From contig JAPPGM010000004.1 of assembly GCA_028874995.1 (NCBI GenBank), positions 3,925 to 67,924 of the forward strand: DNA of 64,000 bases, in the 5' to 3' direction. A program made the translations under genes and the position numbers. The notes under the pieces were generated by a model. That model ran no database searches, had not been told where the DNA came from, and saw nothing but the letters and a program-made list of their open reading frames with translations. Position 1 is the first letter of the stretch, and each line of letters opens with the position of its first letter. This document shows positions 1-64,000 of the stretch, piece after piece. This stretch comes from Gemmatimonadota bacterium. GTDB taxonomy: Bacteria; Gemmatimonadota; Gemmatimonadetes; Longimicrobiales; Gaopeijiaceae.

Positions 1-1
1 A

Positions 2-541
2 GATCCGTGGGGAATCGAGGTGACGGCGGTCGAGATCAAGGACATCGACCTGCCCAAGGAGATGAAGCGGGCGATGGCCAAGCAGGCGGAGGCCGAGCGG
101 GAACGGCGGGGCAAGGTGATCGCGGCGGAGGGGGAGTTCCAGGCTTCCCGGAAGCTGTCTGCCGCCGCGAAGGTGATCTCCCAACACCCGGTCGCACTGC
201 AGCTTCGCTTCCTGCAGACCGTGGTCGAGGTGGCGGCCGAGAACAACTCCACGACGCTCTTCCCGATCCCGGTGGACCTCTTCGCGCCGTTCCTGGAGAG
301 GGCGACGGGTGTGCCGGGGGGCGGTTTCCCCAGCCAGCTCAGCAAGGATGACGCGAGGGCGCTGGCGGCAGCGGCCGTGGAGAGTTTGGGGGCCGGATCC
401 GACGAGGTCGCGGCGGCGCTCGAGGCGGGTGACGCGAAGCAGGTTCTGGAGGGGGCGAAGAAGGCGCTTGGACTGACGGTTGGCTCCGGCGAGGACGAGT
501 CGGGGGGAGCCGATGCCTCTGCCGAGGGGGTCGAGGACTGA
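2..541 (+). CDS. Slipin / stomatin-like SPFH-domain protein, C-terminal part only
   Basis: The window opens inside this gene, so about the last 179 residues are visible; frame 2 is open to the first base and the ATG at 20 in the ORF track is internal. The visible stretch DPWGIEV, then [16 protein letters not shown], then [18 protein letters not shown], then ALQLRFLQ and [11 protein letters not shown] is the typical C-terminal end of bacterial slipins (band 7 family). These proteins form membrane-bound oligomers, often with an NfeD partner. The membrane anchor and SPFH core lie outside the window. After the core comes an unusually long tail of about 80 residues, rich in Ala, Gly, Glu and Asp. 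The gene converges on ftsB. I am confident of the family but not of the cellular role. Confidence 0.85.
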
Positions 542-636
542 ATCCCCGGGGATTTCCTTGCGGGGCTGAAGGCGGATCGGGAGAGTTCCCGCGCGGGTCG
601 CCGGCAGACCGTGGGTGAATCCGCGCCGACACCGGC

Positions 637-942
637 CTACGGCTCGTCCGGCTTTTCGTCCTCCGTACCGTCGGAGACGCGGTAGAGGTATTCTCCGTCG
701 CGGATGAACCCGTACCGCTCGCGCGCCAGGCGCTCCAGTGCGCCGTCGTGGTGCCGCAGCGAATCGATCCGCGCGCGCATGGAGTCGATCTCGTGCCGGA
801 CGGCGCGCAGGTCGGCGTGCCTGTCATCCAGTTCCGCCGTGGCCCGGCGCGCATCCATCAGCGAGTGTTCCCCTCCGGCGACCGCCACGTAGAAGGCGAT
901 CGCCACCAGTCCGGGGAAGACGAGCCTCCGCCAACGCCTCAT
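637..942 (-). CDS. ftsB: FtsB/DivIC-like cell division protein
   Basis: Small single-pass membrane protein of about 101 residues. A short basic N-terminus (MRRWRR) is followed by a hydrophobic segment at about residues 8-23, then a heptad-rich coiled coil ([18 protein letters not shown]) and the motif [12 protein letters not shown], which matches the end of the FtsB/DivIC domain. Family members link FtsQ and FtsL in the divisome at the inner membrane. The ORF track starts at a GTG at 951. I prefer the ATG at 942 because it forms an ATGA overlap with the enolase stop. An eno-ftsB pair is common in bacteria, which supports the call. The acidic tail after the coiled coil has no known function. 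Confidence 0.85.
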
Positions 943-2216
943 GTCCGCCACCTCTTCGCCGCGTATTCGGCCCGTGCTCCGAGCCCCTCCTCGATCCGCA
1001 GCAGCTGGTTGTACTTGGCAACCCGGTCGGTGCGGCTGGGCGCGCCTGTCTTGATCTGGCCCGCGGCGGTGGCGACCGCGAGATCGGCGATGAAGGTGTC
1101 CTCGGTCTCGCCCGAGCGGTGGGAGATGACCGTCCCGAACCCGGCCTCCTGCGCGGCGCGCACCGCGTCGATCGACTCGGTGAGGGTGCCGATCTGGTTG
1201 ACCTTCACCAGGATGGCGTTGGCGGAGCGTTCGCGCATGCCGCGCTCCAGGCGGGCCAGGTTGGTGGCGAAGAGGTCGTCGCCCACGATCTGGCAGCGAT
1301 CCCCCACGAGCGATGTGAGCGCCGCCCAGCCGGACCAGTCATCCTCGTCCAGGGGGTCCTCGAGGCTGGCGAGGGGGAAGCGCGCGATCATATCCGCCCA
1401 GAAGGAGATCATCTGGTCGGTGGACAGTGACGCCCTGGAGGACTTTCGGAAGGTGTACACGCCGTCGGCGAAGAGTTCGGAGGCGGCGGCATCGACGGAG
1501 AGCAGGATGTCTTCACCGGGGCGATAGCCGGCCGCCTCGATCGCCCGCATGACCACCTCGGCGGCTTCGATGTCGGAGGCCAGGTCGGGAGCGAATCCCC
1601 CTTCATCGCCCACGGCGGTGCTCTTGTCCGCTTCGGTCAGCACCTTCTTGAGGGCGTGGAATACCTCCACACCCATCCGCAGCCCCTCCGTGAAGGATCC
1701 GGCGCTCACCGGCATGATCATGAACTCCTGGATGTCCACGTTGTTCGACGCATGCGCGCCGCCGTTCACGATGTTCATCATGGGAACGGGCAGGGTGCGG
1801 GCATCGTCCCCGCCCAGATACCGGTAAAGGGGGAGTCCACGCTCGGCCGCCGCGGCGCGCGCCACCGCCAGGGAGACGGCCAGCACCGCGTTGGCGCCCA
1901 GGCGGCCCTTCCCCTGGGTTCCGTCCAGCCCGATCATCGTGCGATCGATGCCACGCTGGTCGCTCGCGTCGCGGTCGAGGACTGCGCTCCGGATCTCGGT
2001 TCCGATGTTCCGCACCGCGTTGAGGACACCCCGGCCCAGGTATCGTCCGGGATCGCCGTCGCGCAGCTCGACCGCTTCGTACTCGCCGGTGGACGCCCCG
2101 CTCGGCACGGCCGCGCGCCCCCGGTGGCCGCTTGCCAGGACCACCTCGGCCTCGACGGTCGGGTTTCCGCGCGAGTCCAGGATCTCCCGCCCGCGGACGT
2201 CCACGATCGCCGACAT
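939..2216 (-). CDS. eno: Enolase (phosphopyruvate hydratase)
   Basis: Converts 2-phosphoglycerate to phosphoenolpyruvate in glycolysis and gluconeogenesis. All catalytic landmarks are present over 425 residues: [10 protein letters not shown] near residue 42, [24 protein letters not shown] with the acid/base Glu, the metal ligands in [19 protein letters not shown] and VGDDLFATN, the catalytic Lys in [10 protein letters not shown], and the [10 protein letters not shown] loop. The track start at 2264 adds 16 residues unlike the family. The ATG at 2216 ([20 protein letters not shown]) gives the normal N-terminus and overlaps the plsC stop by one base (TGATG). The gene ends with an ATGA overlap into ftsB, so plsC, eno and ftsB are probably translationally coupled. 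Confidence 0.98.
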
Positions 2217-2935
2217 CAAGCCTCCCCGGCCCCGTTGAGGAGTCCGTCGATCGCTTCGCGGCACTCCCGGGAAAGCCGGTTACGGTCCCTCATGGTAAGT
2301 CCCGCCGTTTCAATCGGATGTCCTACGATGACCGTGGCGGTTCCCGAAGCCATCCTCCAACTGCCCTTCTTCATAATCCGGCGTGTGCCGACGATCCCCA
2401 CCGGGACCACGGGCACCTGCGACTTGATCGCCATGACGAAGGCCCCCTTCTTGAAGCGCCCCATGTCTCCGGTTGGGGAACGGGTGCCTTCCGGGAACAT
2501 GATGATGGTCCTCCCCTCCTTCATCAGCTCATCCGCCCTCCTGAGGGAATCGATGGCCGCCTGCTGGTCGGACCGGTCGATGGCGATGTTTCCTACCTTT
2601 TCCCATGCCGCGCCCACCACTGGGATGCGGGAGAGTTCCTTCTTGCCGACGAAGCTGACCCTTTGCCTGAGGGCCGTGCCCAGCGCGAAGATGTCGAACC
2701 AGCTCTGGTGGTTGGAGACCAGGATCTGGCCGCGACCCTGCCCCAACCGGTCGCCGTTCCTGACGATCAGTCGGGTGCCCGCGCCCCACAGAATGATCGA
2801 GGCCCACTCTCCGGTCAGACGGTGCGCGCATCGGCGGAAGTGGCGCGGCCACAGGAAGTAGTACAGTATCGCGCGTCCGCCGGAATAGAGCGTCGCGCCG
2901 ATGATCACGGCGTAGGCCCAGATGGTCCGGATCAC
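2216..2935 (-). CDS. plsC: 1-acyl-sn-glycerol-3-phosphate acyltransferase
   Basis: Adds the second acyl chain to lysophosphatidic acid, giving phosphatidic acid for membrane phospholipids. The 239-residue protein shows the acyltransferase motifs in order: [12 protein letters not shown] (catalytic NHxxxxD) near residue 75, then [14 protein letters not shown], then MFPEGTRSP near residue 148, then [11 protein letters not shown] hydrophobic N-terminal segment ([13 protein letters not shown]) probably anchors it to the inner membrane. The start is a GTG at 2935 with a GTGA overlap to thiL upstream. A cell may carry several PlsC paralogues, so the exact acceptor is inferred. Confidence 0.93.
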
Positions 2936-3879
2936 GGGATGCCGCCGGTGTCGGGGGGAGCGAAATGGTCGTATCCTCCCCGCGAGCGGACGGGGTGGCG
3001 GCCCCGGTCATCCTCGAGGACGACCCCCGTCCCCTCCTCCACCCTGCCGATGCGAGTCAGCGTCACCGCCATCTCCTGTCCGAGGGCCCTGATGCGCGAT
3101 TCGGTCCCGGCCGGGGCCGTAAACATCAGTTCATAATCTTCGCCCCCTTCGAGGGCGAGGTTCAAGTCCCCCGCGCCCGCGTCCACGGGTACGGCATCCG
3201 TCGCGATGCGGATCATCACCCCGGAGGCGGCCGCGACGCGCCTCGCGTCGGCAACCAGCCCGTCCGATACGTCGATCATGGCGCAGGCGAGTCCGTCGGC
3301 GGCCAGCGCGACTCCCAGCGGCACCCGGTCGGGAGGCGCAGCGAACCGCTCGCGGGCCCGCCGATGCGGTTCCCTCCCCGCCAACCAGGCGGCCACCGCG
3401 GCCGCGGCTCCACCCAGCGAGCCGGAGACCCACACCCCCTGCCCCACCTCCGCCGCACCTCTTGTCACGACGGTCCTCGCCCGCCCTGCAGCCACCACAT
3501 CGACCACCGCCGGACCCGGAGACCGGCTCAAGTCACCCCCGATGATCGCCACCCCCACGCGATCCCCGGCGTTGCGCACGCCGCGCTGCAACGCCTCGGC
3601 GAGCGAGGGATCCCCCGGAACGGCCAGCGACACAAGGAGCGCCTCGGGCACCGCGCCCATCGCCGCCAGGTCGCTCAGGGCGGCGGCCCCGGCCCTGAAT
3701 CCCGCCTCCTCGGCTGATACCCAGTCGAGGCGGAAGTGGACCCCTTCGACCGCCAGATCGGTAGAGAGGACCAGTCCCCCGCGCAGGAAGGCCGCGTCGT
3801 CCCCCGGTCCCAATCTTACGGCCCGGCTCCCCCTCCAGCCGATGGAGACCAGGCGGCGAACCAGTTCGTTCTCATCCAC
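2932..3879 (-). CDS. thiL: Thiamine-monophosphate kinase
   Basis: ATP-dependent phosphorylation of thiamine monophosphate to thiamine pyrophosphate, the last step of cofactor synthesis. The 315-residue length is normal for ThiL. Visible family features are the N-terminal GPGDDAAFL metal/phosphate motif near residue 24, the STDLAVEGVHFRLDW segment with the second acidic cluster, ALSDLAAMGA, GGDLSRSPG, and MIDVSDGLVADARRVA near residue 215. The start is a GTG (VDENELVRRL), 9 bases after the nnr stop. The gene ends with a GTGA overlap into plsC. No other thiamine gene or TPP riboswitch is visible nearby, so the position reflects a mixed housekeeping operon. Confidence 0.95.
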   Translation of the reverse strand: MDENELVRRLVSIGWRGSRAVRLGPGDDAAFLRGGLVLSTDLAVEGVHFRLDWVSAEEAGFRAGAAALSDLAAMGAVPEALLVSLAVPGDPSLAEALQRGVRNAGDRVGVAIIGGDLSRSPGPAVVDVVAAGRARTVVTRGAAEVGQGVWVSGSLGGAAAAVAAWLAGREPHRRARERFAAPPDRVPLGVALAADGLACAMIDVSDGLVADARRVAAASGVMIRIATDAVPVDAGAGDLNLALEGGEDYELMFTAPAGTESRIRALGQEMAVTLTRIGRVEEGTGVVLEDDRGRHPVRSRGGYDHFAPPDTGGIP

Positions 3880-3888
3880 GTGAGCGTG

Positions 3889-5469
3889 CTACCCGCCCCG
3901 GCGCTGATCGAATGTGACGAAGGAAAACGGCAGGTCGGTGTCGCCATGGCCTTCTTCGCCCAGGGCGGCGGGGATCCCATCGACCACGTCCGAGGGCATC
4001 AGCGCGGCCCCCAGCCCGGCGCGCGCGGCCGCCCTGCCCGTCACATGAAGTGCGAGGCCAGCGGCGGTGAAGGGCTCGACCCGCTGGGCCAGGAAGGAAC
4101 CGACCGCGCCGGTGAGCACGTCACCCATCCCCGCCACCGCCAGGTCCGACCCCCCCTGCCGGGTGCCCAGCAGCAGTCTCCCATCCGGATCGGCGACCAG
4201 CGAAGGAGTGCCCTTGAGGAGCGTCACCACCCCGTTCGCCGCGGCGAAGTCCCGGGCCGTGGCGACGCGGTCGCGCTGGATGTCCGGCACGGCGCGTGTG
4301 GTCATGCGGGCCATCTCGCCGGGGTGCGGCGTGACGACGGTATCCGCTCCGACTGCTCCGGCGAGATCCGCGCGCGCATCCCGGGCGAGAATCGTCAGCG
4401 CATCGGCATCGATGACCGCGGGCCTTGATCCACGCGCCTCCAACGCGTGATCGAGTTGGCGCCGGGCATCGGCCCCCGTACCCAGGCCCGGCCCGATGGC
4501 CACCGCGTCGCTCCGGTCCACGGCGCTCCGCAGCGCACCCTTGTCCGCGGAGTCCACGAAGAGTGCCTCCGGAAGCTCGCGGAGCACATCGGCTGCCGGG
4601 CCGGCGGCGCACACCCGCACCAGCCCCGCCCCGCATCGGAAAGCTGCCCGTGCTGACAGGATCGCCGCCCCCGGCATGGCCGATCCGGCCACGATGGCCA
4701 GGGTGCCCACATCGTACTTGTGTGTCACGGCTGGGCGGCGCGGCAGCACCTCCCGTGCCCATCCGGGTGTGACCAGGCGCGCCCAATCCTTCGCTTCGCG
4801 CGGGGGGAACCCGATCTCGACGGCGACGACCCGTCCGCATCTCTCACGCCCCGGGTGGAGGAGCGTCCCCAGCTTGGGCCACCCGAAAGCGACGGTGACG
4901 TCCGCGCGGACCGCCTCGGCGGGCACTTCGCCGGTCGTGCCGTCCACGCCGGACGGAGTGTCGAGCGCGACCACCGCGCAAGGTGCCTCGTTCGCCGCTC
5001 CGATGGCCTCCGCATGCGGTGGTCGTGGGGCTCCACGGATCCCGGTCCCCAGCAATCCGTCCACCAACACGCTCGCACCGGCCAGGACCCCCGCCAGCTC
5101 CTCGCGCGCACCAGGCCGCAAGGGATCGAATCGCATACACGGAATCTCCCAGCCGTGCAGAACGGGGTCAGGCCGGGGTCGCCCGCCTACCGTAACGGCG
5201 ATGACTTGACGTCCCCACGCCGCCAGGGCCCGCAGGCATACGAGCGCGTCACCCCCGTTGTTCCCCGAGCCGACCAGTGCAACGACCCGCCCTTCGGGGA
5301 ACAGGTGTTCGATGATGAGCGCCGTCCGTTGGCCGGCATTCTCCATGAGTGCCGCCTCGGGGACCCCACGTTCGACGATCGCGGTGTGATCGAAGAGGGC
5401 TGCCTGAGCGGCGGTCGGCGCTCGTACCTCGGGTTTCCCGAACGGCCCGGTCAGGCGGCCCGGGCTCAC
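3889..5469 (-). CDS. nnr: Bifunctional NAD(P)H-hydrate epimerase / ADP-dependent NAD(P)H-hydrate dehydratase
   Basis: Repairs damaged hydrated NADH and NADPH. The N-terminal half (about 1-220) is the YjeF-N epimerase, with GSGNNGGDALVCLR and VDGLLGTGIRG. The C-terminal half (about 230-520) is the ribokinase-like dehydratase, with AIGPGLGTGADARR, TPHPGEMARM, LLKGTPSLVADP and the active-site run AGMGDVLTGAVGSFLAQ. The 526-residue length fits the fused form seen in many bacteria. The start is a GTG at 5469, three bases after the zinc-ribbon gene stop. The distal C-terminus (about the last 20 residues) has no recognisable function. Confidence 0.95.
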   Translation of the reverse strand: MSPGRLTGPFGKPEVRAPTAAQAALFDHTAIVERGVPEAALMENAGQRTALIIEHLFPEGRVVALVGSGNNGGDALVCLRALAAWGRQVIAVTVGGRPRPDPVLHGWEIPCMRFDPLRPGAREELAGVLAGASVLVDGLLGTGIRGAPRPPHAEAIGAANEAPCAVVALDTPSGVDGTTGEVPAEAVRADVTVAFGWPKLGTLLHPGRERCGRVVAVEIGFPPREAKDWARLVTPGWAREVLPRRPAVTHKYDVGTLAIVAGSAMPGAAILSARAAFRCGAGLVRVCAAGPAADVLRELPEALFVDSADKGALRSAVDRSDAVAIGPGLGTGADARRQLDHALEARGSRPAVIDADALTILARDARADLAGAVGADTVVTPHPGEMARMTTRAVPDIQRDRVATARDFAAANGVVTLLKGTPSLVADPDGRLLLGTRQGGSDLAVAGMGDVLTGAVGSFLAQRVEPFTAAGLALHVTGRAAARAGLGAALMPSDVVDGIPAALGEEGHGDTDLPFSFVTFDQRRGG

Positions 5470-5472
5470 GGC

Positions 5473-5676
5473 CTACTTGTAGCTCTGTCCGATCGACCGC
5501 CCGAAGGTGATCTCGCCGTTATCGATACGGATGTTGAATCCGCAGTCCGGGTTCGAACATACCCAGGCCTTATAACGGATCGGAGCTCCGTCGCGTCCGT
5601 AGTCGGACATGGGAAGCAGGACACCGTCGTTGCACTTCCTGCAGCTAGCGAAATGGTTGTCATCCAACGTGTTCAT
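5473..5676 (-). CDS. Small zinc-ribbon protein of unknown function
   Basis: A 67-residue protein that I do not recognise as a named family. It has two cysteine pairs, SCRKCNDG near residue 12 and VCSNPDCGF near residue 41, spaced like a zinc ribbon. No signal peptide or membrane segment is visible. The ATG at 5676 has a GAGG Shine-Dalgarno sequence a few bases upstream. It ends three bases before nnr and probably shares its transcript. The 186-base leader upstream is rich in hairpins. It could be a nucleic-acid binding or metal-binding accessory protein, but nothing in the sequence decides this. Confidence 0.7.
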   Translation of the reverse strand: MNTLDDNHFASCRKCNDGVLLPMSDYGRDGAPIRYKAWVCSNPDCGFNIRIDNGEITFGRSIGQSYK

Positions 5677-5862
5677 CGAACCCTCATCATTGGCCCATCC
5701 TGACGACCCGCGTAAGGTCGCCTCCAGGGGTGGTTTGCGGTCCGGCGAGCGTCTTTCGCGCCATCGGACCCCGCAAGTTGCTCCGGGGCGGAACCTACCA
5801 GAAAACCCGCAAGTGTGCCAGACGTGGCCACCGTTTTCGCCCCAAAACCGTCCCTCCGACCC

Positions 5863-6288
5863 TCATTCCGCCGTTGTGGCCACCGTCCAGGGACACACGG
5901 CCGCCACCTTCCACGGATAGACGGTCCACGGATAGTCGTCGTCGAAGACCTCTTGGAAGTCGAAGACATCCGCGAAGTCCTCGCGACGGTCGCTGGTGTC
6001 CTTTACCAGGATCCCCATCTCGACCAGGTCGAAGACCATTTCGCCGAGATCGCTCGTCGACTGGATCCCCCAATACCCGAGGACCGTGCGCGCCAGGGGC
6101 CCGAACCGCTCAATCGCCAGCCCACGCACAGCTTCCGCCAGTTCCTGACCGGTGATGTGGCGCCGTTCGCTCAGACCTGAAATCACCCCGTGAAGCGCGT
6201 CCAAGAGAAACCCGTACGCATCGCGGTGGAACCGGACGCTCATCGGGTGAACGGTGGCCGGCGCTTCGAAATGATCGTAGGCGCTCAT
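5863..6288 (-). CDS. Minf_1886 family protein (uncharacterised)
   Basis: 141 residues matching, from memory, the small Minf_1886 family found in Planctomycetes, Verrucomicrobia, Gemmatimonadota and relatives. Landmarks are the N-terminal YGFLLDALHGVI, the central HITGQELAEAVRGLAIERFG, then LGYWGIQSTSDLGEMVFDLV, and REDFADVFDFQEVFDDDYPW near the end. No enzymatic motif, signal peptide or membrane segment is visible. The last 15 or so residues repeat a PWTV/PWKV pattern. It lies 17 bases after glyA and is probably cotranscribed with it. The function of the family is unknown to me. Confidence 0.8.
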   Translation of the reverse strand: MSAYDHFEAPATVHPMSVRFHRDAYGFLLDALHGVISGLSERRHITGQELAEAVRGLAIERFGPLARTVLGYWGIQSTSDLGEMVFDLVEMGILVKDTSDRREDFADVFDFQEVFDDDYPWTVYPWKVAAVCPWTVATTAE

Positions 6289-6305
6289 GACGCAATCTCA
6301 CATCG

Positions 6306-7571
6306 TCACGTTGCGGGCGCCAGTTCATCGTACAGTGGGTAGGCGGCACACATTTCACCCACCTCCCGGCGGATTCGACCGATGACTTCCCGGTCCTCCG
6401 GACGCTCAAGGACGTCCACGATCCAGCCGCCGATCGCGCGGACCTCCCGGGGACCCATGCCGCGCGTGGTGATCGCGGGCGTGCCGATGCGCAGCCCCGA
6501 AGTCACGAACGGAGACCGGGTCTCGCCGGGGACCGTGTTTTTGTTGACGGTGATTCCCGCATGTTCCAGCGCCTCCTCGGCTTCCTTCCCGGTAAGGTCG
6601 CGTTCCCTGAGATCGACCAGGATGAGGTGATTGTCCGTCCCCCCGGAAACCAGACGCACACCGCGCTCCATGATCGTGTCGGCCAGCACCCGGGCGTTCT
6701 CCACGACCCGTCGCCCGTAGTCGCTGAACTCCGGCGAAAGAGCCTCCCCCAGCGCGACCGCCTTCGACGCGATGACGTGCACGAGCGGACCTCCCTGTAT
6801 GAACGGGAAGACCATGCGGTCGATGGCTTTGGCATGCTCCTCGCGACACATGACCAGACCGCCGCGGGGACCTCGCAGGGTTTTGTGGGTAGTCGTGGTC
6901 ACCACGTCGGCGTGCGGCACCGGTGTGGGGTGGTGCCCCCCCACCACGAGGCCCGCGATGTGCGCCAGGTCGCACAGATGAACCGCGCCGACCTCCCTGG
7001 CGATCGCGCCGAAGGCCTCGAAGTCGATGGTGCGCGGATACGCGGACGCCCCCGTCACGATCATCTTCGGCCGTGTCCGGAGGGCGGTTTCGCGCACCGC
7101 GTCGTAGTCGATCCGTCCGTCCGATTCGCGTACCCCGTACGCCGAAACCTCGAAGAATCTCCCGCTGAAGTTGACTGGGGAACCGTGTGTGAGGTGGCCT
7201 CCGTGGCTCAGGTTCATCCCCAGGATGCGGTCGCCGGGATCGAGGAAGGCGAAGTAGCCGGCCATGTTGGCCTGCGCCCCCGAGTGGGGCTGGACGTTCG
7301 CGTGATCCGCACCGAAGAGTTGTCTGGCGCGCGTGCGGGCCAGCTCCTCGACCTGGTCGGCGAACTCGCAGCCTCCGTAGTACCGCCTGCCCGGAAGTCC
7401 CTCCGCGTACTTGTGGGTGAAGACCGTTCCCAGTGCTTCGCGCACGGCTGGCGACACGAAATTCTCGCTCGCGATCATCTCGAGCTGTCCCAGTTGTCGG
7501 ACTTCCTCGTTCAGCACGGCGCGATGAACGCGCGGGTCCGTCCTTTCGAGGTCTTGCATCGGGCTTCCCAT
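6306..7571 (-). CDS. glyA: Serine hydroxymethyltransferase
   Basis: PLP enzyme that interconverts serine and glycine and charges tetrahydrofolate with a one-carbon unit. Features are [18 protein letters not shown] near the N-terminus, [41 protein letters not shown], and the Schiff-base lysine in [14 protein letters not shown]. The track start is a GTG at 7634 overlapping the acyl-CoA dehydrogenase stop (GTGA). That adds about 20 residues not typical of the family. I chose the ATG at 7571, and the ATG at 7559 is also possible. About 421 residues is the usual length. Confidence 0.96.
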
Positions 7572-7630
7572 TTCCTGTCTCGCAACTCCTCCGCCTGTCC
7601 GGCCTATCGCGTACGGGCCGTCCGCGAAGC

Positions 7631-8788
7631 TCACGACGACCGCGTGACCGCGCGGCCGATCACCAGCCTCAGGATTTCACTGGTCCCCTCGTAGATCTCG
7701 GTTCCCTTGGCGTCCCGCATGAGCTTTTCGACCGGGAACTCGCGCATGAAACCATAACCGCCGAAGATGCGAACCGCCTCTTCGGTGACCCACATGGCCG
7801 TCTCGCTGGCCAGCAGCTTCGCCATCGCCGAGCGCGCCGGGACCGGGAGCCCTTCGCGGTCGCCCAGGCTCCGCGCCTCCCACGCGGCCGCTCCCTCCAT
7901 GACCAGAGCCCTTGAGGCGGCGATCCTGGTGGCCATCATCGCGAGCGTGCTCCGGACGGCGCCGAAGTCCGCGATGGGCCGGCCGAACTGCCGGCGCTCA
8001 CCCGCGTACCGGGAGGCGTGTTCCAGTGCGGCCTGCGCAATCCCCACAGCCTGGGCCCCGATCCCCAACCTTCCCAGGTCCAGGGCACCCAGGGCGTAGC
8101 CGATTCCCCGTCCCGGATCTCCCACCAGCCGTTCCGTGCCCAACCGGACCCCCTCGAGGTCCACCGAGACCGTCTCCGATGCGCGCAGCCCCATGGTCTT
8201 CTCCCGCCTGCCGACCCGGTAGCCCTCGGCGTCCGTGTCCACCAGGAAGGCGCCGACCGGTGACCGCGACTCGGCCGGTCCGGTCCTGGCGAAGACGATC
8301 ACCACATCGGCCCGGGAGCCGTTGGTGACCCATTTCTTCGATCCCGAGACGGTCCAGATCCCATCCTCCGACCGGGCCCGCGTGAGCATTCCGGACGGGT
8401 CGCTCCCGGCATCCGCTTCGGACAGGGCGAACCCGGAGATCTTTTCGCCGGAGGCGAGCGCGGGCAGCCAGCGGGTCTTCTGGTCCTCGCTGCCGTGGGT
8501 CAGCAGGATGTGGGGGACGGGGCCGTTCTGGATGGCCACCGTGAGGGCCAGAGCCGCATCGCCGCGCGCGATCTCCTGCAGGGCGACCAGATAGGTGGGA
8601 GCGTCGAACCCCAGCCCCCCGTATTGAACAGGGGTGAGCATTCCCAGGAAGCCCAACTCGGCGAGCTTGTCCAGCACCTCCCGGTCGAAGGCCCGGTCCC
8701 GGTCCCATGTGGCCGCGCGGGGCACGATCTCGCCCTCGGCGAAATCGCGCGCGAGGTCGCGAATCTCGCGCTGTTCGGTGGTGAGCAC
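7631..8788 (-). CDS. Acyl-CoA dehydrogenase
   Basis: FAD enzyme for the first step of fatty acyl-CoA oxidation. The track ORF runs to 9703, but its first 300 or so codons are a ghost of the hbd gene in another frame. The real protein starts at the GTG at 8788 ([20 protein letters not shown]), two bases after the hbd stop, giving 385 residues. Motifs are [78 protein letters not shown], and [14 protein letters not shown] with the catalytic Glu. Neighbouring hbd and thiolase support a beta-oxidation or short-chain acyl-CoA role. Chain-length preference cannot be read from the sequence. Confidence 0.95.
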
Positions 8789-8790
8789 GG

Positions 8791-9651
8791 TCAGCGAACC
8801 CCGTCGTAGTCGTGGAAGCCACGCCCGGTCTTGCGTCCCAGCCAACCGGCCGCCACGTACTGCCGGAGCAGCGGACAGGGGCGGTAGCGGTCGTCGCCCA
8901 GCTCCCGGTGCAGCACCTCCAGGATGTTCAGACAGGTGTCGAGACCGATCAGGTCGGCCAGGGCCAGCGGCCCCATGGGATGGTTCATTCCGAGTTTCAT
9001 GACCGTATCGATGGCCTCGGCCTCCGCCACCCCCTCCATGAGCGCGAAAACGGCCTCGTTGATCATCGGAGCCAGGATCCGGTTGGAGACGAAGCCGGGA
9101 AAGTCGCGCACCTCCACGGGCACCTTGCCGAGCGCCCGGGAGAGCGTCATCACCGCTTCCGTGGTCGCGTCGTCCGTACGAAGTCCTCGGATGACTTCCA
9201 CCAGCTTCATGACGGGTACCGGATTCATGAAATGCATCCCGATGACCTTTCCGGGACGTCCGGTTCGGGCCGCGATCGCCGTGATCGAGATCGAGGAGGT
9301 GTTCGAGGCGAGGATCGCGCCGGGCGGCGCGAACCGGTCGAGCTGTTCGAAGATCTCGTACTTGAGGCCGGCGATCTCCGGCACGGCTTCCACCACCAGA
9401 CCGGCCCGGCTCACGCGTTCCAGCCCGGTTGCCGGCTCGACGCGGCCGAGCGCCCCGTCCCGCTCTACCGCGCTGATTCTCCCCTTCGACCGCTGCCGCT
9501 CCAGGTTGCGCGCGATCGTGGCGACGCCGCGGTCGAGCGCGCCGGGAGCCGAGTCCACGAGCACCACCTCCATTCCGGCCAGTGCGCACACGTGGGCGAT
9601 GCCGTTCCCCATGGTGCCGGCGCCCACGACAGCCACTTGTTCGATCGTCAT
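8791..9651 (-). CDS. hbd: 3-hydroxybutyryl-CoA (3-hydroxyacyl-CoA) dehydrogenase
   Basis: NAD(P)-dependent oxidation of 3-hydroxyacyl-CoA, in 286 residues. The Rossmann motif VVGAGTMGNGIAHVCALAG opens the protein. The catalytic region shows SNTSSISITAIAA, HFMNPVPVMKLVEVIRG with the active His, GFVSNRILAPMINEA, and the C-terminal domain with GMNHPMGPLALADLIGLD and GRKTGRGFHDYD. This is the short stand-alone form rather than the hydratase fusion. It has a 4-base overlap with the CPBP gene upstream and a 2-base gap to the acyl-CoA dehydrogenase downstream, so the three are likely one message. No enoyl-CoA hydratase is in the window. Confidence 0.95.
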   Translation of the reverse strand: MTIEQVAVVGAGTMGNGIAHVCALAGMEVVLVDSAPGALDRGVATIARNLERQRSKGRISAVERDGALGRVEPATGLERVSRAGLVVEAVPEIAGLKYEIFEQLDRFAPPGAILASNTSSISITAIAARTGRPGKVIGMHFMNPVPVMKLVEVIRGLRTDDATTEAVMTLSRALGKVPVEVRDFPGFVSNRILAPMINEAVFALMEGVAEAEAIDTVMKLGMNHPMGPLALADLIGLDTCLNILEVLHRELGDDRYRPCPLLRQYVAAGWLGRKTGRGFHDYDGVR

Positions 9652-10517
9652 TCGGTCTCCTGTTCAGGTTCGACTGGCCCCTCCAGCCAACGTGCGGGCA
9701 CAATCCGGGTTCGCGCCACGACCGGGATTGCCAGCGCCAGCGCGACGGTGGCGGCGAGTCCTCCTTCCAGTCCGAAGGCTCCCCCGGTCACCAGCGCCGC
9801 GCCCGTCTCAGTCACTTCCATCAACGGCGCATCCACCACCTTCAAACCGCTCACGGGAAGATCCGCCAGGAAGCCGGTCGCCAGGTTCCATCCCATGTGT
9901 ACGCCGGTCGCCCACCACAGATCCCCCGTCTTCAGGCAGATCAGACCGAGCAGAATGCCGGCCAGCGCAATGTTCAGGAACGCCAGCCTCCCCACGTTGG
10001 GGTTTGCCCCGTGCAACAGCGAAAAGGCCGCCGAGGTCACCGCGAGGGCCGGCCAGCGGCCCCACCGGTCCACGAGCACTCGCAGGGGGTATCCCCGCAG
10101 GGCGATCTCCTCGCCCGCAGCCGCGGGGAGCAGGATCAGCGCAGTCCAGATTCCCGTAGCGGCATACTCGACGGCGGTGCCCTCTGCCGATCCGTACCGC
10201 AACCCGCCCAGGCCGACGGCGAACGCCAGAGCCGACAGGACGATGGCGATGCCGAGCAGCGTGCCGCGGAGCAGCCCCCTCCCCGCCGCCTGCCGCGGCA
10301 GCCCGATCGCCGGCAACGACCTCTTCCCGTCGATCCGCAGCACGATCGCACTCGCCACCACCGCGGCAACGAGCTGCAGCGACCCCTGCGCCGCCAGACT
10401 TGTCGGCATCCCCGCCAGGCCGAGCAGTACGACGGCCACGGCGATGAAGAGTCCCGCAAACCCGAACAGCCGAAGCAGGACGGGGACGACCAGGCTCCTG
10501 TCCGGACGGAGGCGCAC
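9648..10517 (-). CDS. CPBP family intramembrane metalloprotease
   Basis: A 289-residue polytopic membrane protein with about seven or eight hydrophobic segments. The family motifs are visible in order: AAGEEIALRGYPLRVL (the EExxxR motif) near residue 130, SLLHGANPN near residue 170, and HMGWNLATGFLA near the end. Such proteins (the CAAX protease and bacteriocin-processing, or Abi, group) are intramembrane proteases. Their bacterial substrates are mostly unknown. The start is a GTG at 10517. It overlaps hbd by 4 bases and follows bioY. The position in a lipid/biotin operon may be incidental. Confidence 0.85.
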   Translation of the reverse strand: MRLRPDRSLVVPVLLRLFGFAGLFIAVAVVLLGLAGMPTSLAAQGSLQLVAAVVASAIVLRIDGKRSLPAIGLPRQAAGRGLLRGTLLGIAIVLSALAFAVGLGGLRYGSAEGTAVEYAATGIWTALILLPAAAGEEIALRGYPLRVLVDRWGRWPALAVTSAAFSLLHGANPNVGRLAFLNIALAGILLGLICLKTGDLWWATGVHMGWNLATGFLADLPVSGLKVVDAPLMEVTETGAALVTGGAFGLEGGLAATVALALAIPVVARTRIVPARWLEGPVEPEQETE

Positions 10518-10532
10518 GCCGGAGCCTGCTAT

Positions 10533-11156
10533 CTATACCTCGCCTTTCGTGGACCGCCGGAAGAACCCGCGCCGCGCCACGACGTACACGATGGCGGCCT
10601 TGATCACCGCACCCGGCAGGAACGGCTGCACACCGGAGGCGAACACCTCGCGCGCATCCAGTTCGGTCATCGCCGACAGCCACGCGGCCCCCGAGGTGAA
10701 GATCGCGGCTGTGGCCACGAGAAGGGCCAACGCCGTCCGTACCCGACCTCTCTCACCTCCCGCGATCCAGCCCGCGAGCGCCGCCGCCGCGGGGAAGGCC
10801 ATCAGGTAGCCGCCGGTTGGGCTCAACAACCATGGCAGGCCGGCTGCCCCCATCGCGAAAACGGGAACACCGGCCACTCCCAGTCCGAGATACAGGAGCT
10901 GCGAGGCCGCGCCCGCCGCCGACCCGAGCAGCACTCCCGCGAGCAGCACGAACAGCGTCTGCAGGGTCATCGGAACCGGGGTGAAGCCGAGGGGCACTGC
11001 GACGTGCGCGCCAAAGGCGGTCAGGGCCGCGAACACAAGAACCGCCAGGGGAACCGCAACGGGACGATACGCGGCCGGCAGACGCCAGAAGGGCGCCGCC
11101 AGGCGGCTCTCCGCCCCGGTTGCGGCGAGGTCCGCAGGGTTGTGAGACTGGATCAT
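10533..11156 (-). CDS. bioY: Biotin transporter substrate-binding subunit
   Basis: BioY is the S component of energy-coupling factor biotin uptake. Its 207 residues contain about six membrane segments and the hallmark run PVPMTLQTLFVLLAGVLLG near residue 60, followed by QLLYLGLGVAGVPVFA and LLSPTGGYLMAFPAA. The ATG at 11156 has a clear GAGGA ribosome site 8 bases upstream. It is 15 bases after the thiolase stop and upstream of the CPBP, hbd and acyl-CoA dehydrogenase genes. No EcfA/EcfT or biotin synthesis gene is in the window. Biotin is needed by AccB/AccC at 49-51 kb. I saw no BirA-type operator. Confidence 0.93.
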   Translation of the reverse strand: MIQSHNPADLAATGAESRLAAPFWRLPAAYRPVAVPLAVLVFAALTAFGAHVAVPLGFTPVPMTLQTLFVLLAGVLLGSAAGAASQLLYLGLGVAGVPVFAMGAAGLPWLLSPTGGYLMAFPAAAALAGWIAGGERGRVRTALALLVATAAIFTSGAAWLSAMTELDAREVFASGVQPFLPGAVIKAAIVYVVARRGFFRRSTKGEV

Positions 11157-11171
11157 GCCATCTTCCTCGTT

Positions 11172-12383
11172 TCAGTTGGTCCGTACCGCCAGGGCCACCG
11201 CGTTGCCACCGCCGAGACACAGGGTGGCCATCCCGCTCTCCACGTCCCGCGCGGCCATCGCGCCCAGCAAGGTAACCAGAATCCGCGCACCCGACGCCCC
11301 TATGGGATGCCCCAGCGCCACCGCACCCCCCCGGACGTTCACGCGTTCGGGATCCATCTGCAGCTCTCGCATGTCCGCGATGGCCTGCACCGCGAACGCT
11401 TCGTTCATCTCGACCAGTCCGTAGTCTCCTATTTCGGTCCCTTCCCGCCGCATCAGGTTGCGGACGGCCCGGACGGGCGCGAAGAAGAGGTCGTGCGGCT
11501 CCGTGCCTCCCGCCGCGTACCCCGTTATGGTCGCCCGGAAAGGCAAGCCGTGAGCCGTGGCGTATTCCTGGCTGGAAACGACCAGCGCCGACGCTCCGTC
11601 GTTCAGTCCGGGCGCGTTCCCGGCGGTCACGACCAGTTCTTCGAGCCCCGGGGGAGCGTCACGCGGGAAGGCCGGACGGAGACGGCCGAGCGCCTCGAGC
11701 GAGGTGTCGCGGCGGGGGCCTTCGTCCGTGTCCACCGTAGTCGTGCCGCGCCGGGTCTCCACCTCGACCGGTACGATTTCCGGCCCGAACCCGCCCTCGT
11801 CGATCACGGCGACGGCCTTCCGGTGGGATGCGAGCGCAAACGAATCCGCCTCCGCGCGCGTGATGCGGGCCTTCGCGGCGGTGTACTCCGCGTGTCCACC
11901 CATGTGGCAGTCGGCGAAGGAGCACCATAGGCCGTCACGCACCAGCCCGTCCTGGACGGTCCGATCCCCGAACTTCACCCCGTCCCGCATCCCACGCAGG
12001 TAGTACGGCACGTTCGACATCGACTCGAACCCGCCGGCCACCACCAGGCGCGCGTCGCCCGCCTTCACCGCCTGGGCAGCGAGCATGACCGCCTTCAGGC
12101 CGGAACCACACACCTTGTTCACGGTGACCGCGGGGACGCTGGCCGGCACACCCCCATTGATGGCGGCCTGGCGGGCGGGGGCCTGTCCGGCACCCGAACT
12201 CACCACGTTCCCCATGATCACTTCGTCGATCTCGTTGACGTCAATGCCGGCGCGCGACACAACTTCGCGCACCACGACCGCACCCAGCCCGGGTCCGGAG
12301 AGGGGGCTGAGACCTCCCAGGAAGCGGCCGATCGGCGTGCGAACTCCGTCCAGGATTACGGGCGTGCGGGCAGGGTCGGGCAC
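11172..12383 (-). CDS. Acetyl-CoA C-acetyltransferase (thiolase)
   Basis: Condenses or cleaves acyl-CoA and acetyl-CoA. Its 403 residues show all thiolase signatures: TPIGRFLGGLSPL near the start, NKVCGSGLKAVMLAAQA with the nucleophilic Cys near residue 90, NDGASALVV, NEAFAVQAIAD, the GGAVALGHPIGASGARI block with the active His, and the final CLGGGNAVALAV. The start is a GTG at 12383 with an AGGA site nine bases upstream. It is the first gene of the unit that continues through bioY, CPBP, hbd and acyl-CoA dehydrogenase. An extended -10 promoter candidate lies about 50 bases upstream. Confidence 0.96.
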   Translation of the reverse strand: MPDPARTPVILDGVRTPIGRFLGGLSPLSGPGLGAVVVREVVSRAGIDVNEIDEVIMGNVVSSGAGQAPARQAAINGGVPASVPAVTVNKVCGSGLKAVMLAAQAVKAGDARLVVAGGFESMSNVPYYLRGMRDGVKFGDRTVQDGLVRDGLWCSFADCHMGGHAEYTAAKARITRAEADSFALASHRKAVAVIDEGGFGPEIVPVEVETRRGTTTVDTDEGPRRDTSLEALGRLRPAFPRDAPPGLEELVVTAGNAPGLNDGASALVVSSQEYATAHGLPFRATITGYAAGGTEPHDLFFAPVRAVRNLMRREGTEIGDYGLVEMNEAFAVQAIADMRELQMDPERVNVRGGAVALGHPIGASGARILVTLLGAMAARDVESGMATLCLGGGNAVALAVRTN

Positions 12384-12437
12384 TGGTCGGGTCCTAAGCG
12401 GTCTCGGGGTTGGTCGCGTGGATGGAAAGTACCCAAC

Positions 12438-12443
12438 AGTATA
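12438..12443 (-). promoter_or_regulatory. Candidate extended -10 promoter of the thiolase operon
   Basis: On the minus strand the sequence TGGTATACT carries a good -10 hexamer (TATACT) preceded by the TG of an extended -10. No convincing -35 hexamer lies at 16-18 bases, which is tolerated when the -10 is extended. It falls in the 178-base gap between the exonuclease gene and thiolase, about 55 bases before the thiolase GTG. Motif match only. Confidence 0.4.
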
Positions 12444-12561
12444 CCAAGAGGCTCCCGTTCACGGCACTGGCCGGGGCCGCGGTTCCGGACAGGCCCCCGC
12501 GACCTCACGGGCGAGCCTTGGAACGCGCGCCCAGTCAGGTTCGCAGCGCCCACCATCCCCG

Positions 12562-13410
12562 TTACCCACGACGCCCCAACCCCTCTTGCGCGAAGAGGTC
12601 GCGTTGATGGCGAGCCCCCCGCGGAGGCCGGTACCGCTTCAGGGAACGCAGGTCCCCGATCCCCAGCGACTCCGCCCGGTCCAGCAGTCGCAGCAGTACG
12701 CGGGCAGTGGCGAGTGCGTCGCCGCGGGCCCGGTGGCGGCCGTCGATGGGGATGTCAAAGAATTCCGACAGCGCGTCCAGGTTGCGGTGGCGTAGCTCCG
12801 GCACCAGTCGCCGCGCCAGGCTGATCGTGCAGAGTCGCTCCACCTCGGGCACGTCACCGAGCGCATCTCCAAGCTGTGCCCGCAGCCATCCCCAGTCGAA
12901 ACTCACGTTGTGGGCGACGAAGACCCGGCCGGCGATGCGCCGGAACACCTCCTCCGCGATCTCGTCGAAGGATGGCGCTCCGGCGAGCATCCGGTCCGTG
13001 ATCCCGGTCAGCGCCACGGCCGGGCGCGGCATCCGGCGCCCCGGATGCACCAGCGTCTCGAACACGTCCCGGACCGCACCTCCCCACACCTCCACCACGG
13101 CCACCTCGGTCACGCGGTGTCCGCCCTCGTAGCGGCCACCCGTCGTCTCCACGTCCACGACCGCATACGACAGCCGCGACAGGAGCGCCCCGGGACGGCG
13201 GGCATCTTCGCGAAGCCTCCATACGCCGTCGCCGTCCACCTCGAACCGGTCGTCGCCGCCCAAAAGCGCGAAGACGGCCGCCGAGGCGGCGCCCGGATGA
13301 CCGTTCAGGCCCAGTACGCGCCGTGCAAGCTCGGGAGTGGCGAGCGGACCGCCGCCCAACACCTCCCAGGCACTCTGCAGGAGAGAGCGACGTCCTGGCT
13401 CCGGTGTCAT
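12562..13410 (-). CDS. DEDDh exonuclease, DNA polymerase III epsilon-like
   Basis: 282 residues. The middle (about 80-250) is an RNase T/DnaQ-type 3'-5' exonuclease: VVDVETTGG (the DxE motif), VALTGITDRML, VFVAHNVSFDWGWL, and the final RHRARGDALATARVLLRL with the HxxxxxD pair. About 75 residues before it form a small helical N-terminal region (LLQSAWEVLGGGPLATPELA) that looks like a winged-helix fold. The same architecture occurs in stand-alone epsilon-like proteins outside the replisome. The ATG at 13410 overlaps the rex stop (ATGA). Whether it proofreads replication or works in repair cannot be told from sequence. Confidence 0.85.
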   Translation of the reverse strand: MTPEPGRRSLLQSAWEVLGGGPLATPELARRVLGLNGHPGAASAAVFALLGGDDRFEVDGDGVWRLREDARRPGALLSRLSYAVVDVETTGGRYEGGHRVTEVAVVEVWGGAVRDVFETLVHPGRRMPRPAVALTGITDRMLAGAPSFDEIAEEVFRRIAGRVFVAHNVSFDWGWLRAQLGDALGDVPEVERLCTISLARRLVPELRHRNLDALSEFFDIPIDGRHRARGDALATARVLLRLLDRAESLGIGDLRSLKRYRPPRGARHQRDLFAQEGLGRRG

Positions 13411-14045
13411 TCGCGTCGGCGGGCCAACGCGTAGGAGAGGCTCTCCAGCTCCACCAGCATGCTCACGTTGCGTAGCGCGACATCCGCCGGCAGGCGCAGT
13501 TGGACCGGCGCATAGTTCAGCACAGCCTTGATCCCCACCGCCACCACCCGGTCCACAAGCCCCTGCGCCACGGATGCGGGAACCGCAACGATAACGAGGT
13601 CGATCCGGTCCTCGCGCAGCGCTGCTTCAAGCTGGTGCTCACTCCGGATGCGGATCGCGCCGAGTCGGGTGCCGACCTTGCACGGGTCGTTGTCGATCAC
13701 GGTCGTGATGTGGAAGCCGCGCCGGCGGAACGGTTCGTACTCGAAGAGCGCCGTCCCGATCCGTCCCGCACCCAGCAACGCGACCCGCCAGGTCGAGTCG
13801 AGTCCGAGCACGCCCCGGAGCACCTCGGTGAGTTCGGCCACCGAGTACCCCAATCCGCGTTTGCCGTACGAACCCAGGTGGGAGAGATCCTTCCGCACCT
13901 GGGCCGCGGTCGTCCCCCCCTTCTCGGCAAGCGCGCTGCTGGCGACGCTGCTCACGCCAAGACGTCCGAAGTCCTCCAGGAACCGGAGGTAGAGCGAAAG
14001 ACGACGGACCGTCGCATCCGGGATTCGGCTTGTGAATTCGTTCAC
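13407..14045 (-). CDS. rex: Redox-sensing transcriptional repressor Rex
   Basis: Dimeric repressor that leaves DNA when NADH rises relative to NAD+. The N-terminal winged helix (about 1-80) carries IPDATVRRLSLYLRFLE and TAAQVRKDLSHLGSYGKRG. The Rossmann domain has VALLGAGRIGTALF near residue 90, and the C-terminus has the domain-swapped helix region (LVELESLSYALARR). 212 residues is the normal length. The only start in frame before an upstream TAG is the GTG at 14045, which has no clear ribosome site. This GTG lies inside a perfect Rex operator, pointing to autorepression. It overlaps the exonuclease gene by 4 bases. Confidence 0.96.
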   Translation of the reverse strand: MNEFTSRIPDATVRRLSLYLRFLEDFGRLGVSSVASSALAEKGGTTAAQVRKDLSHLGSYGKRGLGYSVAELTEVLRGVLGLDSTWRVALLGAGRIGTALFEYEPFRRRGFHITTVIDNDPCKVGTRLGAIRIRSEHQLEAALREDRIDLVIVAVPASVAQGLVDRVVAVGIKAVLNYAPVQLRLPADVALRNVSMLVELESLSYALARRRE

Positions 14046-14047
14046 AA
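14030..14047. promoter_or_regulatory. Rex operator overlapping the rex start codon
   Basis: TTGTGAATTCGTTCACAA fits the known Rex consensus TTGTGAA-N4-TTCACAA at all 14 fixed positions. The site covers the rex GTG start (bases 14043-14045) and its first five codons (Met-Asn-Glu-Phe-Thr). Binding here would block initiation or early elongation of rex, so autoregulation is likely. A nearby TTGTGTGAAC at 14061 has only one arm and was not counted. Confidence 0.85.
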
Positions 14048-14105
14048 GCTGAAGCTAGCGTTGTGTGAACGAATCCGCACGAGCACCGGGAACGGGGAGG
14101 CGCCG

Positions 14106-14175
14106 GGGTGGCAAGGCGCGACGAGAGGTGAATAGCAGGGCTATTCGCCCGAGGAGCAACGCACGGCCGCCACGC
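14106..14175. repeat. REP-like palindromic element between the Ig-like lipoprotein gene and rex
   Basis: The core is GGTGAATAGC-AGG-GCTATTCGCC (14127-14149), a ten-pair stem with one mismatch and a three-base loop. It is flanked by GTGGC at 14108 and GCCAC at 14169, which can extend the fold, with GGCGCGACGAG and GAGGAGCAACGC between. No T-run follows, so it is not a classic terminator. The layout resembles dispersed intergenic palindromes I recall from other GC-rich genomes. There is only one copy in this window. Confidence 0.5.
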
Positions 14176-14182
14176 GACCTGA

Positions 14183-14818
14183 CTACCAGTCGATCGTATA
14201 GTCGAGCTCCATGGTACATTCGTGGTCGCTGACCGCTTCGGTCGTTGTGGTGACCCGGCGGATGGTCACACGCCGTCCGGCCCAGAGGTTCGAGAAGTGA
14301 TCGCTGCCTAGCGGGACCCCGTCGATGAAAAAGTGGACGGTGAGATCGACAAGGTGGATGTATTCGCCGGCCTCGATCCAAGCCTCGATCTCGACGTCGG
14401 TGTAGCCCTCACGCTCTTCCGCATCGCAGGTGGTAATCTCTCCGATCCACGGCAGCACTGAAGCGACATGATAGACCACCGTGGCCGAATCCTCTCTGAA
14501 CGGCACCGTGGCGGTGAGTTCGACATCGGCCTTGCCCTCGCCGACGCCCGTCAGGATCACGTCAAAACCGTCGATCGCCGCGGTGACGATCGACGTGTCC
14601 TCGCTCACCGCCGAATAGACCGCCTCGGAGTGCTCGAACGGGTGGTCCCAGCACGGCGTAACCCTCCTGTCGTGCCCAACGGCGGCTACGTAGGGCCGCG
14701 AAGCAGGGCAAGGAAAGTAGTCGCAGCTGCCCCAAGTGCACTCGTCACAGGCATTGACGCCGAAGACAAGCAGCAGAATCGGGAAACGTCGGATCCACAT
14801 GGGTGCGGCGTACCCCAT
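14183..14818 (-). CDS. Putative lipoprotein with an Ig-like (Big2-type) domain
   Basis: I do not recognise a named family. The N-terminus has basic residues (MWIRRF), a hydrophobic run ILLLVFGV, and a Cys in VNAC that could be the lipidated residue, so export and lipid anchoring are likely. Residues about 65-105 (SEDTSIVTAAIDG, LTGVGEGKADVELTAT) follow the pattern of a bacterial Ig-like Big2 repeat. The C-terminal part (about 130-211) is beta-rich with no motif I know. The mature N-terminus is Cys-rich (DECTWGSCDYFPC). The start may be the ATG at 14818 or the ATG at 14800. It sits between rsmA and rex. Confidence 0.7.
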   Translation of the reverse strand: MGYAAPMWIRRFPILLLVFGVNACDECTWGSCDYFPCPASRPYVAAVGHDRRVTPCWDHPFEHSEAVYSAVSEDTSIVTAAIDGFDVILTGVGEGKADVELTATVPFREDSATVVYHVASVLPWIGEITTCDAEEREGYTDVEIEAWIEAGEYIHLVDLTVHFFIDGVPLGSDHFSNLWAGRRVTIRRVTTTTEAVSDHECTMELDYTIDW

Positions 14819-14869
14819 TATCCCCGTATCGTTCCCGACTTTCAGGTGCTCCGCCGCGCTGGCGGCCCT

Positions 14870-15691
14870 TCAGGGCGCCGGCTGATCCTCCAGCAACGCC
14901 GCGGCGAGGGCCATGAAGTCCTCAGGCGACAGCCGTTCGGGTCGCAGGGCAGGAGCCAACCCGAGCCCGGCCAACACATCTTCGATGCGACCGCGCGGAC
15001 ACCGCAGATCCGGATGCCGCGCCAGAATGGTCCCCAACTGCTTGCGGCGCCACGAGAAAGCCGCGCGCGTCAGGACGCGGACACGCGCGGCGGCGGTGCG
15101 AGTCAGGCGCGGGGGCGAGCGCGGCGTGATCCGCATCGCCACCGAGTCTACCCGGGGAACCGGCCGAAAGGCGGAGCGCGGCACCCTGCAGATCCGCGAC
15201 GGGCGCGCGTGCAGTCCCACGCCCACCGAGAGGGCGCCGTAGGTGCGTGTCCCGGGCCCCGCGAGGATTCGCCCGGCCACCTCTGCCTGCACGGTCAACA
15301 CGATGTCGCGCGGGTACGGCAGCCGCAGCAGCCGAAAGATGATCGGGGTGGTGATGTTGTAGGGGATGTTGCCGACGATCGTGGTGCGGCCCCACTCGCT
15401 ACCCAGAGACGCGAGATCCAGCGACAGGACATCGCCGTGCACCACCGTGACATGTGCGTCCGCTTCGTAGCGGGACGCCAGTTCGGCCGCCAGTTCATCG
15501 TCAAGCTCCACGACGGTCAGCCGTACCCGGCGGTCGACCAGGTGCCCGGTCAGCGCCCCGCGCCCGGGCCCGATCTCAAGTACCGGCTCGTCCTCGCCGG
15601 CCCGCACCGCCCCGGCGATCTTGCGCTGAAGGTTGGGGTCCACCAGGAAGTTCTGTCCCAGCGAGCGCTTGGGGCGGCGACGTGCGGCCAC
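14870..15691 (-). CDS. rsmA: 16S rRNA dimethyladenosine transferase
   Basis: Dimethylates the two adjacent adenines near the 3' end of 16S rRNA (KsgA), a late step in small-subunit assembly. Its 273 residues begin RPKRSLGQNFLVD, the family signature. The SAM site is VLEIGPGRGALTGHL, then TVVELDDELA, VVHGDVLSLDL, and the catalytic motif IVGNIPYNITTPIIF. The C-terminal domain (about 190-273) shows FRPVPRVDSVAMRI. The start is a GTG at 15691, seven bases after the SpoIIE-type phosphatase gene. The gene order here (signalling pair, then rsmA) looks lineage-specific. Confidence 0.96.
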   Translation of the reverse strand: MAARRRPKRSLGQNFLVDPNLQRKIAGAVRAGEDEPVLEIGPGRGALTGHLVDRRVRLTVVELDDELAAELASRYEADAHVTVVHGDVLSLDLASLGSEWGRTTIVGNIPYNITTPIIFRLLRLPYPRDIVLTVQAEVAGRILAGPGTRTYGALSVGVGLHARPSRICRVPRSAFRPVPRVDSVAMRITPRSPPRLTRTAAARVRVLTRAAFSWRRKQLGTILARHPDLRCPRGRIEDVLAGLGLAPALRPERLSPEDFMALAAALLEDQPAP

Positions 15692-15698
15692 GCGCTGT

Positions 15699-17018
15699 CT
15701 ACTCCGCCCGTACCACGACGGCCGTGCGATCGTCCGCGGGAATCAGGGGCACCGATTGCGCCGAGATTTCGAAGAGGCGGTCCAGGATCTCCACGGCGGG
15801 CTCCCGGTGATTCCGCGCGACCGTCTTCAGGACCAGGTCTTCGCCGCTCTTTCGCCCCCTCCGGGCCACCGTATCCGACAGCCCGTCGGTGAAGAGAAGC
15901 AATAGGTCCTCACCAGGCGCCCACTTCACCCGTGCATCACTGAACGGTGCTCCCCCGATCCCCATCGGCGGGTCCGTGGCGAGAAGGCGTCTCGTCGTCC
16001 CGGATGGTTCGACGATGAACGCGTGCGGGTGGCCGGCGTTCGCGTACACCACCTCGGGCATGCCGGGCGACAGTACGCAGTAGCACAGCGACAGGTACAT
16101 CTCGGTCGATTCCAGTTCGTCGCCGATCGCGCGGTCCAGGTGTTCGAGCACCGTCGCGGGGTCCCCACCCTGCTGCGCGGAGATCGCGGCCGCGCTCATG
16201 ACCAGCGCCATGATCAGCGCGGCTGGGAACCCGTGCCCGGAGACGTCGCCGATCATGACGCCGGTCCTGCCGCCGGGCAGCTGCAATACCTGGTAGAAGT
16301 CGCCTCCCACCGATTCGGCCGGCACGACGCGCGCCGCCGCCTCCACGCCCCGGACGCGCGGAATGGGGGGCAACAGCTTCATCTGAAGGTCGTGGGCGAG
16401 TTGCATTTCCCGCGACAGGCCGTCGAGCGCTTCTCCTTCGCCGGATTGCCGTTCGACTCCGGGCATTCCGGCGGCGTCCGGCTGGCTGTCCACCTCATCC
16501 GGCAGCGGCGGCGGAAGCGAAACCGAGGGGCCGGGAAGATCCCTCAACACCAGGGTGACCGCGTTGCCCGCATCGTTGAAGTGCACCTCGTCCATGAGTG
16601 CACGCATCAGAAAGATCCCCCGTCCGCTGTCCTTGGCGATGTTCTCCGGAAGGCGCGGATCGGGGACTGCGCCGGGATCGAATCCCCCACCCTCGTCGCT
16701 CACCCGGGCTGTCACCTCACCAGGCCGCACCCGCAGTTCGATACGCACGCGTTTCCCGGGGTCGTCCACGTTGCCGAAGAGAATCGCGTTGGAGATCGCC
16801 TCGGTGAGGCCCACGCGGAAGTTGAAGAGAAGGCGGTCCCTGTCGAGACCTGCCGGCGCACAGCATGCAACCGCGCGCTCCACCATGCCTTCTATGGCGT
16901 CGATTTCGCTGGCGAGATGAAGGACAACCGTGCCGGACGCTTCCGGGATGCGTTCGTGGGCCGGGTCCGACGCCCCACCGCGCGGCGGGGACGTCGGCGC
17001 ATCCGTAGTCCTTGCCAC
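15699..17018 (-). CDS. Fused anti-sigma HATPase / SpoIIE-type PP2C phosphatase
   Basis: 439 residues in two parts. Residues about 30-170 are an RsbW-like GHKL ATPase: N box GLTEAISNAILFGN, G1 box DEGGGFDP, G2 box GRGIFLMRALMDEV. Residues about 200-439 are a SpoIIE/RsbU-type Ser/Thr phosphatase: GGDFYQVL, GDVSGHGFPAALIM, YANAGHPHAFIV and LFTDGLSDTVA supply the metal-binding acids. A kinase-like and a phosphatase domain thus share one chain. The gene upstream encodes a STAS anti-sigma antagonist with the target DSSG, six bases away. This suggests a complete partner-switch module, but no sigma factor gene is next to it. The start is a GTG at 17018. Confidence 0.9.
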   Translation of the reverse strand: MARTTDAPTSPPRGGASDPAHERIPEASGTVVLHLASEIDAIEGMVERAVACCAPAGLDRDRLLFNFRVGLTEAISNAILFGNVDDPGKRVRIELRVRPGEVTARVSDEGGGFDPGAVPDPRLPENIAKDSGRGIFLMRALMDEVHFNDAGNAVTLVLRDLPGPSVSLPPPLPDEVDSQPDAAGMPGVERQSGEGEALDGLSREMQLAHDLQMKLLPPIPRVRGVEAAARVVPAESVGGDFYQVLQLPGGRTGVMIGDVSGHGFPAALIMALVMSAAAISAQQGGDPATVLEHLDRAIGDELESTEMYLSLCYCVLSPGMPEVVYANAGHPHAFIVEPSGTTRRLLATDPPMGIGGAPFSDARVKWAPGEDLLLLFTDGLSDTVARRGRKSGEDLVLKTVARNHREPAVEILDRLFEISAQSVPLIPADDRTAVVVRAE

Positions 17019-17024
17019 CCGCCG

Positions 17025-17354
17025 CTACTCGTCGAGGGCTTCCCCCAGGTCGTCACAGATCCGGAAGAAGGTATCGAGCTTGGTCAGTTCGAAGAGTCGC
17101 TGCAGATCGGGGTTGAGCGAGGCCAGCCGCAGGTCCCCGCCCTGCGCCCGAACCTCCTTCGAGAGGGTGATCAGGACGCCCAGCCCCGACGAGTCGATGT
17201 AGCCGGTGCGCGAGAAGTCGATGACGAAACGGCGCGCGCCACCCTCGAGGGCTTCGAGCATCATGCGTTTCAGTTCGTGGCGGTTCCCGACGATCAACTG
17301 CCCGTCGACATCGTAGACGGTGACGCGCCCGACGGTTCGTTCTCTGAAGGACAT
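17025..17354 (-). CDS. Anti-sigma factor antagonist (STAS domain)
   Basis: 109-residue single STAS domain like SpoIIAA/RsbV. Visible features are VTVYDVDGQLIVGNRHELKR at the start, RFVIDFSRTGYIDSSGLGVL near residue 55 (with the Ser that partner kinases phosphorylate), and LRLASLNPDLQRLFELT near the end. The track starts at 17414. I chose the ATG at 17354 because it has an AGAGG site and gives the family N-terminus. The next gene encodes a fused anti-sigma kinase and phosphatase, the expected partner. Unphosphorylated STAS proteins of this type capture the anti-sigma factor. Confidence 0.92.
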   Translation of the reverse strand: MSFRERTVGRVTVYDVDGQLIVGNRHELKRMMLEALEGGARRFVIDFSRTGYIDSSGLGVLITLSKEVRAQGGDLRLASLNPDLQRLFELTKLDTFFRICDDLGEALDE

Positions 17355-17431
17355 GGTGCCTCTTCCGGCCGAGGTGGTCTGGGGTGATTGCAAGTCAAGT
17401 ATCGGCGAACCCAAAATACGGAAGCGGGCGG

Positions 17432-18319
17432 TTACGTGCAGGCATGCCTGGCCGGGCTCCGTGCCCTGGACCGAGAGCCGCTCCCGTCCGCCATCAGGGC
17501 CGTGATTGCCGCCACATGCAGGATGTCCTCCACCGACGCCCCCCGCGACAGGTCGTTCAGCGGGAACCTCAGTCCCTGCAGAATGGGGCCGAGAGCCGTC
17601 GCCCCGGCAAGCCTCTCCACGAGCTTGTAGGCGATGTTACCGGCGTCGAGAGAGGGGAAGACCAGGACATTGGCGCTTCCTCCCGCTACGGATCCGGGCG
17701 CCTTGACCCGGGCCACCTCCGGGATCAGTGCGGCGTCCGCCTGCAGTTCGCCGTCCGCGGAGACCTCGGGGAACGCTTCGCGAAAGCGCTCGACGGCCTG
17801 GCGTACCCGTTTGACCGAGCGCCCCGCCCCGCTCCCCCGCGTGGAGTACGAGAGGAATGCCACGCGGGGCTCGTCCCCCACGACCCGGCGGCGAAGACGC
17901 ACCGCCTCGCCCGCAATCTCCACGAGGCTTCGCGGCCCCGGATTGGGCACCACCCCCGCATCGGTGAAGGTCAGCACCTCGGAACCCCGGCCCCGGAAGT
18001 CCCCGACCTCCATGAAGAAGGACGACGACAGCGTACGCACTCCCGGCCTCAGTCCGACCCCCCTCAAACCCACCCGGATCACCTCTGCGCTGGTATGCAC
18101 CGCACCCGCGACCACACCGTCCACGACCCCCTCGGTTAGCATCCCGGCCGCACGCCTCAGCACGTCTCCCCCACCGGCCTCCACCACCACCGGATCGACC
18201 ACCTCGCGGCGGCGCAGTACAGCCACCGCCTCCGCCACGCGCGGATCATCCCCTTCGGGAAAGGCGATCCTCCGACCGAGGCGTCTCGCCCGCCCTTCGA
18301 GGCACGCGGTGAAGGTCAC
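17432..18319 (-). CDS. pta: Phosphate acetyltransferase (Pta/EutD type)
   Basis: Interconverts acetyl-CoA and acetyl phosphate. The track ORF to 18469 begins in a ghost of coaD. The real start is the GTG at 18319 (VTFTACLEGRARRLGRRIAF), which gives a GTGA overlap with the coaD stop and a 295-residue protein, slightly short for the family. Motifs are RIAFPEGDDPRVAEA, GVVAGAVHTSAEVIR, FFMEVGDF, VAFLSYSTRGSGAG (the phosphate-binding STRGS region), GELQADAALIPEV, NVLVFPSLDAGNIAYKL and GPILQGLRFPLNDLSRG. No acetate kinase is adjacent. A phosphate butyryltransferase is a less likely alternative. Confidence 0.9.
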   Translation of the reverse strand: MTFTACLEGRARRLGRRIAFPEGDDPRVAEAVAVLRRREVVDPVVVEAGGGDVLRRAAGMLTEGVVDGVVAGAVHTSAEVIRVGLRGVGLRPGVRTLSSSFFMEVGDFRGRGSEVLTFTDAGVVPNPGPRSLVEIAGEAVRLRRRVVGDEPRVAFLSYSTRGSGAGRSVKRVRQAVERFREAFPEVSADGELQADAALIPEVARVKAPGSVAGGSANVLVFPSLDAGNIAYKLVERLAGATALGPILQGLRFPLNDLSRGASVEDILHVAAITALMADGSGSRSRARSPARHACT

Positions 18320-18873
18320 GAAAAGCGGCGCTGCAACCGTTCCAGCACCAGCGGCGACACGAAGGTGCTGACATCGCCTCCCAGGGACGCCACCTCCCTT
18401 ACCAGCGTCGCGGAAATGAAGGAGTAGTGCACCTCCGGCGTCAGGAAGATCGTCTCCACCTCGGCCCACAGTTCACGGTTCATCTGCGCCATCTGGAACT
18501 CGTAGTCGAAGTCCGACACGGCCCGGAGCCCGCGAATGATGAAACGGGCTCCCTCGTGGCGGGCGAAGTCGACGAGGAGCCCGGAGAAGGATACGCACTC
18601 CACCCGGGGTTCGCCGGCAAAGACCTCCCGCATCATCTCAAGCCGTTCCGGGACAGGAAACAGACTGCCCTTCGGCTGCGTGGCGATCTCGGCCACGCCC
18701 ACGACCAGGCGGTCGCAGAAGCGGAGCGTCCGCCGAACCACATCCTCGTGGCCCAGGGTAACCGGGTCGAAGGATCCCGCGTACACGGCGATGATGGGCC
18801 GGTGAGCCCTGGAAGCCCCCGGCTCCCCGCTGGAGGAATCCTGCCCGGACTGTCGAAAATCGCATTTCGTCAT
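18316..18873 (-). CDS. coaD: Phosphopantetheine adenylyltransferase
   Basis: Adenylates 4'-phosphopantetheine to dephospho-CoA, the fourth step of CoA synthesis. The core shows AVYAGSFDPVTLGHEDVVRR with the TxxH nucleotide motif, then VGVAEIATQPKGSLF, IIRGLRAVSDFDYEFQMAQM, and SFISATLVREVASLGGDVS. The ATG at 18873 overlaps the rsmD stop (ATGA), as is common for the rsmD-coaD pair. This start leaves an unusual polar N-terminal extension of about 30 residues before the first beta strand. There is no internal ATG or GTG that gives the standard short N-terminus, so the extension may be real. Confidence 0.94.
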   Translation of the reverse strand: MTKCDFRQSGQDSSSGEPGASRAHRPIIAVYAGSFDPVTLGHEDVVRRTLRFCDRLVVGVAEIATQPKGSLFPVPERLEMMREVFAGEPRVECVSFSGLLVDFARHEGARFIIRGLRAVSDFDYEFQMAQMNRELWAEVETIFLTPEVHYSFISATLVREVASLGGDVSTFVSPLVLERLQRRFS

Positions 18874-19442
18874 GAAACCAGTTCCTTGCCGCGGCCGGTG
18901 AGACGGCGTTGGGCTCCGGGCCGGAGCGCGACCGCAGTCAGCACGGTATCGCCGTATCGGCGTTGCCGCACGGGGATGTCCCGGGGGAGCGCCTCGTCGG
19001 CACGGTGCTCGATCCACAGTTCACCGGCGAAGGGCCGGCGCGCGTAGAGGGCCACAAGGCGGCGGGCGTGACCCATACCGTAAGGCGGATCGGCCAGCGC
19101 GAGATCGCAGCGGGACGGGTCCAGCCCTTGCAGATGGACGAGGGCGTCACCGCGGACCACAGAGGTGACCCGCCCCGCGCCGAGGGACCGGATGTTACGT
19201 TCCAGCACCCGGATCGCCCGGCTGCTCCGTTCCACGAAGGTGACGTGCGCCGCGCCCCGGCTCAGCGTCTCCAGTCCGAGCGCTCCGGATCCGGCGAAGA
19301 GGTCGGCGACGGCGGCGTCCCCGATGCGGTGTCCGAGGATCGACATCCAGGCTTCGCGCACGCGGTCCGTTGTGGGGCGCACGCCCCGGCCCCGGACCGG
19401 AGCCAGCCTGCGGCTCTTCCATTTGCCGGCAATGATTCGCAA
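18870..19442 (-). CDS. rsmD: 16S rRNA (guanine(966)-N2)-methyltransferase
   Basis: SAM-dependent modification of G966 in 16S rRNA. Its 190 residues open with RIIAGKWKSRRLAPVRGRGVRPTTDR, the RsmD signature. The SAM site is VADLFAGSGALGLETLSRGA, and the catalytic motif DPPYGMGHA lies near residue 118. The start codon reads TTG at 19442 (complement of caa), which fits the family N-terminus exactly. No ATG or GTG is better placed. It follows recJ by 35 bases and overlaps coaD by 4. Confidence 0.94.
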   Translation of the reverse strand: MRIIAGKWKSRRLAPVRGRGVRPTTDRVREAWMSILGHRIGDAAVADLFAGSGALGLETLSRGAAHVTFVERSSRAIRVLERNIRSLGAGRVTSVVRGDALVHLQGLDPSRCDLALADPPYGMGHARRLVALYARRPFAGELWIEHRADEALPRDIPVRQRRYGDTVLTAVALRPGAQRRLTGRGKELVS

Positions 19443-19477
19443 CGGCTCGCTCTCGGTTGGCGGGGGATCGGCTGGTT

Positions 19478-21226
19478 TCAGTCGGACGGGCGGATGTCCA
19501 CCGCCTTCGCCTCGACCCTGGTCACACCTCTGAAGGTATTCTCCAGGAGCGTGAAGGCCACGTCCACCGGCCGATTTGCGATTGCTTCCAGCGAAACACG
19601 TTCCACGAGGCGAAAACCGATCGCCCCCAGCACTGTGCCGTTCTGGACCATGCGGAACTTGAGGTGGCCGCCGTCCAGTACCCGCGGGGGGTTGGCGAAC
19701 CGGAGCTGCCGCGCCATGAAGACGGGTTCGCGGTTACCCCGGCCGAACGGGCCCGCGTAGCGCATGTAGCGGGTCAGCTCGAGGTCGACCTCGTCCAGGC
19801 CGATCTCGGCGTCCACGTGCAAAACCGGCCGCGGCTGCGCACCCCCGAGGCGCTCGCGGGCAACTGCCTGGAAGGCCTCGCGGAAGGGGGCGATCCGGTC
19901 GCGGCGGATGTCCATTCCGGCGGCCTGGTGGTGGCCCCCGAAGCGATCGAGGTGCTCCGCGCAGGCGGATATGGCCTCGTGGAGATCGAAGGGCGGGATC
20001 GATCGCGCGCTCCCCCGCCCCACTTCCCCGTCCATGGCGATCACCACCGCCGGTCGATGGATGCGCTCCACCACCCGCGACGCCACGATGCCGATCACCC
20101 CCGGGTGCCATCCATCTCCCGCGACCACCACCGCCCGGTCTCTCGCCGGATCGTAGCTCTCGCTGAGCAGGGCCAGTGCCTCCTCGGCGGTCCGCCTCTC
20201 CAGGTCGCGCCGCTCGCCGTTGTTCCGCTCCAGCACACCCGCCAGACGGCCGGCCTCGGCAGGATCGTCGGTAAGCAGCAGGCGGAGCGCCTGCTTCGCG
20301 TCTCCCACCCGCCCCGCCGCATTGATGCGCGGGCCGATCCGGAAGGCAACCGCCTCGGCTTCCAGGGGAGTTCCGGGAGCGATGTCGGCGCTCCTCATCA
20401 GCGCCGCCAGACCGCACCGCCCCGTCCCGGAGAGCACCCGCAGGCCATAGCGCGCCAGGGTGCGGTTCTCGCCCTGCAGCTTCATCTGATCGGCGATCGT
20501 GGCCACCGCCACCAGGTCGAGGTAGTCCCAGGCTTCATCGGCAGGCCGTCCCAGGGCGCGCGCCACGAGCTGGCCGACCTTGAAGGCGACCCCCGCGCCG
20601 CAAAGGTCCTTGTTGGGATAGGCGCACCCCGGGCGGTTGGGATTGACGACCGCCAGTGCGTCGGGAAGGCGCGCCCCGGGCGCATGGTGATCCGTGACGA
20701 TGACGTCCATCCCCGCATCCGCGGCCATACGCACCGGCTCCAGTGCGACGATGCCGCAATCGACGGTTACCAGCGCGGATGCACCCCGGGCCGCGGCGCG
20801 TTCGACACCCGTGCGGGACAGGTCGTAGCCGTGAAGGAACCTGTCCGGGACGATTGGTTCGGCCCTTCCACCGAGTGCTCGGATCCAATGGGTCAGGAGC
20901 GCTGTTCCCGAGATGCCGTCCGCGTCGTAGTCGCCGTGGACCACCACCAGCTCGCCACGTTCGATGGCCCGGACGATGCGCCGCGCGGCCACGTCGGCAC
21001 CCCGCAGGAGAGCGGGATCGTGCAGCGAGGTGAGGAGGGGACGCAGGAAGGATCTCCCCTCTTTCGGCGTTGTGAACCCGCGGACGGCAAGCAGCCGGCA
21101 CAGGGGTGCGGGCAACCGCAGGCTGCGCTCCAGGTTGCGGACCGTGTCCGGATCCGGGGGAGGCCGAAGCTTCCAGACGGGCCGCGCGACGAACGCGGCG
21201 TCGTTGCCGGCGGCCCCGCGATTCAC
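19478..21226 (-). CDS. recJ: Single-stranded-DNA-specific exonuclease RecJ
   Basis: 5'-3' exonuclease on single-stranded DNA used in recombination and mismatch repair. Its 582 residues carry the DHH phosphoesterase motifs: VVHGDYDADGISGTALLTHW near residue 95, VTVDCGIVALE, VTDHHAPG near residue 175, KDLCGAGVAFKVGQLV, and the DHHA1 end GGHHQAAGMDI near residue 460. The C-terminal OB-fold segment includes YAGPFGRGNREPVF. The start is a GTG at 21226 with only a weak ribosome site. It lies 22 bases after the zinc-ribbon coiled-coil gene. Confidence 0.96.
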   Translation of the reverse strand: MNRGAAGNDAAFVARPVWKLRPPPDPDTVRNLERSLRLPAPLCRLLAVRGFTTPKEGRSFLRPLLTSLHDPALLRGADVAARRIVRAIERGELVVVHGDYDADGISGTALLTHWIRALGGRAEPIVPDRFLHGYDLSRTGVERAAARGASALVTVDCGIVALEPVRMAADAGMDVIVTDHHAPGARLPDALAVVNPNRPGCAYPNKDLCGAGVAFKVGQLVARALGRPADEAWDYLDLVAVATIADQMKLQGENRTLARYGLRVLSGTGRCGLAALMRSADIAPGTPLEAEAVAFRIGPRINAAGRVGDAKQALRLLLTDDPAEAGRLAGVLERNNGERRDLERRTAEEALALLSESYDPARDRAVVVAGDGWHPGVIGIVASRVVERIHRPAVVIAMDGEVGRGSARSIPPFDLHEAISACAEHLDRFGGHHQAAGMDIRRDRIAPFREAFQAVARERLGGAQPRPVLHVDAEIGLDEVDLELTRYMRYAGPFGRGNREPVFMARQLRFANPPRVLDGGHLKFRMVQNGTVLGAIGFRLVERVSLEAIANRPVDVAFTLLENTFRGVTRVEAKAVDIRPSD

Positions 21227-21248
21227 CCTGTGCGGAGTCCCAACGTTC

Positions 21249-22019
21249 TCAGGCGGAGGCTTCGGCCCCGTGCAGCGACGGGGACCCGGACGCGGCGGGC
21301 GACACCGGTGCGGTCACGATGACTCCGCACGCCTCACACCGGACAAGCGGCGCCCGTGTACGAATCTCGTTCTGCAACTGCAGCGGAATCACCGAGAAGC
21401 AGGCGCCACACGCACCGTCCTCGGTCATGGGAGCAACCGCGACCCGGCGCCCTCCCTGCGCCAGATGGTCGTAGGCACGCAGATACCGCGGGTCGATCGC
21501 GGCCGCGAACTCCTCTCGCCGCTTCTCCAGTGCGGCGGCCTCCGCCAATGCCAACTCCCGCTCCGCCACCAGTTCATCCCGGCGGGGCCCGACCGCGGCG
21601 CGCGCCTCCTCCAGCCGCGCTCGCTGGTCCTCGAGGCGCTCCTCGAACCTGGAGATCTGGTCGAGGAGATTGACGACCTCCTGCTCTTCCTGGTCGACGG
21701 CCCGCCGCAACAGCCCCAGTTCGGCCTGTACCGCAGCCTCCTCGCGAACGGTTCTTACCAGGTTCAGCCTCTCCTCCAGGCGGTGCACGCGGGTCCGTTT
21801 CTCCTCGGCCGCCAGCCTCAGGCGCCGCTCCTCGAGGCGCAGGTCGCGGACCCGGTTTTCGGTCACGCCGACATCATCGGCCAGGCGAAGGGCAGGCGCT
21901 TCGACCTCCTCGAGCATGGGATCGTAGGAATCGATGCGGTCGCGAATCTCCCGAGTCTTTCTGTCCATGGTCTGGAGCTCCAGCAGCCGGCTGGAGACCG
22001 GGCCGTCCTCAAGCGTCAC
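21249..22019 (-). CDS. Coiled-coil hairpin protein with C-terminal C4 zinc ribbon
   Basis: 256 residues. The first 180 or so are almost continuous alpha-helical coiled coil (LLELQTMDRKTREIRDRI, RLEERLNLVRTVREEAAVQAE), and the last 60 or so contain CGACFSVIPLQ...VRCEACGVIV, a C4 zinc ribbon. This matches the widespread zf-RING_7/CdsZ-like group (Chlamydia CT398). Its members are proposed scaffold or nucleic-acid-binding proteins, and the role is not settled. The track start at 22085 lies inside dnaG. The GTG at 22019 gives a GTGA overlap with the dnaG stop and is preferred. The neighbourhood (dnaG, recJ) hints at a role in DNA or RNA processing. Confidence 0.85.
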   Translation of the reverse strand: MTLEDGPVSSRLLELQTMDRKTREIRDRIDSYDPMLEEVEAPALRLADDVGVTENRVRDLRLEERRLRLAAEEKRTRVHRLEERLNLVRTVREEAAVQAELGLLRRAVDQEEQEVVNLLDQISRFEERLEDQRARLEEARAAVGPRRDELVAERELALAEAAALEKRREEFAAAIDPRYLRAYDHLAQGGRRVAVAPMTEDGACGACFSVIPLQLQNEIRTRAPLVRCEACGVIVTAPVSPAASGSPSLHGAEASA

Positions 22020-23833
22020 TTTCTGTCTTCTCCCCCCTGTCGTTTTCTTCCCAGGTTCGACAGAACCCTGCCGGACCGGCGCCAATCAACCGGCAAGGCC
22101 TGCCGTTCCTTCATCAATTCTTCCTTATCCCGGATCAGCCTGCGCAGTTCCCCGGTTCCCGAGCGCCGGATCTCCACTTCCAGCGCATCGAGGCGCCGGC
22201 TGATCCGGTTGCCCTCGATCTTCGCCACAGTATCGTCGAAGACCCGGGCCGGATCGGCAAGCGACTCCGGATGCGCCCTCAGTTCCTCGAAGCGTTGCAC
22301 GGCTTCGGGCATGGTCGCTTCCGGCAGGGACACGAGGTCCGGGCTGGCGATCAACGCCTCGAAGATCACACGGTTGACGCCGTCCTCCAAATCCGAGGGG
22401 CCTATGCGCTCTGCGGCCTTCTCGATCCATTCGCGATTATTTACCAGCAGACGAAGCAGGCCCGTTTCCTCTCCCAGACCGCGAAAACGGGGCAAAGGGC
22501 CTGTCGGGGTGGCCGCGGCGCTGCTCCGCCGGGGGGGACGGATCGACGATGTCCCTATCTGTTCCAGCAGCGTCTCCCTCCGCACCCCCGTGAGTTCGGC
22601 CACTCGCGCTACGTAGATGTCGCGCAGCGAAGGGTCGCGTGCCGCCCGCAGGGTGACCAGCAGCTTGTCTCGGGCTCGGATCTTCTTGAGGTTCGACTCG
22701 AAGTAGCCGAGTTCCTCCAGCATGGCGACCTTGCGGTCCATTACGTCGACAGCCTGGGACACGAACCCGCGGATGGCGTCCGCCCCGCCGGAGCGGGCTA
22801 CGGAATCGGGATCTTCTCCATCCGGAAGCGTAACTACCGCCGGGTGCAGCCCCTGTTCCAGCAGCGTGTCCGCAGCCTTGAAGGTCGCCCTCTGGCCCGC
22901 CGGATCGCTGTCGAAGAGCAGGTGCACCTGCGTCGTGTACCGCTTCAGCAGGCGGGCATGCGCTTCGGTCAGTGACGTACCCAGCGGCGCGACCACGTTG
23001 CGGACGTCCACGGCCGCCAGCGAGACCACATCCATGAAGCCCTCGACGACCATCACCGAGGCGTCGCGGCGGATGTGGTTGCGGGCCCAGCCCAGCCCGT
23101 ACAGGACTTCCCCCTTGTGGAAGATCGGGCTCTCCGGCGAGTTGAGGTACTTGGGCGACCCCTTGCCCTCCTTGCCCAGGAGCCGCCCGCCGAAGGCCAG
23201 CACGCGGCCGGAGACCGATTCGATCGGAAACACGATGCGGTTGCGGAAGGCGTCGTACGGTTCACCCCCTTTTTCGCTCTTCTTCAGAAGACCAAGCTCA
23301 AGGAGGATTTCCTGGTCCAGACCGTGTACCGACGCGGCCTCGCGGAAGGCGCCCCAGTCGTCGGGTGCGAATCCCAGCCCGAAGCGCTCGCCAGCCTCGC
23401 GGCCGATTCCCCGCCCTTCCAGATAGGCGCGCGCGGCCCCCCCGCCCTCCCACTCCCACAGTCGCTCCCGGAAGAAGGCGTTGGCGTGCGCGGACGCCTC
23501 GTAGTAGGGACGCCAGGGGTCTTCCCTGCCCCGCCCCCGCCTGACCTCGCGGACATCGACCCCGCTGCGCGCCCCCACGTACTTGACCGCGTCGACGAAG
23601 CTCATCCCCTGATGCTTCATGAGGAAGGAGAATACGTCCCCGGACTCTCCCGACGAGAAGTCGTGGAAGAACGCCTTGGCTGGGATCACATAGAAAGAGG
23701 GCGTCTTCTCCTTCTTGAACGGGCTCAGCCCGCGGAACTCCCTGCCGGCCTTCTTGAGCTGGACGAACTCGCCGATCACCCCGACGATATCGGCCCTCGC
23801 GCGAACCTCCTCGACGACGTCATCCGGAATCAT
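22016..23833 (-). CDS. dnaG: DNA primase DnaG, zinc ligands missing
   Basis: Makes RNA primers at the replication fork. In its 605 residues the TOPRIM core is clear: VMVVEGFMDVVSLAA, PLGTSLTEAHARLL, and HLLFDSDPAGQRAT with the acidic metal site. The C-terminal region (about 440-600) is the helicase-binding type. The N-terminal CHC2 zinc finger keeps its fold sequence (FVQLKKAGREFRGLSPF, EKTPSFYVIPAKAFF, GDVFSFLMKHQG), but all four usual Cys/His ligands are replaced, reading LSPFKKEKT and FHDFSSGESG. I recall the same loss in some Bacteroidota primases. The ATG at 23833 overlaps the mutS2 stop. Confidence 0.96.
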   Translation of the reverse strand: MIPDDVVEEVRARADIVGVIGEFVQLKKAGREFRGLSPFKKEKTPSFYVIPAKAFFHDFSSGESGDVFSFLMKHQGMSFVDAVKYVGARSGVDVREVRRGRGREDPWRPYYEASAHANAFFRERLWEWEGGGAARAYLEGRGIGREAGERFGLGFAPDDWGAFREAASVHGLDQEILLELGLLKKSEKGGEPYDAFRNRIVFPIESVSGRVLAFGGRLLGKEGKGSPKYLNSPESPIFHKGEVLYGLGWARNHIRRDASVMVVEGFMDVVSLAAVDVRNVVAPLGTSLTEAHARLLKRYTTQVHLLFDSDPAGQRATFKAADTLLEQGLHPAVVTLPDGEDPDSVARSGGADAIRGFVSQAVDVMDRKVAMLEELGYFESNLKKIRARDKLLVTLRAARDPSLRDIYVARVAELTGVRRETLLEQIGTSSIRPPRRSSAAATPTGPLPRFRGLGEETGLLRLLVNNREWIEKAAERIGPSDLEDGVNRVIFEALIASPDLVSLPEATMPEAVQRFEELRAHPESLADPARVFDDTVAKIEGNRISRRLDALEVEIRRSGTGELRRLIRDKEELMKERQALPVDWRRSGRVLSNLGRKRQGGEDRK

Positions 23834-26199
23834 GCCAGCCTCGCCACGGTCACCCCGAAGCCGCCCTCGCCCGGTTTGCCCGCGCGAAACCGCTCCACCC
23901 GCGCGTCGCGTCCAAGCACCACGGCAACCCGTTCGCGCAGGGCTCCCGTCCCCTTGCCGTGAATTACCCGCAGCTCCCGCAGGTCGGCGACGGTGGCCGC
24001 GTCCAGGGCGCGGGAAAGGGCGAGTTCCGCTTCGTCGGCGCGCTGGCCGCGCAGGTCCACCTCGGTGGATGGCGCCTTCCCCGCGTGGGTCCAGAGGGCC
24101 GAACCGGCGGTGCGCGGCGCCGCACCCCCGTCTTGCCGTACTTCTTCTCCATCGCCATCCGGCGCCAGCCAGTCCCTCCCCACTCGCAGCTTCATGCCAC
24201 CCACATTAACGACCACGCGCCCCCCGTCCACCGCCACCACCGTTCCACGGGCGCCCGAGTCGACCATCCGCACGTGGGCGCCCGGCTCCAGGGACGGATC
24301 GCCGGCCGGAGCCGTACGCGGCCGGGTCGGGACCGGATCTTCCAGCTCTCGAGCCGCATCCTCAACCGTGCGGCGCGCCTTGCGAGAGGCCTCGCGCAGC
24401 ACCTCGCCCTCGCGCACCCGCCTCTCAAGACCGGCGATCGCCTCATCAACTCTCGCGCGGGCCTGCAAGAGCATTCGGCGGGCTTCGATCCGGGCCATCG
24501 AGGCGTGCTTCTCCTCGGCCAGGCGTAGCGCCTCCTCGCGCCTCTCCAGCTCCATGCACAGCGCGGCAGTGCGTTGCTGCTCGCCCTCCACGTCGGCCAG
24601 CATCCGCGACAGCCGGCTCTCCTTGCGCTCCAGGGTCTCCAGCAGGTCGTCCAGGCGGGCGTCGGCGTCGTCGCGGTAGGCGTCGGCCCGGTCCAGGAGC
24701 TCATTCGGGAAGCCCAGGCCGCGCGCGATCGCGAGGCCGTAGCTACGCCCCGGACGACCCTTGCTGAACCGGTAGGTGGGCCGGAGACGATCGCCGTCGA
24801 AGTGCAATGATGCGTTCACGATGCGATTGCCGGGCGCCGCGAGGCGCTTGAGTCCGCCCAGGTGCGAGGTCACCACCGCGGTGCATCCGCGTTCGGCGAG
24901 CGTCTCCACCAGGGCGCGCGCCAGGGCCTCTCCCTCCTTCGGGTCGGTACCCGCTCCGGGCTCGTCGATGAGGACGAGCGACCGGGAACCCGCTTTCTCC
25001 AGAATCCGGGCGAGACCCTTCAGGTGGGCGGAGAAGGTCGACAGACTGTCGGCGATGGACTGCCCGTCTCCCGATTCGGCCAGGAAGGAATCGAAGACCG
25101 GAAGCCGGCTCCCGGGTCCCACGGGCGGGATCACCCCCGACTGTGCCAGCGCCGAGACCAGCCCGACCGACCGCAGGAAGACCGTCTTGCCGCCGGTGTT
25201 CGGGCCCGTGACGACCAGCACCCCCTCGCCGGTGCCGAGATCGAGATCGAAGGGGACCGCATCCGCCCCCGCCGCGACCAGCAGCGGGTGCCGCCCGTTC
25301 CGTATGCACAACCGCCCCTCGGCGATTTCGGGAACGCTCCCGTCCCAACGGCTCGCCGCACGGGCGAGCGCGACACGGCGGTCCATCTCGGTGAGCGCCG
25401 CCAGGGAATCTCCCAGGGCTTCCGCGAAGGGGCGGCACCGGTCGCTCAGATCACGCAGCACGCGATGAACCTCCCGCGCCTCGGCCCGCTCGAGCGCCCG
25501 CACCCGGTTCATCATCTCGATGGCCGACGGCGGCTCCACGAAGAGAGTGGCCCCGGAGGACGACTCGTCGTGGACGTACCCGCCCACCGTGCGGCGCCCC
25601 TCCCGGCGCAGAGGGATGACATAGCGCCCCTCCCGGATCGTGACCGACGCCCCCGAGACCCTGTAGCGATCGCTCAATCCATCAAGCAGCTTCTCCAGAT
25701 GCGCCACGACGCGGTTGTGGGCTCCGGCGAGCCCGCCGCGGATACGCGCCAACTCCCGGCTGGCCGTGTCCAGGACGGCGCCGTCCGCGTCCACGGCGCG
25801 GGCGATCGCGGTTTCGAGCTCCGGCCGCGTGACAAGGCGGCCCCGGATCGCCTGGAGCGTCGGCAGGCCGACGGCCCCATCTGCGAGCTGGCCCCTCAGC
25901 GCACCGCCGGCTTGCAGCAGGCCACCGAGTCCGGCCAGCTCGTCCGGCGCCAGGACCGACCCGTCCACATCCAGGCGCCCGATCGCGACCCCGGCCTCCG
26001 GCACGTCCGGGAGCACCCAGTCGTCGCGGGCCGCCAGGAACCGTCGAGCCTCGTCCACCTCCGTCATCCGGTCGCGAACCCGGTCAGGCTTCGACGAGGG
26101 CTGGAGCGCGAGGACCGCCTCCCTCCCTCCGCGGGTCGTCGCAAAGCCGGCGACGTACTCCAGCACCCTTCGGAAGTCGAGGATCCGGAGGGCGTTCAT
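23830..26199 (-). CDS. mutS2: MutS2 family protein with Smr nuclease domain
   Basis: 789 residues. The core is a MutS-type ATPase: VVTGPNTGGKTVFLRSVGLV (Walker A) near residue 330, and SLVLIDEPGAGTDPKEGEAL (Walker B) near residue 405. A long coiled coil (about 510-620, DADARLDDLLETLERKESRL) is followed by a KOW-like segment and a C-terminal Smr domain with VDLRGQRADEAEL and LRVIHGKGTGALR. MutS2 proteins act on branched DNA or on collided ribosomes, not in mismatch repair. No mutL is nearby. ATGA overlaps link it to yqeY upstream and dnaG downstream. Confidence 0.95.
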   Translation of the reverse strand: MNALRILDFRRVLEYVAGFATTRGGREAVLALQPSSKPDRVRDRMTEVDEARRFLAARDDWVLPDVPEAGVAIGRLDVDGSVLAPDELAGLGGLLQAGGALRGQLADGAVGLPTLQAIRGRLVTRPELETAIARAVDADGAVLDTASRELARIRGGLAGAHNRVVAHLEKLLDGLSDRYRVSGASVTIREGRYVIPLRREGRRTVGGYVHDESSSGATLFVEPPSAIEMMNRVRALERAEAREVHRVLRDLSDRCRPFAEALGDSLAALTEMDRRVALARAASRWDGSVPEIAEGRLCIRNGRHPLLVAAGADAVPFDLDLGTGEGVLVVTGPNTGGKTVFLRSVGLVSALAQSGVIPPVGPGSRLPVFDSFLAESGDGQSIADSLSTFSAHLKGLARILEKAGSRSLVLIDEPGAGTDPKEGEALARALVETLAERGCTAVVTSHLGGLKRLAAPGNRIVNASLHFDGDRLRPTYRFSKGRPGRSYGLAIARGLGFPNELLDRADAYRDDADARLDDLLETLERKESRLSRMLADVEGEQQRTAALCMELERREEALRLAEEKHASMARIEARRMLLQARARVDEAIAGLERRVREGEVLREASRKARRTVEDAARELEDPVPTRPRTAPAGDPSLEPGAHVRMVDSGARGTVVAVDGGRVVVNVGGMKLRVGRDWLAPDGDGEEVRQDGGAAPRTAGSALWTHAGKAPSTEVDLRGQRADEAELALSRALDAATVADLRELRVIHGKGTGALRERVAVVLGRDARVERFRAGKPGEGGFGVTVARLA

Positions 26200-26642
26200 C
26201 GCTGGCCGCCAAGCTCCTCCCGCACGATCGCCGACGCGGCCCTGCCGTCGAAGCGGCCGCGAATCCTCGGCATCAGCCCGGACATCACCGCCCCCATGTG
26301 ACCCGCACCGGCCGCGATCAATTCCCGCACCATCTCCCGCACCTGCTGCTCGTCCAGTTCGGCCGGGAGGTATGCGCGCAGGATCCTCGCCTGTTTCTCC
26401 TCCCGCGCGGCGAGCTCGGGGCGGCCTCCATCCCTCATCTGGACGGCCGCGTCCAGACGCTGCTTGACCGCCCGGGCCAACACGCCGCGGACGCCGTCGT
26501 CATCGAGGCCGCCACCCGTTTCGATTTCCCGGTTGCGGACCTCGGCCAGCGCGGTGGACAGCACCAGGGTGCGCTCCCGGTCCCTTCCGCGCCTGGCGTC
26601 GTTGAGGTCCGACCGCAAACTGTCCTTGAGTGAAACCCTCAC
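26196..26642 (-). CDS. GatB/YqeY domain protein
   Basis: 148 residues of the stand-alone YqeY family, related to the C-terminal tRNA-binding region of GatB. Family patterns are LKDSLRSDLNDARRGRDRERTLVLST at the start, KQRLDAAVQMRDGGRPELAAREEKQARILRAYLP in the middle, and AAGAGHMGAVMSGLMPRIRGRFDGRAASAIV at the end. It may affect tRNA amidation or ribosome-linked processes, but the role is unproven. It is the first gene of the yqeY-mutS2-dnaG block. The 249 bases upstream hold no gene on this strand, so its promoter should be there. Confidence 0.9.
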   Translation of the reverse strand: MRVSLKDSLRSDLNDARRGRDRERTLVLSTALAEVRNREIETGGGLDDDGVRGVLARAVKQRLDAAVQMRDGGRPELAAREEKQARILRAYLPAELDEQQVREMVRELIAAGAGHMGAVMSGLMPRIRGRFDGRAASAIVREELGGQR

Positions 26643-26891
26643 GGTGTCCTCCGCGCGTCGCGGCTGCCAGGTCTTCCGTCCGGCAACCCATGGTCGGTTG
26701 GACGCCGACGATTCGGACTCACCCCGAACCCGGCATCCTGGAATTTGGGCAATACGGGCCGACGTGGATCAGCGGCACATCACCACCCCCGCCCGCGCGT
26801 CAGCGAAATGTCCCATCCAACCATATCCGCCGCCGCATCGAGCGGGTAGAGTTGCTACCACCCCTCTCCCAGGACCACATCGAGGAATCCC

Positions 26892-27284
26892 ATGTTGAAG
26901 TTGACCGATTGCATCGTGGACATCGTCCGCCGGTGCGGACCGGGCGTCCTTCCGGCAAGGAAGCTCCGAGAGGAGCTCCTGCGCCGCCGCCCAGCCATCA
27001 CGCTGAGTCCGGACAAGCTTCAGCGGGTGGTCGAACAGTCGCACGGCCGTCTGCTTCTCCTGGAGGTGGAGTGGGACGCACTGGAGCACAGGCGGGGCAC
27101 CGTGCCGGTCGAGAGTTGGGTCGTTCTGATGTCCGCGGAGGACGCACCCGACAGTTCGCTACTGGCGGCTTCGCTGTGGCAAAGCCTGTCTGCGCTGGCC
27201 CGGGAAGTCGACACCACATCGAGGATCCAAGTGTGCCGGTGGGCGATCAAGGCCGAGGAGGCACACCGGCTCACCCACCCTTGA
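26892..27284 (+). CDS. Hypothetical protein, possible winged-helix fold
   Basis: One of only three plus-strand genes. I do not recognise the 130-residue product. Support for a real gene: a GAGGA ribosome site just before the ATG, third codon positions that are strongly GC-rich as in the neighbours, and no better overlapping ORF. The first 60 residues (DCIVDIVRRCGPGVLPARKL, RPAITLSPDKLQRVV, GRLLLLEVEWDAL) resemble a helix-helix-wing arrangement. There is no signal peptide or membrane segment. It converges on dnaJ 42 bases away and is divergent from yqeY. Confidence 0.6.
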   Translation: MLKLTDCIVDIVRRCGPGVLPARKLREELLRRRPAITLSPDKLQRVVEQSHGRLLLLEVEWDALEHRRGTVPVESWVVLMSAEDAPDSSLLAASLWQSLSALAREVDTTSRIQVCRWAIKAEEAHRLTHP

Positions 27285-27326
27285 GCGGCCTGGACTGCTT
27301 GCGGCGGAAATCTGTCCCCCGGGCTC

Positions 27327-28469
27327 CTACCCCAGCGCTTCCCTGACCCTGGACCAGAAGCCTCTTCGCCTCTCCCGGTCGATCTTTCCGGGAGCGGGGT
27401 CCTCCACCTCGCGCAGCTCGCGGATGAGCCGCGCCTGCTCCGAGTTGAGGCGCTCCGGCACCCACACCGCAAACCGTACGAGGAGGTCGCCGTGGCGGCG
27501 GCCGTTCAGTTCGGGCAGACCCTCTCCCCTCACCCGGATGACCTCCCCACTCTGCACCCCCGCCGGGACCTCCACCTCGGTCGTGTCACCGTCCACGGTC
27601 GGAACCTGCAGGTCGGCTCCCAGCGCGGCCTGGCCGAAGGTGAGGGGGACTTCCACGATCAGGTCGATTCCGTCCCGGGTGAAGCGGTCGTCCCCCGCGA
27701 CTTCGAGGAGTACGATGATGTCGCCGCGGGGACCGCCCCGCGGGCCCACGTTGCCCTCCCCGCGCAGCGTGATGTAGTTCTCCGAAGACACGCCCGCCGG
27801 CACGTTCACCTGGATCTGCCGGTCGGCGCGGGTGCGGCCTTCGCCGTGGCAGCCCTGGCAGTGTTCGGAGATGACCGTGCCCTCGCCGCGGCAGCGGCGG
27901 CACGGCGCCACGCTCACGAACTGTCCGAAGACCGAGCGTTCGACCCGGCGCTCTTCGCCCGAACCCTGACAGTTCGCACACGGGTGTGGACGGGCGCCGT
28001 CCTTCACGCCGGTTCCGCCGCAGCCGTCGCAGGCCTCGAGGACCGCCACCCGCACCTTCCTCGACACACCCCTGCGGACATCGCGGAGGGTGAGAGGGAG
28101 CTTCAGGCGCAACGACTTTCCGCGCATGGGGCGGTTGCCGCCCCGGCGCCCGCCGAAGAGGCTCTCGAATCCCCCGAACCCGCCGAAGTCCCGCATGAAG
28201 ACCTCGAGCGCGTCGGAGAAGTCGAACCCGCCTCCGAAACCCCCCTGACCCCGCAGCCCCTCCTTGCCGTAGCGGTCGTAGCGGGCCCGCTTGGCCGGAT
28301 CCCTCAGGACCTCGTACGCCTCGGTGACCTGCTTGAAACGTTCCTCGGACTCCCTGGATCCTTCGTTGCGATCCGGGTGATGCTCGAGCGCGACCTTGCG
28401 GTACGCCTTCTTGATATCTTCCTGCCCCGCGTCGCGCGGCACCCTGAGCAGTTCGTAGTAGTCGGCCAT
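27327..28469 (-). CDS. dnaJ: Chaperone DnaJ
   Basis: DnaK co-chaperone of 380 residues. The J domain carries [20 protein letters not shown] and the HPD motif in [10 protein letters not shown] near residue 33. A Gly/Phe linker follows ([11 protein letters not shown]). Four zinc-finger repeats are intact: [24 protein letters not shown] and CQGCHGEG. The C-terminal substrate-binding domain includes [17 protein letters not shown] and [17 protein letters not shown]. It lies 27 bases after hrcA. grpE and dnaK, which often sit between these two genes, are absent from the window. Confidence 0.96.
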
Positions 28470-28496
28470 CTTCTTCTATTCCCGGTCGGCGCCCGG

Positions 28497-29555
28497 TCAA
28501 GGCTCCAACATGCTTGTAACCAGTGAGGACGTGTAGTCCACGATCGCGATCACCTTTTCGTAGGGCATACGCGTCGGTCCGATGACGCCCACGACTCCCC
28601 GGAGACCACCGAGCCGGTAGCCCGAGGTGACGAGCGTGAACCCGGCGAGTTCCGGTGCATGCTCGCCTCCTATGGTAACATACGGGCCACCCCCCGCTAC
28701 GCGTTTCCCCAGCACGCGGGCGAGCAGTTCCTTCTGCTCGGTCAGCGCGATCAGGTCCCTGAGGCGTTCGTTGTTGGCGAATTCGGGCTGCCCCGCGATC
28801 GCCGAGGTCTGTCCCAGCACCACCTGGTCCTGCGACGCGGTGCCCGGACCGAAGAACTCGTCGCTCGATTCCACGAAGATGTTGAGGATGTCGCGGGCCG
28901 CCGGATCCTCCACTGCGTCGCGCAGACGCTCCCCGAAGGATCGCCGGATCTCCGCGAAGGTGAGGCCGGCCAGGCGTTCGTTGAGCACCCGTTGCAGCCC
29001 ATTGAGGACATCGGCGGGGACATCACCCGGAAGGTCGACGTAGACGGTGCGCACCATTCCGCTCCGCACGGTCACGATCATGAGCACCTTGCTGGACGAC
29101 ACCCGGATCAGGTCGATCTTCTCCAGGCAGGCGGCGTCGAGACGCGGTACGGAACCGACGCCCAGCTCGTTGACCAGGATTCCCAGTGCGCGGGTGGCGC
29201 TTTGGAGAATCCGCTCCAGCGTCGAGTCTCCCGCCGTGAGCTCACGTTCGATCAGCGACTTCTCGACCTCCGTCAGCGACTCGGGTTTCACCACCTTGTC
29301 CACGAAGAAGCGGTAGGCCATGTCGGTGGGAACCCTGCCCGCGGAGGTATGGGGATGCGACAGGTACCCTTCGTCCTCGAGGTCGGCCATGGTGTTGCGG
29401 ATGGTGGCCGCCGAAACCCCGAAGTTGTATCTCCTGGCCAGGGTGCGGCTTCCGGCCGGCTCGGCCGTCTCCACGTAGGTGCGTACGACCGCCTCGAGAA
29501 CCCCGCGCTCGCGCCCGGTTAGCGGACTGCCCTTTGTGCGCCTTCGCAAAGCCAT
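28497..29555 (-). CDS. hrcA: Heat-inducible transcription repressor HrcA
   Basis: Represses chaperone operons, classically through CIRCE inverted repeats. The track ORF to 29681 is too long. The ATG at 29555 (MALRRRTKGSPLTGRERGVL) gives 352 residues with the normal N-terminus. The winged helix shows AVVRTYVETAEPAGSRTLAR and VSAATIRNTMADLEDEGYLSHPHTSAGRVPTD. The GAF-like core and the end FTLVTSGYRLGGLRGVVGVIGPTRMPYEKVI also fit. No CIRCE element (TTAGCACTC...GAGTGCTAA) is visible upstream. Instead there is a GTTCCG-CCA-CGGAAC hairpin at 29641-29655. Confidence 0.95.
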   Translation of the reverse strand: MALRRRTKGSPLTGRERGVLEAVVRTYVETAEPAGSRTLARRYNFGVSAATIRNTMADLEDEGYLSHPHTSAGRVPTDMAYRFFVDKVVKPESLTEVEKSLIERELTAGDSTLERILQSATRALGILVNELGVGSVPRLDAACLEKIDLIRVSSSKVLMIVTVRSGMVRTVYVDLPGDVPADVLNGLQRVLNERLAGLTFAEIRRSFGERLRDAVEDPAARDILNIFVESSDEFFGPGTASQDQVVLGQTSAIAGQPEFANNERLRDLIALTEQKELLARVLGKRVAGGGPYVTIGGEHAPELAGFTLVTSGYRLGGLRGVVGVIGPTRMPYEKVIAIVDYTSSLVTSMLEP

Positions 29556-29690
29556 TACCGCATCTTCTCGCTGCCAAGCCAACTGCCTCTTTTCCGACCG
29601 CCGCCGGCCCCACCCCTCACCGTGTCCGTCGCGACCAGGGGTTCCGCCACGGAACGCCATAGTCTGAACTTCCCATTCCACGGCATGCCG

Positions 29691-30941
29691 TCAAGCACCC
29701 CCGTGCATGGGCAGGGCCGGCCGTGCCCCGGGGCCGGTGCAGTCCTGAAGCGCTGGGCCCGCCGCCGAACCGGCACCACTTTCGATACCCGGGCTTGCCA
29801 GATTCGATTCCAGCTCGACCGTGAGCTCGTCCAGGAGGAGCCACCCCGGGGGCGTCAGGCGTATCCGCCCGCCGGTGCGCTGAGCCAGGCCCTCGGCCTC
29901 CCAGCGGCGCAGAACCGGCCGGGCCGCTTCTGCTTCCAGTCGCTCCTCCTCCAGCCCCCCCATCGTGCGCAGTCCCAGCCATAGCGACTCCAGGCGCAAC
30001 TGTTCGGCGGTGAGCACCTCTTCACCCGCCCGGGTCCGGCCCGACCTCGTGATCCCTTCGGCGTAGGCGGCCCAGTCACGCTCGTTCCACCAGCGCCGTC
30101 CCTCGTGATAGCTGTGGGCGCCGTTTCCCAGACCCAGGTACGGCGAGCCCTCCCAGCATGCGCGGTTGTGACGCGACGCGAATCCGGGCAGCGCGAAGTT
30201 CGATACTTCGTAGTGGCGGTACCCAGCGCGCGACAGGGTCTCGGCCGCGTGGAGATACTCGTCGCGGTAGCGTTCGCCGGCGGGCATCCGCGCGCGGCCC
30301 CGGCGGACGTCCCGGTGCAGCGGCGTTCCCTTCTCCACCGTGAGACCGTAAAGGGAGATGTGCGGCACTTCCAGATCAAGGGCGCGCGCCACATCGTCCT
30401 TCCACGAGCGCCGGACATGATCCGGAAGTCCGAAAATGAGGTCGACCGACAGGTTGGCCACTCCCGCCGCCCGGGCCCGCTCCACGGCCAACCTCGCGTC
30501 GCTGGCGGAATGCAGGCGTCCCATCCGCCTCAGCGCGTGCGGGTCGAAACTCTGCACCCCGAAGGAAACCCGGTTCACTCCGGCGGCCGCCCACACCGCC
30601 GCCGTCTGTTCACTGAACGACTCCGGGTTCGCTTCGACGGTCCACTCCAGCGCAGGGTTCGCCAGCCGACGCGGTTCGATCAGCCCGCCCAACCCGGCGA
30701 TCGCCCACGGCTCCAGCAGCGACGGAGTTCCGCCGCCGACATAGAGTGTGTCCAGCTCCGGGGCCAGCGGCGCTTCACCCGACGCGCACAGCGCGTGCAA
30801 CTCCGCGCCGATCGTGGCCAGCCAGCGCGAGCTGTCGGGGCGGCGGTCCACCTCCACCGCGAAATCGCAGTAGCAGCATCGTCGAGCGCAGAACGGCGCG
30901 TGAATGTAGACGTTCGTGATCCGGGGCGGGGGTGGCGACAT
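29691..30941 (-). CDS. hemW: Heme chaperone / radical SAM protein HemW
   Basis: Radical SAM protein of the HemN-like group, now known as a heme chaperone rather than a coproporphyrinogen oxidase. The chosen ATG at 30941 gives NVYIHAPFCARRCCYCDFAV, with the CxxxCxxC cluster motif near residue 18. Next come LYVGGGTPSLLEPWAI, WTVEANPESF, NRVSFGVQSFDPHALRRMGR, LSVDLIFGLPDHV and ISLYGLTVEKGTPL. The C-terminal HemN-type winged helix region is present (LRLESLWLGLRTMGG). The track start at 31019 overlaps dprA by 60 bases and adds an atypical tail. Confidence 0.93.
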   Translation of the reverse strand: MSPPPPRITNVYIHAPFCARRCCYCDFAVEVDRRPDSSRWLATIGAELHALCASGEAPLAPELDTLYVGGGTPSLLEPWAIAGLGGLIEPRRLANPALEWTVEANPESFSEQTAAVWAAAGVNRVSFGVQSFDPHALRRMGRLHSASDARLAVERARAAGVANLSVDLIFGLPDHVRRSWKDDVARALDLEVPHISLYGLTVEKGTPLHRDVRRGRARMPAGERYRDEYLHAAETLSRAGYRHYEVSNFALPGFASRHNRACWEGSPYLGLGNGAHSYHEGRRWWNERDWAAYAEGITRSGRTRAGEEVLTAEQLRLESLWLGLRTMGGLEEERLEAEAARPVLRRWEAEGLAQRTGGRIRLTPPGWLLLDELTVELESNLASPGIESGAGSAAGPALQDCTGPGARPALPMHGGA

Positions 30942-30958
30942 GACCGGGCAGCGGCCCC

Positions 30959-32167
30959 TCAGTGAAGCTGTTGCCGGGCCGGGGGCGATGCGGCGGCGCG
31001 GACATCCCGTCCCGGCCATCTCCGGACGCGCGAACCCTCTCGCACCACCATGTCTTGACGACCCGGCGTCCTCATGACCCGTCCATCCCGCGTCGGGGTC
31101 AGGTAGCCGCGGATTTCGAGCACGGTTACGGAGGTGGCCACCTCCTCCACCGGGCGGTCCGCGGCGAGGGCAACCTCCTCCACCGTGACCGGCGCCGCCG
31201 GGATGACCTCGAGGAGTTCACGCAGCTCCGGTTCCGGCGGCGGTGGGGCACCGTGCACGGTGGCATCGTTCAGCCCCGCGTCCACGATCACGCCCGCGCC
31301 GTCCGCGATGAGGCGGTTGGTGCCCTCGCTGTTGGGCCGGTCGATGGGTCCCGGCACGGCGTGCACCTCACGCCCCAGGTCGAGGGCGAGCCCCGCCGTG
31401 ATGAGCGCGCCGCTTCGCCGCGACGCCTCCACGATCACCACATCGCTGGCCAGGGCGGCGATGATCCGATTCCGTACCGGGAAGTGGTGGGGCTCGGGCT
31501 TCACCCCCGGAGCATACTCCGAGACGACCACGCCGCTCTCGAGGATCTCGCGGTAGAGCGCCGCGTTGCGGGGTGGCGACACCACGTCCACCCCCGACCC
31601 CAGCACCGCGGCGGTGGGTCCGGGAAGGGCACCGCGATGGGCTGCCGCGTCGATCCCCATCGCCATCCCCGAGACCACGCATCGTCCCCTTCCAGCGAGG
31701 CTGGCTCCCAGCTGCCGCGCGATGCGGCGGCCGTATGCTGTCGCGCGGCGCGACCCGACGACGGCGACCCCCGGATCGCGCAGAAGTTCCGTCCTCCCGA
31801 GCGCGTAGATTAAGGATGGGGGTGCGTTGAGGTCGTTCAGCGCGGACGGATATCCGGCGGTTCCGTACGCCAGCAGTGCGATGCCCTCGCCGACGCCCCT
31901 CTCTGTCAGCTTCAGGGCGCCTCGGGAGGGCACCCCGCGTCGACGTTTCTCTTCGGCCCGCGACCCCGCCATCTCGGCGAAGTCTTCGGGGTCGGCCGCC
32001 AGCGCCGCCCGGGGACTGCCGAAGCGGTCGACCAGTTCGCGGAGGCGCACGGCGCCCACTCCCGGCAGGCCGCGCAGCGTCAGAACGGCCGCCGCCTCCG
32101 CCGCGCTCCGTGGTACACCGGCACGCTCGCGCCGGCTCCGTCCGGCGAAGTCGCCCGGCGCTACCAA
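30959..32167 (-). CDS. dprA: DNA-processing protein DprA
   Basis: Loads RecA on incoming single-stranded DNA in natural transformation; widely conserved even without known competence. The Rossmann core (about 130-330) shows GVAVVGSRRATAYGRRIARQ, VVSGMAMGIDAAAHRGALPG, AVLGSGVDVVSPPRN, HHFPVRNRIIAALASDVV and SGALITAGLALDLGREV. An N-terminal helix-hairpin-helix region (LRGLPGVGAVRLRELVDRFG) and a C-terminal winged helix (about the last 65 residues) complete it. No ATG or GTG fits. The best start is a TTG at 32167, with a GGGGGA site, overlapping the obg stop by 7 bases. The start is uncertain. Confidence 0.92.
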   Translation of the reverse strand: MVAPGDFAGRSRRERAGVPRSAAEAAAVLTLRGLPGVGAVRLRELVDRFGSPRAALAADPEDFAEMAGSRAEEKRRRGVPSRGALKLTERGVGEGIALLAYGTAGYPSALNDLNAPPSLIYALGRTELLRDPGVAVVGSRRATAYGRRIARQLGASLAGRGRCVVSGMAMGIDAAAHRGALPGPTAAVLGSGVDVVSPPRNAALYREILESGVVVSEYAPGVKPEPHHFPVRNRIIAALASDVVIVEASRRSGALITAGLALDLGREVHAVPGPIDRPNSEGTNRLIADGAGVIVDAGLNDATVHGAPPPPEPELRELLEVIPAAPVTVEEVALAADRPVEEVATSVTVLEIRGYLTPTRDGRVMRTPGRQDMVVREGSRVRRWPGRDVRAAASPPARQQLH

Positions 32168-33174
32168 TCGTCCCCCGCGGCTTGTTCGGCTCGCCGGGCC
32201 GCCTGCAGCTGGTGCCAGCACCCCTCCAGGAGCGCTTCCAGTCCCGTGCCGGTGACCGCGCTGACGTGGTAGGTACCCCATGCCCCGGGCGCCTCCAACG
32301 CGGGCTTCACGGCCCCCGGGGGGAGCAGATCCATCTTGGAGAAGACGACGGCGAAGGGCAGTTCCGCCAGACGCGCGGAGTATTGCGCCAGCTCGTCGCG
32401 GAGCCCTTTCAGTACCGCGGCCGGATCCTCGTCGCCCACCGGAAGCAGAATCGCCAGGGCCCGGGTCCGCTCGATGTGGCGCAGGAAGCGGTGCCCGAGA
32501 CCCTTCCCGTCGTGGGCCCCCTCGATGATGCCCGGAATGTCGGCCACCACGAAGGAGCGGAAGTCGGGCAGCTCCACCACGCCCAGATTCGGCGTGAGCG
32601 TTGTGAACGGATAGTCCGCGATCTTCGGACGCGCGCGGCTGATACGGGAGAGGAGCGTGGACTTCCCCGCGTTGGGCTCCCCCACCAGACCAATATCCGC
32701 GAGCAACTTGAGTTCGAGACGCACAAGCCGGTGCTGTCCCTCTTCACCCGGCTCCCAGCGCCGCGGCGCCTGGTGCGTCGCCGACGTGAAGCGGGCGTTC
32801 CCCCTGCCGCCCCGCCCCCCCCGCGCCACCAACAGCCGCTCCTCCGCAGCGAGCAGCTCACCCAGCACCTCACCGTTGTCGTCATCCACCGCGATCGTGC
32901 CCGGCGGCACCCGCAGCTCCAGATCGCGGCCTCCGCGCCCGGTCCGGTTCGAGCCCTCGCCGTGTCGGCCGTGTTCCGCCCGATGGTGCCGCCTGTAGCG
33001 GTAGTCGCTGAGGGTGGTCAGCCCGGCATCGCCCACGAGGATCACATCACCCCCCTTCCCCCCGTCCCCCCCCGCGGGCCCGCCGCGCGGGACGCCCTTC
33101 TCGCGACGGAACGCCTCCGCGCCCGACCCCCCCCGTCCGCCCTCCACCTCGATGCGGACGGAGTCTATGAACAC
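32161..33174 (-). CDS. obg: GTPase Obg
   Basis: Essential ribosome-associated GTPase of 337 residues. The Obg glycine-rich fold opens with FIDSVRIEVEGGRGGSG, then FRREKGVPRGGPAGGDGGKG. The G domain shows VGEPNAGKSTLLSRIS (Walker A), TLTPNLGVVEL, DIPGIIEGAHDGKGLG (G3) and FSKMDL (G4, with SKMD in place of NKxD). The track ORF to 34059 is a frame ghost. The GTG at 33174 gives the family N-terminus and overlaps the asparaginase stop by ten bases. The usual partners rplU and rpmA are not next to it. Confidence 0.95.
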   Translation of the reverse strand: MFIDSVRIEVEGGRGGSGAEAFRREKGVPRGGPAGGDGGKGGDVILVGDAGLTTLSDYRYRRHHRAEHGRHGEGSNRTGRGGRDLELRVPPGTIAVDDDNGEVLGELLAAEERLLVARGGRGGRGNARFTSATHQAPRRWEPGEEGQHRLVRLELKLLADIGLVGEPNAGKSTLLSRISRARPKIADYPFTTLTPNLGVVELPDFRSFVVADIPGIIEGAHDGKGLGHRFLRHIERTRALAILLPVGDEDPAAVLKGLRDELAQYSARLAELPFAVVFSKMDLLPPGAVKPALEAPGAWGTYHVSAVTGTGLEALLEGCWHQLQAARRAEQAAGDDW

Positions 33175-34181
33175 CGCAGCCCCTCCCGCACCGACACCCG
33201 GCCCACCGCGTCGCCCAGCGTATTGCGCAGATGCGGCGCGGCAAAGTCGCCCAGCGCCTCCTTCGCGCCGGCCGACAGAATCCCGGCCCGGTCCAGCACC
33301 GCCATCAGCGCGGGCGGGGCGGCCCGCCAGGCCCCATCCTCCACCTTGAGCGCCACGCCCACTCCCCGTTCCAGGTCGCCGGCCACGTAGACGCCCTCCG
33401 CACCCACCTTGGCGAACACCCGGCCGCCTTCCTCCTCCATGAGCCGGGTGCACAGACGTCCGGTGCCGGCGACCATGAAGGGGTGGCGGGTCATGGCCTC
33501 CACGATCCGCCGGGGCGGGCCCTCGTCCCTGGCGGCCACGGCCAGGCGAGCCACGCTGCGGGCCAGATCCGCGATCGGCAGCGCGAAGGTCGGAACGCCG
33601 CACCCGTCCGTCTCCCAGGTCATCACGCCGGGAGCCACGCCGGTCCACCCCGCCAGTTCCCGGCCCATGCGGCGCTGCACGGGATGATCGGCCCGTTCGT
33701 ACCCCTCGAGCGGCCAGCCGTGGAAGGCCGCAAGCGCGAGCATGCCGGCGTGCTTCCCCGAACAGTTGCACATCAGAGGAGTCCACGGCGTCCCGGCGGC
33801 CGACAGCTCGTCGCGCCGGGCGGCCAGCAGCGGCGCGTGCGCGCCACAGACGAGGTGCTCCGCGGGGACCCCGGCCTTCGCGAGGATGGACCGCGCCGCC
33901 TCCAGGTGGACCTCCTCCGAATTGTGGGATCCGCAGCAAAGTGCGATCTCCTTCCCCGAAAGGCCAAAGTGGTGCGCGGCACCGTCCGCGACCAGCGGCA
34001 GAGCCTGAAAGGGCTTGGCCACCGACCGAAGCACCGTGACCCACGCCCCGTCCCCCCAACTGCCGGCGAGTCCTCCGGACGCGTCGGCAACCACGCAGTG
34101 GACCCGGTGTCTCGACTCGAGGACCCGCCCCCGGGTGAAACGCACCTCCAGAACCGGTCCGCCGAGCCTTGTCCGTGGCAT
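33165..34181 (-). CDS. Asparaginase (L-asparaginase II family, PF06089 type)
   Basis: 338 residues of the Asparaginase_II family, a serine-hydrolase-like group unrelated to the classic AnsA/AnsB fold. Signatures are EVRFTRGRVLESRHRVHCVV at the start, LRSVAKPFQALPLV, LCCGSHNSEEVHL, LMCNCSGKHAGMLALA, MTWETDGCGVPTFALPI and HPFMVAGTGRLCTRLM. The expected role is hydrolysis of asparagine to aspartate and ammonia. The track start at 34259 is a TTG upstream of a terminator-like hairpin. I chose the ATG at 34181, which follows the hairpin and gives the normal N-terminus. It overlaps obg by ten bases. Confidence 0.9.
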   Translation of the reverse strand: MPRTRLGGPVLEVRFTRGRVLESRHRVHCVVADASGGLAGSWGDGAWVTVLRSVAKPFQALPLVADGAAHHFGLSGKEIALCCGSHNSEEVHLEAARSILAKAGVPAEHLVCGAHAPLLAARRDELSAAGTPWTPLMCNCSGKHAGMLALAAFHGWPLEGYERADHPVQRRMGRELAGWTGVAPGVMTWETDGCGVPTFALPIADLARSVARLAVAARDEGPPRRIVEAMTRHPFMVAGTGRLCTRLMEEEGGRVFAKVGAEGVYVAGDLERGVGVALKVEDGAWRAAPPALMAVLDRAGILSAGAKEALGDFAAPHLRNTLGDAVGRVSVREGLRCS

Positions 34182-34209
34182 TCGCCGCGCCCCGGCTAGG
34201 AGCCCGTGG

Positions 34210-34240
34210 AAAAAAGCCACCCGGCGAAGGAGCCGCGGGT
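34210..34240 (-). terminator. Rho-independent terminator-like hairpin before the asparaginase gene
   Basis: On the minus strand ACCCGCGGC-TCCTTC-GCCGGGT folds into a stem of seven pairs with a two-base bulge, then GGC and six T (34215-34210). It lies 76 bases after the ctpA stop and 28 bases before the asparaginase ATG. It probably ends the ctpA transcript. Because so little room is left for a new promoter, it could also act as an attenuator of asparaginase. Confidence 0.6.
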
Positions 34241-34316
34241 CAGTCCGCACCGTCTCCAAGGTGGGGGACTCCTACGGGCGCCAACATGGTGGAACGGGAA
34301 CACTTTCCCGAACCGT

Positions 34317-35978
34317 TCAGCGAGGAGAGGCGGCCCGTCCGCCGACCCGGTCCCCCACGTGCACCGGGTTTTCGGGCTGCGCCCCGGCCAGCCTGAAGAG
34401 GTCGTCCGGGCTTCGGGCCGCGAGCAGCAGCGCGAGCGCTTTCTGCAACTGGGTGTCGCGGGCGGCGTTGCGCTCGAACCAGCCGCGGTCCTCCCACGCC
34501 TGCAGGGCGATCTCGCTTCCCAGATGGTACGCCACGGTACGGCGCGCCCGGTGCAGATCCTCGAGCGTCATCTCCACGTCGCGCTCGAGCAGGGCGGCGT
34601 GGAAGCCGGCGATGTCCGCGTCCGTGATCACGAAGCCGGGTTCCAGCGCGGGATGTTCCTGCAGATAGCGAACGGCCCAGTTCTGCAAGGCCTGACCGTA
34701 CTGGCTACCTACCTCGGACAGCTTCCGCACCGCCTCTCCCTCCGCCGCGGTGAGGGTATCCGGAAGAACCCACAGGTCCGGAACGATCCCTCCTCCACCG
34801 TGCAGGACCCGTCCGGCCGCCGAAGTGAACCGGGGCCGGTCCGCCAGGTCGGGGTACTGCACCACTTCCCCCCTCAGGGTGATGACCCCGTTCTCGGTGG
34901 TCACCAGCTGTTCCCTCGGCTCCTTCTGGATGGAACGCCCCGAGGGCGTGAACCAGCGCGCGGTGGTCAGCTTGAGCACCCGGCCGCCCGCGACCGGAAA
35001 GAGTGACTGAACGGACCCCTTGCCGAAGGTCGGCGCACCGATCAGGAGAGCCCTGTCGTGGTCCTGCAGCGCCCCGGCGACGATTTCGGAGGCCGACGCG
35101 CTCCGGTGGTCCACGAGCACGACGACCGGCATTCCGGAGTATTCCTGGTCGGCCCCGGCGCGGTAGTGCTCGACCGGAGACGTGCGTCCCCGCACCTCGA
35201 CGATGGACGAGCCTGCGTCGAGAAACATGTCGGACAGGCCCACGCCCTCGAGGAGGAGTCCGCCCCGGTTGCGGCGCAGGTCCAGAATCAGCGACCGCAT
35301 CCCTTCGCCCACCAGCGAGTCGACCCTGGCCTTGACCTCCGCGGTGGTCGTCCCGTTGAAGATCTCGACCGGGACGTACCCCACCGCACCCTCCAGCAGC
35401 GTCGCAAAGGGCACCGCGCTCAACTGGATCACCGCGCGGGTGATCTCGTAGGGGATCACCCGTTCCACCCCGTGGCGCCGCACACCCATCCGCACGCTCG
35501 TCCCGGGTTTGCCCCTCAGGAGTTGCGCGACCTGGTCTGTGCTCCACCCCACCACGGATTCGCCCTCGACCTCGACGATCCGGTCCCCGGGCCGAAGTCC
35601 CGCCCTGTACCCCGGCGTGCCCGGAACCGGGGCCAGGATCGTGACGAAGCCGTCACGCGTGGCGACCTCCAGCCCCACGCCGCCGTACTCGCCCCGCGTG
35701 CGGATCTGCATGTCCTCCCAATCCGGCGCCTGCAACAGGGCGGAGTTGGGATCGCCCAGCGCCTCGACCACACCCACCAGGGCAGCGTCGTAGAGCTCCT
35801 CCACGTCGATCTCCTCCACGAAGTGCTGCTCGATCCGTTTCACCACCTCTTCGAGGACCCTCACCTGCACGTAGAGGTTGGCACCCAGGCCGACATCGCG
35901 CTGCAGGAACCAGCCTCCGCTCGCGACCGCCAGGACGGCGATCACCGCGGGTACCGCCACTGCCTTCCCTTTGCTCAT
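34317..35978 (-). CDS. ctpA: S41 family C-terminal processing peptidase
   Basis: Periplasmic or membrane-anchored serine protease of 553 residues. An N-terminal hydrophobic segment (AVPAVIAVLAVASGGWFL) acts as signal or anchor. Residues about 100-190 are a PDZ domain (GEYGGVGLEVATRDG, GYRAGLRPGDRIVEVEGESV). The protease core shows ILDLRRNRGGLLLEGVGLSD, VLVDHRSASASEIVAGAL with the catalytic Ser, and GAPTFGKGSVQSLFP with the catalytic Lys. The C-terminal 150 residues are helical without a known motif. Targets are typically envelope proteins or their C-terminal tails. The ATG has a GGAG site. It follows tmk. Confidence 0.93.
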   Translation of the reverse strand: MSKGKAVAVPAVIAVLAVASGGWFLQRDVGLGANLYVQVRVLEEVVKRIEQHFVEEIDVEELYDAALVGVVEALGDPNSALLQAPDWEDMQIRTRGEYGGVGLEVATRDGFVTILAPVPGTPGYRAGLRPGDRIVEVEGESVVGWSTDQVAQLLRGKPGTSVRMGVRRHGVERVIPYEITRAVIQLSAVPFATLLEGAVGYVPVEIFNGTTTAEVKARVDSLVGEGMRSLILDLRRNRGGLLLEGVGLSDMFLDAGSSIVEVRGRTSPVEHYRAGADQEYSGMPVVVLVDHRSASASEIVAGALQDHDRALLIGAPTFGKGSVQSLFPVAGGRVLKLTTARWFTPSGRSIQKEPREQLVTTENGVITLRGEVVQYPDLADRPRFTSAAGRVLHGGGGIVPDLWVLPDTLTAAEGEAVRKLSEVGSQYGQALQNWAVRYLQEHPALEPGFVITDADIAGFHAALLERDVEMTLEDLHRARRTVAYHLGSEIALQAWEDRGWFERNAARDTQLQKALALLLAARSPDDLFRLAGAQPENPVHVGDRVGGRAASPR

Positions 35979-36025
35979 CGAAGCTCCATCACCGTTCGGG
36001 TGGACCGCGCCAATCTGCCTGTCCT

Positions 36026-36673
36026 CTAAGCATTGGCGTCACCGAAAGTTCCCGGGAACGCGCGCACGACCGCATCGCGGATCCGCGTCTCAACCTCCCC
36101 GGGTGTGCCTTCGGCGGACACCAGAACCGCATTCTCCCGGGATTCGGCCAACTCAACATACCCACGCCGCACCCTGCGAAGGAAGGCGAACCCCGCAGTC
36201 TCGAACCGATCCCAGTCCCGGTCTTCGCCCGCCCGCCGCGCCATACCCTCCTCCACGTCCAGATCCAGCACGACGTACAGGTCCGGCATCAACCCTGACG
36301 TTACGTCATGGTTCATCGACGCGATCCGCTCGCCATCGATGCCCGTGCCGTAACCCTGGTACGCGAAGGTACTCAGGTCGAACCGGTCGGAGACGACCCA
36401 TTTGCCCGAGGCGAGCGCCGGCTCGACGATTTCCGCGACGTACGCCGCCCGCGCCGCCAGTATAAGGTGAAGCTCGGTCCGGGGCGGCAACCCCGAGCGG
36501 CTCCCATGAAGCAGCAGCTCGCGGATGCCTTCGCCGACGCTGGTCTGACCCGGCTCGCGGCCGACCACGACCGACAGGTCCGCCTCCTCGAGGTACGCGG
36601 CCAGCCTCCGTACCTGTGTGGTCTTCCCGACTCCCTCGGCCCCCTCCACGACGATGAACCTGCCGCGGGTCAT
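36026..36673 (-). CDS. tmk: Thymidylate kinase
   Basis: Phosphorylates dTMP to dTDP for DNA synthesis. The 215 residues show the P-loop VVEGAEGVGKTTQVRRLA, the DR(Y/F/H) motif VVSDRFDLSTFAYQGYG near residue 93, and PDLYVVLDLDVEEGMARRAG. The lid region DRDWDRFETAG is present. The first P-loop is of the usual GxxGxGKT form. The start is an ATG at 36673, 118 bases after the inositol phosphate synthase gene and 47 bases before ctpA. Confidence 0.95.
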   Translation of the reverse strand: MTRGRFIVVEGAEGVGKTTQVRRLAAYLEEADLSVVVGREPGQTSVGEGIRELLLHGSRSGLPPRTELHLILAARAAYVAEIVEPALASGKWVVSDRFDLSTFAYQGYGTGIDGERIASMNHDVTSGLMPDLYVVLDLDVEEGMARRAGEDRDWDRFETAGFAFLRRVRRGYVELAESRENAVLVSAEGTPGEVETRIRDAVVRAFPGTFGDANA

Positions 36674-36791
36674 GGCCGCGGTGCCCGCGGTGTGGACGGG
36701 ACGCCGATGGCAGCCCGCGGACAGGTGTGCCCTGCGCCTCTGCGCCCCGGCCGAACGTGTGGACTCATCCCCCTACCGCCGTCCCCGCCCG

Positions 36792-38114
36792 CTATTCGTA
36801 GTACTCCCGGCCCAGATGGGTGATCTGCTTTTCGCCCGCGAGCCAGCGCAGCGTGTTCTTCAGCTTCTTGTGCTGGATGAACAGGTCGTGCTCGGGATAG
36901 AGTCCCTCGGGGGTGTGCGGGCTCTTGAAGTAGAAGGACAGCCACTCCTGGATTCCGCCCATGTCGGCGCGGCCGGCCAGATCCAGGAAGAGCGCCAGGT
37001 CGAGGACGATGGGCGCCGCCAGGATCGAGTCGCGGCACAGGAAGTCGACCTTGATCTGCATGGGATAGCCGAGCCATCCGAAGATGTCGAGGTTGTCCCA
37101 CCCCTCCTTGTCGTCGCCGCGGGGCGGATAGTAGTTGATCCGGACCTTGTGGTAGATCTCCCCGTAGAGTTCCGGGTACATCTCCGGCTGCAGGATGTAC
37201 TCCAGGACGCCCAGCTTGGACTCCTCCTTGGTCTTGAAGGATTCGGGGTCGTCGAGGACCTCGCCGTCGCGGTTGCCCAGGATGTTGGTGCTGAACCAGC
37301 CGCTGACGCCGAGCATGCGCGCCTTCAGGCCCGGGGCGAGGATCGTCTTCATTAGGGTCTGGCCGGTCTTGAAGTCCTTGCCGGCGATGGGGACTGCGCG
37401 CTCCCGGGCCAGGGCTTCCAGCGCGGGGACGTCCGCCGACAGGTTCGGGGCCCCGTTGGCGTACGGCACGCCCTCCATGATCGCGGCATAGGCGTAGATC
37501 ATGCTCGGAGCGATGGCGGGGTCGTCCTCGCGCATGGCCCGCTCGAAGGACTCGACGGTGCCGTGGGCTGGTCCCGAGCGCTGGAACACCTCGGTGGATC
37601 CGCACCAGATCATCACCGCGCGGGCGCAGCCGTTCTCGGCCCTGAAGCGGCGGATGTCGTCGCGGAGCGCCTCGGCCAGCTCCATCCGGTTCGCCCCGGT
37701 CTTGCGGTTGGGGCCGTCCAGCCGCTTGACGTACGCGGTATCGAAGACCGCCGGCATGGGCTTCACCGACTGCAGGAAGGAGCGGATGGGGTCGAGGTGG
37801 GTGGTCCGGTCGAGCACGCCCGCGTTGACCGAACTCTCGTAGGCGTCGTCGGGGATGGGATCCCACGCGCCGAAGACGAGCTGGTCCAGGCCGGGGATGT
37901 CGACCAGGTCGCGGATGAGCGGGGTGCGTTCCTCGGTGCGCTTGCCCAGGCGCACCGTGTTCATCTGGGTGAGGCTGCCGAACGGCTGGGCAAGCCCCTG
38001 CCGGACCGCCTCGACGCCGGCGACGACCGTGGTGGCCACCGCGCCGAGGCCCGGGAGAAGGACGCCGACCTTGCCGTCGGCCGGAGCGAAGCGAGGATTG
38101 TCGTTCACGAACAT
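36792..38114 (-). CDS. ino1: Inositol-3-phosphate synthase
   Basis: NAD-dependent cyclisation of glucose 6-phosphate to myo-inositol 3-phosphate (the same compound as L-1-phosphate). Its 440 residues have the NAD site GVLLPGLGAVATTVVAGVEA, then GSLTQMNTVRLGKRTEER, SVKPMPAVFDTAYVKRL, the MIPS block PIAGKDFKTGQTLMKTILAP and GVSGWFSTNILGNRDGEVL, then KVDFLCRDSILAAPIVLDLA. The length matches the short bacterial type. The ATG directly abuts the TAG of the phosphatidyltransferase gene, with an AAAGG site, so the two are cotranscribed. Together they suggest synthesis of an inositol phospholipid. Confidence 0.95.
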   Translation of the reverse strand: MFVNDNPRFAPADGKVGVLLPGLGAVATTVVAGVEAVRQGLAQPFGSLTQMNTVRLGKRTEERTPLIRDLVDIPGLDQLVFGAWDPIPDDAYESSVNAGVLDRTTHLDPIRSFLQSVKPMPAVFDTAYVKRLDGPNRKTGANRMELAEALRDDIRRFRAENGCARAVMIWCGSTEVFQRSGPAHGTVESFERAMREDDPAIAPSMIYAYAAIMEGVPYANGAPNLSADVPALEALARERAVPIAGKDFKTGQTLMKTILAPGLKARMLGVSGWFSTNILGNRDGEVLDDPESFKTKEESKLGVLEYILQPEMYPELYGEIYHKVRINYYPPRGDDKEGWDNLDIFGWLGYPMQIKVDFLCRDSILAAPIVLDLALFLDLAGRADMGGIQEWLSFYFKSPHTPEGLYPEHDLFIQHKKLKNTLRWLAGEKQITHLGREYYE

Positions 38115-38819
38115 CTATGCCTTTCCGGCGGCGTCGCCGCCATCGTCGAGAGGTACGCCGGTGCCGCGCTTGTAGACCCAGAACATGCGCTGTATGGCAG
38201 TGGCGTTGGTCAGCAGCGCCACGATCACGATGATCGAGCTCAGCACCATGCCGTCCCAGGCCAGACCGAAGATGGCCGCCCCGAGGCCCAGCACCAGGAT
38301 GCGCTCGCCGCGCTCCATGAGCCCCACGGAACAGTCGAAACCCAGCGACTCGGCCTTGGCCCTCGTGTAGCTCACCATGAGCGAACCACCGAGCGCCAGC
38401 GTGATGATGTAGATCATCCAGATGTCTACGAACTCGAGCTGGTAGGCGTTGTAGAGCGTCATGAGTCCGATATACATCGCGATCTCGGAGATGCGGTCGA
38501 GGGTCGCGTCGAAGAAGGCGCCGAACTTGGAAGCGAGTCCGGACTCCCTGGCCACGCTGCCGTCGAAGACGTCGAGGAGGCCACCCAGCAGGATCAGGAT
38601 TCCCCCGATGTGCACGTGGTCCTGCGAGAACATCACCGCGCCGACAACCGTCACGACGAATCCCAGCACAGTGATCGCATTCGGGTGGACGCGCCGCCGG
38701 ATGAGCCACCGGGTGACGGGTCCGATGATGCGCTGGACCGGCTCGCGCAGGCTGGAGATCGATTTCCGGGGGCGAGGCGGTGGGGGGGTGGCGGGGCTCT
38801 CGGTCACGATGCCGCTCAC
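38115..38819 (-). CDS. CDP-alcohol phosphatidyltransferase, probable phosphatidylinositol phosphate synthase
   Basis: 234-residue integral membrane enzyme with about six hydrophobic segments. The family motif D-x2-DG-x2-AR-x8-G-x3-D-x3-D is complete in LLDVFDGSVARESGLASKFG followed by AFFDATLDR. It moves a phosphatidyl group from CDP-diacylglycerol to an alcohol. The adjacent ino1 gene points to inositol phosphate as acceptor, but the sequence alone would also allow glycerol phosphate or another polyol. The GTG at 38819 overlaps the ylbF stop (GTGA). A basic, Pro-rich N-terminal tail of about 30 residues precedes the first membrane helix. Confidence 0.88.
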   Translation of the reverse strand: MSGIVTESPATPPPPRPRKSISSLREPVQRIIGPVTRWLIRRRVHPNAITVLGFVVTVVGAVMFSQDHVHIGGILILLGGLLDVFDGSVARESGLASKFGAFFDATLDRISEIAMYIGLMTLYNAYQLEFVDIWMIYIITLALGGSLMVSYTRAKAESLGFDCSVGLMERGERILVLGLGAAIFGLAWDGMVLSSIIVIVALLTNATAIQRMFWVYKRGTGVPLDDGGDAAGKA

Positions 38820-39175
38820 GTGGCCAGGATGATGGGGGATGCGGCTCCCTTCCGCATCCCCTCCTGGATGGACGCGTCCACCCGCTGCATGATCCGGTCG
38901 AAGTTGGCCTGCGCCGCAACCACGCTCTGGTAGACCGAAGAAGCCTGCAGCTTGCCCATGGCCGCCTCCAGCTGTTCCATCTCGGCCGCTGGAAGGTCCT
39001 CACCCTTTTGAGCGGCCGTCCTGATCACCTCCTGCAGCCCCTGCACCTCGTTCGTCAAAGCCACGATGTCGCGGTCGTTCTCGGCGCTCTCGATGGCCCG
39101 GGCCAGCGTGCGGTACTCCGCGGTCCGCCCCAGGGCCCGGCCCAGCGACTCCGCCATCTCGTGAATCTCCGCCAT
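38816..39175 (-). CDS. YlbF/YmcA family regulator
   Basis: 119 residues, mainly helical, matching the YlbF/YmcA (Com_YlbF) group: MAEIHEMAESLGRALGRT at the start, EYRTLARAIESAENDRDIVAL, and LQASSVYQSVVAAQANFDRI towards the end. In Bacillus, relatives form a complex affecting mRNA maturation and development. In Gram-negative phyla the role is unknown. The track start at 39238 lies inside prmC. The ATG at 39175 has a very good AGGAG site eight bases upstream and is preferred. The gene overlaps the phosphatidyltransferase gene by 4 bases. Confidence 0.82.
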   Translation of the reverse strand: MAEIHEMAESLGRALGRTAEYRTLARAIESAENDRDIVALTNEVQGLQEVIRTAAQKGEDLPAAEMEQLEAAMGKLQASSVYQSVVAAQANFDRIMQRVDASIQEGMRKGAASPIILAT

Positions 39176-39188
39176 CGCTTCGCTCCTG

Positions 39189-40100
39189 TCAGGCAATCGG
39201 TCGTGACCGCGGTTTCCCGGTTTTTCGCCCAAGAACATAGCGCGGTCGGCCGGTCAGGTCGTCATCCACACTCACCCCGTCCAGGCCGGGAACCGCCTCC
39301 AGCATGTGTACGACGGTGTCCGTCTGCGAGTTTCCCACCTCCAGCCCCACCCAGCCGCCCGGGCGCAGAATATCATCCAGACCGCCCACCAGACCGCGGA
39401 TCACATCGAGCCCGTCCGCTCCGGCCACCATGGCCGTACGGGGCTCCCACTCCCTCACCTCGGGCTGAGCGCTCCGCCATTCTTCTTCGGTGAGGTAGGG
39501 CGGGTTGGACAGGACCAGGTCGAAGGTTCGGCCCGCCACCGGTTCCAGCAAGGGCCCCTCGCGGAAGTCGATCGCTGTGACACCCGCACCGGCGGCGTTG
39601 TCCCGCGCGGCTGCCAGGGCGGCGGCGGAAATGTCGGTCGCGGTCACCGAACGGGACAGTCCTTCCGAGGCCAGGGCGAGCGCGATGGCCCCCGAGCCGG
39701 TGCCGACGTCCAGCGCCGACTCGAAGACCCGGTCCGGGCCGGCTGCCCGCTGGAGCACATCGATCAGGTACTCGGTCTCCGGACGCGGGATCGCGACGCG
39801 CCGGTCGACCCCCAGGACGAGGTGCCGGAACGGGGCCGACCCCAGGATGTACTGCAGGGGCTCCCGCGCCCCGCGGCGCCTCAGCAACGGCCGCAGGCGC
39901 CCCCGTTCGTCCACGCTGAGAGGCCGGTCGAAGTGCAGGTAGAGGTGAAGCCGACTCATGTCCAGGACGTGCGCGAGCAGGTGTTCGGCGTCGAGGCGGC
40001 CGTGCTCCAGCCCCTTGCCGTCCAGGTATTCGCCGCTGGCGCGGATGACATCCATGACCGTCCACACGCGCTGCCGTGGTGCGGTGGCCCTTGCCGCCAT
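39189..40100 (-). CDS. prmC: Peptide chain release factor N5-glutamine methyltransferase
   Basis: Methylates the Gln of the GGQ motif in release factors. 303 residues: a helical N-terminal domain (about 1-95), then the SAM-binding core ALDVGTGSGAIALALASEG, TATDISAAALAAARDNA, and the catalytic motif LVLSNPPYLTEEEW near residue 205. The ATG overlaps the prfA stop by one base (TGATG), and its substrate RF1 is encoded immediately upstream, the usual arrangement. Confidence 0.95.
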   Translation of the reverse strand: MAARATAPRQRVWTVMDVIRASGEYLDGKGLEHGRLDAEHLLAHVLDMSRLHLYLHFDRPLSVDERGRLRPLLRRRGAREPLQYILGSAPFRHLVLGVDRRVAIPRPETEYLIDVLQRAAGPDRVFESALDVGTGSGAIALALASEGLSRSVTATDISAAALAAARDNAAGAGVTAIDFREGPLLEPVAGRTFDLVLSNPPYLTEEEWRSAQPEVREWEPRTAMVAGADGLDVIRGLVGGLDDILRPGGWVGLEVGNSQTDTVVHMLEAVPGLDGVSVDDDLTGRPRYVLGRKTGKPRSRPIA

Positions 40101-41197
40101 CAGCTCTCCCCACCCCCGGCAAGCCGCTCCTCCTCACGCGCGAGCCTGAGCGCCGACACAACTTCCTCCAGGTCGCCGTCCAGCACGTCGCCCAGGCGGT
40201 AGAGCGTCAGCCCGATGCGGTGGTCGGTGACCCGGTTCTGTGGGAAGTTGTAGGTACGGATCTTGGCCGACCGGTCGCCGCTCCCGATCTGGGATCTCCG
40301 CTCGGCCGCGCGCCGGGCCTCGCGGGCGGTGATCTCCCGGTCCAGCAGGCGCGAACGCAGCACCTTCATGGCCTTGGCCTTGTTCTTGTGCTGGGACTTT
40401 TCGTCCTGGCAGGTGACCACCAGGTCGGTGGGAAGATGGGTGATGCGGACCGCCGAATCGGTCGTGTTGACCGACTGGCCGCCGGGGCCCGACGAACGGA
40501 AGACGTCCACGCGCAGGTCGGCCGGATCGATCTCGATGTCCACCTCCTCGGCTTCCGGGAGGACGGCAACCGACGCGGCCGAGGTGTGGATGCGTCCCTG
40601 GCTCTCGGTCTCGGGGACGCGCTGCACCCGGTGGACGCCGGACTCGTAGCGGAGCCGTCCGTACGCGCCCTTCCCGCGCACCGTGAAGACCGCCTCCTTG
40701 ACCGCACCGGGGATCCCCTCCGAGAGGCTCATGAGCTCCACCGTCCAGCCGCACCGCTCGGCGAGCCTGCGGTACATGCGCACCAGGTCGGCGCCGAAGA
40801 GGGCCGCTTCGTCCCCACCCGTCCCGGCGCGGATCTCGACCACGGCGGGCCGGTCCTCCATAGGGTCCGGGGGGATGAGTGCCTCGCGCAACCGCGCCAC
40901 CGCGTTCGCCAGGCGCTCCTCCAGCGCCGCGATCTCCTCCTCGGCCAGCTCCGTCATCTCGGGATCGGTGGACTCGTCGAGGAGCTCGCGGGCGCCGCGG
41001 AGTTCCGCCTCGAGCGCACGGACCGCGCGACCGGCTTCCACCGCTCCGGCCAGCCCCGCACGTTCCCGGCCGAGCTCGCGCAGCCGGTCCAGGTTGCGGA
41101 CCACATCCGGGTCGGCGAGCTGCCGCTCCACGGTGCGGAAGCGTTCCTCGGTCTTGGCGACGCGTTGCGCCAGTCGCGGGTCGATGATGGTGTCCAT
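40100..41197 (-). CDS. prfA: Peptide chain release factor 1
   Basis: Terminates translation at UAA and UAG. 365 residues from the ATG at 41197 ([19 protein letters not shown]). The GGQ peptidyl hydrolysis motif lies in [20 protein letters not shown] near residue 232. RF1-type features include [22 protein letters not shown] and [20 protein letters not shown]. The C-terminus has [23 protein letters not shown]. The track start at 41254 adds 19 Pro-rich residues with no homology. The gene is followed without a gap by prmC, which methylates its product. Confidence 0.96.
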
Positions 41198-41278
41198 GGT
41201 CCCGGGTGGTGGGGTGGGGGATGGCCCCGGCTGAGCACTCTCGAAGCCGACCATGAAGATAGAGCCTGCCGGGTCCGG

Positions 41279-42907
41279 TCAGGAATCCCGGCGGGGCACC
41301 CGGCCCACCCGGTCCGGAACGATCCCCAGCACGAACACCAGGAAACAGGCCACACCCAACAGGTCGCCGATACGGGTGTAGACCGTGAAGGCACCGCGCC
41401 GCTCTACGGACAGGACTGCAATGCCCTCTTCCCCCGCCCCCGGCGCGAGGGCGGAAGCGCGGCCCTCCGGCGACACGGCGAAGGTGTGCCCCGTCGTAGC
41501 CACCTGGATCACCGAGATGCGGTTCTCGATGGCCCGCAGCCGCGCGTGCGTCGCGTGCTGCCAGTACGCCCATGTGGTGCGGAAGGGCCGCTCGGGGTCC
41601 AGCCAGTCGTCGTTGGACAGAACGGCCAGCCACTGCGCTCCGGCCAGAACCAGCGCCCGGGCCGTCGGGCCGTACGCCGAGTCGTAGCAGACCATGGCAC
41701 CCACCAGTCCACCGTTCAGAGGGAGGGGTTGTGGGTCCCGGCCCCGCCCATACCCCCGGCTGGCCCGACCGAGGGTGCCGGCGGGCAGCCAGCCGATCCC
41801 TTCCAGCCCCGGCACGAGGCGGCTCTTGCGGTACGCCGGCGAAAGCGCGCCCCCGGCCGGCTGCACGTAGGCGGCGTTGTACCACACGGTGTCCCGCCCC
41901 GCTTCGACGAGCCCCGCGTCGAGGGCGCCCACGAGCGTGGCCGTGCCCAGTGCCGCGGCGAAGTCCGCCACGCGCAGCCCCGTGTCCGTGGGCACTCCGT
42001 TGCCCGGGTGCCTGAGCGCCGCCGCCAGAAAGCGCTCGGGAAAGACGGCCAAGTCGAAGGGCCGCTCCGCCGCCAGATCGCGGAGCGGTGGGAGCCATCG
42101 CTCCAGTTCAGCGGCCGCCCCCGTCCCGCTCCCTCCGTGACCGGCCTGCACCGCCGCCACCGTGGTGGCCACTTCGACCTCCTCGAACCCGCGCTGGCGC
42201 AGCTGACCCGCCAGGAGGGGAACGCCGACCACCGCCAGCAACACGACCACACCACGCACCGCCCTGGAACCGTCACCCTCGCGAGCCCGGCATGCGATCA
42301 CCCCCAGCCCCCCTCCCACCGCCACCGTCCAGAACGTCAGGAAGCGGGCGCCAAGCAACTCCGCCCCCCCGGCCACCGCCGGATACCACCCCAGCGATCC
42401 CCCCGCGTGCAGCCACGCGTACGACACGCCCGGCACATGCGCGGCCGCCCATTCGAACCCCGTCCAGCACGCCGCGAGGGTCACCGGAAGCGGCCATCGC
42501 CTCGCACGATGTAGCGCCGTGGCGCCGGAACACGCGGCACCCCCCAACAACCCGAGCATCGCAACCACCAGCAGGTAGACCGGCACCGCCAGCCGGGTCC
42601 TCCACGACAGGGCGGGCACCATCCAGTAGAGCCCGATGGCGTGGGCGGTGGCGGCCGCCACGAACCCGTGCATGAACGGGGTGACGGAGAAGGTGGGCGC
42701 GGGGCGGGAACCGTCACGTTGCAGCGCGGCCGCCAACGGCGCGAAGGCGACGAAGGGGAGCACCGGCCCCCCGAACGGCGAGAAGGTGGCGCCGATCGCG
42801 ACACCGGAGACGGCCGCCAGCAATCCGTGGACAGAGCCGCCCGGGCACCTAGAGCGGCGAGACGCCGGGCTGGCGAGGCCACCCCCCAGTGCCCAGCCCA
42901 TCGCCAT
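41279..42907 (-). CDS. lnt: Apolipoprotein N-acyltransferase
   Basis: Last enzyme of lipoprotein maturation at the inner membrane. 542 residues: about six to eight hydrophobic segments in the first 230, then a periplasmic nitrilase-like domain. The catalytic residues can be placed: Glu in LAVFPERFL, Lys in AYRKSRLVPGLEG, Cys in GAMVCYDSAYG. The usual CYE reads CYD here. A C-terminal hydrophobic segment closes the protein (GDLLGVACFLVFVLGI). The start at 42907 overlaps the Gfo/Idh stop by one base (TGATG). Internal starts near residue 25 are possible. Its presence fits lolA nearby and the lipoproteins in this window. Confidence 0.92.
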   Translation of the reverse strand: MAMGWALGGGLASPASRRSRCPGGSVHGLLAAVSGVAIGATFSPFGGPVLPFVAFAPLAAALQRDGSRPAPTFSVTPFMHGFVAAATAHAIGLYWMVPALSWRTRLAVPVYLLVVAMLGLLGGAACSGATALHRARRWPLPVTLAACWTGFEWAAAHVPGVSYAWLHAGGSLGWYPAVAGGAELLGARFLTFWTVAVGGGLGVIACRAREGDGSRAVRGVVVLLAVVGVPLLAGQLRQRGFEEVEVATTVAAVQAGHGGSGTGAAAELERWLPPLRDLAAERPFDLAVFPERFLAAALRHPGNGVPTDTGLRVADFAAALGTATLVGALDAGLVEAGRDTVWYNAAYVQPAGGALSPAYRKSRLVPGLEGIGWLPAGTLGRASRGYGRGRDPQPLPLNGGLVGAMVCYDSAYGPTARALVLAGAQWLAVLSNDDWLDPERPFRTTWAYWQHATHARLRAIENRISVIQVATTGHTFAVSPEGRASALAPGAGEEGIAVLSVERRGAFTVYTRIGDLLGVACFLVFVLGIVPDRVGRVPRRDS

Positions 42908-43932
42908 CAGGAGGGCAGTTCGACCTCGCGGCCCTCCCGCGCCGATCCGTAGGCGGCTTCGACGAGATCCATCAGCGCGGTCTGCTCGGCCGGGGGATGC
43001 GCCTCGGCCCGTCCCGCGACGACCGCGACGAAGTGATCCAGAAGGCGCCGGAACCCGTTGGTGAAGAGGGTCTCGCCGCCGCGCGGGGAGGGGTAGCGGG
43101 GGGTCACGTCGACGGTGCGCCCCGCCTCCTCGCGGTGGATCGACAAGGGCAGCAGCACCGCCGAGCCCTCCGAACCGAGCGCCTCGAGCTGGTGGCGGTC
43201 ATCGGGGGCGTGAAGACGCCAGCTGGCCGCGAGTGAGAGAGCGACGCCATCACGGGTGACCGCGTGCAGGTGCGCTTCCTCCTCGACGTCGAAGCCGTCT
43301 CCGGGCGTGACCGCCGAGACCCGGGCCACCTTCGGGTATCCCATCACCCAGAGCGCCAGATCGAGCGCCGGCACGCCCAGGTCCATCAGCGCTCCGCCCC
43401 CGGATTCCAGCGCGCGCCGCCGCCATCCTCCGCGCGGACGCCGAACGGAGCGATTGAGCCATGTCACCTGAACCGAACTGAGCTTCCCCAACACCCCGTC
43501 GGCGATCGCCGAACGGAGCGCGCGCACACTCGGCTGATACCGGTGCGCCATTCCCAGGATCACACCCCTGCCCGCCTCCTGGGCCGCTCTCATGACCCAT
43601 CGCACACCCCCCGCAGACAGTGCCAGGGGGCGTTCCACCAGCACATGTTTCCCGGCTTCCAGACAGGCCCTGGCCATACTCTCGTGCACGAAACTGGGCG
43701 CGCTGATCACCACGCCCTGGATCTCGTCGTCGGCCACCAGGGCGTCGTCGTCCAGCACGCGGCCCACCCCGAAGCGGCGGGCGACGCTATGCGCCTTCAG
43801 GTCGTCCAGGTCGGCGACGGCGGCCACCTCCACGTCGCGCCGCTCGGAGAGGATCGGGAGGTGCATGAGCTGGCAGATCGCCCCCGTGCCGATCACCCCG
43901 ATCCGCACCTTGCCGCGGTCGCTCTGCTTCAT
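42907..43932 (-). CDS. Gfo/Idh/MocA family NAD(P)-dependent oxidoreductase
   Basis: 341 residues. The N-terminal Rossmann fold shows RIGVIGTGAICQLMHLPIL, VAAVADLDDLKAHSVARRFG and GVVISAPSFVHESMARACLE. The motif that normally reads EKP is VERPLALSAGG here, so the catalytic-position Lys is Arg. The C-terminal alpha/beta domain (about 130-320) includes ESGGGALMDLGVPALDLALW and FDVEEEAHLHAVTRDG. Substrates in this family are usually sugars or inositols. It lies 5 kb from ino1 in the same gene run, but a link to inositol is speculation. ATGA overlap with rimO. Confidence 0.88.
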   Translation of the reverse strand: MKQSDRGKVRIGVIGTGAICQLMHLPILSERRDVEVAAVADLDDLKAHSVARRFGVGRVLDDDALVADDEIQGVVISAPSFVHESMARACLEAGKHVLVERPLALSAGGVRWVMRAAQEAGRGVILGMAHRYQPSVRALRSAIADGVLGKLSSVQVTWLNRSVRRPRGGWRRRALESGGGALMDLGVPALDLALWVMGYPKVARVSAVTPGDGFDVEEEAHLHAVTRDGVALSLAASWRLHAPDDRHQLEALGSEGSAVLLPLSIHREEAGRTVDVTPRYPSPRGGETLFTNGFRRLLDHFVAVVAGRAEAHPPAEQTALMDLVEAAYGSAREGREVELPS

Positions 43933-45380
43933 GCCGTGAGTCTCCCTGTCAGGTCGTAGTCGTCGGCCTCCACAATCTCCACTTCAACGATATCACCCGG
44001 GCGAACCGAAGCGGCACCGGTCAGGTAGGTCCGCCCGTCGACTTCGGGGGCCTGGCCGCCGGTGCGGCCCACCGCATCGTGGCCGTCTTCGCCATGGGTC
44101 AGCGAGTCCACCAGGACCTCGGTGCGGCGCCCCACCCATCCCTGGTTCGATTCCCACGAGATCTCGCGCTGGCGCTCCATCACCGTCTCCAGACGCTCGG
44201 CCTTCACCTCGTCGGGGACCTGGTCCGGCATCCCGGCCGCGGGCGTCCCCTCCTCGATGGAGTACGCGAAGGCGCCCAGACGGTCGAAGCGGATCTCCTC
44301 GAGGAAGTCCAGCATGATGCGCACGTCCTCGTCGGTCTCGCCGGGGAAGCCCACGATCACCGAGGTGCGCAGCGTCAGGTCCTCGATCTCGTCACGCAGC
44401 CACCGCACCCGTTCGCGTACCGTCCTCTGCCGCTCCGGGCGTCGCATGCGGGCGAGCACGCGGTCGCTGCCGTGTTGCAGCGGCATGTCCAGGTAGGGCA
44501 GCAACCGCGGTTCGCGCGCCAGGAGCGAGACCAGTGCCGGCGTGATCCCCGACGGGTACATGTAGAGCAACCGGTACCAGTCGACCCCGGTCCCGTCCAG
44601 CAGCGCCTCCAGGAGGTCCTTCAGCAGCGGGGCGGAACGGTCGCGGCGCCAGAGGTCGCGGCCGTACCAGGTGGTGTCCTGCGAGACGATGTTGAGTTCG
44701 CGCACCCCCTGCTCCCCCAGTCCGCGCGCCTCGGCCACCAGGCTGTCCAGGCCGGCCGAGCGGTGGAGGCCGCGCATGTGCGGGATGGCGCAGAAGGCGC
44801 AGCGGTGGTCGCATCCCTCGCTGATCTTGAGGAAGGAGACGTGGGGAGTCTCGGTGGCCAGGATCCGCAGCGGCCGCTCCATGTTGTGCACGATGCCGTC
44901 GCGGATATGCCCGCGCGCGCGGAGCTCCGGAACCAGGCGCGACATCTCGGCGATCCCGAGGAAGAGGTCCACCTCCGGGATCTCCCGCTCCAGGTCGTCG
45001 CGGTAGCGCTGCACCATGCATCCCACGGCGGCCACCGCCTTCACCCGCCCCCGATCCTTCAGCGCACAGGCGTTCAGGATCGTGTCGATGGACTGCTCCT
45101 TGGCCGCGTCGATGAAGCCGCAGGTGTTCACCACAACCACGTCCGCGTTCTCCACGTCGCTGGTGACGCGGGCGCCGGCCGCGACGAGGGCGGCCATCAT
45201 GTGCTCCGAGTCGACGGTGTTCTTGTCGCACCCCAGGGTGACGAGACCCAGGCGCGGCCCGCCCTCGGGGCCGACGTCGAAGGAGCGCGGATCGACCGCG
45301 CTCACGCCGGGATCGACGCCCGGTCGCACCGGACCGGCCGCCACCGGGAAGACCGGCAACTCGCGTGTGCGGAGTCTCAT
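43929..45380 (-). CDS. rimO: Ribosomal protein S12 methylthiotransferase RimO
   Basis: Radical SAM methylthiotransferase acting on an Asp of ribosomal protein S12. The track ORF to 45953 is too long. The ATG at 45380 gives an ATGA overlap with lolA and 483 residues. The N-terminal UPF0004 domain has LVTLGCDKNTVDSEHMM, VVNTCGFIDAAKEQSID and VAAVGCMVQRY (three cluster Cys). The radical SAM motif is KISEGCDHRCAFCAIPHMRG. The C-terminal TRAM domain includes TEVLVDSLTHGEDG and VEIVEADDYDLTGRL. About 35 extra residues precede the first domain. MiaB is the main alternative, but the DKN and IPHMRG patterns favour RimO. Confidence 0.94.
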   Translation of the reverse strand: MRLRTRELPVFPVAAGPVRPGVDPGVSAVDPRSFDVGPEGGPRLGLVTLGCDKNTVDSEHMMAALVAAGARVTSDVENADVVVVNTCGFIDAAKEQSIDTILNACALKDRGRVKAVAAVGCMVQRYRDDLEREIPEVDLFLGIAEMSRLVPELRARGHIRDGIVHNMERPLRILATETPHVSFLKISEGCDHRCAFCAIPHMRGLHRSAGLDSLVAEARGLGEQGVRELNIVSQDTTWYGRDLWRRDRSAPLLKDLLEALLDGTGVDWYRLLYMYPSGITPALVSLLAREPRLLPYLDMPLQHGSDRVLARMRRPERQRTVRERVRWLRDEIEDLTLRTSVIVGFPGETDEDVRIMLDFLEEIRFDRLGAFAYSIEEGTPAAGMPDQVPDEVKAERLETVMERQREISWESNQGWVGRRTEVLVDSLTHGEDGHDAVGRTGGQAPEVDGRTYLTGAASVRPGDIVEVEIVEADDYDLTGRLTA

Positions 45381-46123
45381 GGACGGGAGGGGCGTGCGGG
45401 GGACCCGGGGGGCTCGTTCGCGGCGGGCGGCGGCCCCCTGACCCTCGCCCCCTCCGGCACCTCGAAGGTGAAGAGGCCGGGGTCCAGCGCCGGCGACAGG
45501 TCCACCTCGCTGAGCGTCACGGTACGGAGGTTGCCGCTTTCTTCCGCCAACTCCAGCCGCCGGATGATGTCGTTCTCCGTGTCGAGCCACAGACGTGCCC
45601 CCAGATAGGACGCCCCGGTCCGCGGCGTGAGGGACACGACGCGGCACTCCCTTCCCTTCACCAGCTCCGTGCCCCCGTCCTCGGCCGTGTACTTGCTCGC
45701 CGGATCCTCCAGGAACTCGCGGATGAAGTCGTGCCGGCCCGGGGACTGCGCGGCCGGTTGTCGCCTCACCTGCTCCTCGTCGATGCTCGGGTAGTAGACC
45801 CAGAAGTGGGCGCCGTCCGAGATGACCATGTCGCCCTGCGGATCGGTGAAGCGCATGGAGAACAGGTTGGGCCGCTGCTGACAGACCCGCCCCGCGCTTT
45901 CGATCGTTCGCCGCACGAGCCGCACCTCGATCACCTGCTCGAAGTCCGCGCACATGGCGGCGACCTCGCGGTAGCGGGCAGCGGCTCGCTCCATGGCCCG
46001 CAAGGCCGGATCGGGCTCCTGGGCCGCGGCGGGTTCAGTCGTCAGGAGTCCCATGATCGCGACGAGGGCGATCGTTCCGGCCGACCGTGGGCAGAATCGC
46101 CTCGGACACTGTAATGCCAACAT
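45377..46123 (-). CDS. lolA: Outer-membrane lipoprotein carrier protein LolA
   Basis: Periplasmic chaperone that ferries lipoproteins to the outer membrane. The ATG at 46123 gives 248 residues with a signal peptide: basic CPRRFCPRS, hydrophobic TIALVAIMGLL, cleavage after AAA near residue 35. The mature part shows ADFEQVIEVRL, GRVCQQRPNLFSMRFTDPQG, DGAHFWVYYPSIDEEQV and ASYLGARLWLDTENDIIRRL. The C-terminal tail is Pro-rich. Its start codon lies within an AT-rich palindrome cluster. lnt and rimO are downstream in the same run. The track start at 46432 is inside ftsK and is rejected. Confidence 0.92.
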   Translation of the reverse strand: MLALQCPRRFCPRSAGTIALVAIMGLLTTEPAAAQEPDPALRAMERAAARYREVAAMCADFEQVIEVRLVRRTIESAGRVCQQRPNLFSMRFTDPQGDMVISDGAHFWVYYPSIDEEQVRRQPAAQSPGRHDFIREFLEDPASKYTAEDGGTELVKGRECRVVSLTPRTGASYLGARLWLDTENDIIRRLELAEESGNLRTVTLSEVDLSPALDPGLFTFEVPEGARVRGPPPAANEPPGSPARPSRP

Positions 46124-46150
46124 TACATTTTGTAAGCTACAGTATACATT
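46110..46150. promoter_or_regulatory. AT-rich palindrome cluster and -10 box at the lolA start
   Basis: TGTAATG-CCAA-CATTACA (46110-46127) is a perfect 7-base inverted repeat covering the lolA start codon. It overlaps TTACA-TTT-TGTAA, and TGTA-AGC-TACA follows. On the minus strand a TATACT hexamer (46146-46141) is a good -10 box. No strong -35 is seen. The 40-base stretch is far richer in A and T than its surroundings. It looks like an operator/promoter with a very short leader. Confidence 0.5.
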
Positions 46151-46248
46151 TCTTTTCTCCGAAGCCCTCCCAGCCGTCCGACCGAGGGCCATCGGCGCTG
46201 TCCATCCCCTCTCGCCGCCCCTTGGCAGTCTCGCGTCTCTCCGGCTGG

Positions 46249-48630
46249 TCACACCGGGCATATCTCGTCCAGCTCCGCCATCATGACCAGGACCTCCCTC
46301 GGCTTGGAACCGTCGGGCGGCCCCAGCACCCCCGCGTCGTGCAGCTGGTCGACGATCCTCGCGGCCCGCCCATACCCGATGCGCAGCCGGCGCTGCAGGA
46401 GTGAAGTGGACCCGGCCTTCTGCTGGATGCACGCCTCGGCCGCCTGCCGGAAGAGCGGATCCCAGTCGCCGCGGATGACGCCGTCGCCCGCGTCGCCGTC
46501 ATCCGCCTCCATCGCCTTCACCACTTCCAGGATGTCGCCCTCGTCGCTCTTCACTCGCGCCTTGAGCGCTTCGAGGGTTTCGGCCTGGTCCCGGTACCAC
46601 CCCATCAGCGCCTCCGTCTCGTCGGTGGAGATGAATGCGCCTTGCATGCGCACGGGCTCGCTCTGCCCCGGCGGGAGGAAGAGCATGTCGCCCGACCCGA
46701 GCAGCGAGTCGGCGCCGTTCTGGTCCAGAATGGTTCGAGAATCGGTCTTCGATGCAACACGGAAAGCTATGCGGCACGGGAAGTTGGCCTTGATCAGGCC
46801 AGTAACCACATTAACACTGGGACGCTGGGTCGCGACCAGGAGATGAATGCCGATGGCGCGGGCCTTCTGCGCCAGCTGGGTGAGCGGCTTCTCGACCTCG
46901 GCCTGCACCGTCATCATCAGATCGGCCAGTTCGTCCACGACCACCACGATCCAGGGAAGCGGCCCCTCCTTGTAGCGCCACCGGTCCTCGTCCTCCTCGG
47001 GGCCGTCCGGCGTAGCCAGCTTCATCTCGATCCCCTGCTCGAGGCGCTCGTTGAATTCATGCACCGACCGCACGCCGTTGGCGCTCAGGAGCCCGTAACG
47101 GCGCTCCATCTCCATGACCGCCCACTTCAGGGCCACCGCAGCGTCCCTGGGGTCGGTCACCACCGGGTGCCGCAGGTGGGGAAGGTCGGCGTAGGCGGAG
47201 AGCTCCACCATCTTGGGATCGATGAGCAGCAGGCGGAGGCGGTCGGGCGCGTGCCTGTACACGAGGCTGGTGATGACCGTGTTGAGACAGACGGACTTCC
47301 CCGAGCCGGTGGCGCCGGCGATAAGCGCGTGGGGCATCTTCGTCAGGTCGGAGACGAAGGGCCTGCCGGTCAGATCCTTGCCGAGCGCCAGCGGGAGCAG
47401 GCCGCGCGACCGGGCAAAGAGCGGCGCTTCGAGAATCTCGCGCAGACGCACGATCTCGGTGCGCGGGTTCGGAATCTCGACGCCCACGGCGCCCTTGCCC
47501 GGAATCGGGGCGACGATGCGCACGCTCCTCGCCTTCATTGCCAGCGCCAGGTCCGCGTCCAGGTTCGCGATGCGGTTGACCTTCACGCCCGCCGCCGGAA
47601 CGACCTCGTAGCGCGTCACGGCGGGGCCCGTGGTGCGCCCCGAAATCTCGCCGCTGATGTTGAAGGTCCGGAGCGTCTCGACGAGGACGTCGCCGAGACG
47701 GTCCAGTTCGCGCTCCATGCCCAGCCGGTTGCCGCGCTCCGGGGCGCGCAGGAGTTCCAGCGCGGGGAGGGGGTAGTCGGGGGGCGGGAGGTGGTCCTCG
47801 GGGAGGAGGTCGGGGGTGGAGGGGGCGTCCGTGGTGGGCGGATCGGTATCGGTGGTCACGGTGTCCGGCTCCGGGGTCGTGACGGAAAGGGCGGCCGCCG
47901 GGGTGTCCGGCTGCCCGGGCGCGGACCGGGCCGCGCGGGCCTGCCGCCTGGCCGCCCGCCGCTCCAGGCGCCGGCCACCCCACCCTCGCACTGCCAACCC
48001 GGTCGCGCGAGCGCCCCGCCCCACGCCCCGGAAGAGCTTTCCGGCCACCCGCGCCAGTGGCGCCAGCGGGTTGAAGGTGAAGGCGCTCGACCAGGCGATC
48101 GCCGCAGCCGCGACGACAATGACCCAACCGCCAACCGGGCCCAGGTATTCCAGCAACGGGCTGCCCACGAGCCTGCCAAGGAAACCGCTCGGCGTATCTA
48201 CCCTCCCAAGCAGGAAGGCCGATACCGGAAGAAGTATCAACAGACCCCCGGCCACGATCCAGAGGCTCTTCCGGCGGGCGGACGCCCACCACCCTCCTAC
48301 CGAGGCGGCGGCGGCCAGCAAGCCCAACGGAACTGTGGCGACTCCGACCCCCAGTGCGCGCACGAGACGGGCATTCATGGCTTCGCCGACGGTCCCCACC
48401 GGGTTGCCCTCCGGAAAGAAGTCCACCGCCCCCGGCCCCAGCCACTGCAACGGAAACAGCGCCGCGGCCACCAGAAAGGCGAGCACGGCGGTCACGGCGG
48501 CCAGCGCCCGCCGCTGCCGCATCCGCTGCTCCGCCGACTTCTTCGGCCCACGCGGGCGCTTCTTCGGCGCGGCGCGCCTCCGGGCCGCCGGCCTCTTCGC
48601 CACCCTTCGTCCGACGCGCGGGGCTGCCAC
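46249..48630 (-). CDS. ftsK: DNA translocase FtsK
   Basis: Septal DNA pump that clears chromosome ends before division. 793 residues: a basic N-terminus, four hydrophobic segments in the first 185, a Pro/Thr/Asp-rich linker (about 225-290), then the RecA-like motor with LIAGATGSGKSVCLNTVI (Walker A), LLLIDPKMVELSAYADLPHL, and WIVVVVDELADLMM (Walker B). LATQRPSVNVVTGLIKANFP and DQNGADSLLGSGDMLFLPPG follow. The C-terminal gamma winged helix is present (TSLLQRRLRIGYGRAARIVD). The start is a GTG at 48630, seven bases after comB. The gap to lolA holds the promoter region of the next unit. Confidence 0.96.
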   Translation of the reverse strand: MAAPRVGRRVAKRPAARRRAAPKKRPRGPKKSAEQRMRQRRALAAVTAVLAFLVAAALFPLQWLGPGAVDFFPEGNPVGTVGEAMNARLVRALGVGVATVPLGLLAAAASVGGWWASARRKSLWIVAGGLLILLPVSAFLLGRVDTPSGFLGRLVGSPLLEYLGPVGGWVIVVAAAAIAWSSAFTFNPLAPLARVAGKLFRGVGRGARATGLAVRGWGGRRLERRAARRQARAARSAPGQPDTPAAALSVTTPEPDTVTTDTDPPTTDAPSTPDLLPEDHLPPPDYPLPALELLRAPERGNRLGMERELDRLGDVLVETLRTFNISGEISGRTTGPAVTRYEVVPAAGVKVNRIANLDADLALAMKARSVRIVAPIPGKGAVGVEIPNPRTEIVRLREILEAPLFARSRGLLPLALGKDLTGRPFVSDLTKMPHALIAGATGSGKSVCLNTVITSLVYRHAPDRLRLLLIDPKMVELSAYADLPHLRHPVVTDPRDAAVALKWAVMEMERRYGLLSANGVRSVHEFNERLEQGIEMKLATPDGPEEDEDRWRYKEGPLPWIVVVVDELADLMMTVQAEVEKPLTQLAQKARAIGIHLLVATQRPSVNVVTGLIKANFPCRIAFRVASKTDSRTILDQNGADSLLGSGDMLFLPPGQSEPVRMQGAFISTDETEALMGWYRDQAETLEALKARVKSDEGDILEVVKAMEADDGDAGDGVIRGDWDPLFRQAAEACIQQKAGSTSLLQRRLRIGYGRAARIVDQLHDAGVLGPPDGSKPREVLVMMAELDEICPV

Positions 48631-48637
48631 GGACTGC

Positions 48638-49366
48638 CTACGCTCTCGGGGCCGTGATCACGCCATCTTGCATCATGGGTACAATCTGGTGCCTGTCGAT
48701 CCTTGCGCACAGGGCCAGGTCGGCACCCAACCCCACCTCGACCAGCGCCTGACCGGCGGCCGTTCCCGCCAGCATGTCGGCGGACACACCGTGCACGCCG
48801 GCCAGATCGCGGACCGCCAGCGCGCCGTCGGCGAGCGTGACCGGGTCGGCCGCACGTTCAAGCAAGGCACGCACGATGTGTCCCGCGCACACCGCGTCGT
48901 CGAGCGAGAACCGGCCTTCCTTGCCCGCGCACACGATCGCCACCGCGTCGTCGTCGCGCACCGCGTCGGCCACCGCGCTCCGGTTGAAGAACGAGGCCGC
49001 GAGGACGCGGTCGGCGTGGCGGGCGGCCGCGAAGGCGCGCGTCCCGTTGGTGGTGGTCATCACGAGGCGCCGCCCGCCCACCGCGGCCGCCGTGAACTCG
49101 GTGGGGGAGTTGCCCAGATCGAAACCGTCGATCCGGAGCCCGCCGCGCTCGCCGCACAGCAGGGCGCGGTCCCCGTGGCCGTTCAGCCTGGCCTGCAGCA
49201 CGGCCGCCTCCTCCAACGAGACGGCGGGGTGGACGGCCCGCGCCCCGTTCGCGATCGCCTCGACAATGCACGAGGTGGCGCGCACCACATCGATGACCAC
49301 CGCGGTCGCGCCGGCCAGATCGCCCGCGCGCACCTCTTCGGGGGTGCAGTAGACATCGACCCTCAT
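48638..49366 (-). CDS. comB: 2-phosphosulfolactate phosphatase
   Basis: Hydrolyses 2-phosphosulfolactate to sulfolactate, a step first described in coenzyme M synthesis and also found in sulfolactate-making bacteria. 242 residues: VDVYCTPEEV at the start, AVVIDVVRATSCIVEAIANG, LLCGERGGLRIDGFDLGNSP, LVMTTTNGTRAF and VAIVCAGKEGRFSLDDAVCAG are family blocks. The ATG at 49366 has a GAGG site. The track start at 49378 is a TTG overlapping accC. No other coenzyme M or sulfolactate gene is in the window. A perfect Rex operator lies 25 bases upstream, inside the end of accC. Confidence 0.92.
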   Translation of the reverse strand: MRVDVYCTPEEVRAGDLAGATAVVIDVVRATSCIVEAIANGARAVHPAVSLEEAAVLQARLNGHGDRALLCGERGGLRIDGFDLGNSPTEFTAAAVGGRRLVMTTTNGTRAFAAARHADRVLAASFFNRSAVADAVRDDDAVAIVCAGKEGRFSLDDAVCAGHIVRALLERAADPVTLADGALAVRDLAGVHGVSADMLAGTAAGQALVEVGLGADLALCARIDRHQIVPMMQDGVITAPRA

Positions 49367-49374
49367 GCGCCGCC

Positions 49375-50727
49375 TCAAGACTCCGGGCCGCTTGTGAAAC
49401 GTTTCACAAACCCCGTGTCGACGTCGCCGGCCCGGAAGTGGTCGTCGCGCGTGATCCGCGACAGGTAGCCGATCGTGGTCGGGATCCCCTCGACAACGAA
49501 GGAATCCAACGCCTCGCGGCCACGCACCACCGCCTCCGCCCGCGTGTTGCCCCAGACGATCAGCTTGGCGATCAGCGAGTCGTAGTACGGCGGGACCCTG
49601 TACCCGGAGTACACGTGCGTATCCACGCGCACCCCGGGCCCACCCGGCTGGTGAAAGGTGGTGATCGTCCCCGGGGCGGGAGCGAAGCCGCGCGACGGGT
49701 CCTCGGCGTTGATGCGGAACTCGATGGCGTGACCGCGCGGCTCCTGCGAATCCGGCGGGAAGGACAGCGGCTCGCCCGCCGCGACCCGGATCTGCTCCTT
49801 GACCAGGTCCAGACCGGTCACCACCTCGGTCACCGTGTGCTCGACCTGGATGCGCGTGTTCATCTCGATGAAGTAGAACTCGCCCGAGGCGTCGAGCAGG
49901 AACTCCACCGTGCCGGAGCCGACGTAGTCGATGGCGCGCGCCGCCGCGACCGCCGCCTCGCCCATCTTCTCGCGAAGCTCGGGGGACAGCCCGGGTGACG
50001 GCGCCTCCTCGACCAGCTTCTGGTGGCGGCGCTGGATCGAGCAGTCGCGTTCACCCACATGGACCACCCTCCCATGCTGATCGCCGAACACCTGGAACTC
50101 GATGTGGCGGGGACGGATCAGACACCGTTCCAGGTACACGCCGGGCTCGCCGAAGGCCGCCCCCGCCTCGGTGCGGGCCGCCGTGAAGTGCCGCCTGAAC
50201 GACCCCTCGTCCGCCGCGATGCGCATTCCCTTCCCCCCGCCCCCGGCGGCCGCCTTGATCATGACCGGGAAACCGATCTCGCGGGCCCGCACCAGCGCCT
50301 CCGCCTCGTCGTCCACGATCCCGTCCGAACCGGGCACCACCGGGACCCCGGCCGCATGCATCGTCTCCCGAGCCACCGCCTTGTCGCCCATGGCGCGGAT
50401 CTGGTCCGGCGTCGGCCCCACGAAGACCAGGTCCGAGCGCTGGCAGATCTCCGCGAACTCCGCGTTCTCGGCCAGGAAGCCGTACCCGGGATGCACCGCC
50501 TCCGCCCCCGTGATCTCGGCGGCCGCCACGATTCGCGTCACCTTCAGGTACGAGTCCGCCGCCTTTGCCGCACCGATGCACACGGCCTCGTCGGCGAAGC
50601 GCACATGCAGCGATTCCTGGTCGGCCTCCGAATACACGGCCACCGTGGCGATGTCCAGTTCCCGGCAGGCGCGCACGATCCTGAGCGCGATCTCGCCCCG
50701 GTTCGCGATCAGGAGTTTGGAGAACAC
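49375..50727 (-). CDS. accC: Acetyl-CoA carboxylase, biotin carboxylase subunit
   Basis: Carboxylates the biotin on AccB using ATP and bicarbonate, the first half of malonyl-CoA synthesis. 450 residues: [20 protein letters not shown] at the start, [34 protein letters not shown] (the Gly-rich ATP loop), [35 protein letters not shown] and [18 protein letters not shown]. The start is a GTG at 50727 without a clear ribosome site. A GTAAGAC/GTCTTAC hairpin lies in the 21-base gap after accB. The last codons contain a perfect Rex operator. The carboxyltransferase genes accA and accD are not in the window. Confidence 0.96.
49392..49409. promoter_or_regulatory. Perfect Rex operator in the 3' end of accC, just upstream of comB
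   Basis: TTGTGAAACGTTTCACAA is a complete 18-base palindrome matching TTGTGAA-N4-TTCACAA at every fixed base. It encodes part of the AccC C-terminus (Val-Lys-Arg-Phe-Thr) and ends 25 bases before the comB ATG. A rex gene and its own perfect operator are in the same window. No clear promoter hexamers overlap it, so it may work as a roadblock or govern an unrecognised promoter for comB and ftsK. Confidence 0.75.
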
Positions 50728-50734
50728 AGGTCTG

Positions 50735-50752
50735 GTAAGACGGCTGTCTTAC
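50735..50752. promoter_or_regulatory. Perfect inverted repeat between accB and accC
   Basis: GTAAGAC-GGCT-GTCTTAC, seven paired bases with a four-base loop, spans the accB TAA stop and most of the 21-base gap before the accC GTG. No T-run follows, so it is not a terminator. The accC start lacks a recognisable Shine-Dalgarno sequence, so the hairpin may influence accC translation or mRNA processing. Confidence 0.5.
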
Positions 50753-51243
50753 GCGGGATCGACGCGGAAGAGCACCTGTCCGAAGTCGACCGGTTCCGCG
50801 TTGTCGACGCAGATCTCGACGATCCGGCCGGCGGCTTCGCACTCGAGCTCGTTCATGAGCTTCATCGCCTCGATGACGCAGAGCACGTCGCCCGCCGCCA
50901 CCGTGCTCCCCACCTGCACGTACGGGGCCGCCTCGGGCGAGGGCGCCCGGTAGAAGGTCCCCACCATGGGCGAGGTGATCTCCACCAGGTCGGCGGAGGC
51001 GGTTTCGGGCGACGCGGGCGGTGGGGGCGCCGCCGGTTCCCGCTCGGGAGGCGGCGCGGAGGCGGCGACGACCGGCGCGGCATCCGGCACCGCGCTGTTC
51101 GCCGGCGACACCGAGGCGACGGCATTGCCGCCGGCAGACTTGGACAACCGGATCCGCGTGCCCCCCCGCCTGATCTCCAGGTTGTCGAGGGAGGACTCGT
51201 CCAGCATCCGGATCAGGGACTCCACGAACTCGATATCGATCAT
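50749..51243 (-). CDS. accB: Acetyl-CoA carboxylase biotin carboxyl carrier protein
   Basis: Carries the carboxylated biotin in fatty acid synthesis. 164 residues from the ATG at 51243, which overlaps the efp stop (ATGA). The N-terminus FVESLIRMLDESSLDNLEIR fits AccB. The middle is a flexible Ala/Pro-rich linker (about 45-85). The C-terminal lipoyl/biotinyl domain shows EITSPMVGTFYRAPSPEAAP and VLCVIEAMKLMNELECEAAG, where the Lys of EAMKLMN is biotinylated. The track ORF to 51750 is a frame ghost of efp. efp-accB-accC is a common order. Confidence 0.96.
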   Translation of the reverse strand: MIDIEFVESLIRMLDESSLDNLEIRRGGTRIRLSKSAGGNAVASVSPANSAVPDAAPVVAASAPPPEREPAAPPPPASPETASADLVEITSPMVGTFYRAPSPEAAPYVQVGSTVAAGDVLCVIEAMKLMNELECEAAGRIVEICVDNAEPVDFGQVLFRVDPA

Positions 51244-51806
51244 CCGCTCACCCGCGTCAGGTATTTGTCCTCGCGCCGGTCGATCTTCAGGACGTCGCCG
51301 GTCTCGATGAAGAGGGGCACCTGCACGACCGCGCCGGTCTCCAGCGTGGCCGGCTTGGTCGCGCCCTGGGCGGTGTCGCCCTTGAAGCCGGGGTCGGTTT
51401 CGGTCACTTCCAGTTCGACGAACGCCGGAAGCTCCACGCTGAGCACGGTGCCGTCGTGGACCAGTCCCTCGCACTCCATGTTCTCCTTCAGGTACTGCAA
51501 CTGGTCCTTGCCGAGCATGTCGCCGCTGATGGGGATCAGGTCGTAGGTCTCCTGGTCCATGAAGTAGTAGAGATCGCCGTCGGTGTAGGAGTAGTCGACG
51601 GGACGCCGCTCCAGCCTTACGCTCGTGACCCGTTCGCCCGCGCGGTAGGTGCGGTCGACGACCGCGCCCGACAGGACGTTCTTGAGCTTGGTGCGCACGA
51701 AGGCGCCGCCCTTCCCCGGCTTGACGTGCTGGAAATAGGTGATGGTCCACAGCGCCCCGTCGATCTCCAGGACCATGCCGTTGCGGAAGTCAGCGGTGCT
51801 CGCCAT
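51240..51806 (-). CDS. efp: Translation elongation factor P
   Basis: Relieves ribosome stalling at polyproline. 188 residues from the ATG at 51806 (MASTADFRNGMVLEIDGALW). The conserved loop FQHVKPGKGGAFVRTKLKN holds the Lys that many bacteria modify, near residue 34. The OB-fold domains II and III follow (YSYTDGDLYYFMDQETYDLI, VTETDPGFKGDTAQGATKPA, VPLFIETGDVLKIDRREDKY). No modifying enzyme (EpmA, EarP or YmfI) is in the window. It is upstream of accB, with a 73-base gap to aroQ. Confidence 0.96.
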   Translation of the reverse strand: MASTADFRNGMVLEIDGALWTITYFQHVKPGKGGAFVRTKLKNVLSGAVVDRTYRAGERVTSVRLERRPVDYSYTDGDLYYFMDQETYDLIPISGDMLGKDQLQYLKENMECEGLVHDGTVLSVELPAFVELEVTETDPGFKGDTAQGATKPATLETGAVVQVPLFIETGDVLKIDRREDKYLTRVSG

Positions 51807-51879
51807 TGGCTTGCGATCTATCTCCTCTTGGAGCGGGTTTGCGGGCCACGCCGGCCCCGGCGCAGGGTAGAAGGCGGGG

Positions 51880-52332
51880 CTACGAACCCGGGGCCCAGAG
51901 CCGGCACAGATGGTTGTGCAGGCAACGAAACCCCGAAAGATAGCTGTCAACCCCGAAACCGGCGACCACCCCCACCGCGGCGGGGGTGAGAAGCGAGCGG
52001 CGGCGAAAGGATTCCCTGGCCGCCGGGTTGCTCAGGTGGACCTCCACGAAGGGCCGGGCGATGGCCAGCAGCCCGTCGAGGAGCGCCACCGAGGTGTGAC
52101 CCAGTCCGGCCGGATTGATCACCACCCCGTCCGCGCGCCCGCGAACATCGGCGAGAAAATCCAGGATCCGCCCCTCGCTGTTCGATTGAAAGCACTCCAC
52201 CTCGACGCCGCGCGCGGCCGCAAGCTCCTCCAGCGCCCGGTTCACGTCGTCCAGCGTCGCCGTGCCGTAGACTTCGGGCTCGCGCACACCAAGCAGGTTG
52301 AGATTGGGGCCGTGGACTACGGCGATCCGCAC
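51880..52332 (-). CDS. aroQ: 3-dehydroquinate dehydratase, type II
   Basis: Third step of the shikimate pathway. 150 residues from the GTG at 52332, with an AAAGGA site eight bases upstream. Type II signatures are VVHGPNLNLLGVREPEVYG (catalytic Tyr at the end), VECFQSNSEGRILDFLADV, VINPAGLGHTSVALLDGLLA and VEVHLSNPAARESFRR with the active His. The track ORF to 53829 runs on antisense through ppiD and is not real beyond this start. It is divergent from ppiD, with a palindrome in the shared 162-base region. Confidence 0.95.
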   Translation of the reverse strand: MRIAVVHGPNLNLLGVREPEVYGTATLDDVNRALEELAAARGVEVECFQSNSEGRILDFLADVRGRADGVVINPAGLGHTSVALLDGLLAIARPFVEVHLSNPAARESFRRRSLLTPAAVGVVAGFGVDSYLSGFRCLHNHLCRLWAPGS

Positions 52333-52410
52333 GGTCGGTCCTTTCCGGAGAGGTTTGTCGGCTGAGGCGCGGTCAGCGGATCCCTCCTGCGGCCAATGGT
52401 TCCGCCCACC

Positions 52411-52424
52411 ACTCCCCTGGGAGT
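52411..52424. promoter_or_regulatory. Palindrome in the aroQ-ppiD divergent region
   Basis: ACTCCC-CT-GGGAGT is a perfect six-base inverted repeat near the middle of the 162-base space between the aroQ and ppiD starts. It could be an operator serving one or both promoters. Weak TAGGTT and TTAGCT hexamers lie between it and ppiD, but I cannot fix a promoter. Confidence 0.3.
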
Positions 52425-52494
52425 TTCCCTGAAACCGCTGTTCGCGGTAGGTTAGCGGGCTGTTAGCTTCCGTGACAAGGAGGACGCACCAGCC

Positions 52495-54333
52495 ATGATG
52501 CAGCAACTGCGCAAGAGTACGAAGTGGATCATGATCCTCGTGGCCATCGCCTTCGGGGGGCTCATGTTCTTCGAGTGGGGGATGGACATTACGGGCCAGT
52601 CGACGGGATCCCTCGGGGAGATCGGGCGGGTCAACGGCACGCCGGTCCTGTACGACAACTACTTCAGCACCTACCAGACCCTCTACGATCAAGTGGCGTT
52701 CAGCCAGGAAGAACCGGTGACCAGCGCCCAGAATTCGGAGCTGGAGGACCAGGCCTGGAACGAAGCTGTCACCAATATCCTGATTCAGCAGGAGCTCGAT
52801 CGGCGGGGGATCGTCGTCACCGACGAGGAGATCCTGAGCGCGGCGCGTTTCAGCCCGCCGCCGGCGCTGATGAACGACCCCGAGCTTCATACCGATGGCC
52901 AGTTCGACCTCGCCAAGTACCAACAGTACCTGTCGGTGTTGACCGGCGACCAGCTCCGGGAGCTGGAGAACTACTACCGGACGATCATCCCGCGCGCCAA
53001 GCTGCTCCGCCAGGTGGGTTCCGGTCTCTACGTCTCCGAGAACGACCTCTGGCACACCTACCGAACCCAGAACGAGAAGGCCAGCGCGCGATTCGTCGCC
53101 TTCGACCCTCTGGTCCGCATCTCGGAGGACCAGTTCGAGATCACCGAGGACGAGGTGGGCGACTACTACGACGAGAACCGGGAAGACTACTTCGTCCCGG
53201 CCAGCGCGCGCGTCATCATCGTGGCGATCTCCAAGACCCCGACCGAGGCCGACACCGCCGCGGTCCTGACCAGGGCGGAGGAGTTGCGGCAGGAGATCCT
53301 CGACGGGGCGGATTTCGCGGAGCTGGCGCAAGCCGAGTCTTCGGATGAGACCACCGCGGCAGAGGGTGGGGACCTGGGGGTCTTCCCCAGGGACCGGATG
53401 GTCCCGGCGTTCGACTCCGCGGTCTTCGCGGCGCGCCTCAACCGGGTCACCGAGCCGGTGCGGACCACCTACGGCATTCACCTGGTCGAGGTCACGCAGC
53501 GCTGGGGCCGCGACTCGGCCCAGGCGCGCCATATCCTGCTTCCCTTCGAGCGCACCGAAGACTCCGAAATTGCGCTCTACACAGCGGCCGACTCCCTGGA
53601 GGAACTGGGCGAGTCCACGACGCTCACCGAAGCGGCGATCCAGCTGGGAATCGAGGCCGACACCGTCGAATTCCTGGAGAACTACCCGTTCGCGCCGGTG
53701 GCCGGAGACGTGGCGGACGGCGGCGAGTGGGCCTTCGACCCGGAGACCTCGCCCGGCGATGTGAGTCTGGTGTACGAGAACCGGTTGGCGTTCTATGCCA
53801 TGGAGCTGGTCTCGGTCGATGCGTCGCACTACCTGACGCAGCAGGAGGCGGAGATCGCGATTCGGGCCGCGATCGCCACCCTGAAGAAGGTCGAAGCTGC
53901 GATGGACGAGGCGCGGGATCTGTCAGAACAGGTCCGCGGCGGTCGCCCCTTTGCCGAGGTCGCGCGGGAATTCGGGTTGGAGCTGCGCGACGCGGGTCCC
54001 TTCACGCGGACCGAATTCGTGTCGGGACTGGGGCAGTACAACGCGGCGGTGGGAACCGCGTTCGGGCTGGAGGTCGGCGAGGTCTCCGGCGCCGTTCAGG
54101 CAAACCAGAACGCCTTCGTCATCGAACGGACCGGATCAGAGGCCGCCGACAGTCTGACCTGGGCGGGCCAGATGGAGCTTCAGCGCGAGCAGTTGCTGGC
54201 CGCGATCCGCGAACAGCGGCTCGTGGAGTGGATCGAAGCCCTGCGCGCGGAAGCCGACATCGTCGACAGGCGCGAGGAAGTGCTCAACCCGCCCGAGGAC
54301 GCCAACCAGATTCAGCTGCCGGCGGTGTTCTGA
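52495..54333 (+). CDS. ppiD: PpiD/SurA-like peptidylprolyl isomerase
   Basis: Membrane-anchored periplasmic folding factor, one of the few plus-strand genes. 612 residues: a basic N-terminus (MMQQLRKSTKW), one membrane helix (IMILVAIAFGGLMFF) as in PpiD, and a SurA_N-type helical domain (about 40-200, GRVNGTPVLYDNYFSTYQTL). A parvulin domain follows at about 235-335 with ARVIIVAISKTPTEAD, EGGDLGVFPRDRMVPAFDSA and YGIHLVEVTQRWG. A second, degenerate parvulin-like segment lies at about 335-560. An AAGGAGG ribosome site lies 11 bases before the ATG. Substrates are expected to be exported envelope proteins. It converges on tatA. Confidence 0.92.
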   Translation: MMQQLRKSTKWIMILVAIAFGGLMFFEWGMDITGQSTGSLGEIGRVNGTPVLYDNYFSTYQTLYDQVAFSQEEPVTSAQNSELEDQAWNEAVTNILIQQELDRRGIVVTDEEILSAARFSPPPALMNDPELHTDGQFDLAKYQQYLSVLTGDQLRELENYYRTIIPRAKLLRQVGSGLYVSENDLWHTYRTQNEKASARFVAFDPLVRISEDQFEITEDEVGDYYDENREDYFVPASARVIIVAISKTPTEADTAAVLTRAEELRQEILDGADFAELAQAESSDETTAAEGGDLGVFPRDRMVPAFDSAVFAARLNRVTEPVRTTYGIHLVEVTQRWGRDSAQARHILLPFERTEDSEIALYTAADSLEELGESTTLTEAAIQLGIEADTVEFLENYPFAPVAGDVADGGEWAFDPETSPGDVSLVYENRLAFYAMELVSVDASHYLTQQEAEIAIRAAIATLKKVEAAMDEARDLSEQVRGGRPFAEVAREFGLELRDAGPFTRTEFVSGLGQYNAAVGTAFGLEVGEVSGAVQANQNAFVIERTGSEAADSLTWAGQMELQREQLLAAIREQRLVEWIEALRAEADIVDRREEVLNPPEDANQIQLPAVF

Positions 54334-54357
54334 GCGGCGGCAGGGTCTCTCCGGTTA

Positions 54358-54612
54358 TCAACCCGGGGTGAGGCGGCGTGGCGCTGTCTTCTCGCCCGCT
54401 TCCGAGGACTGAGCCGTCGAAGTGTTCTCCCGGGGCGGCTGCAACTCGCCCTCTTTCCGCACCGACGACTCGATCTCCCGGACGGAAGACTTGAATTCCC
54501 GGATCCCCTTCCCCAGCGAGGTGCCGATCTCCGGAAGCCGCTTGGCCCCGAAGAGGAGCAATACGACGAGGAAGATGACGATCATCTCCATGAGACCGAG
54601 ATTGAAAGGCAT
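54358..54612 (-). CDS. tatA: Sec-independent translocase subunit TatA/TatB-like
   Basis: Forms the protein-conducting part of the twin-arginine pathway with TatC. 84 residues from the ATG at 54612: the membrane helix MEMIVIFLVVLLLFGAKRLP with the FGAKRLP hinge, then the amphipathic helix EIGTSLGKGIREFKSSVR, then a polar tail. Length and the FGAKRLPE hinge favour TatA over TatB. The track start at 54723 adds 37 residues before the helix and is rejected. tatC is 7 kb away at 61.7 kb, so the Tat genes are split. Confidence 0.93.
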   Translation of the reverse strand: MPFNLGLMEMIVIFLVVLLLFGAKRLPEIGTSLGKGIREFKSSVREIESSVRKEGELQPPRENTSTAQSSEAGEKTAPRRLTPG

Positions 54613-54691
54613 GATATCCGCGACCTTTTTGTGTCCGGGAGGTTCCGAAGAAAAGCTCGTCAGGAACCGTCCGCGACCGGTTTGGATCAAC

Positions 54692-54719
54692 AACCTAACC
54701 GATTCCGGCCCTTTCGCAA
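54692..54719 (-). promoter_or_regulatory. Candidate promoter of tatA
   Basis: On the minus strand TTGCGA and TAGGTT are separated by 16 bases. Each matches four of six positions of the -35 and -10 consensus. The predicted start site is about 70 bases before the tatA ATG, in the 189-base gap after the DUF4321 gene. Motif match only. Confidence 0.35.
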
Positions 54720-54801
54720 ACAAGACAGGAAACCGCAGAGGGGCGGGTCAGGCGTGGTTTCGCCCGGGTTGAAGGGCTGGCCGGCAGCGGGGCGCGGACA
54801 G

Positions 54802-55077
54802 CTACAGCCAGGAGCGGACCACGAGCGCCACGATGGCGATTCCCACCAGTGTGAGCACGTTGAGCGCGACGGACACCGGCCCCAGCGTGAACGCCACGGC
54901 CTGCAGATCGATGGAGACCGGACCGAACGACCCCTTGACCGCGGAGGTCAGAAAGGAACGGGCCACACCCCCGGGGAGGAAGTTCTCCGCGAGCATGGTG
55001 AGCAGCCCGCCCAGAAACAGCCCGCATACCACAGTCCACAACCCTCGGGTGATGTTGCGCCGGTAGTTCGATTCCAT
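54802..55077 (-). CDS. DUF4321 family membrane protein
   Basis: 91 residues from the ATG at 55077. Two hydrophobic segments, LWTVVCGLFLGGLLTMLA near the start and LNVLTLVGIAIVALVV at the end, flank a middle part FLPGGVARSFLTSAVKGSFG and ISLDLQ-like VSIDLQAVAFTLGPVSVALN. This arrangement fits DUF4321, found next to prenyl synthase or tat genes in several phyla. Its function is unknown. It follows the polyprenyl synthase by five bases. The track ORF to 55746 is a frame ghost. Confidence 0.82.
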   Translation of the reverse strand: MESNYRRNITRGLWTVVCGLFLGGLLTMLAENFLPGGVARSFLTSAVKGSFGPVSIDLQAVAFTLGPVSVALNVLTLVGIAIVALVVRSWL

Positions 55078-55082
55078 TCCGC

Positions 55083-56087
55083 TTACCTGGACCGGTCGAC
55101 CACATACATGACGGACTCGGAAAGGGCGTCCAGCGCCCGGCCGGGTGTGAGCCGGGCGATCTCCGCCTGGGCCGAATCCGCGTATTCCACGGCCCTGCCT
55201 CTCGCGTATTCGAGACCGCCGTTGCGCCGCACCAGCTCGATCGCGCCGCGGACCTCCTCGTCGCCCGGCTCCACGAGGGTGAAGAGGTGGCGAATCTGGT
55301 CTACTTCGGCGGAGGACATCTCCTTGAGGGCTCCGACCAGCGGCAGTGTGACCTTTCTCTCCCGCAGGTCCAGCCCGGCCGGCTTTCCGGTCACGTCCGC
55401 GCTTCCCGCGTAGTCGAGCATGTCGTCGGCGATCTGGAAGGCCATGCCGAGAAAGTGCCCGAAGCGACGGAAGGCGACGCGATTCGCCGGAACCCCGGCC
55501 AGCGCCCCCATCTCGCAGGCCGCCGACATCAGTGACGCCGTCTTGGCGGCGATGAGCCGGTAGTACTCGGATTCGGAGAACGAGATGTCGTCGTAGGAGA
55601 GGAGCTGCCGCATCTCTCCCACGCTCATCGTGTTGGCGGCCGAAGCGAGGACGCGCACCGCGTCCAGGTCGCCGAGCCGCGCGAGTTCGGTCACGGCGCG
55701 GCTGTACAGATAGTCCCCCATGATGATGGCGATTTGGTGCGTCCACAGTGAATTCACTGTCGGCATCCCGCGCCGCAGCACCGAGTGATCGACCGCGTCG
55801 TCGTGCACGAGCGTCGCGATGTGGACCAGCTCCACCACGGCCGCCAGGGTCACCGCGTCTTCGGAGGACTCGTCCCCCACTTCGCTGGCCAAGAGGAGGA
55901 GCGTGGGCCGAAAGAGCTTGCCGGGCACACTGAGGAGGTAGTCGTTGACTTCCTCGATCATCGAGAAGTCCGACACCGTGACCCGGTGCAGCTCCTCCAG
56001 CACGAGTTCGAGCCGGTCTCTGACCGGCGCTTGAATTCCGGAAAGCCCTGGCGCGGCTCTCCGGGGAGCCGTGGTTGTCTTCGTCAT
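55083..56087 (-). CDS. Polyprenyl diphosphate synthase
   Basis: Trans-type prenyl chain elongation enzyme, likely supplying the quinone side chain. 334 residues from the ATG at 56087. The two Asp-rich motifs are complete: LVHDDAVDHSVLRRGMPTVN (first, DDxxD) near residue 95, and AFQIADDMLDYAGSADVTGKP (second) near residue 220. GKLFRPTLLLLAS, IIMGDYLYSRA and LIAAKTASLMSAACEMGAL also fit. Residues before the first motif suggest a long-chain product (C35-C50), but this cannot be fixed by eye. The ribosome site is weak. It lies 119 bases after ftcD, with an AT-richer gap. Confidence 0.92.
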   Translation of the reverse strand: MTKTTTAPRRAAPGLSGIQAPVRDRLELVLEELHRVTVSDFSMIEEVNDYLLSVPGKLFRPTLLLLASEVGDESSEDAVTLAAVVELVHIATLVHDDAVDHSVLRRGMPTVNSLWTHQIAIIMGDYLYSRAVTELARLGDLDAVRVLASAANTMSVGEMRQLLSYDDISFSESEYYRLIAAKTASLMSAACEMGALAGVPANRVAFRRFGHFLGMAFQIADDMLDYAGSADVTGKPAGLDLRERKVTLPLVGALKEMSSAEVDQIRHLFTLVEPGDEEVRGAIELVRRNGGLEYARGRAVEYADSAQAEIARLTPGRALDALSESVMYVVDRSR

Positions 56088-56206
56088 GTGCGGGGTTGGG
56101 GGGACGCTATTACAGAGGAAAGTTAGCATCTGGAACGGGAAAGGCCATATTGGGCACCACATTGGGCGCCGCGACGCGGCCAACGGAGCAGCCCGCGCGG
56201 GGTTCC

Positions 56207-57133
56207 CTACGAACGCCCTGCGTCCGCCGCCACTCCCGCGGCAACGCGGTGACTCAGAGTGCGGTCGGGCGACCAGTCCCGTATGCCCATTGTCCTGGCC
56301 ACCCGGTTCGTGATGGCGTCGGGTGCCAGTCCGATCACCTCGGTCCCCGCAGTCCGCCCACCGATGCGGATGACCTCGGCCCTGATCGCTCGGAAGACCT
56401 CCAGCGGATCCGTCGTATCGGGACTCTCAAGATTCATGGCCACCTGCGTACGGATCTGCCGCGGAAGGAAGAGCGCCATGGCCCGGACGCCCGGGAAACC
56501 CCCGGACGATTCCCGAACGGCCGCAGCGATCTTCGCCGCGTCCGCGAGAGACACCCCCTCGAGGTCCACGTTCCAGGCCAGAAGCACCTCCCTGGCCCCG
56601 ACACAGGTGGCCCCGGCCGCGGGGTGCGCGAAGTGGTGCGCCGGCGCCCCGTCCTCGTCCAGTCCCGGAACGTCCGCCCGGACACGGTCCGGCGGCGCCT
56701 CCGAAACGAGCGCCTCGAAACCTCCCCGCCGGATGGAGGCCAGCGTCCGCCCTGCGGGCTGGGAAGCCCGGCCATAGAAGTAGACGGGGATCCCCAGCCG
56801 GCCGAGTCGGGCAGCCGCGCGCCGCGCCAACCTCACCGCCCGGGACATTCCCATGCCCCGCAGAGGCACGAAGGGAAGCACGTCCAGGGCGCCCACCCGG
56901 GGATGCACGCCGCGATGGCCGCGCAGATCGATTCGGTCGCGCGCGATCCGTGCCGCGGCCACCGCCCCGTCCTCCACCGCGCCGGGACGACCGACGACCG
57001 TAACCACGCATCGGTTGTGATCGGGATCGCGGGTGGTGTGCAGCACATCGCACCCCGTGCGCGCGAACGCCTCCGCCACCGCGGTCACGAATTCCGGATC
57101 ACGGCCCTCGCTGAAATTCGGAACCGCCTCCAC
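56207..57133 (-). CDS. ftcD: Glutamate formimidoyltransferase
   Basis: Transfers the formimino group of formiminoglutamate to tetrahydrofolate. The formiminotransferase N- and C-subdomains are recognisable over about 308 residues: VEAVPNFSEGRDPEFVTAVA at the start, DPDHNRCVVTVVG, HRGVHPRVGALDVLPFVPL and VQVAMNL-like RTQVAMNLESPDTTDPLEVF. The cyclodeaminase domain of the fused enzyme is absent. No histidine-degradation gene is nearby, so the role may be in folate one-carbon recovery. The start is uncertain. I chose the GTG at 57133 because it begins the conserved block, though no good ribosome site precedes it. Confidence 0.88.
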   Translation of the reverse strand: MEAVPNFSEGRDPEFVTAVAEAFARTGCDVLHTTRDPDHNRCVVTVVGRPGAVEDGAVAAARIARDRIDLRGHRGVHPRVGALDVLPFVPLRGMGMSRAVRLARRAAARLGRLGIPVYFYGRASQPAGRTLASIRRGGFEALVSEAPPDRVRADVPGLDEDGAPAHHFAHPAAGATCVGAREVLLAWNVDLEGVSLADAAKIAAAVRESSGGFPGVRAMALFLPRQIRTQVAMNLESPDTTDPLEVFRAIRAEVIRIGGRTAGTEVIGLAPDAITNRVARTMGIRDWSPDRTLSHRVAAGVAADAGRS

Positions 57134-57165
57134 CAGCGGCGCGGCGGCGCCCGTCGCGGGTGTCT

Positions 57166-58296
57166 CTACAGGCCCTCCGATCCACCCGCGAGCGACAGCT
57201 GCGGATTGCCCGCCTGCGTCTGGTAGGCCCAGTCGAAGATGATGATGTAGCCCTCCTGGCAGCCGCCGGAGTGTGAGGTCCGCACCGCGCCGTAGCGCAT
57301 CTCCCCGTCGTCGCCGGGGACATGAAACATGTAGGTGTAGCCACCCTCCAGGCGAATGTCCGAGGAGCCGTACCCCGATGTCGGCGCCTCCTCCCACGAC
57401 GTGCAGTCCGGATCCGCTCCGGGACCGCATTTGAGCGCCGAGGTGGCTCGGCGGGTGGGATGGATGAACGCTCCCGGTCCGGGGACGAACCACAGCCCGT
57501 CGGCGTCAACCTCGATACTGAAGTGACGGTCGGGATCGTCTCCGTCCATGACCGCCTGGACGTCATCCGTCTCCTGAAAGCGAAAGCCGGAGGCCTCCGG
57601 TTTCGACTGATATGGATACATGATCTCGCTCGTGTAGTCCGGTCTCGGCGTGGTTTCGACGAGCTCGCTCGCGTGGCTCTCGTGGCCGTAGTAGTCGATG
57701 GAGGTCACATAGTAGGTCGCCGTCGTCCCGTTTTCGGCAAGCAGATCGATGAATCCCGGTGAATCCGTGTCGCCAAGGTATTGGTCGCCGTCGTCGCCGG
57801 AGTAGTAGACCCGCCACGCGACGAACTCTTCATCCGAGGCCGAGTTCTCGCTCCAGCGGAGGTACACGGCGTTGTCCAGCGCAACGGCCGCAACCTCGTC
57901 GGGAACCGGCGGCGGAGTGGGATACGGCACGTAGACTTCGACGGAATAGTCGCTGGCGCTCTCCTCCCCCGTGTCCGGATCCGCGGCGGCCACGTAGTAC
58001 TCGTAGGTGTGGTCGGCCCTCACGTTGATGTCGCGGTAGAGGCATTCTCCCTCGGAGCAGCTGGTCACCTCCGCGATGAAGAAATAGTCGGTATCGGTGG
58101 TCCGCCTGCCGTAGACGCGGAAGGCCTCTCCGTCCCACGCGGATCCCATTTGCCAATACAGGTCCACGCCGCGGTCGTAGTACGCTCCCTCCAGGTCTTC
58201 GGGTGGAGCGGGCGAATCCACGTCCACCGTAATCGTCACCTCGCATGCTCCCGCACACAGGACGAACACCGCCATCGCCATTCGCCGATATCGCAT
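57166..58296 (-). CDS. Secreted lipoprotein with fibronectin type III-like domains
   Basis: 376 residues, no named family. The N-terminus (MRYRRMAMAVFVLCAGAC) is a lipoprotein-type signal with a candidate Cys at about residue 18. Two fibronectin III-like modules follow: about 30-125 (PPEDLEGAYYDRGVDLYWQM, HTYEYYVAAADPDTGEESA) and about 130-220 (PDEVAAVALDNAVYLRWSEN, TATYYVTSIDYYGHESHASE). The last 130 residues have a separate beta-rich region with paired Cys. The ATG has a GAGGTG site six bases upstream. A terminator-like hairpin lies just before it. Likely an envelope or surface protein; the ligand is unknown. Confidence 0.8.
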   Translation of the reverse strand: MRYRRMAMAVFVLCAGACEVTITVDVDSPAPPEDLEGAYYDRGVDLYWQMGSAWDGEAFRVYGRRTTDTDYFFIAEVTSCSEGECLYRDINVRADHTYEYYVAAADPDTGEESASDYSVEVYVPYPTPPPVPDEVAAVALDNAVYLRWSENSASDEEFVAWRVYYSGDDGDQYLGDTDSPGFIDLLAENGTTATYYVTSIDYYGHESHASELVETTPRPDYTSEIMYPYQSKPEASGFRFQETDDVQAVMDGDDPDRHFSIEVDADGLWFVPGPGAFIHPTRRATSALKCGPGADPDCTSWEEAPTSGYGSSDIRLEGGYTYMFHVPGDDGEMRYGAVRTSHSGGCQEGYIIIFDWAYQTQAGNPQLSLAGGSEGL

Positions 58297-58647
58297 TCTT
58301 CACCTCGTTTCGGTTCGTTGAAAAAGGGCTGGCGGCCACGTCCGCCGCCACCACGTTCGAAATCCCCCCTAGCAACTCCGCGTTCACCGCACGCGGCACA
58401 CGGAAACCATTCGCGAACACGCCGCCGGGGTTCTCTTCAGCATTTTCCGTACCATGGCAGTAAGTCCATGCCATGAGCGCACTTGAGAAAACAGATGCGG
58501 CCGACGCATGTCCCCGCCCAAGGACGACGGTTACCCTGTCCTGGACACTCGCCGCATCACCGACCCGAATCAAGCGCGGGCCGGAGCGGCCATTTCCGGC
58601 GAAAGAGATTAGCCGGACGATTCTTCCCTCGGCGGGTCCGAGCCGGC
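58297..58647. other. Non-coding gap between lptD and the fibronectin-type lipoprotein gene
   Basis: 351 bases with no gene I can support. ORFs across it lack ribosome sites and recognisable products. It holds a CTCGG-ACCCG-CCGAG dyad right after the lptD stop, a GCCGGA...TCCGGC hairpin at 58580-58600 without T-run, a CATGGC...GCCATG dyad at 58453-58475, and a hairpin with a T5 run at 58321-58349. The promoter of the lipoprotein gene should lie here but is not obvious. Confidence 0.6.
58321..58349 (-). terminator. Terminator-like hairpin just upstream of the fibronectin-type lipoprotein gene
   Basis: On the minus strand GGCGGC-GGACGTG-GCCGCC forms a six-pair GC stem, followed after AGCCC by TTTTT (58325-58321). 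It is about 300 bases after the lptD stop and only 24 bases before the lipoprotein ATG. It may end readthrough from lptD or act as a leader attenuator. Confidence 0.5.
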
Positions 58648-61644
58648 TCAGAACCCTCTTCCCGGCCGCCGCCTGCCTTGCTGTCCCCCGGTCCGCTGTT
58701 CGTAGTCGAAGTGCAGGTCCCGGTTGTCAGTGAGCGCCACCTCGAAGAGGAACGTCCAGTTACCGGTGGCCGTCTGTTGAAAGGCGAACTCGGCTTCCCA
58801 GCGATGCAACTGGCGCGTGAGGCGAACCACATGGTCATTGAAGGCGCCCGCCACCACGTCGTATGAAGTGCGCCAGTCCACCGACCACTGTTCCGTGGGC
58901 TGAAACCGAACGTTCGCCTGCACCATCTGGTTGCCGGCCATTTCCACGCCCCGGTTGCGGGCGAGGGAATAGGAAAACGAGGCCGACCAGTCACCCACCC
59001 CACCACCCCTCTGGCTGCTTCGCCGCGTCTGTCTGCGGTCGTCGGAGCGCGGCACGATCGACGACTCCCCCAGATCCTCGGTCTCCAGGCCGGTCGGATC
59101 CAGCGCGTCCTCCTCTTCCTCCTCTTCGGTCCGGGTGGTGGTCGAGGCGGTATCGTCGTCCACGTCACCACCCGTCAGACGCCTGAGCCAGCGGAAGACC
59201 GTGGACTCGTTGCTCACCGAGAAGGAGAGGTTCGCGCTCGACATGAAGGGCGCAAAGCTCAGGGCTCCACCCGCGCCTCCCGCCCCCGCGTCGTCGAAGA
59301 TGTCGTGTTCCACCGAGAGCGAGAGCCCGCGCATGTAGTCGGAACTGATCTGATTCGAAACCCTCAGGTTGTCGGCGAACCCCCGGCTGAAGTGGCCCAA
59401 CTCGCTGGCCTGGACGAAGTCGTAGGTCAGCGCGCTGGTGCGCACCGCAAGGACGGTCACCTTCTGCGCTCTGGGAAGCCGACGCGGCCCCTCGGAGCGG
59501 TCACGCGGCTGCGACTCGGAAGCCTCCGCGGCGGCGGAGTCCGCGGCCGGATCCTCGACCTTCTTCTCGAAGGTCTGGGTCAGTCCGAGGCGGATCTCGT
59601 TGCGAGGCTGGATGGCGCGGTCCCCGAAGGTCAGCCGTTGAAGCTCGGTCGGATTCGTTTCCGGCGAATACGCGTAGTCGAAGGTGGGGGACAGCTTGTG
59701 GCGGAACCGGTCGCCGTAGAAGAAGCCGTAGACGTCCGCCTTGAGCGACGCGCCGAAGGAAAGGCGCCGCGGCGCCGCGATGAACCCTCCCCCGCCCACG
59801 GTAGTGGTGTCGGACCGGATCGACCGGCCCGAAACGGCCAGGTTCGGGGTAAGCGAGGTGGAGCCGACGAGCGTCACCTGGTAGTTGATCCCGGTCGACC
59901 AGGTGAGTTCCTCGGCCGTGAAGTTCATCGCGTCTTCGGCGATGCGCGGAAAGAACGACGGCCGTTTCAGATCTCCCACGCTTCCCACCCCGACGGCTGG
60001 AGGCTCGGTTTCGAAGAAGCCCGCGGGCAGGTCGCGGGTGGTGTTGCGGTTCAGGTTCACGCTCTGCGAGACGGACAGTGCCCCCATCGATAGGCTGGTC
60101 GAGAGGCCGCCGCGCCAGGCCTCCGTGTCCGCCGATCTGATCTCGAAGACGGAGTCCGGGTGCTGCGCGGGGAAGTCGCGAACCGACCGCGCTACGCTTC
60201 CGGAAGCCGACCACGTCATGTTGTTGTAGAAGCGGGCCCTGTTGGCTGGAGCGCTGAACAGCGTGAGCGGCTTGAGGGACAGATTGGCCCTGGGAAGCGT
60301 CATCTCGACGCGGTCGTTGGAGAGGTGCTGCCTGCGGTCGGCGTTGACCGACACGCTGCCCCAGTCGAAACGCCGCGAGAACCCGCCCTTCGAGTCGATC
60401 GACTGCGTGATCTCACGCGGATCGAAGGAGTTGCGGCGCACGAAGTCGCTGCTGGACGCATAGGCGAACTGGGCGTCGATTTGGGTCCTCTCCGACAGGA
60501 TCCACCTGTGCCGGGTGTCGATGGCCAGCTCGGAACCCCCCTCGACGCGCCAGAACTGGCGAAAGTTGACGCCCCCGTTCAGAAACTGGCGTCTCCAGTC
60601 GTAGCGGAGCGCACCGTTGATGCCCGTGTAGTTCCCGCTCCACCAGTCCAGCGCCACCTGGGCGTCGGCGTAGTCGTTGATCGCCCAGTAGTACCCGATG
60701 TTGGAGATCCGCCGCGCGTACCCGCCCGAGGTGCGCACGATGTCGTTGACGGAGAATTGGGGCGCGAGGAGGCCGGAACGGCGCTCGGTCGCGGTGCTCT
60801 GGGCGATGAAGGGGAGCCAGAAGACCCCCACGTCCGCGAAGTAGAGCAACACGTTGCGCGCGACCATCGTGCCCCCGGGATACATCTTGATTTCGCCCGC
60901 GACGAAGTGGTAGTGGGGCTCCTCGTGGTCGCAGCTCGTGAAGGTCATCCGGTGGCAGTAGGAGACGTCGCCGTCCACCCACGGGCAGTCGCCGCGCACG
61001 TTCCAGCTCCCCGCCTGGAGCTGGGTCGTGGTCTGTGCGTCGAGCGCGGTGCCCCGCTGTTCGTTCAGGTCGAAGATGATCTGGCGCGTGAGGACGGGGT
61101 TGCCCTCGTCGGGCGTGAAGGTGGCCTCCCGGCCGTAGGAGACCAGTCGTCCCGTATTGTCGTCGAAGATCAGCGTGTCGCCGGACAGCTCTACGCCGTC
61201 ACGGTTCATGACCGTCCCGCCCTCGCTCGCGCTGAGGAGCGTGAGCACCCTCGATTCGGTCTCGAAGACGGCGTCGTCGGATCGGTACTGGACCAGGTTG
61301 TAGCCGGTGAGTTCGAGCAGCTCGAGGAGCGTGGAGTCGTTGACGGTTTCGGCCATTTCGGCCATTCCCGGTTGCGGCAGCAGCGAGTCGGGCAGCAGGC
61401 CGGTCGAGTCGCCAAGCGCGCGGGTGAGGCGTTCAAGGCGCTCGGTGACGATGTCCCGCAGCGAATCGGGGAGCTCCTGGGCGGACAGCGGCTTGTGTGC
61501 GCCCGCAGAGGACGCGAGTGCGAACAGTACCGCGACCGTCGGGAAGGCCCCGGCGCGCAACCGGCCTGCCATCCGGACGCCGGGCTTCGCCGTCCGCATT
61601 CGGCCACGCGCGAGGGTCCGGGACGAGGTCAGTAGGCTCACCAT
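58648..61644 (-). CDS. lptD: LPS-assembly protein LptD (OstA-like)
   Basis: Outer-membrane barrel that inserts lipopolysaccharide. About 998 residues. The ATG at 61644 has an AGGAG site ten bases upstream and lies just after tatC. A long basic N-region leads into the signal TVAVLFALASSAGA. The OstA-like N-domain (about 110-260) shows GDTLIFDDNTGRLVSYGREA and MTFTSCDHEEPHYHFVAGEI. The barrel domain begins with YPGGTMVARNVLLYFADVGV and WLPFIAQSTATERRSGLLAP. A low-complexity acidic loop (TRTEEEEEEDALDP) lies near residue 870. The LptD form without the long LptA-like domain is seen in Bacteroidota and Gemmatimonadota. Confidence 0.9.
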   Translation of the reverse strand: MVSLLTSSRTLARGRMRTAKPGVRMAGRLRAGAFPTVAVLFALASSAGAHKPLSAQELPDSLRDIVTERLERLTRALGDSTGLLPDSLLPQPGMAEMAETVNDSTLLELLELTGYNLVQYRSDDAVFETESRVLTLLSASEGGTVMNRDGVELSGDTLIFDDNTGRLVSYGREATFTPDEGNPVLTRQIIFDLNEQRGTALDAQTTTQLQAGSWNVRGDCPWVDGDVSYCHRMTFTSCDHEEPHYHFVAGEIKMYPGGTMVARNVLLYFADVGVFWLPFIAQSTATERRSGLLAPQFSVNDIVRTSGGYARRISNIGYYWAINDYADAQVALDWWSGNYTGINGALRYDWRRQFLNGGVNFRQFWRVEGGSELAIDTRHRWILSERTQIDAQFAYASSSDFVRRNSFDPREITQSIDSKGGFSRRFDWGSVSVNADRRQHLSNDRVEMTLPRANLSLKPLTLFSAPANRARFYNNMTWSASGSVARSVRDFPAQHPDSVFEIRSADTEAWRGGLSTSLSMGALSVSQSVNLNRNTTRDLPAGFFETEPPAVGVGSVGDLKRPSFFPRIAEDAMNFTAEELTWSTGINYQVTLVGSTSLTPNLAVSGRSIRSDTTTVGGGGFIAAPRRLSFGASLKADVYGFFYGDRFRHKLSPTFDYAYSPETNPTELQRLTFGDRAIQPRNEIRLGLTQTFEKKVEDPAADSAAAEASESQPRDRSEGPRRLPRAQKVTVLAVRTSALTYDFVQASELGHFSRGFADNLRVSNQISSDYMRGLSLSVEHDIFDDAGAGGAGGALSFAPFMSSANLSFSVSNESTVFRWLRRLTGGDVDDDTASTTTRTEEEEEEDALDPTGLETEDLGESSIVPRSDDRRQTRRSSQRGGGVGDWSASFSYSLARNRGVEMAGNQMVQANVRFQPTEQWSVDWRTSYDVVAGAFNDHVVRLTRQLHRWEAEFAFQQTATGNWTFLFEVALTDNRDLHFDYEQRTGGQQGRRRPGRGF

Positions 61645-61651
61645 CCGCTCG

Positions 61652-62584
61652 CTACTCCTCACCGTCCGCGTCATGAGCCTCCGAAGCATCCGGATCGGGG
61701 GTGGCCGGGTCGGGGGGCTCTCCCTGCCGCGCGGGGTCGCCGTGGTCGTACGGGGTGGGCGCGGCGACGGTGTCCTCGGGGGCGGTTGTCCCGGACGGCT
61801 CGGCGTCGCGCGCGTAGCGCTTCCGCCAGACCAGCACCGAGAGGAAGATGCTGAACTCGTAGAGCAGGAATATCGGAGCCACCATGAATATCGTGATCGT
61901 GATCGCGTCGCCGGGTGAAATCAGGGCGGCCAGGATCGTGCTCGCCACGATCGCGTGCCGCCTCTTGGTTCTGAGAAAGCGGGGGGTGACGATCCCCAGC
62001 ACGCTCAGGACCAGAATCACCACTGGCAGTTCAAAGACCAAACCTATCGCCAACAACAGTTTGATGACTTCGCTGAAGTAATGGTTGGCCGTCCAGTCCT
62101 GAGTCATGTAGTCGCTGCCGAAAGTGACCATGAAGTCGAGGTAGAACGGCAGGACGATGAAGTACGCCATCGCCACTCCCGCAATGAAGAGGACGAGCCC
62201 CAGGTAGAGGGAGGGCACGATCGCGCGCTTCTCGCGTTTCTCCAACGCGGGCGAAAGGAAGCGCCACGCCTGGTACACCAGGGTCGGAGAGGCCAGCACG
62301 ATGCTGATCACGATGGCGACCTTCAGGGCGAAGAAGAAATTCTCGTTGGGCGCCAGCGCCTGGGGGAGCCAGTCTTCTCCCAGGACTCCCCGGCCGGGAG
62401 CGAGCAGGATCGCCATCGCGTCGAAGTAGATGACGAGGAAGAACCCCGCCGCGAAACCGAGGACCAGCGCCAGCAGACTCCACAGGATCCGCCAGCGCAA
62501 CTCCTCCAGATGGTCCAGGAAGGGCATTTCCGCCTTTGGGTTGTCCTTCACCCGGGCCAGCAGACCTTCGCGCAGCCTCTTCAT
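61652..62584 (-). CDS. tatC: Twin-arginine translocase subunit TatC
   Basis: Signal-peptide receptor of the Tat system. 310 residues with six membrane helices. The family signature MPFLDHLEELRWRILWSLLA is near residue 20, with the Glu that contacts the twin-arginine motif. SPTLVYQAWRFLSPALEKRE, FELPVVILVLSVLGIVTPRF and AIVASTILAALISPGDAITI also fit. A charged C-terminal tail of about 50 residues, rich in Asp, Pro and Glu, follows the last helix and is longer than usual. Overlaps nrdR by 4 bases. tatA lies 7 kb away. Confidence 0.96.
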   Translation of the reverse strand: MKRLREGLLARVKDNPKAEMPFLDHLEELRWRILWSLLALVLGFAAGFFLVIYFDAMAILLAPGRGVLGEDWLPQALAPNENFFFALKVAIVISIVLASPTLVYQAWRFLSPALEKREKRAIVPSLYLGLVLFIAGVAMAYFIVLPFYLDFMVTFGSDYMTQDWTANHYFSEVIKLLLAIGLVFELPVVILVLSVLGIVTPRFLRTKRRHAIVASTILAALISPGDAITITIFMVAPIFLLYEFSIFLSVLVWRKRYARDAEPSGTTAPEDTVAAPTPYDHGDPARQGEPPDPATPDPDASEAHDADGEE

Positions 62585-63111
62585 CGTTCCTCACCGCCCG
62601 CGCCGTCGCCCAGCGGAAGAGGCAGTTCGCCCTGGAATCGCCGTCGTCCTTCGCGCTGCTCCCTGATGATCAGCTCGTCGACAGCCTCCTGAAACTCGTC
62701 GATGTCCTGAAAGTTCCGGTACACCGACGCATAGCGAATGTACGCCACGCGGTCGAGCGGTTTCAGCCCCTCCATGACCTCCTCGCCGATCTTGGCCGAC
62801 GACACCTCGGCGCGGGCCGATCCCGACACCGTATCCTCGACCCCGTCCACCAGCGCCTCGATGTCGCCAGGCGAGACCGGACGCTTGGCGCACGCGGTCG
62901 CGACGCTCGCCGCCAGCTTGTCGCGCTGGAAGTCCTCGGCGCTGCCGTCGCGCTTCACAACCTGCAGCGGCCGCTTCTCGACGTGCTCGTACGTGGTGAA
63001 GCGCCGCTTGCAGTCCAGACACTCGCGACGCCGGCGAATCGCGCGCCCGCCCCGCGCGGTGCGCGAATCCACGACCTTGACCGAGTTGGAGCTACAGACG
63101 GGGCAGAGCAT
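62581..63111 (-). CDS. nrdR: Transcriptional repressor NrdR
   Basis: ATP/dATP-sensing repressor of ribonucleotide reductase genes. 176 residues: the zinc ribbon MLCPVCSSNSVKVVDSR and RRRRECLDCKRRFTTYEHVE (two CxxC pairs), then the ATP-cone VVKRDGSAEDFQRDKLAASV, ending DRVAYIRYASVYRNFQDIDE. The C-terminal tail is extended by about 20 residues. No ribonucleotide reductase gene or clear NrdR box is in the window. It lies 33 bases after the CpoB-like gene and overlaps tatC. Confidence 0.95.
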   Translation of the reverse strand: MLCPVCSSNSVKVVDSRTARGGRAIRRRRECLDCKRRFTTYEHVEKRPLQVVKRDGSAEDFQRDKLAASVATACAKRPVSPGDIEALVDGVEDTVSGSARAEVSSAKIGEEVMEGLKPLDRVAYIRYASVYRNFQDIDEFQEAVDELIIREQREGRRRFQGELPLPLGDGAGGEER

Positions 63112-63144
63112 GGCCGGCGGCTCCTCGGGACATGAAGAGCGCTG

Positions 63145-63990
63145 TCAGGGGATCTCGTCGAGCTTTTCCCGCGCCTGCTCGGCGAAACGGTCGTCCGGAT
63201 AGGTGTTGATCACACGTTCCAGGTATTCGCGGGCCCTGTCGTAGTATTCGAGCTCGACGCACAGCACCCCGGCCCGGTAGAGGGCCCTGGGGATCAGGTC
63301 CGAGGTCGGAAACATCCGGGGTATCTCGAGGTAGTCGGCGATCGCCTCATCCAGCTTGTCGTCAAGGGTCAGCAACTCACCCCTGTGAAGGTAGGCGGCG
63401 GGCACCAGCGGGCTGTTGGGATACTGGTCGATGAACGTGCTGAAGCCCCGCAGGGCGGACGTCGACAGGTCCCGTTCCTTGTTGGCGACCGCGATGTCGA
63501 ACAGTGCCTGCTCGTCCTCGCTGATGCCGCGCGGCTCCGCGGAATCCGCGACCCCGGTCTCACCACCTTCGACCGTCGAATCCCTCTCCTCCGCCTGCGC
63601 GATCCGCCGCTCCACCTCCCGCCACTGGGCATCCAGATCGTCGCTCAGCCGCTCCAGCGTGCGCAGGTTCTGGGTCGCGAGTTCGCGGACACCCTCCAGT
63701 TCCTTCTCGATCTCAAGCTGTCTCCCGCTGGCGCTTCCCCGGAGGTTGAACATCCGTTCCGAAAGGGCGAGCACCGAGTCCATCGCCGCGTGGTGCTGCT
63801 CGTCAACCGAACGCCGCATCGCGGCTATGGCCGAGTCCTGCCGGGCCGAAAGCGCCAGCACCTCGCTCCGGAGGTCCTCGACGTCGCCTCTTGTCGCGCA
63901 CGCCCCGAGTGGAATCAGAAGGACCAGCAGCCCGGGGAACTTGCCGACCCGGCACCTCACCGCTCTCCGTGCTCGGGCGGGTTTAGCCAC
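63145..63990 (-). CDS. CpoB/YbgF-like TPR lipoprotein
   Basis: 281 visible residues. The N-terminal signal ends in a good lipobox (LLVLLIPLGAC), so the mature protein is probably an envelope lipoprotein. Residues about 35-130 are coiled coil (VEDLRSEVLALSARQDSAIA), and the C-terminal 115 residues are TPR repeats (LFDIAVANKERDLSTSALRG, AREYLERVINTYPDDRFAEQ), the CpoB/YbgF arrangement. The start is a GTG at 63990, or another GTG ten codons later. The frame stays open to the window edge. In another frame a TAA at 63983-63985 could be the end of an upstream gene such as pal, so coupling is possible. BamD is an alternative. Confidence 0.82.
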   Translation of the reverse strand: MAKPARARRAVRCRVGKFPGLLVLLIPLGACATRGDVEDLRSEVLALSARQDSAIAAMRRSVDEQHHAAMDSVLALSERMFNLRGSASGRQLEIEKELEGVRELATQNLRTLERLSDDLDAQWREVERRIAQAEERDSTVEGGETGVADSAEPRGISEDEQALFDIAVANKERDLSTSALRGFSTFIDQYPNSPLVPAAYLHRGELLTLDDKLDEAIADYLEIPRMFPTSDLIPRALYRAGVLCVELEYYDRAREYLERVINTYPDDRFAEQAREKLDEIP

Positions 63991-64000
63991 GAACTGCCAG

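Follow-up and report, generated by a model that had tools for sequence, protein, structure and literature searches.

A putative tandem operator at the lolA start of a Gemmatimonadota bacterium, its candidate mod-linked regulator and a MITE-like repeat

The start codon of lolA in a stretch of Gemmatimonadota DNA of 64,000 nucleotides (the window) lies in one of two adjacent 18-bp boxes, which recur together as a 39-bp unit throughout one genus. The explanation which we favour, at a probability of about 0.78, is that the unit is a tandem operator for a regulator with an XRE-HTH and a PBP_like domain encoded beside modA and modB, and that it has been multiplied genus-wide, partly by a MITE-like repeat, the copy at lolA included. 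The predicted regulator would probably repress lolA in trans. The original prediction, made from the letters of the window, proposed an unknown repressor at this place; what it did not see were the arrangement in two boxes, the spread of the unit over a whole genus, the candidate for the regulator and the mobile repeat.

Two boxes over the lolA start

An AT-rich cluster of nested palindromes in otherwise very GC-rich DNA had been described here, and the GC content is indeed 37% over 60 bp against ~68-70% nearby. The lolA ATG (46123-46121, minus strand) is covered by the first palindrome as claimed, and every quoted string was found where it had been reported: the first palindrome TGTAATGCCAACATTACA (TGTAATG-CCAA-CATTACA) at 46110-46127, TTACATTTTGTAA (TTACA-TTT-TGTAA), TGTAAGCTACA (TGTA-AGC-TACA), TATACT on the minus strand at 46146-46141, and GCCCTC at 46164-46169 with GAGGGC at 46184-46189. 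The strings stand, whereas the idea of three nested palindromes does not. The alignment of copies resolves them into two 18-bp boxes and their junction: TTACATTTTGTAA is the junction, and both TGTAAGCTACA and TATACT lie inside the second box (box B). The unit at 46110-46148 consists of two 18-bp boxes which always stand 21 bp apart, and 50 copies from this genome (G000) align to the consensus AA-TGTATACTATACATKACA-WAA-TGTAATGTNNNCATTACA-T. Scored with a 42-bp matrix the lolA site reaches 67.5, close to the training median of 68.2, and the same matrix gave no hit of 15 or more in 1 Mb of reversed control DNA. The features of the locus are collected in Table 1.

Cooperative binding had been suggested from the repeated half-sites, and the fixed 21-bp tandem register in which these half-sites recur in many genomic copies is what a cooperative operator would look like. 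The two palindromes would be sites for one dimeric transcription factor, and two dimers would sit side by side on one face of the DNA, two helical turns apart. BlaI/MecI/CopY-type sites have the form TACA-nn-TGTA. This class was rejected, as the TACA/TGTA junction is 3 bp here, the boxes run the opposite way and the co-occurring regulator belongs to another family. A sigma-70 promoter or a terminator at the lolA site was likewise rejected, no consensus-level match being found. The GCCCTC...GAGGGC hairpin is probably part of a repeat arm (see below).

The palindromes could also be incidental to an element which works at the RNA level, either a leader peptide (MYTVAYKM*) coupled to lolA via TAATG or a hairpin. 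A GGAG and an 8-codon frame do precede the lolA ATG both in G000 and in its closest relative G012, where the frame reads MYTVDYKM*, and the RNA of this region is more stably folded than its shuffled versions (z = -3.0). Most copies of the unit, however, either run against the gene downstream of them (21 of 33 tandem cases) or lie far from any start, and symmetrical boxes with a free N4 spacer are the pattern of a DNA dimer site, so that we find an RNA-level element very improbable. The 8-codon frame, putative role aside, probably exists as a side effect of the operator sequence, for which we prefer the reading as a pair of protein-binding sites. A similar small frame can be read from many of the operator copies.

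Table 1. Features at the lolA locus and copies of the dispersed repeat in the window
Feature	Position in window	Strand	Remarks
lolA, outer-membrane lipoprotein chaperone	45377..46123	-	TIGR00547 lolA E 4e-24, bits under curated cut-off; start in box A
ftsK, gene upstream of lolA	46249..48522	-	NF007615 DNA translocase FtsK E 2e-134, bits under full-length cut-off
Operator box A TGTAATGTTGGCATTACA	46110..46127	-	7-4-7 palindrome, holds lolA start codon
Linker AAA, 3 bp	46128..46130	-	sets 21-bp register; equal length in essentially all aligned copies
Operator box B TGTATACTGTAGCTTACA	46131..46148	-	degenerate palindrome including TATACT; alignment of 50 copies
TATACT, -10-like hexamer in box B	46141..46146	-	from sequence; function putative
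8-codon frame ATGTATACTGTAGCTTACAAAATGTAA, MYTVAYKM*	46123..46149	-	GGAG before; TAATG overlap with lolA ATG
GCCCTC...GAGGGC hairpin	46164..46189	-	upstream of box B; without T run
Repeat left-arm remnant between ftsK and lolA	46186..46243	-	58-bp gapless alignment, 71% identity
Possible repeat right-end remnant (lolA codons 7-14)	46084..46105	-	HMM E 2.3, too weak to be significant by itself
Repeat left-arm copy or fragment, no operator	14064..14163	+	HMM E 1.5e-23
Repeat left-arm copy or fragment, no operator	42821..42879	+	HMM E 6e-10
Repeat left-arm copy or fragment, no operator	63940..63996	-	HMM E 5.8e-11
Repeat ends, alternative writing			GCAGTCCGTGGAT...TCCACGGGCTGC

Copies in the genus and a candidate regulator

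Within the window TGTAATG-N4-CATTACA has no further copy, even with 3 mismatches, and taken alone it would therefore pass for a curiosity. The original prediction named as its refutation the lack of a second copy in the genome and of conservation upstream of lolA in relatives, and it withstood this test. There are 24 exact copies in the 4.5 Mb of this genome, and 51, 89 and 157 when at most one, two or three mismatches are allowed; the backwards control gave 0 exact matches and 0, 0 and 13, respectively. Sites with at most one mismatch occur in 22 of the 23 genus genomes, 4 to 86 per genome; of the order's 36 remaining genomes one had a single copy. In the phylum as a whole (395 genomes, 372 of them outside the genus) exact matches are confined to 21 genus genomes and one single hit elsewhere.

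Tens of scattered intergenic copies, many of them by unrelated genes, could be expected of a site of chromosome organisation such as matS, SBS or NBS, which serves a nucleoid or partition protein and is not a gene-regulatory operator. Against this stands the uniform spread of the 38 sites along G021, a complete genome (KS p = 0.42, Rayleigh p = 0.44), unlike that of macrodomain sites and the reason why a ter-type chromosome site was rejected, and the fact that the one site conserved in all species adjoins a regulator gene. We give this explanation very little credence.

The regulator was sought via the site which persists in genomes with few sites. Genomes with 4-7 sites have one recurring site, with the constant spacer TAGA, directly upstream of a gene for a protein with an XRE-HTH and a PBP_like domain; next downstream of this gene come modA and modB, both above the NCBIfam curated cut-offs. 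The copy in this genome (365 amino acids) is found on contig C30 (locus L020:3129-4226), a different contig from that of lolA. The regulator is present in 22 of 23 genus genomes, one copy in each (G005 has a second fragment too), and in all 22 its start codon is preceded, at a distance of 30-108 bp, by the double operator. The remaining genome, G008, is the sole one in the genus without sites. The only relative outside the genus with a near match, the outgroup G033, has its site ~120 bp before a gene homologous to that of the regulator (53% identity), where the promoter again shows two boxes. The presence of sites tracks that of the regulator, G008 having neither and G033 both. A repressor acting in trans had been postulated because no regulator gene adjoins lolA; there is now a single candidate gene, on another contig, which carries the same double operator and whose product very probably binds the 39-bp unit.

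The regulator is composed of HTH_3 and PBP_like according to Pfam and NCBIfam; its HTH matches PF01381 HTH_3 (E 5e-12), with CylR2 as the best PDB match. The sensor half is similar to a domain found at the C-terminal end of a molybdopterin-biosynthesis protein. It was modelled, with good confidence (pLDDT 89), as a periplasmic-binding-protein fold, and the matches to the model include molybdate-, sulfate- and phosphate-binding proteins. The protein would probably sense an oxyanion such as molybdate and probably represses its own mod operon. The G005 matches to the regulator are partial, with a contig edge plus the second fragment (among L165, L168 and L172). In G010 the match covers residues 1-222 only, yet this genome has 62 sites; the sensor domain may be altered or truncated there.

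In having the regulator gene directly upstream of modA-modB the arrangement is like that of ModE-type molybdate regulators of modABC. ModE consists of a ModE HTH and molybdate-binding MOP/TOBE domains. The present protein differs in family, being an XRE-HTH with a PBP_like domain, and in its operator, and Pfam and NCBIfam gave no hit to a ModE or TOBE domain in it. XRE-family autoregulators with palindromic operators, e.g. CylR2, are known and have been surveyed (PMC12565409). They share with the present system a Cro/CI-type HTH, a palindromic site before their own gene and a dimeric half-site logic; the PBP_like sensor domain, the two boxes in a 21-bp register and the dozens of sites as against one or few set it apart. 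The survey makes no mention of molybdate or of TGTAATG/CATTACA half-sites. No named XRE-PBP_like molybdate regulator was found in the open-access literature, nor a description of this type of regulator with this operator or of the dispersal of the operator. A structurally recognisable type of regulator (XRE-HTH and PBP_like, next to modAB) is here paired with a precise putative binding motif, and the pair is open to in vitro study without culturing the organisms.

A dispersed repeat and its targets

About 15 operator copies share 230-240 bp around the core. The repeat of ~240 bp to which they belong has 49 matches in the genome and terminal inverted repeats GCAGTCCGTGGATAAAG... and ...TCCACGGGCTGC; being short, multicopy and intergenic as well, it is in these respects like a MITE. 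No obvious target-site duplication is seen in the alignment flanks of the element, and the 9-bp repeats GAGCGAAGC border the operator insert, not the element. Copies without the operator (L245 = G000:C120:1107-1424, L243, L247 and L249) have their two arms joined directly at one GAGCGAAGC; in those with the operator ~66 bp separate two of them. The difference resembles the result of an insertion that duplicated 9 bp, or else of a deletion from one direct repeat to the other. The window holds at least 3 operator-less left-arm copies or fragments.

Among 50 sites of this genome 10 have both arms of the repeat, 7 have one and 33 have none but the ~40-bp core in common. None of the 20 sites in few-site genomes has repeat arms, nor has the mod site, and the operator is therefore older than its association with the repeat. 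Multiplied to dozens of copies in the genus, it would have been carried by the repeat in part of the expansion, for about a third of the sites as judged from the arms. Prokaryotic MITEs which carry binding sites are known from the Correia elements with their IHF sites (PMC10969869). Like these, the present repeat is a small non-coding inverted repeat which occupies many intergenic places and brings a protein-binding site beside genes; unlike in them, the site belongs to one specific one-component regulator that has an operon of its own, and not to the general nucleoid protein IHF, and many of the operator sites lie outside the repeat. MITEs with binding sites and XRE autoregulators are thus known kinds, and the dispersal of a specific operator by a MITE-like repeat would add a new form to them.

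Genes around the sites were called with a simple codon-usage caller on stretches of genome. Most sites lie in tandem intergenic gaps before functionally mixed genes. The targets include the mod operon, rpsB, sucD, prfB, rfaE domain II and pntB, and further ones are prolyl oligopeptidases, peptidases, a TonB receptor, a P450 and transporters. The mod operon, a xanthine/CO-dehydrogenase-type FAD subunit and a sulfite-oxidase-like protein fit a molybdenum theme; most targets do not, and a dedicated molybdenum-enzyme regulon was rejected. An avoidance of convergent gaps, which seemed present by eye, was rejected too (3/42 against 7/78 background gaps, Fisher p = 1). The type of gap at the sites, tandem, divergent or convergent, does not differ significantly from that of other gaps, so that the place of the sites does not by itself argue for a promoter function. 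In few-site genomes three targets besides mod recur: an amidase/beta-propeller pair in 5 genomes, and an oligopeptide-type ABC transporter and a Rieske/cytochrome b operon in 2 each. The operator is placed between the amidase gene and the divergent gene of beta-propeller (PD40) type in all five genomes with few sites (L131, L134, L138, L141 and L142), which may make this pair, like the mod operon, an ancestral target.

With targets so mixed, some of the copies may simply have been carried along by the repeat. Taken further, the sites would mainly be passengers of a selfish repeat which had acquired the mod operator, perhaps for the help that the regulator gives to its spread or its silencing, and most of them, that at lolA included, would be non-regulatory or titrate the regulator. 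The 17 of 50 sites with arms (at E < 1e-3), the housekeeping genes among the targets and the genic position, which is like that of other gaps, all agree with such a view. Against it stand the 33 sites which consist of the core without arms, and the footprint seen in 16 orthologous site pairs of G000 and G012. Identity between the two is 98% in the box A arms, 94% in box B and 83% in the linker, and drops to 63% in the box A spacer and 60% in the flanks within 35 bp; sites had been chosen on box A (ascertained) and not on box B, and the conservation of box B is therefore not an effect of this choice. The lolA site itself has the N4 spacer TTGG in G000 and TTTA in G012, with both box A arms intact. 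As a general account we consider the passenger explanation unlikely, while for many copies it carries real weight.

Regulons are usually thought to gain sites one by one. A reading more far-reaching than the one which we favour can be given, at slightly less than even odds: a molybdate-operon regulator would have turned genome-wide within one genus, after a repeat captured its double operator, brought it to unrelated genes (rpsB, prfB, sucD, lolA) and even supplied the start codon of lolA. If true, this would be transposable-element rewiring of a specific bacterial regulon, with its stages preserved in sister species. The genus spans a handful to >80 operator copies, its one regulator can be identified, and the vehicle of part of the spread can be seen, so that the growth of a regulon through a mobile repeat would be traceable species by species.

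The lolA locus in related genomes

Orthologues of lolA were found in all 23 genus genomes. Conservation upstream of lolA, the other half of the test set by the original prediction, holds in the closest relative and fails elsewhere: G000 and G012, both with a gap between ftsK and lolA, have the operator there, and the other 21 genomes have none at this position, so that it is not a conserved lolA control. In G020 a site is present at the locus, outside lolA, and in some other genus genomes lolA begins at or inside the end of ftsK. The gene order downstream of lolA was confirmed as rimO, a Gfo/Idh-type oxidoreductase, lnt, prfA and prmC.

In the common ancestor of G000 and G012 a repeat most likely entered between ftsK and lolA and brought the lolA copy with it, and the site would now lie within a decayed copy of that repeat. 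The left-arm remnant is in the same register as in intact copies, and 0 of 2000 shuffles score as high, while the repeat-arm HMM alone gives E 0.3, which is not significant. The right-end match lies 48 bp nearer than in intact copies and is suggestive of a remnant. The signal peptide of LolA, read from the translation, begins at the ATG in box A (or the adjoining TTG) and later starts truncate it, so LolA needs this start; the insertion therefore seems to have supplied lolA with both its operator and its start codon. A regulator bound here would cover the lolA promoter region and start and block transcription into lolA-rimO, and a change in the oxyanion signal would release it.

The LolA relatives are, by their database names, from uncultured Gemmatimonadota MAGs, several of which we take from the isolate names to come from marine sponges. 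A short operator-less repeat copy, GGCAGTCCGTGGATAAGG...GTCCACGGGCTGCC, was read by eye in the ftsK-lolA gap of G018 (L062). The LolA homologue of G007 (L103, G007:C358) has one in-frame TGA and is either a pseudogene or the product of an assembly error.

Follow-up and report, generated by a model that had tools for sequence, protein, structure and literature searches.

The locus studied here raises the question of why a perfect Rex-type palindrome should lie within the last codons of a biotin carboxylase gene, and whether it governs the genes that follow. In the 64-kb window (the whole stretch of 64,000 nucleotides that was analysed), the palindrome, TTGTGAAACGTTTCACAA, occupies positions 49392-49409, assigned to neither strand, in the 3′ end of accC (biotin carboxylase; 49375-50727, minus strand; delimited by ORF and gene calls, with the AccC tails aligned among relatives). 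The gene belongs to the minus-strand string accB-accC-comB-ftsK, in which accB (50749-51243) is upstream of accC in a presumed common transcription unit, comB (48638-49366), of the 2-phosphosulfolactate phosphatase family (PF04029, E 3.4e-70), starts 8 nt past the accC stop codon, and an ftsK-type DNA translocase gene (46249-48603; ORF and gene calls) is downstream of comB; accB and ftsK were named by protein reading. The window scan bore out the earlier note on this DNA in its description of the element: it is a full 18-base palindrome matching TTGTGAA-N4-TTCACAA at 14 of 14 fixed positions, and the distance from its end to the comB ATG (49366) is 25 nt. From base composition (68.6% GC), a perfect match to the motif is expected ~8e-6 times per window, and even when ≤3 mismatches are allowed the window holds 2 matches vs 0.30 expected from dinucleotide shuffles. 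The palindrome encodes V-K-R-F-T of the AccC C-terminus (peptide context F-V-K-R-F-T-S) and needs the rare codons TTT, AAA, CGT, and ACA, and the probability of the palindromic spelling of F-V-K-R-F-T-S, given the codon usage of 20 window genes, is 3.4e-6. The accC/comB palindrome is predicted, with high confidence, to be a Rex-type operator.

The same note had stated that the genome carries rex together with a site of this type, and this is confirmed. The sole Rex gene found in the genome (13407-14045, minus strand) encodes a protein with an N-terminal winged helix and a Rossmann NAD(H) domain (PF06971 and PF02629, both above cut-off), the nearest solved structures being those of Rex (5e-42), and a perfect Rex-type operator, TTGTGAATTCGTTCACAA (14030-14047, assigned to neither strand), lies over the rex GTG start codon as a putative autoregulation site. 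That GTG is the only usable start codon of rex, with an in-frame stop just upstream. A site covers the rex start codon at the same position in nine genus genomes, and where Rex regulates its own gene in this genus, the initiation of translation or early elongation may be affected as well. The nuo and atp operons are targets expected of Rex, and the study genome (G000) has one-mismatch sites ahead of both nuoA and the atp operon. Each of the five outgroups examined (G023, G024, G025, G027, and G033) has a single perfect site upstream of rex, four of these outgroups retain, ahead of the atp operon, a site with one mismatch, and G023 has a weaker site upstream of nuoA.

The only genus member without rex, G010, contains no perfect site and few weak matches, none of them at atp or nuo. 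With 2.8 Mb it is the smallest genus genome sampled and represents a natural case of rex loss. The genome with the most divergent Rex (G008; 73%) likewise lacks perfect sites; apart from one weak intragenic match, the atp and nuo sites are all that it retains. The sites are therefore present with rex and lost without it, a comparison that rests on one rex-less genus genome, G010, which is possibly incomplete.

Genome-wide (4.52 Mb, 191 contigs), a pattern search gave 13 perfect sites, 14 with one mismatch, and 4 with two, whereas the reversed pattern, used as a control in the same genome, gave 2 matches at ≤2 mismatches and none perfect; over 40 genomes (the study genome and 39 relatives) the reversed pattern had no perfect match at all. 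The counts drop as more mismatches are allowed, which is the opposite of what chance would produce, and the claim that the accC match is unlikely to be accidental holds all the more in view of the 13 perfect copies. The 22 genus relatives have 0 to 17 perfect sites, with a reversed control of 0 in each, and the 17 more distant genomes have 0 or 1. The highest number was found in G021, a complete chromosome (matching OX639991.1) with 17 perfect sites and 36 sites in all, the reversed control again being 0. Since Rex sites outside the genus are few (rex, atp, and sometimes nuo), the distribution suggests that the Rex regulon has grown in this Gemmatimonadota genus, and has done so largely within coding sequence.

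The placement of the sites bears on the idea of an operator inside a coding sequence, which the earlier note put forward. The accC site does lie within a gene, but in this it is not unusual: with genes called by a simple finder that had learned the codon usage of the window, the 27 sites with ≤1 mismatch comprise 12 deep in genes and 15 others, of which 2 are close to a stop codon, 1 is close to a start, 4 overlap a gene edge, and 8 are intergenic and upstream of genes. G021 is similar (13 of 30 sites deep in genes) and has counterparts of 20 of the 27 sites. Orthologous intragenic sites recur in carB, GlnRS, lutC, an FAD/FMN oxidoreductase, an ABC ATPase, an aminotransferase, sarcosine oxidase alpha, and others, some of these site-bearing genes having been named by protein reading rather than by domain search. 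Individual sites have arrangements of their own. In five genus genomes (loci L098, L117, L124, L134, and L151) the palindrome coincides with the stop codon (TTG TGA) that ends a TypA-like GTPase gene, which is followed in at least four of the five by a ThyX-like gene, and a like arrangement is seen at the end of a pyruvate-kinase-like gene (L108 and L143). Two Rex-type sites 65 bp apart (L001:1436-1453 and 1501-1518) lie upstream of a GH3 glycoside hydrolase gene, and G021 has a counterpart of the perfect site of this pair only.

The DNA of the sites changes little between species. Between the study genome and G021, the arms differ by 0.29 changes per 14 bases vs 2.09 in the flanks, and the N4 spacer changes at the background rate (0.67 vs 0.66). 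In same-amino-acid codons of these two genomes, synonymous third positions are changed in 0 of 47 cases in the arms vs 515 of 1606 in the flanks (p=2e-8), a test that is partly ascertained in that both members of each pair carry a site. Two added checks are free of this bias. In the first, with sites chosen in the study genome alone, 14 of 25 show no arm change in G021 vs 17% expected (p=1e-5). In the second, for which orthologs were collected whether or not they held a site, the carB palindrome persists with 0-2 mismatches in 13 of 16 genus genomes but has 7 mismatches in G010 and 5-9 in the outgroups, and the GlnRS palindrome persists with 0-1 mismatches in 11 of 15 genus genomes but has 7 mismatches in G010; both are gone in G008 and in G010, and G010 has also lost the sites at nuo and atp. 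The earlier note had regarded loss of the palindrome in close relatives that keep the peptide as evidence against an operator. At accC, the relatives G021 and G003 have lost the palindrome and also carry an altered peptide (tails FVERFAG and FVERFMN), so that the comparison does not decide the matter at this gene. At carB, G014 and G007 have the CERIHK peptide intact and two mismatches in the palindrome; hence the peptide there does not force the palindrome. A protein-level explanation by itself is ruled out by the codon usage and by these peptide-preserving losses. On this sequence evidence, the intragenic sites of the genus are shown to be under constraint at the level of the DNA.

The accC site itself has a more restricted history. 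Among the 17 genus genomes with an accC-comB junction it is present in four, perfect in the study genome and one mismatch away from the motif in each of G012, G018, and G014, and the other 13 have at least 5 mismatches. All four carriers belong to one six-genome clade, of which the remaining members, G021 and G003, are without the site (5 mismatches), and three changes are needed on the tree. The three changes and the absence from G021 and G003 point to the accC site as a recent or unstable member of the regulon, probably younger and less stable than the others. Insertion of an 18-bp element is ruled out at accC by the gap-free alignment of the relatives. In its ancestral form, FVxRF, the AccC tail was already near the palindrome (5 mismatches), which may explain where the site arose. 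This history, with the site in only 4 of 17 accC-comB genomes and absent from two of the six closest, weakens the proposal of the earlier note that comB specifically is under NADH control, which stays plausible but is not widely conserved. The note's reading that sulfolactate production is so controlled is weak, because ComA (PF02679) was not found in the genome, which is 96.7% complete and in which ComB (PF04029) is present, and its suggested extension of the control to ftsK is read from gene order. As to comB itself, the gene was not detected in 6 of 22 genus genomes (G005, G007, G010, G011, G020, and G022).

Rex represses its targets until the NADH/NAD+ ratio rises, NADH weakening its binding to DNA (PMC8457756, PMC5355995). 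Taking the above observations together, we consider it likely that the palindrome is a genuine Rex operator in a regulon expanded within the genus, many operators of which are intragenic, with the accC operator acting mainly as a roadblock to comB-ftsK. Rex with bound NAD+ would bind the accC palindrome as a dimer and, as a roadblock, would cut transcription running from accC into comB and ftsK; on a rise in NADH/NAD+, Rex would be released and transcription would pass into comB-ftsK. We infer each of these steps, namely Rex binding in vitro, release by NADH, the roadblock, and an effect on comB or ftsK. The roadblock is preferred because the site is inside the accB-accC-comB-ftsK string with no promoter visible nearby; no terminator-like sequence was seen at the accC site. 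As the specific action of this site, roadblocking of comB-ftsK is put forward tentatively, at close to but below an even chance. Precedents for a roadblock in Bacillus subtilis are CcpA (PMC3463425) and CodY (as cited in PMC4324032), and intragenic Zur boxes of the same organism repress in cis (PMC4324032).

The alternative that survives best, though we regard it as unlikely, is that Rex binds the accC site without regulatory consequence, the site being a tolerated decoy gained and lost by point mutation under a genus Rex that prefers the exact sequence. The repeated gain or loss of the site among close relatives and the closeness of the ancestral FVxRF tail to the palindrome speak for such a decoy. 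Against it, each of the four genomes that have the site retains the rare codons AAA and CGT, and the intragenic sites taken together show strong constraint on their DNA. Some of the intragenic sites may nevertheless bind Rex without regulatory effect. It is also improbable, to a similar degree, that comB has a promoter of its own inside accC with the palindrome as its Rex operator, so that initiation rather than elongation would be blocked. An operator close to a start site could well stand 25 nt from the ATG of comB, and several genus sites are 15-150 nt upstream of genes; set against this, accC and comB are separated by only the 8 nt noted above, within a co-directional gene string, and the scan of positions 49300-49700 revealed no promoter-like sequence of the sigma-70 type, although promoters of this phylum may not fit that consensus. 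The classical model of an operator at a promoter is thus unsupported at the accC site in the sigma-70 scan.

Ownership of the motif by another regulator, either of the CRP/FNR type (TGTGA-N6-TCACA) or a chromosome-organising protein, is very improbable. The accC site does match the CRP core perfectly, and the many intragenic sites resemble those of nucleoid proteins, but no CRP-type HTH above cut-off exists in the genome (PF13545 gave a single sub-cut-off match), most perfect CRP-core matches share with Rex sites the outer T/A and inner AA..TT as well, and the sites vanish along with rex in G010. Ownership by CRP/FNR is rejected on the missing HTH above cut-off and these extra fixed Rex bases, and a LacI/CcpA-type operator, with its fixed central CG, on the variable site centre. 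A parS-like or macrodomain element is rejected on the spread of the sites along the G021 chromosome (KS p=0.055), and the palindrome also differs in sequence from parS. Just as improbable are readings of the site as plain coding sequence or as a hairpin of the accC-comB mRNA, with a stem of 7 bp and a loop of 4 nt, that would influence translation or the stability of the message. Such a perfect inverted repeat could form a hairpin in RNA, and the site does encode a normal AccC C-terminus, but the arms have a fixed sequence, with G3, G5, and A6 present in 114 of 114 orientations, the one-mismatch sites are uncompensated, the motif is also intergenic, and the palindromic spelling has the very low probability given above.

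Returning to the Rex operator within an expanded regulon, a wider proposal can be made with caution, and we rate it as somewhat doubtful: Rex may serve in this genus as an elongation-level regulator, with operators in the codons of carB, GlnRS, lutC, the ABC-transporter ATPase, the aminotransferase, the FAD/FMN oxidoreductase, and accC-comB, so that NAD+/NADH would throttle transcription within genes and synonymous sites would be under operator selection. If this mechanism is true, a redox repressor has been rewired to work within genes, the genus offers a clear example of a DNA-binding protein dictating which codons are used, and the series of natural gains and losses, in which accC-comB is young, would bear on how operators originate inside proteins. 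Intragenic regulator sites are usually discarded as noise in genome-wide scans. Those described here account for much of a well-known regulon; they stay at the same positions from species to species and decay in the genome that has lost the regulator. Gemmatimonadota have few cultured members, and regulatory facts on the phylum are scarce for that reason. The genus-wide conserved intragenic Rex sites, beyond the accC-comB site, are the finding worth pursuing. In the literature searched, with subscription papers mostly outside its coverage, neither conserved Rex sites within genes nor a pairing of Rex with comB came to light, and accC-comB, carB, GlnRS, lutC, and the FAD/FMN oxidoreductase did not appear as Rex targets.

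Known Rex regulons, most closely those of Gram-positive bacteria, share much with the present one. The operator of Staphylococcus aureus is TTGTGAAW4TTCACAA (PMC2883068), the same sequence as here, and the protein family, the autoregulation of rex, and the atp and nuo sites are shared with regulons including that of Streptomyces avermitilis (PMC5355995). The operators described in the Gram-positive regulons are in promoter regions, whereas nearly half of those in this genome are deep in coding sequence, at conserved positions. The CcpA and CodY roadblocks (PMC3463425 and, for CodY, as cited in PMC4324032) involve operators inside transcribed genes that block elongation; the location would be alike here, judging by gene order and the lack of a visible promoter, and the two proteins differ from Rex in family and in signal. 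The Zur boxes of Bacillus subtilis (PMC4324032) are comparable in that a metabolic regulator has many recognisable intragenic boxes of unclear role. Those boxes were found by ChIP, whereas the Rex sites of this genus are deduced from their sequence, and their constraint is shown by conservation across species.
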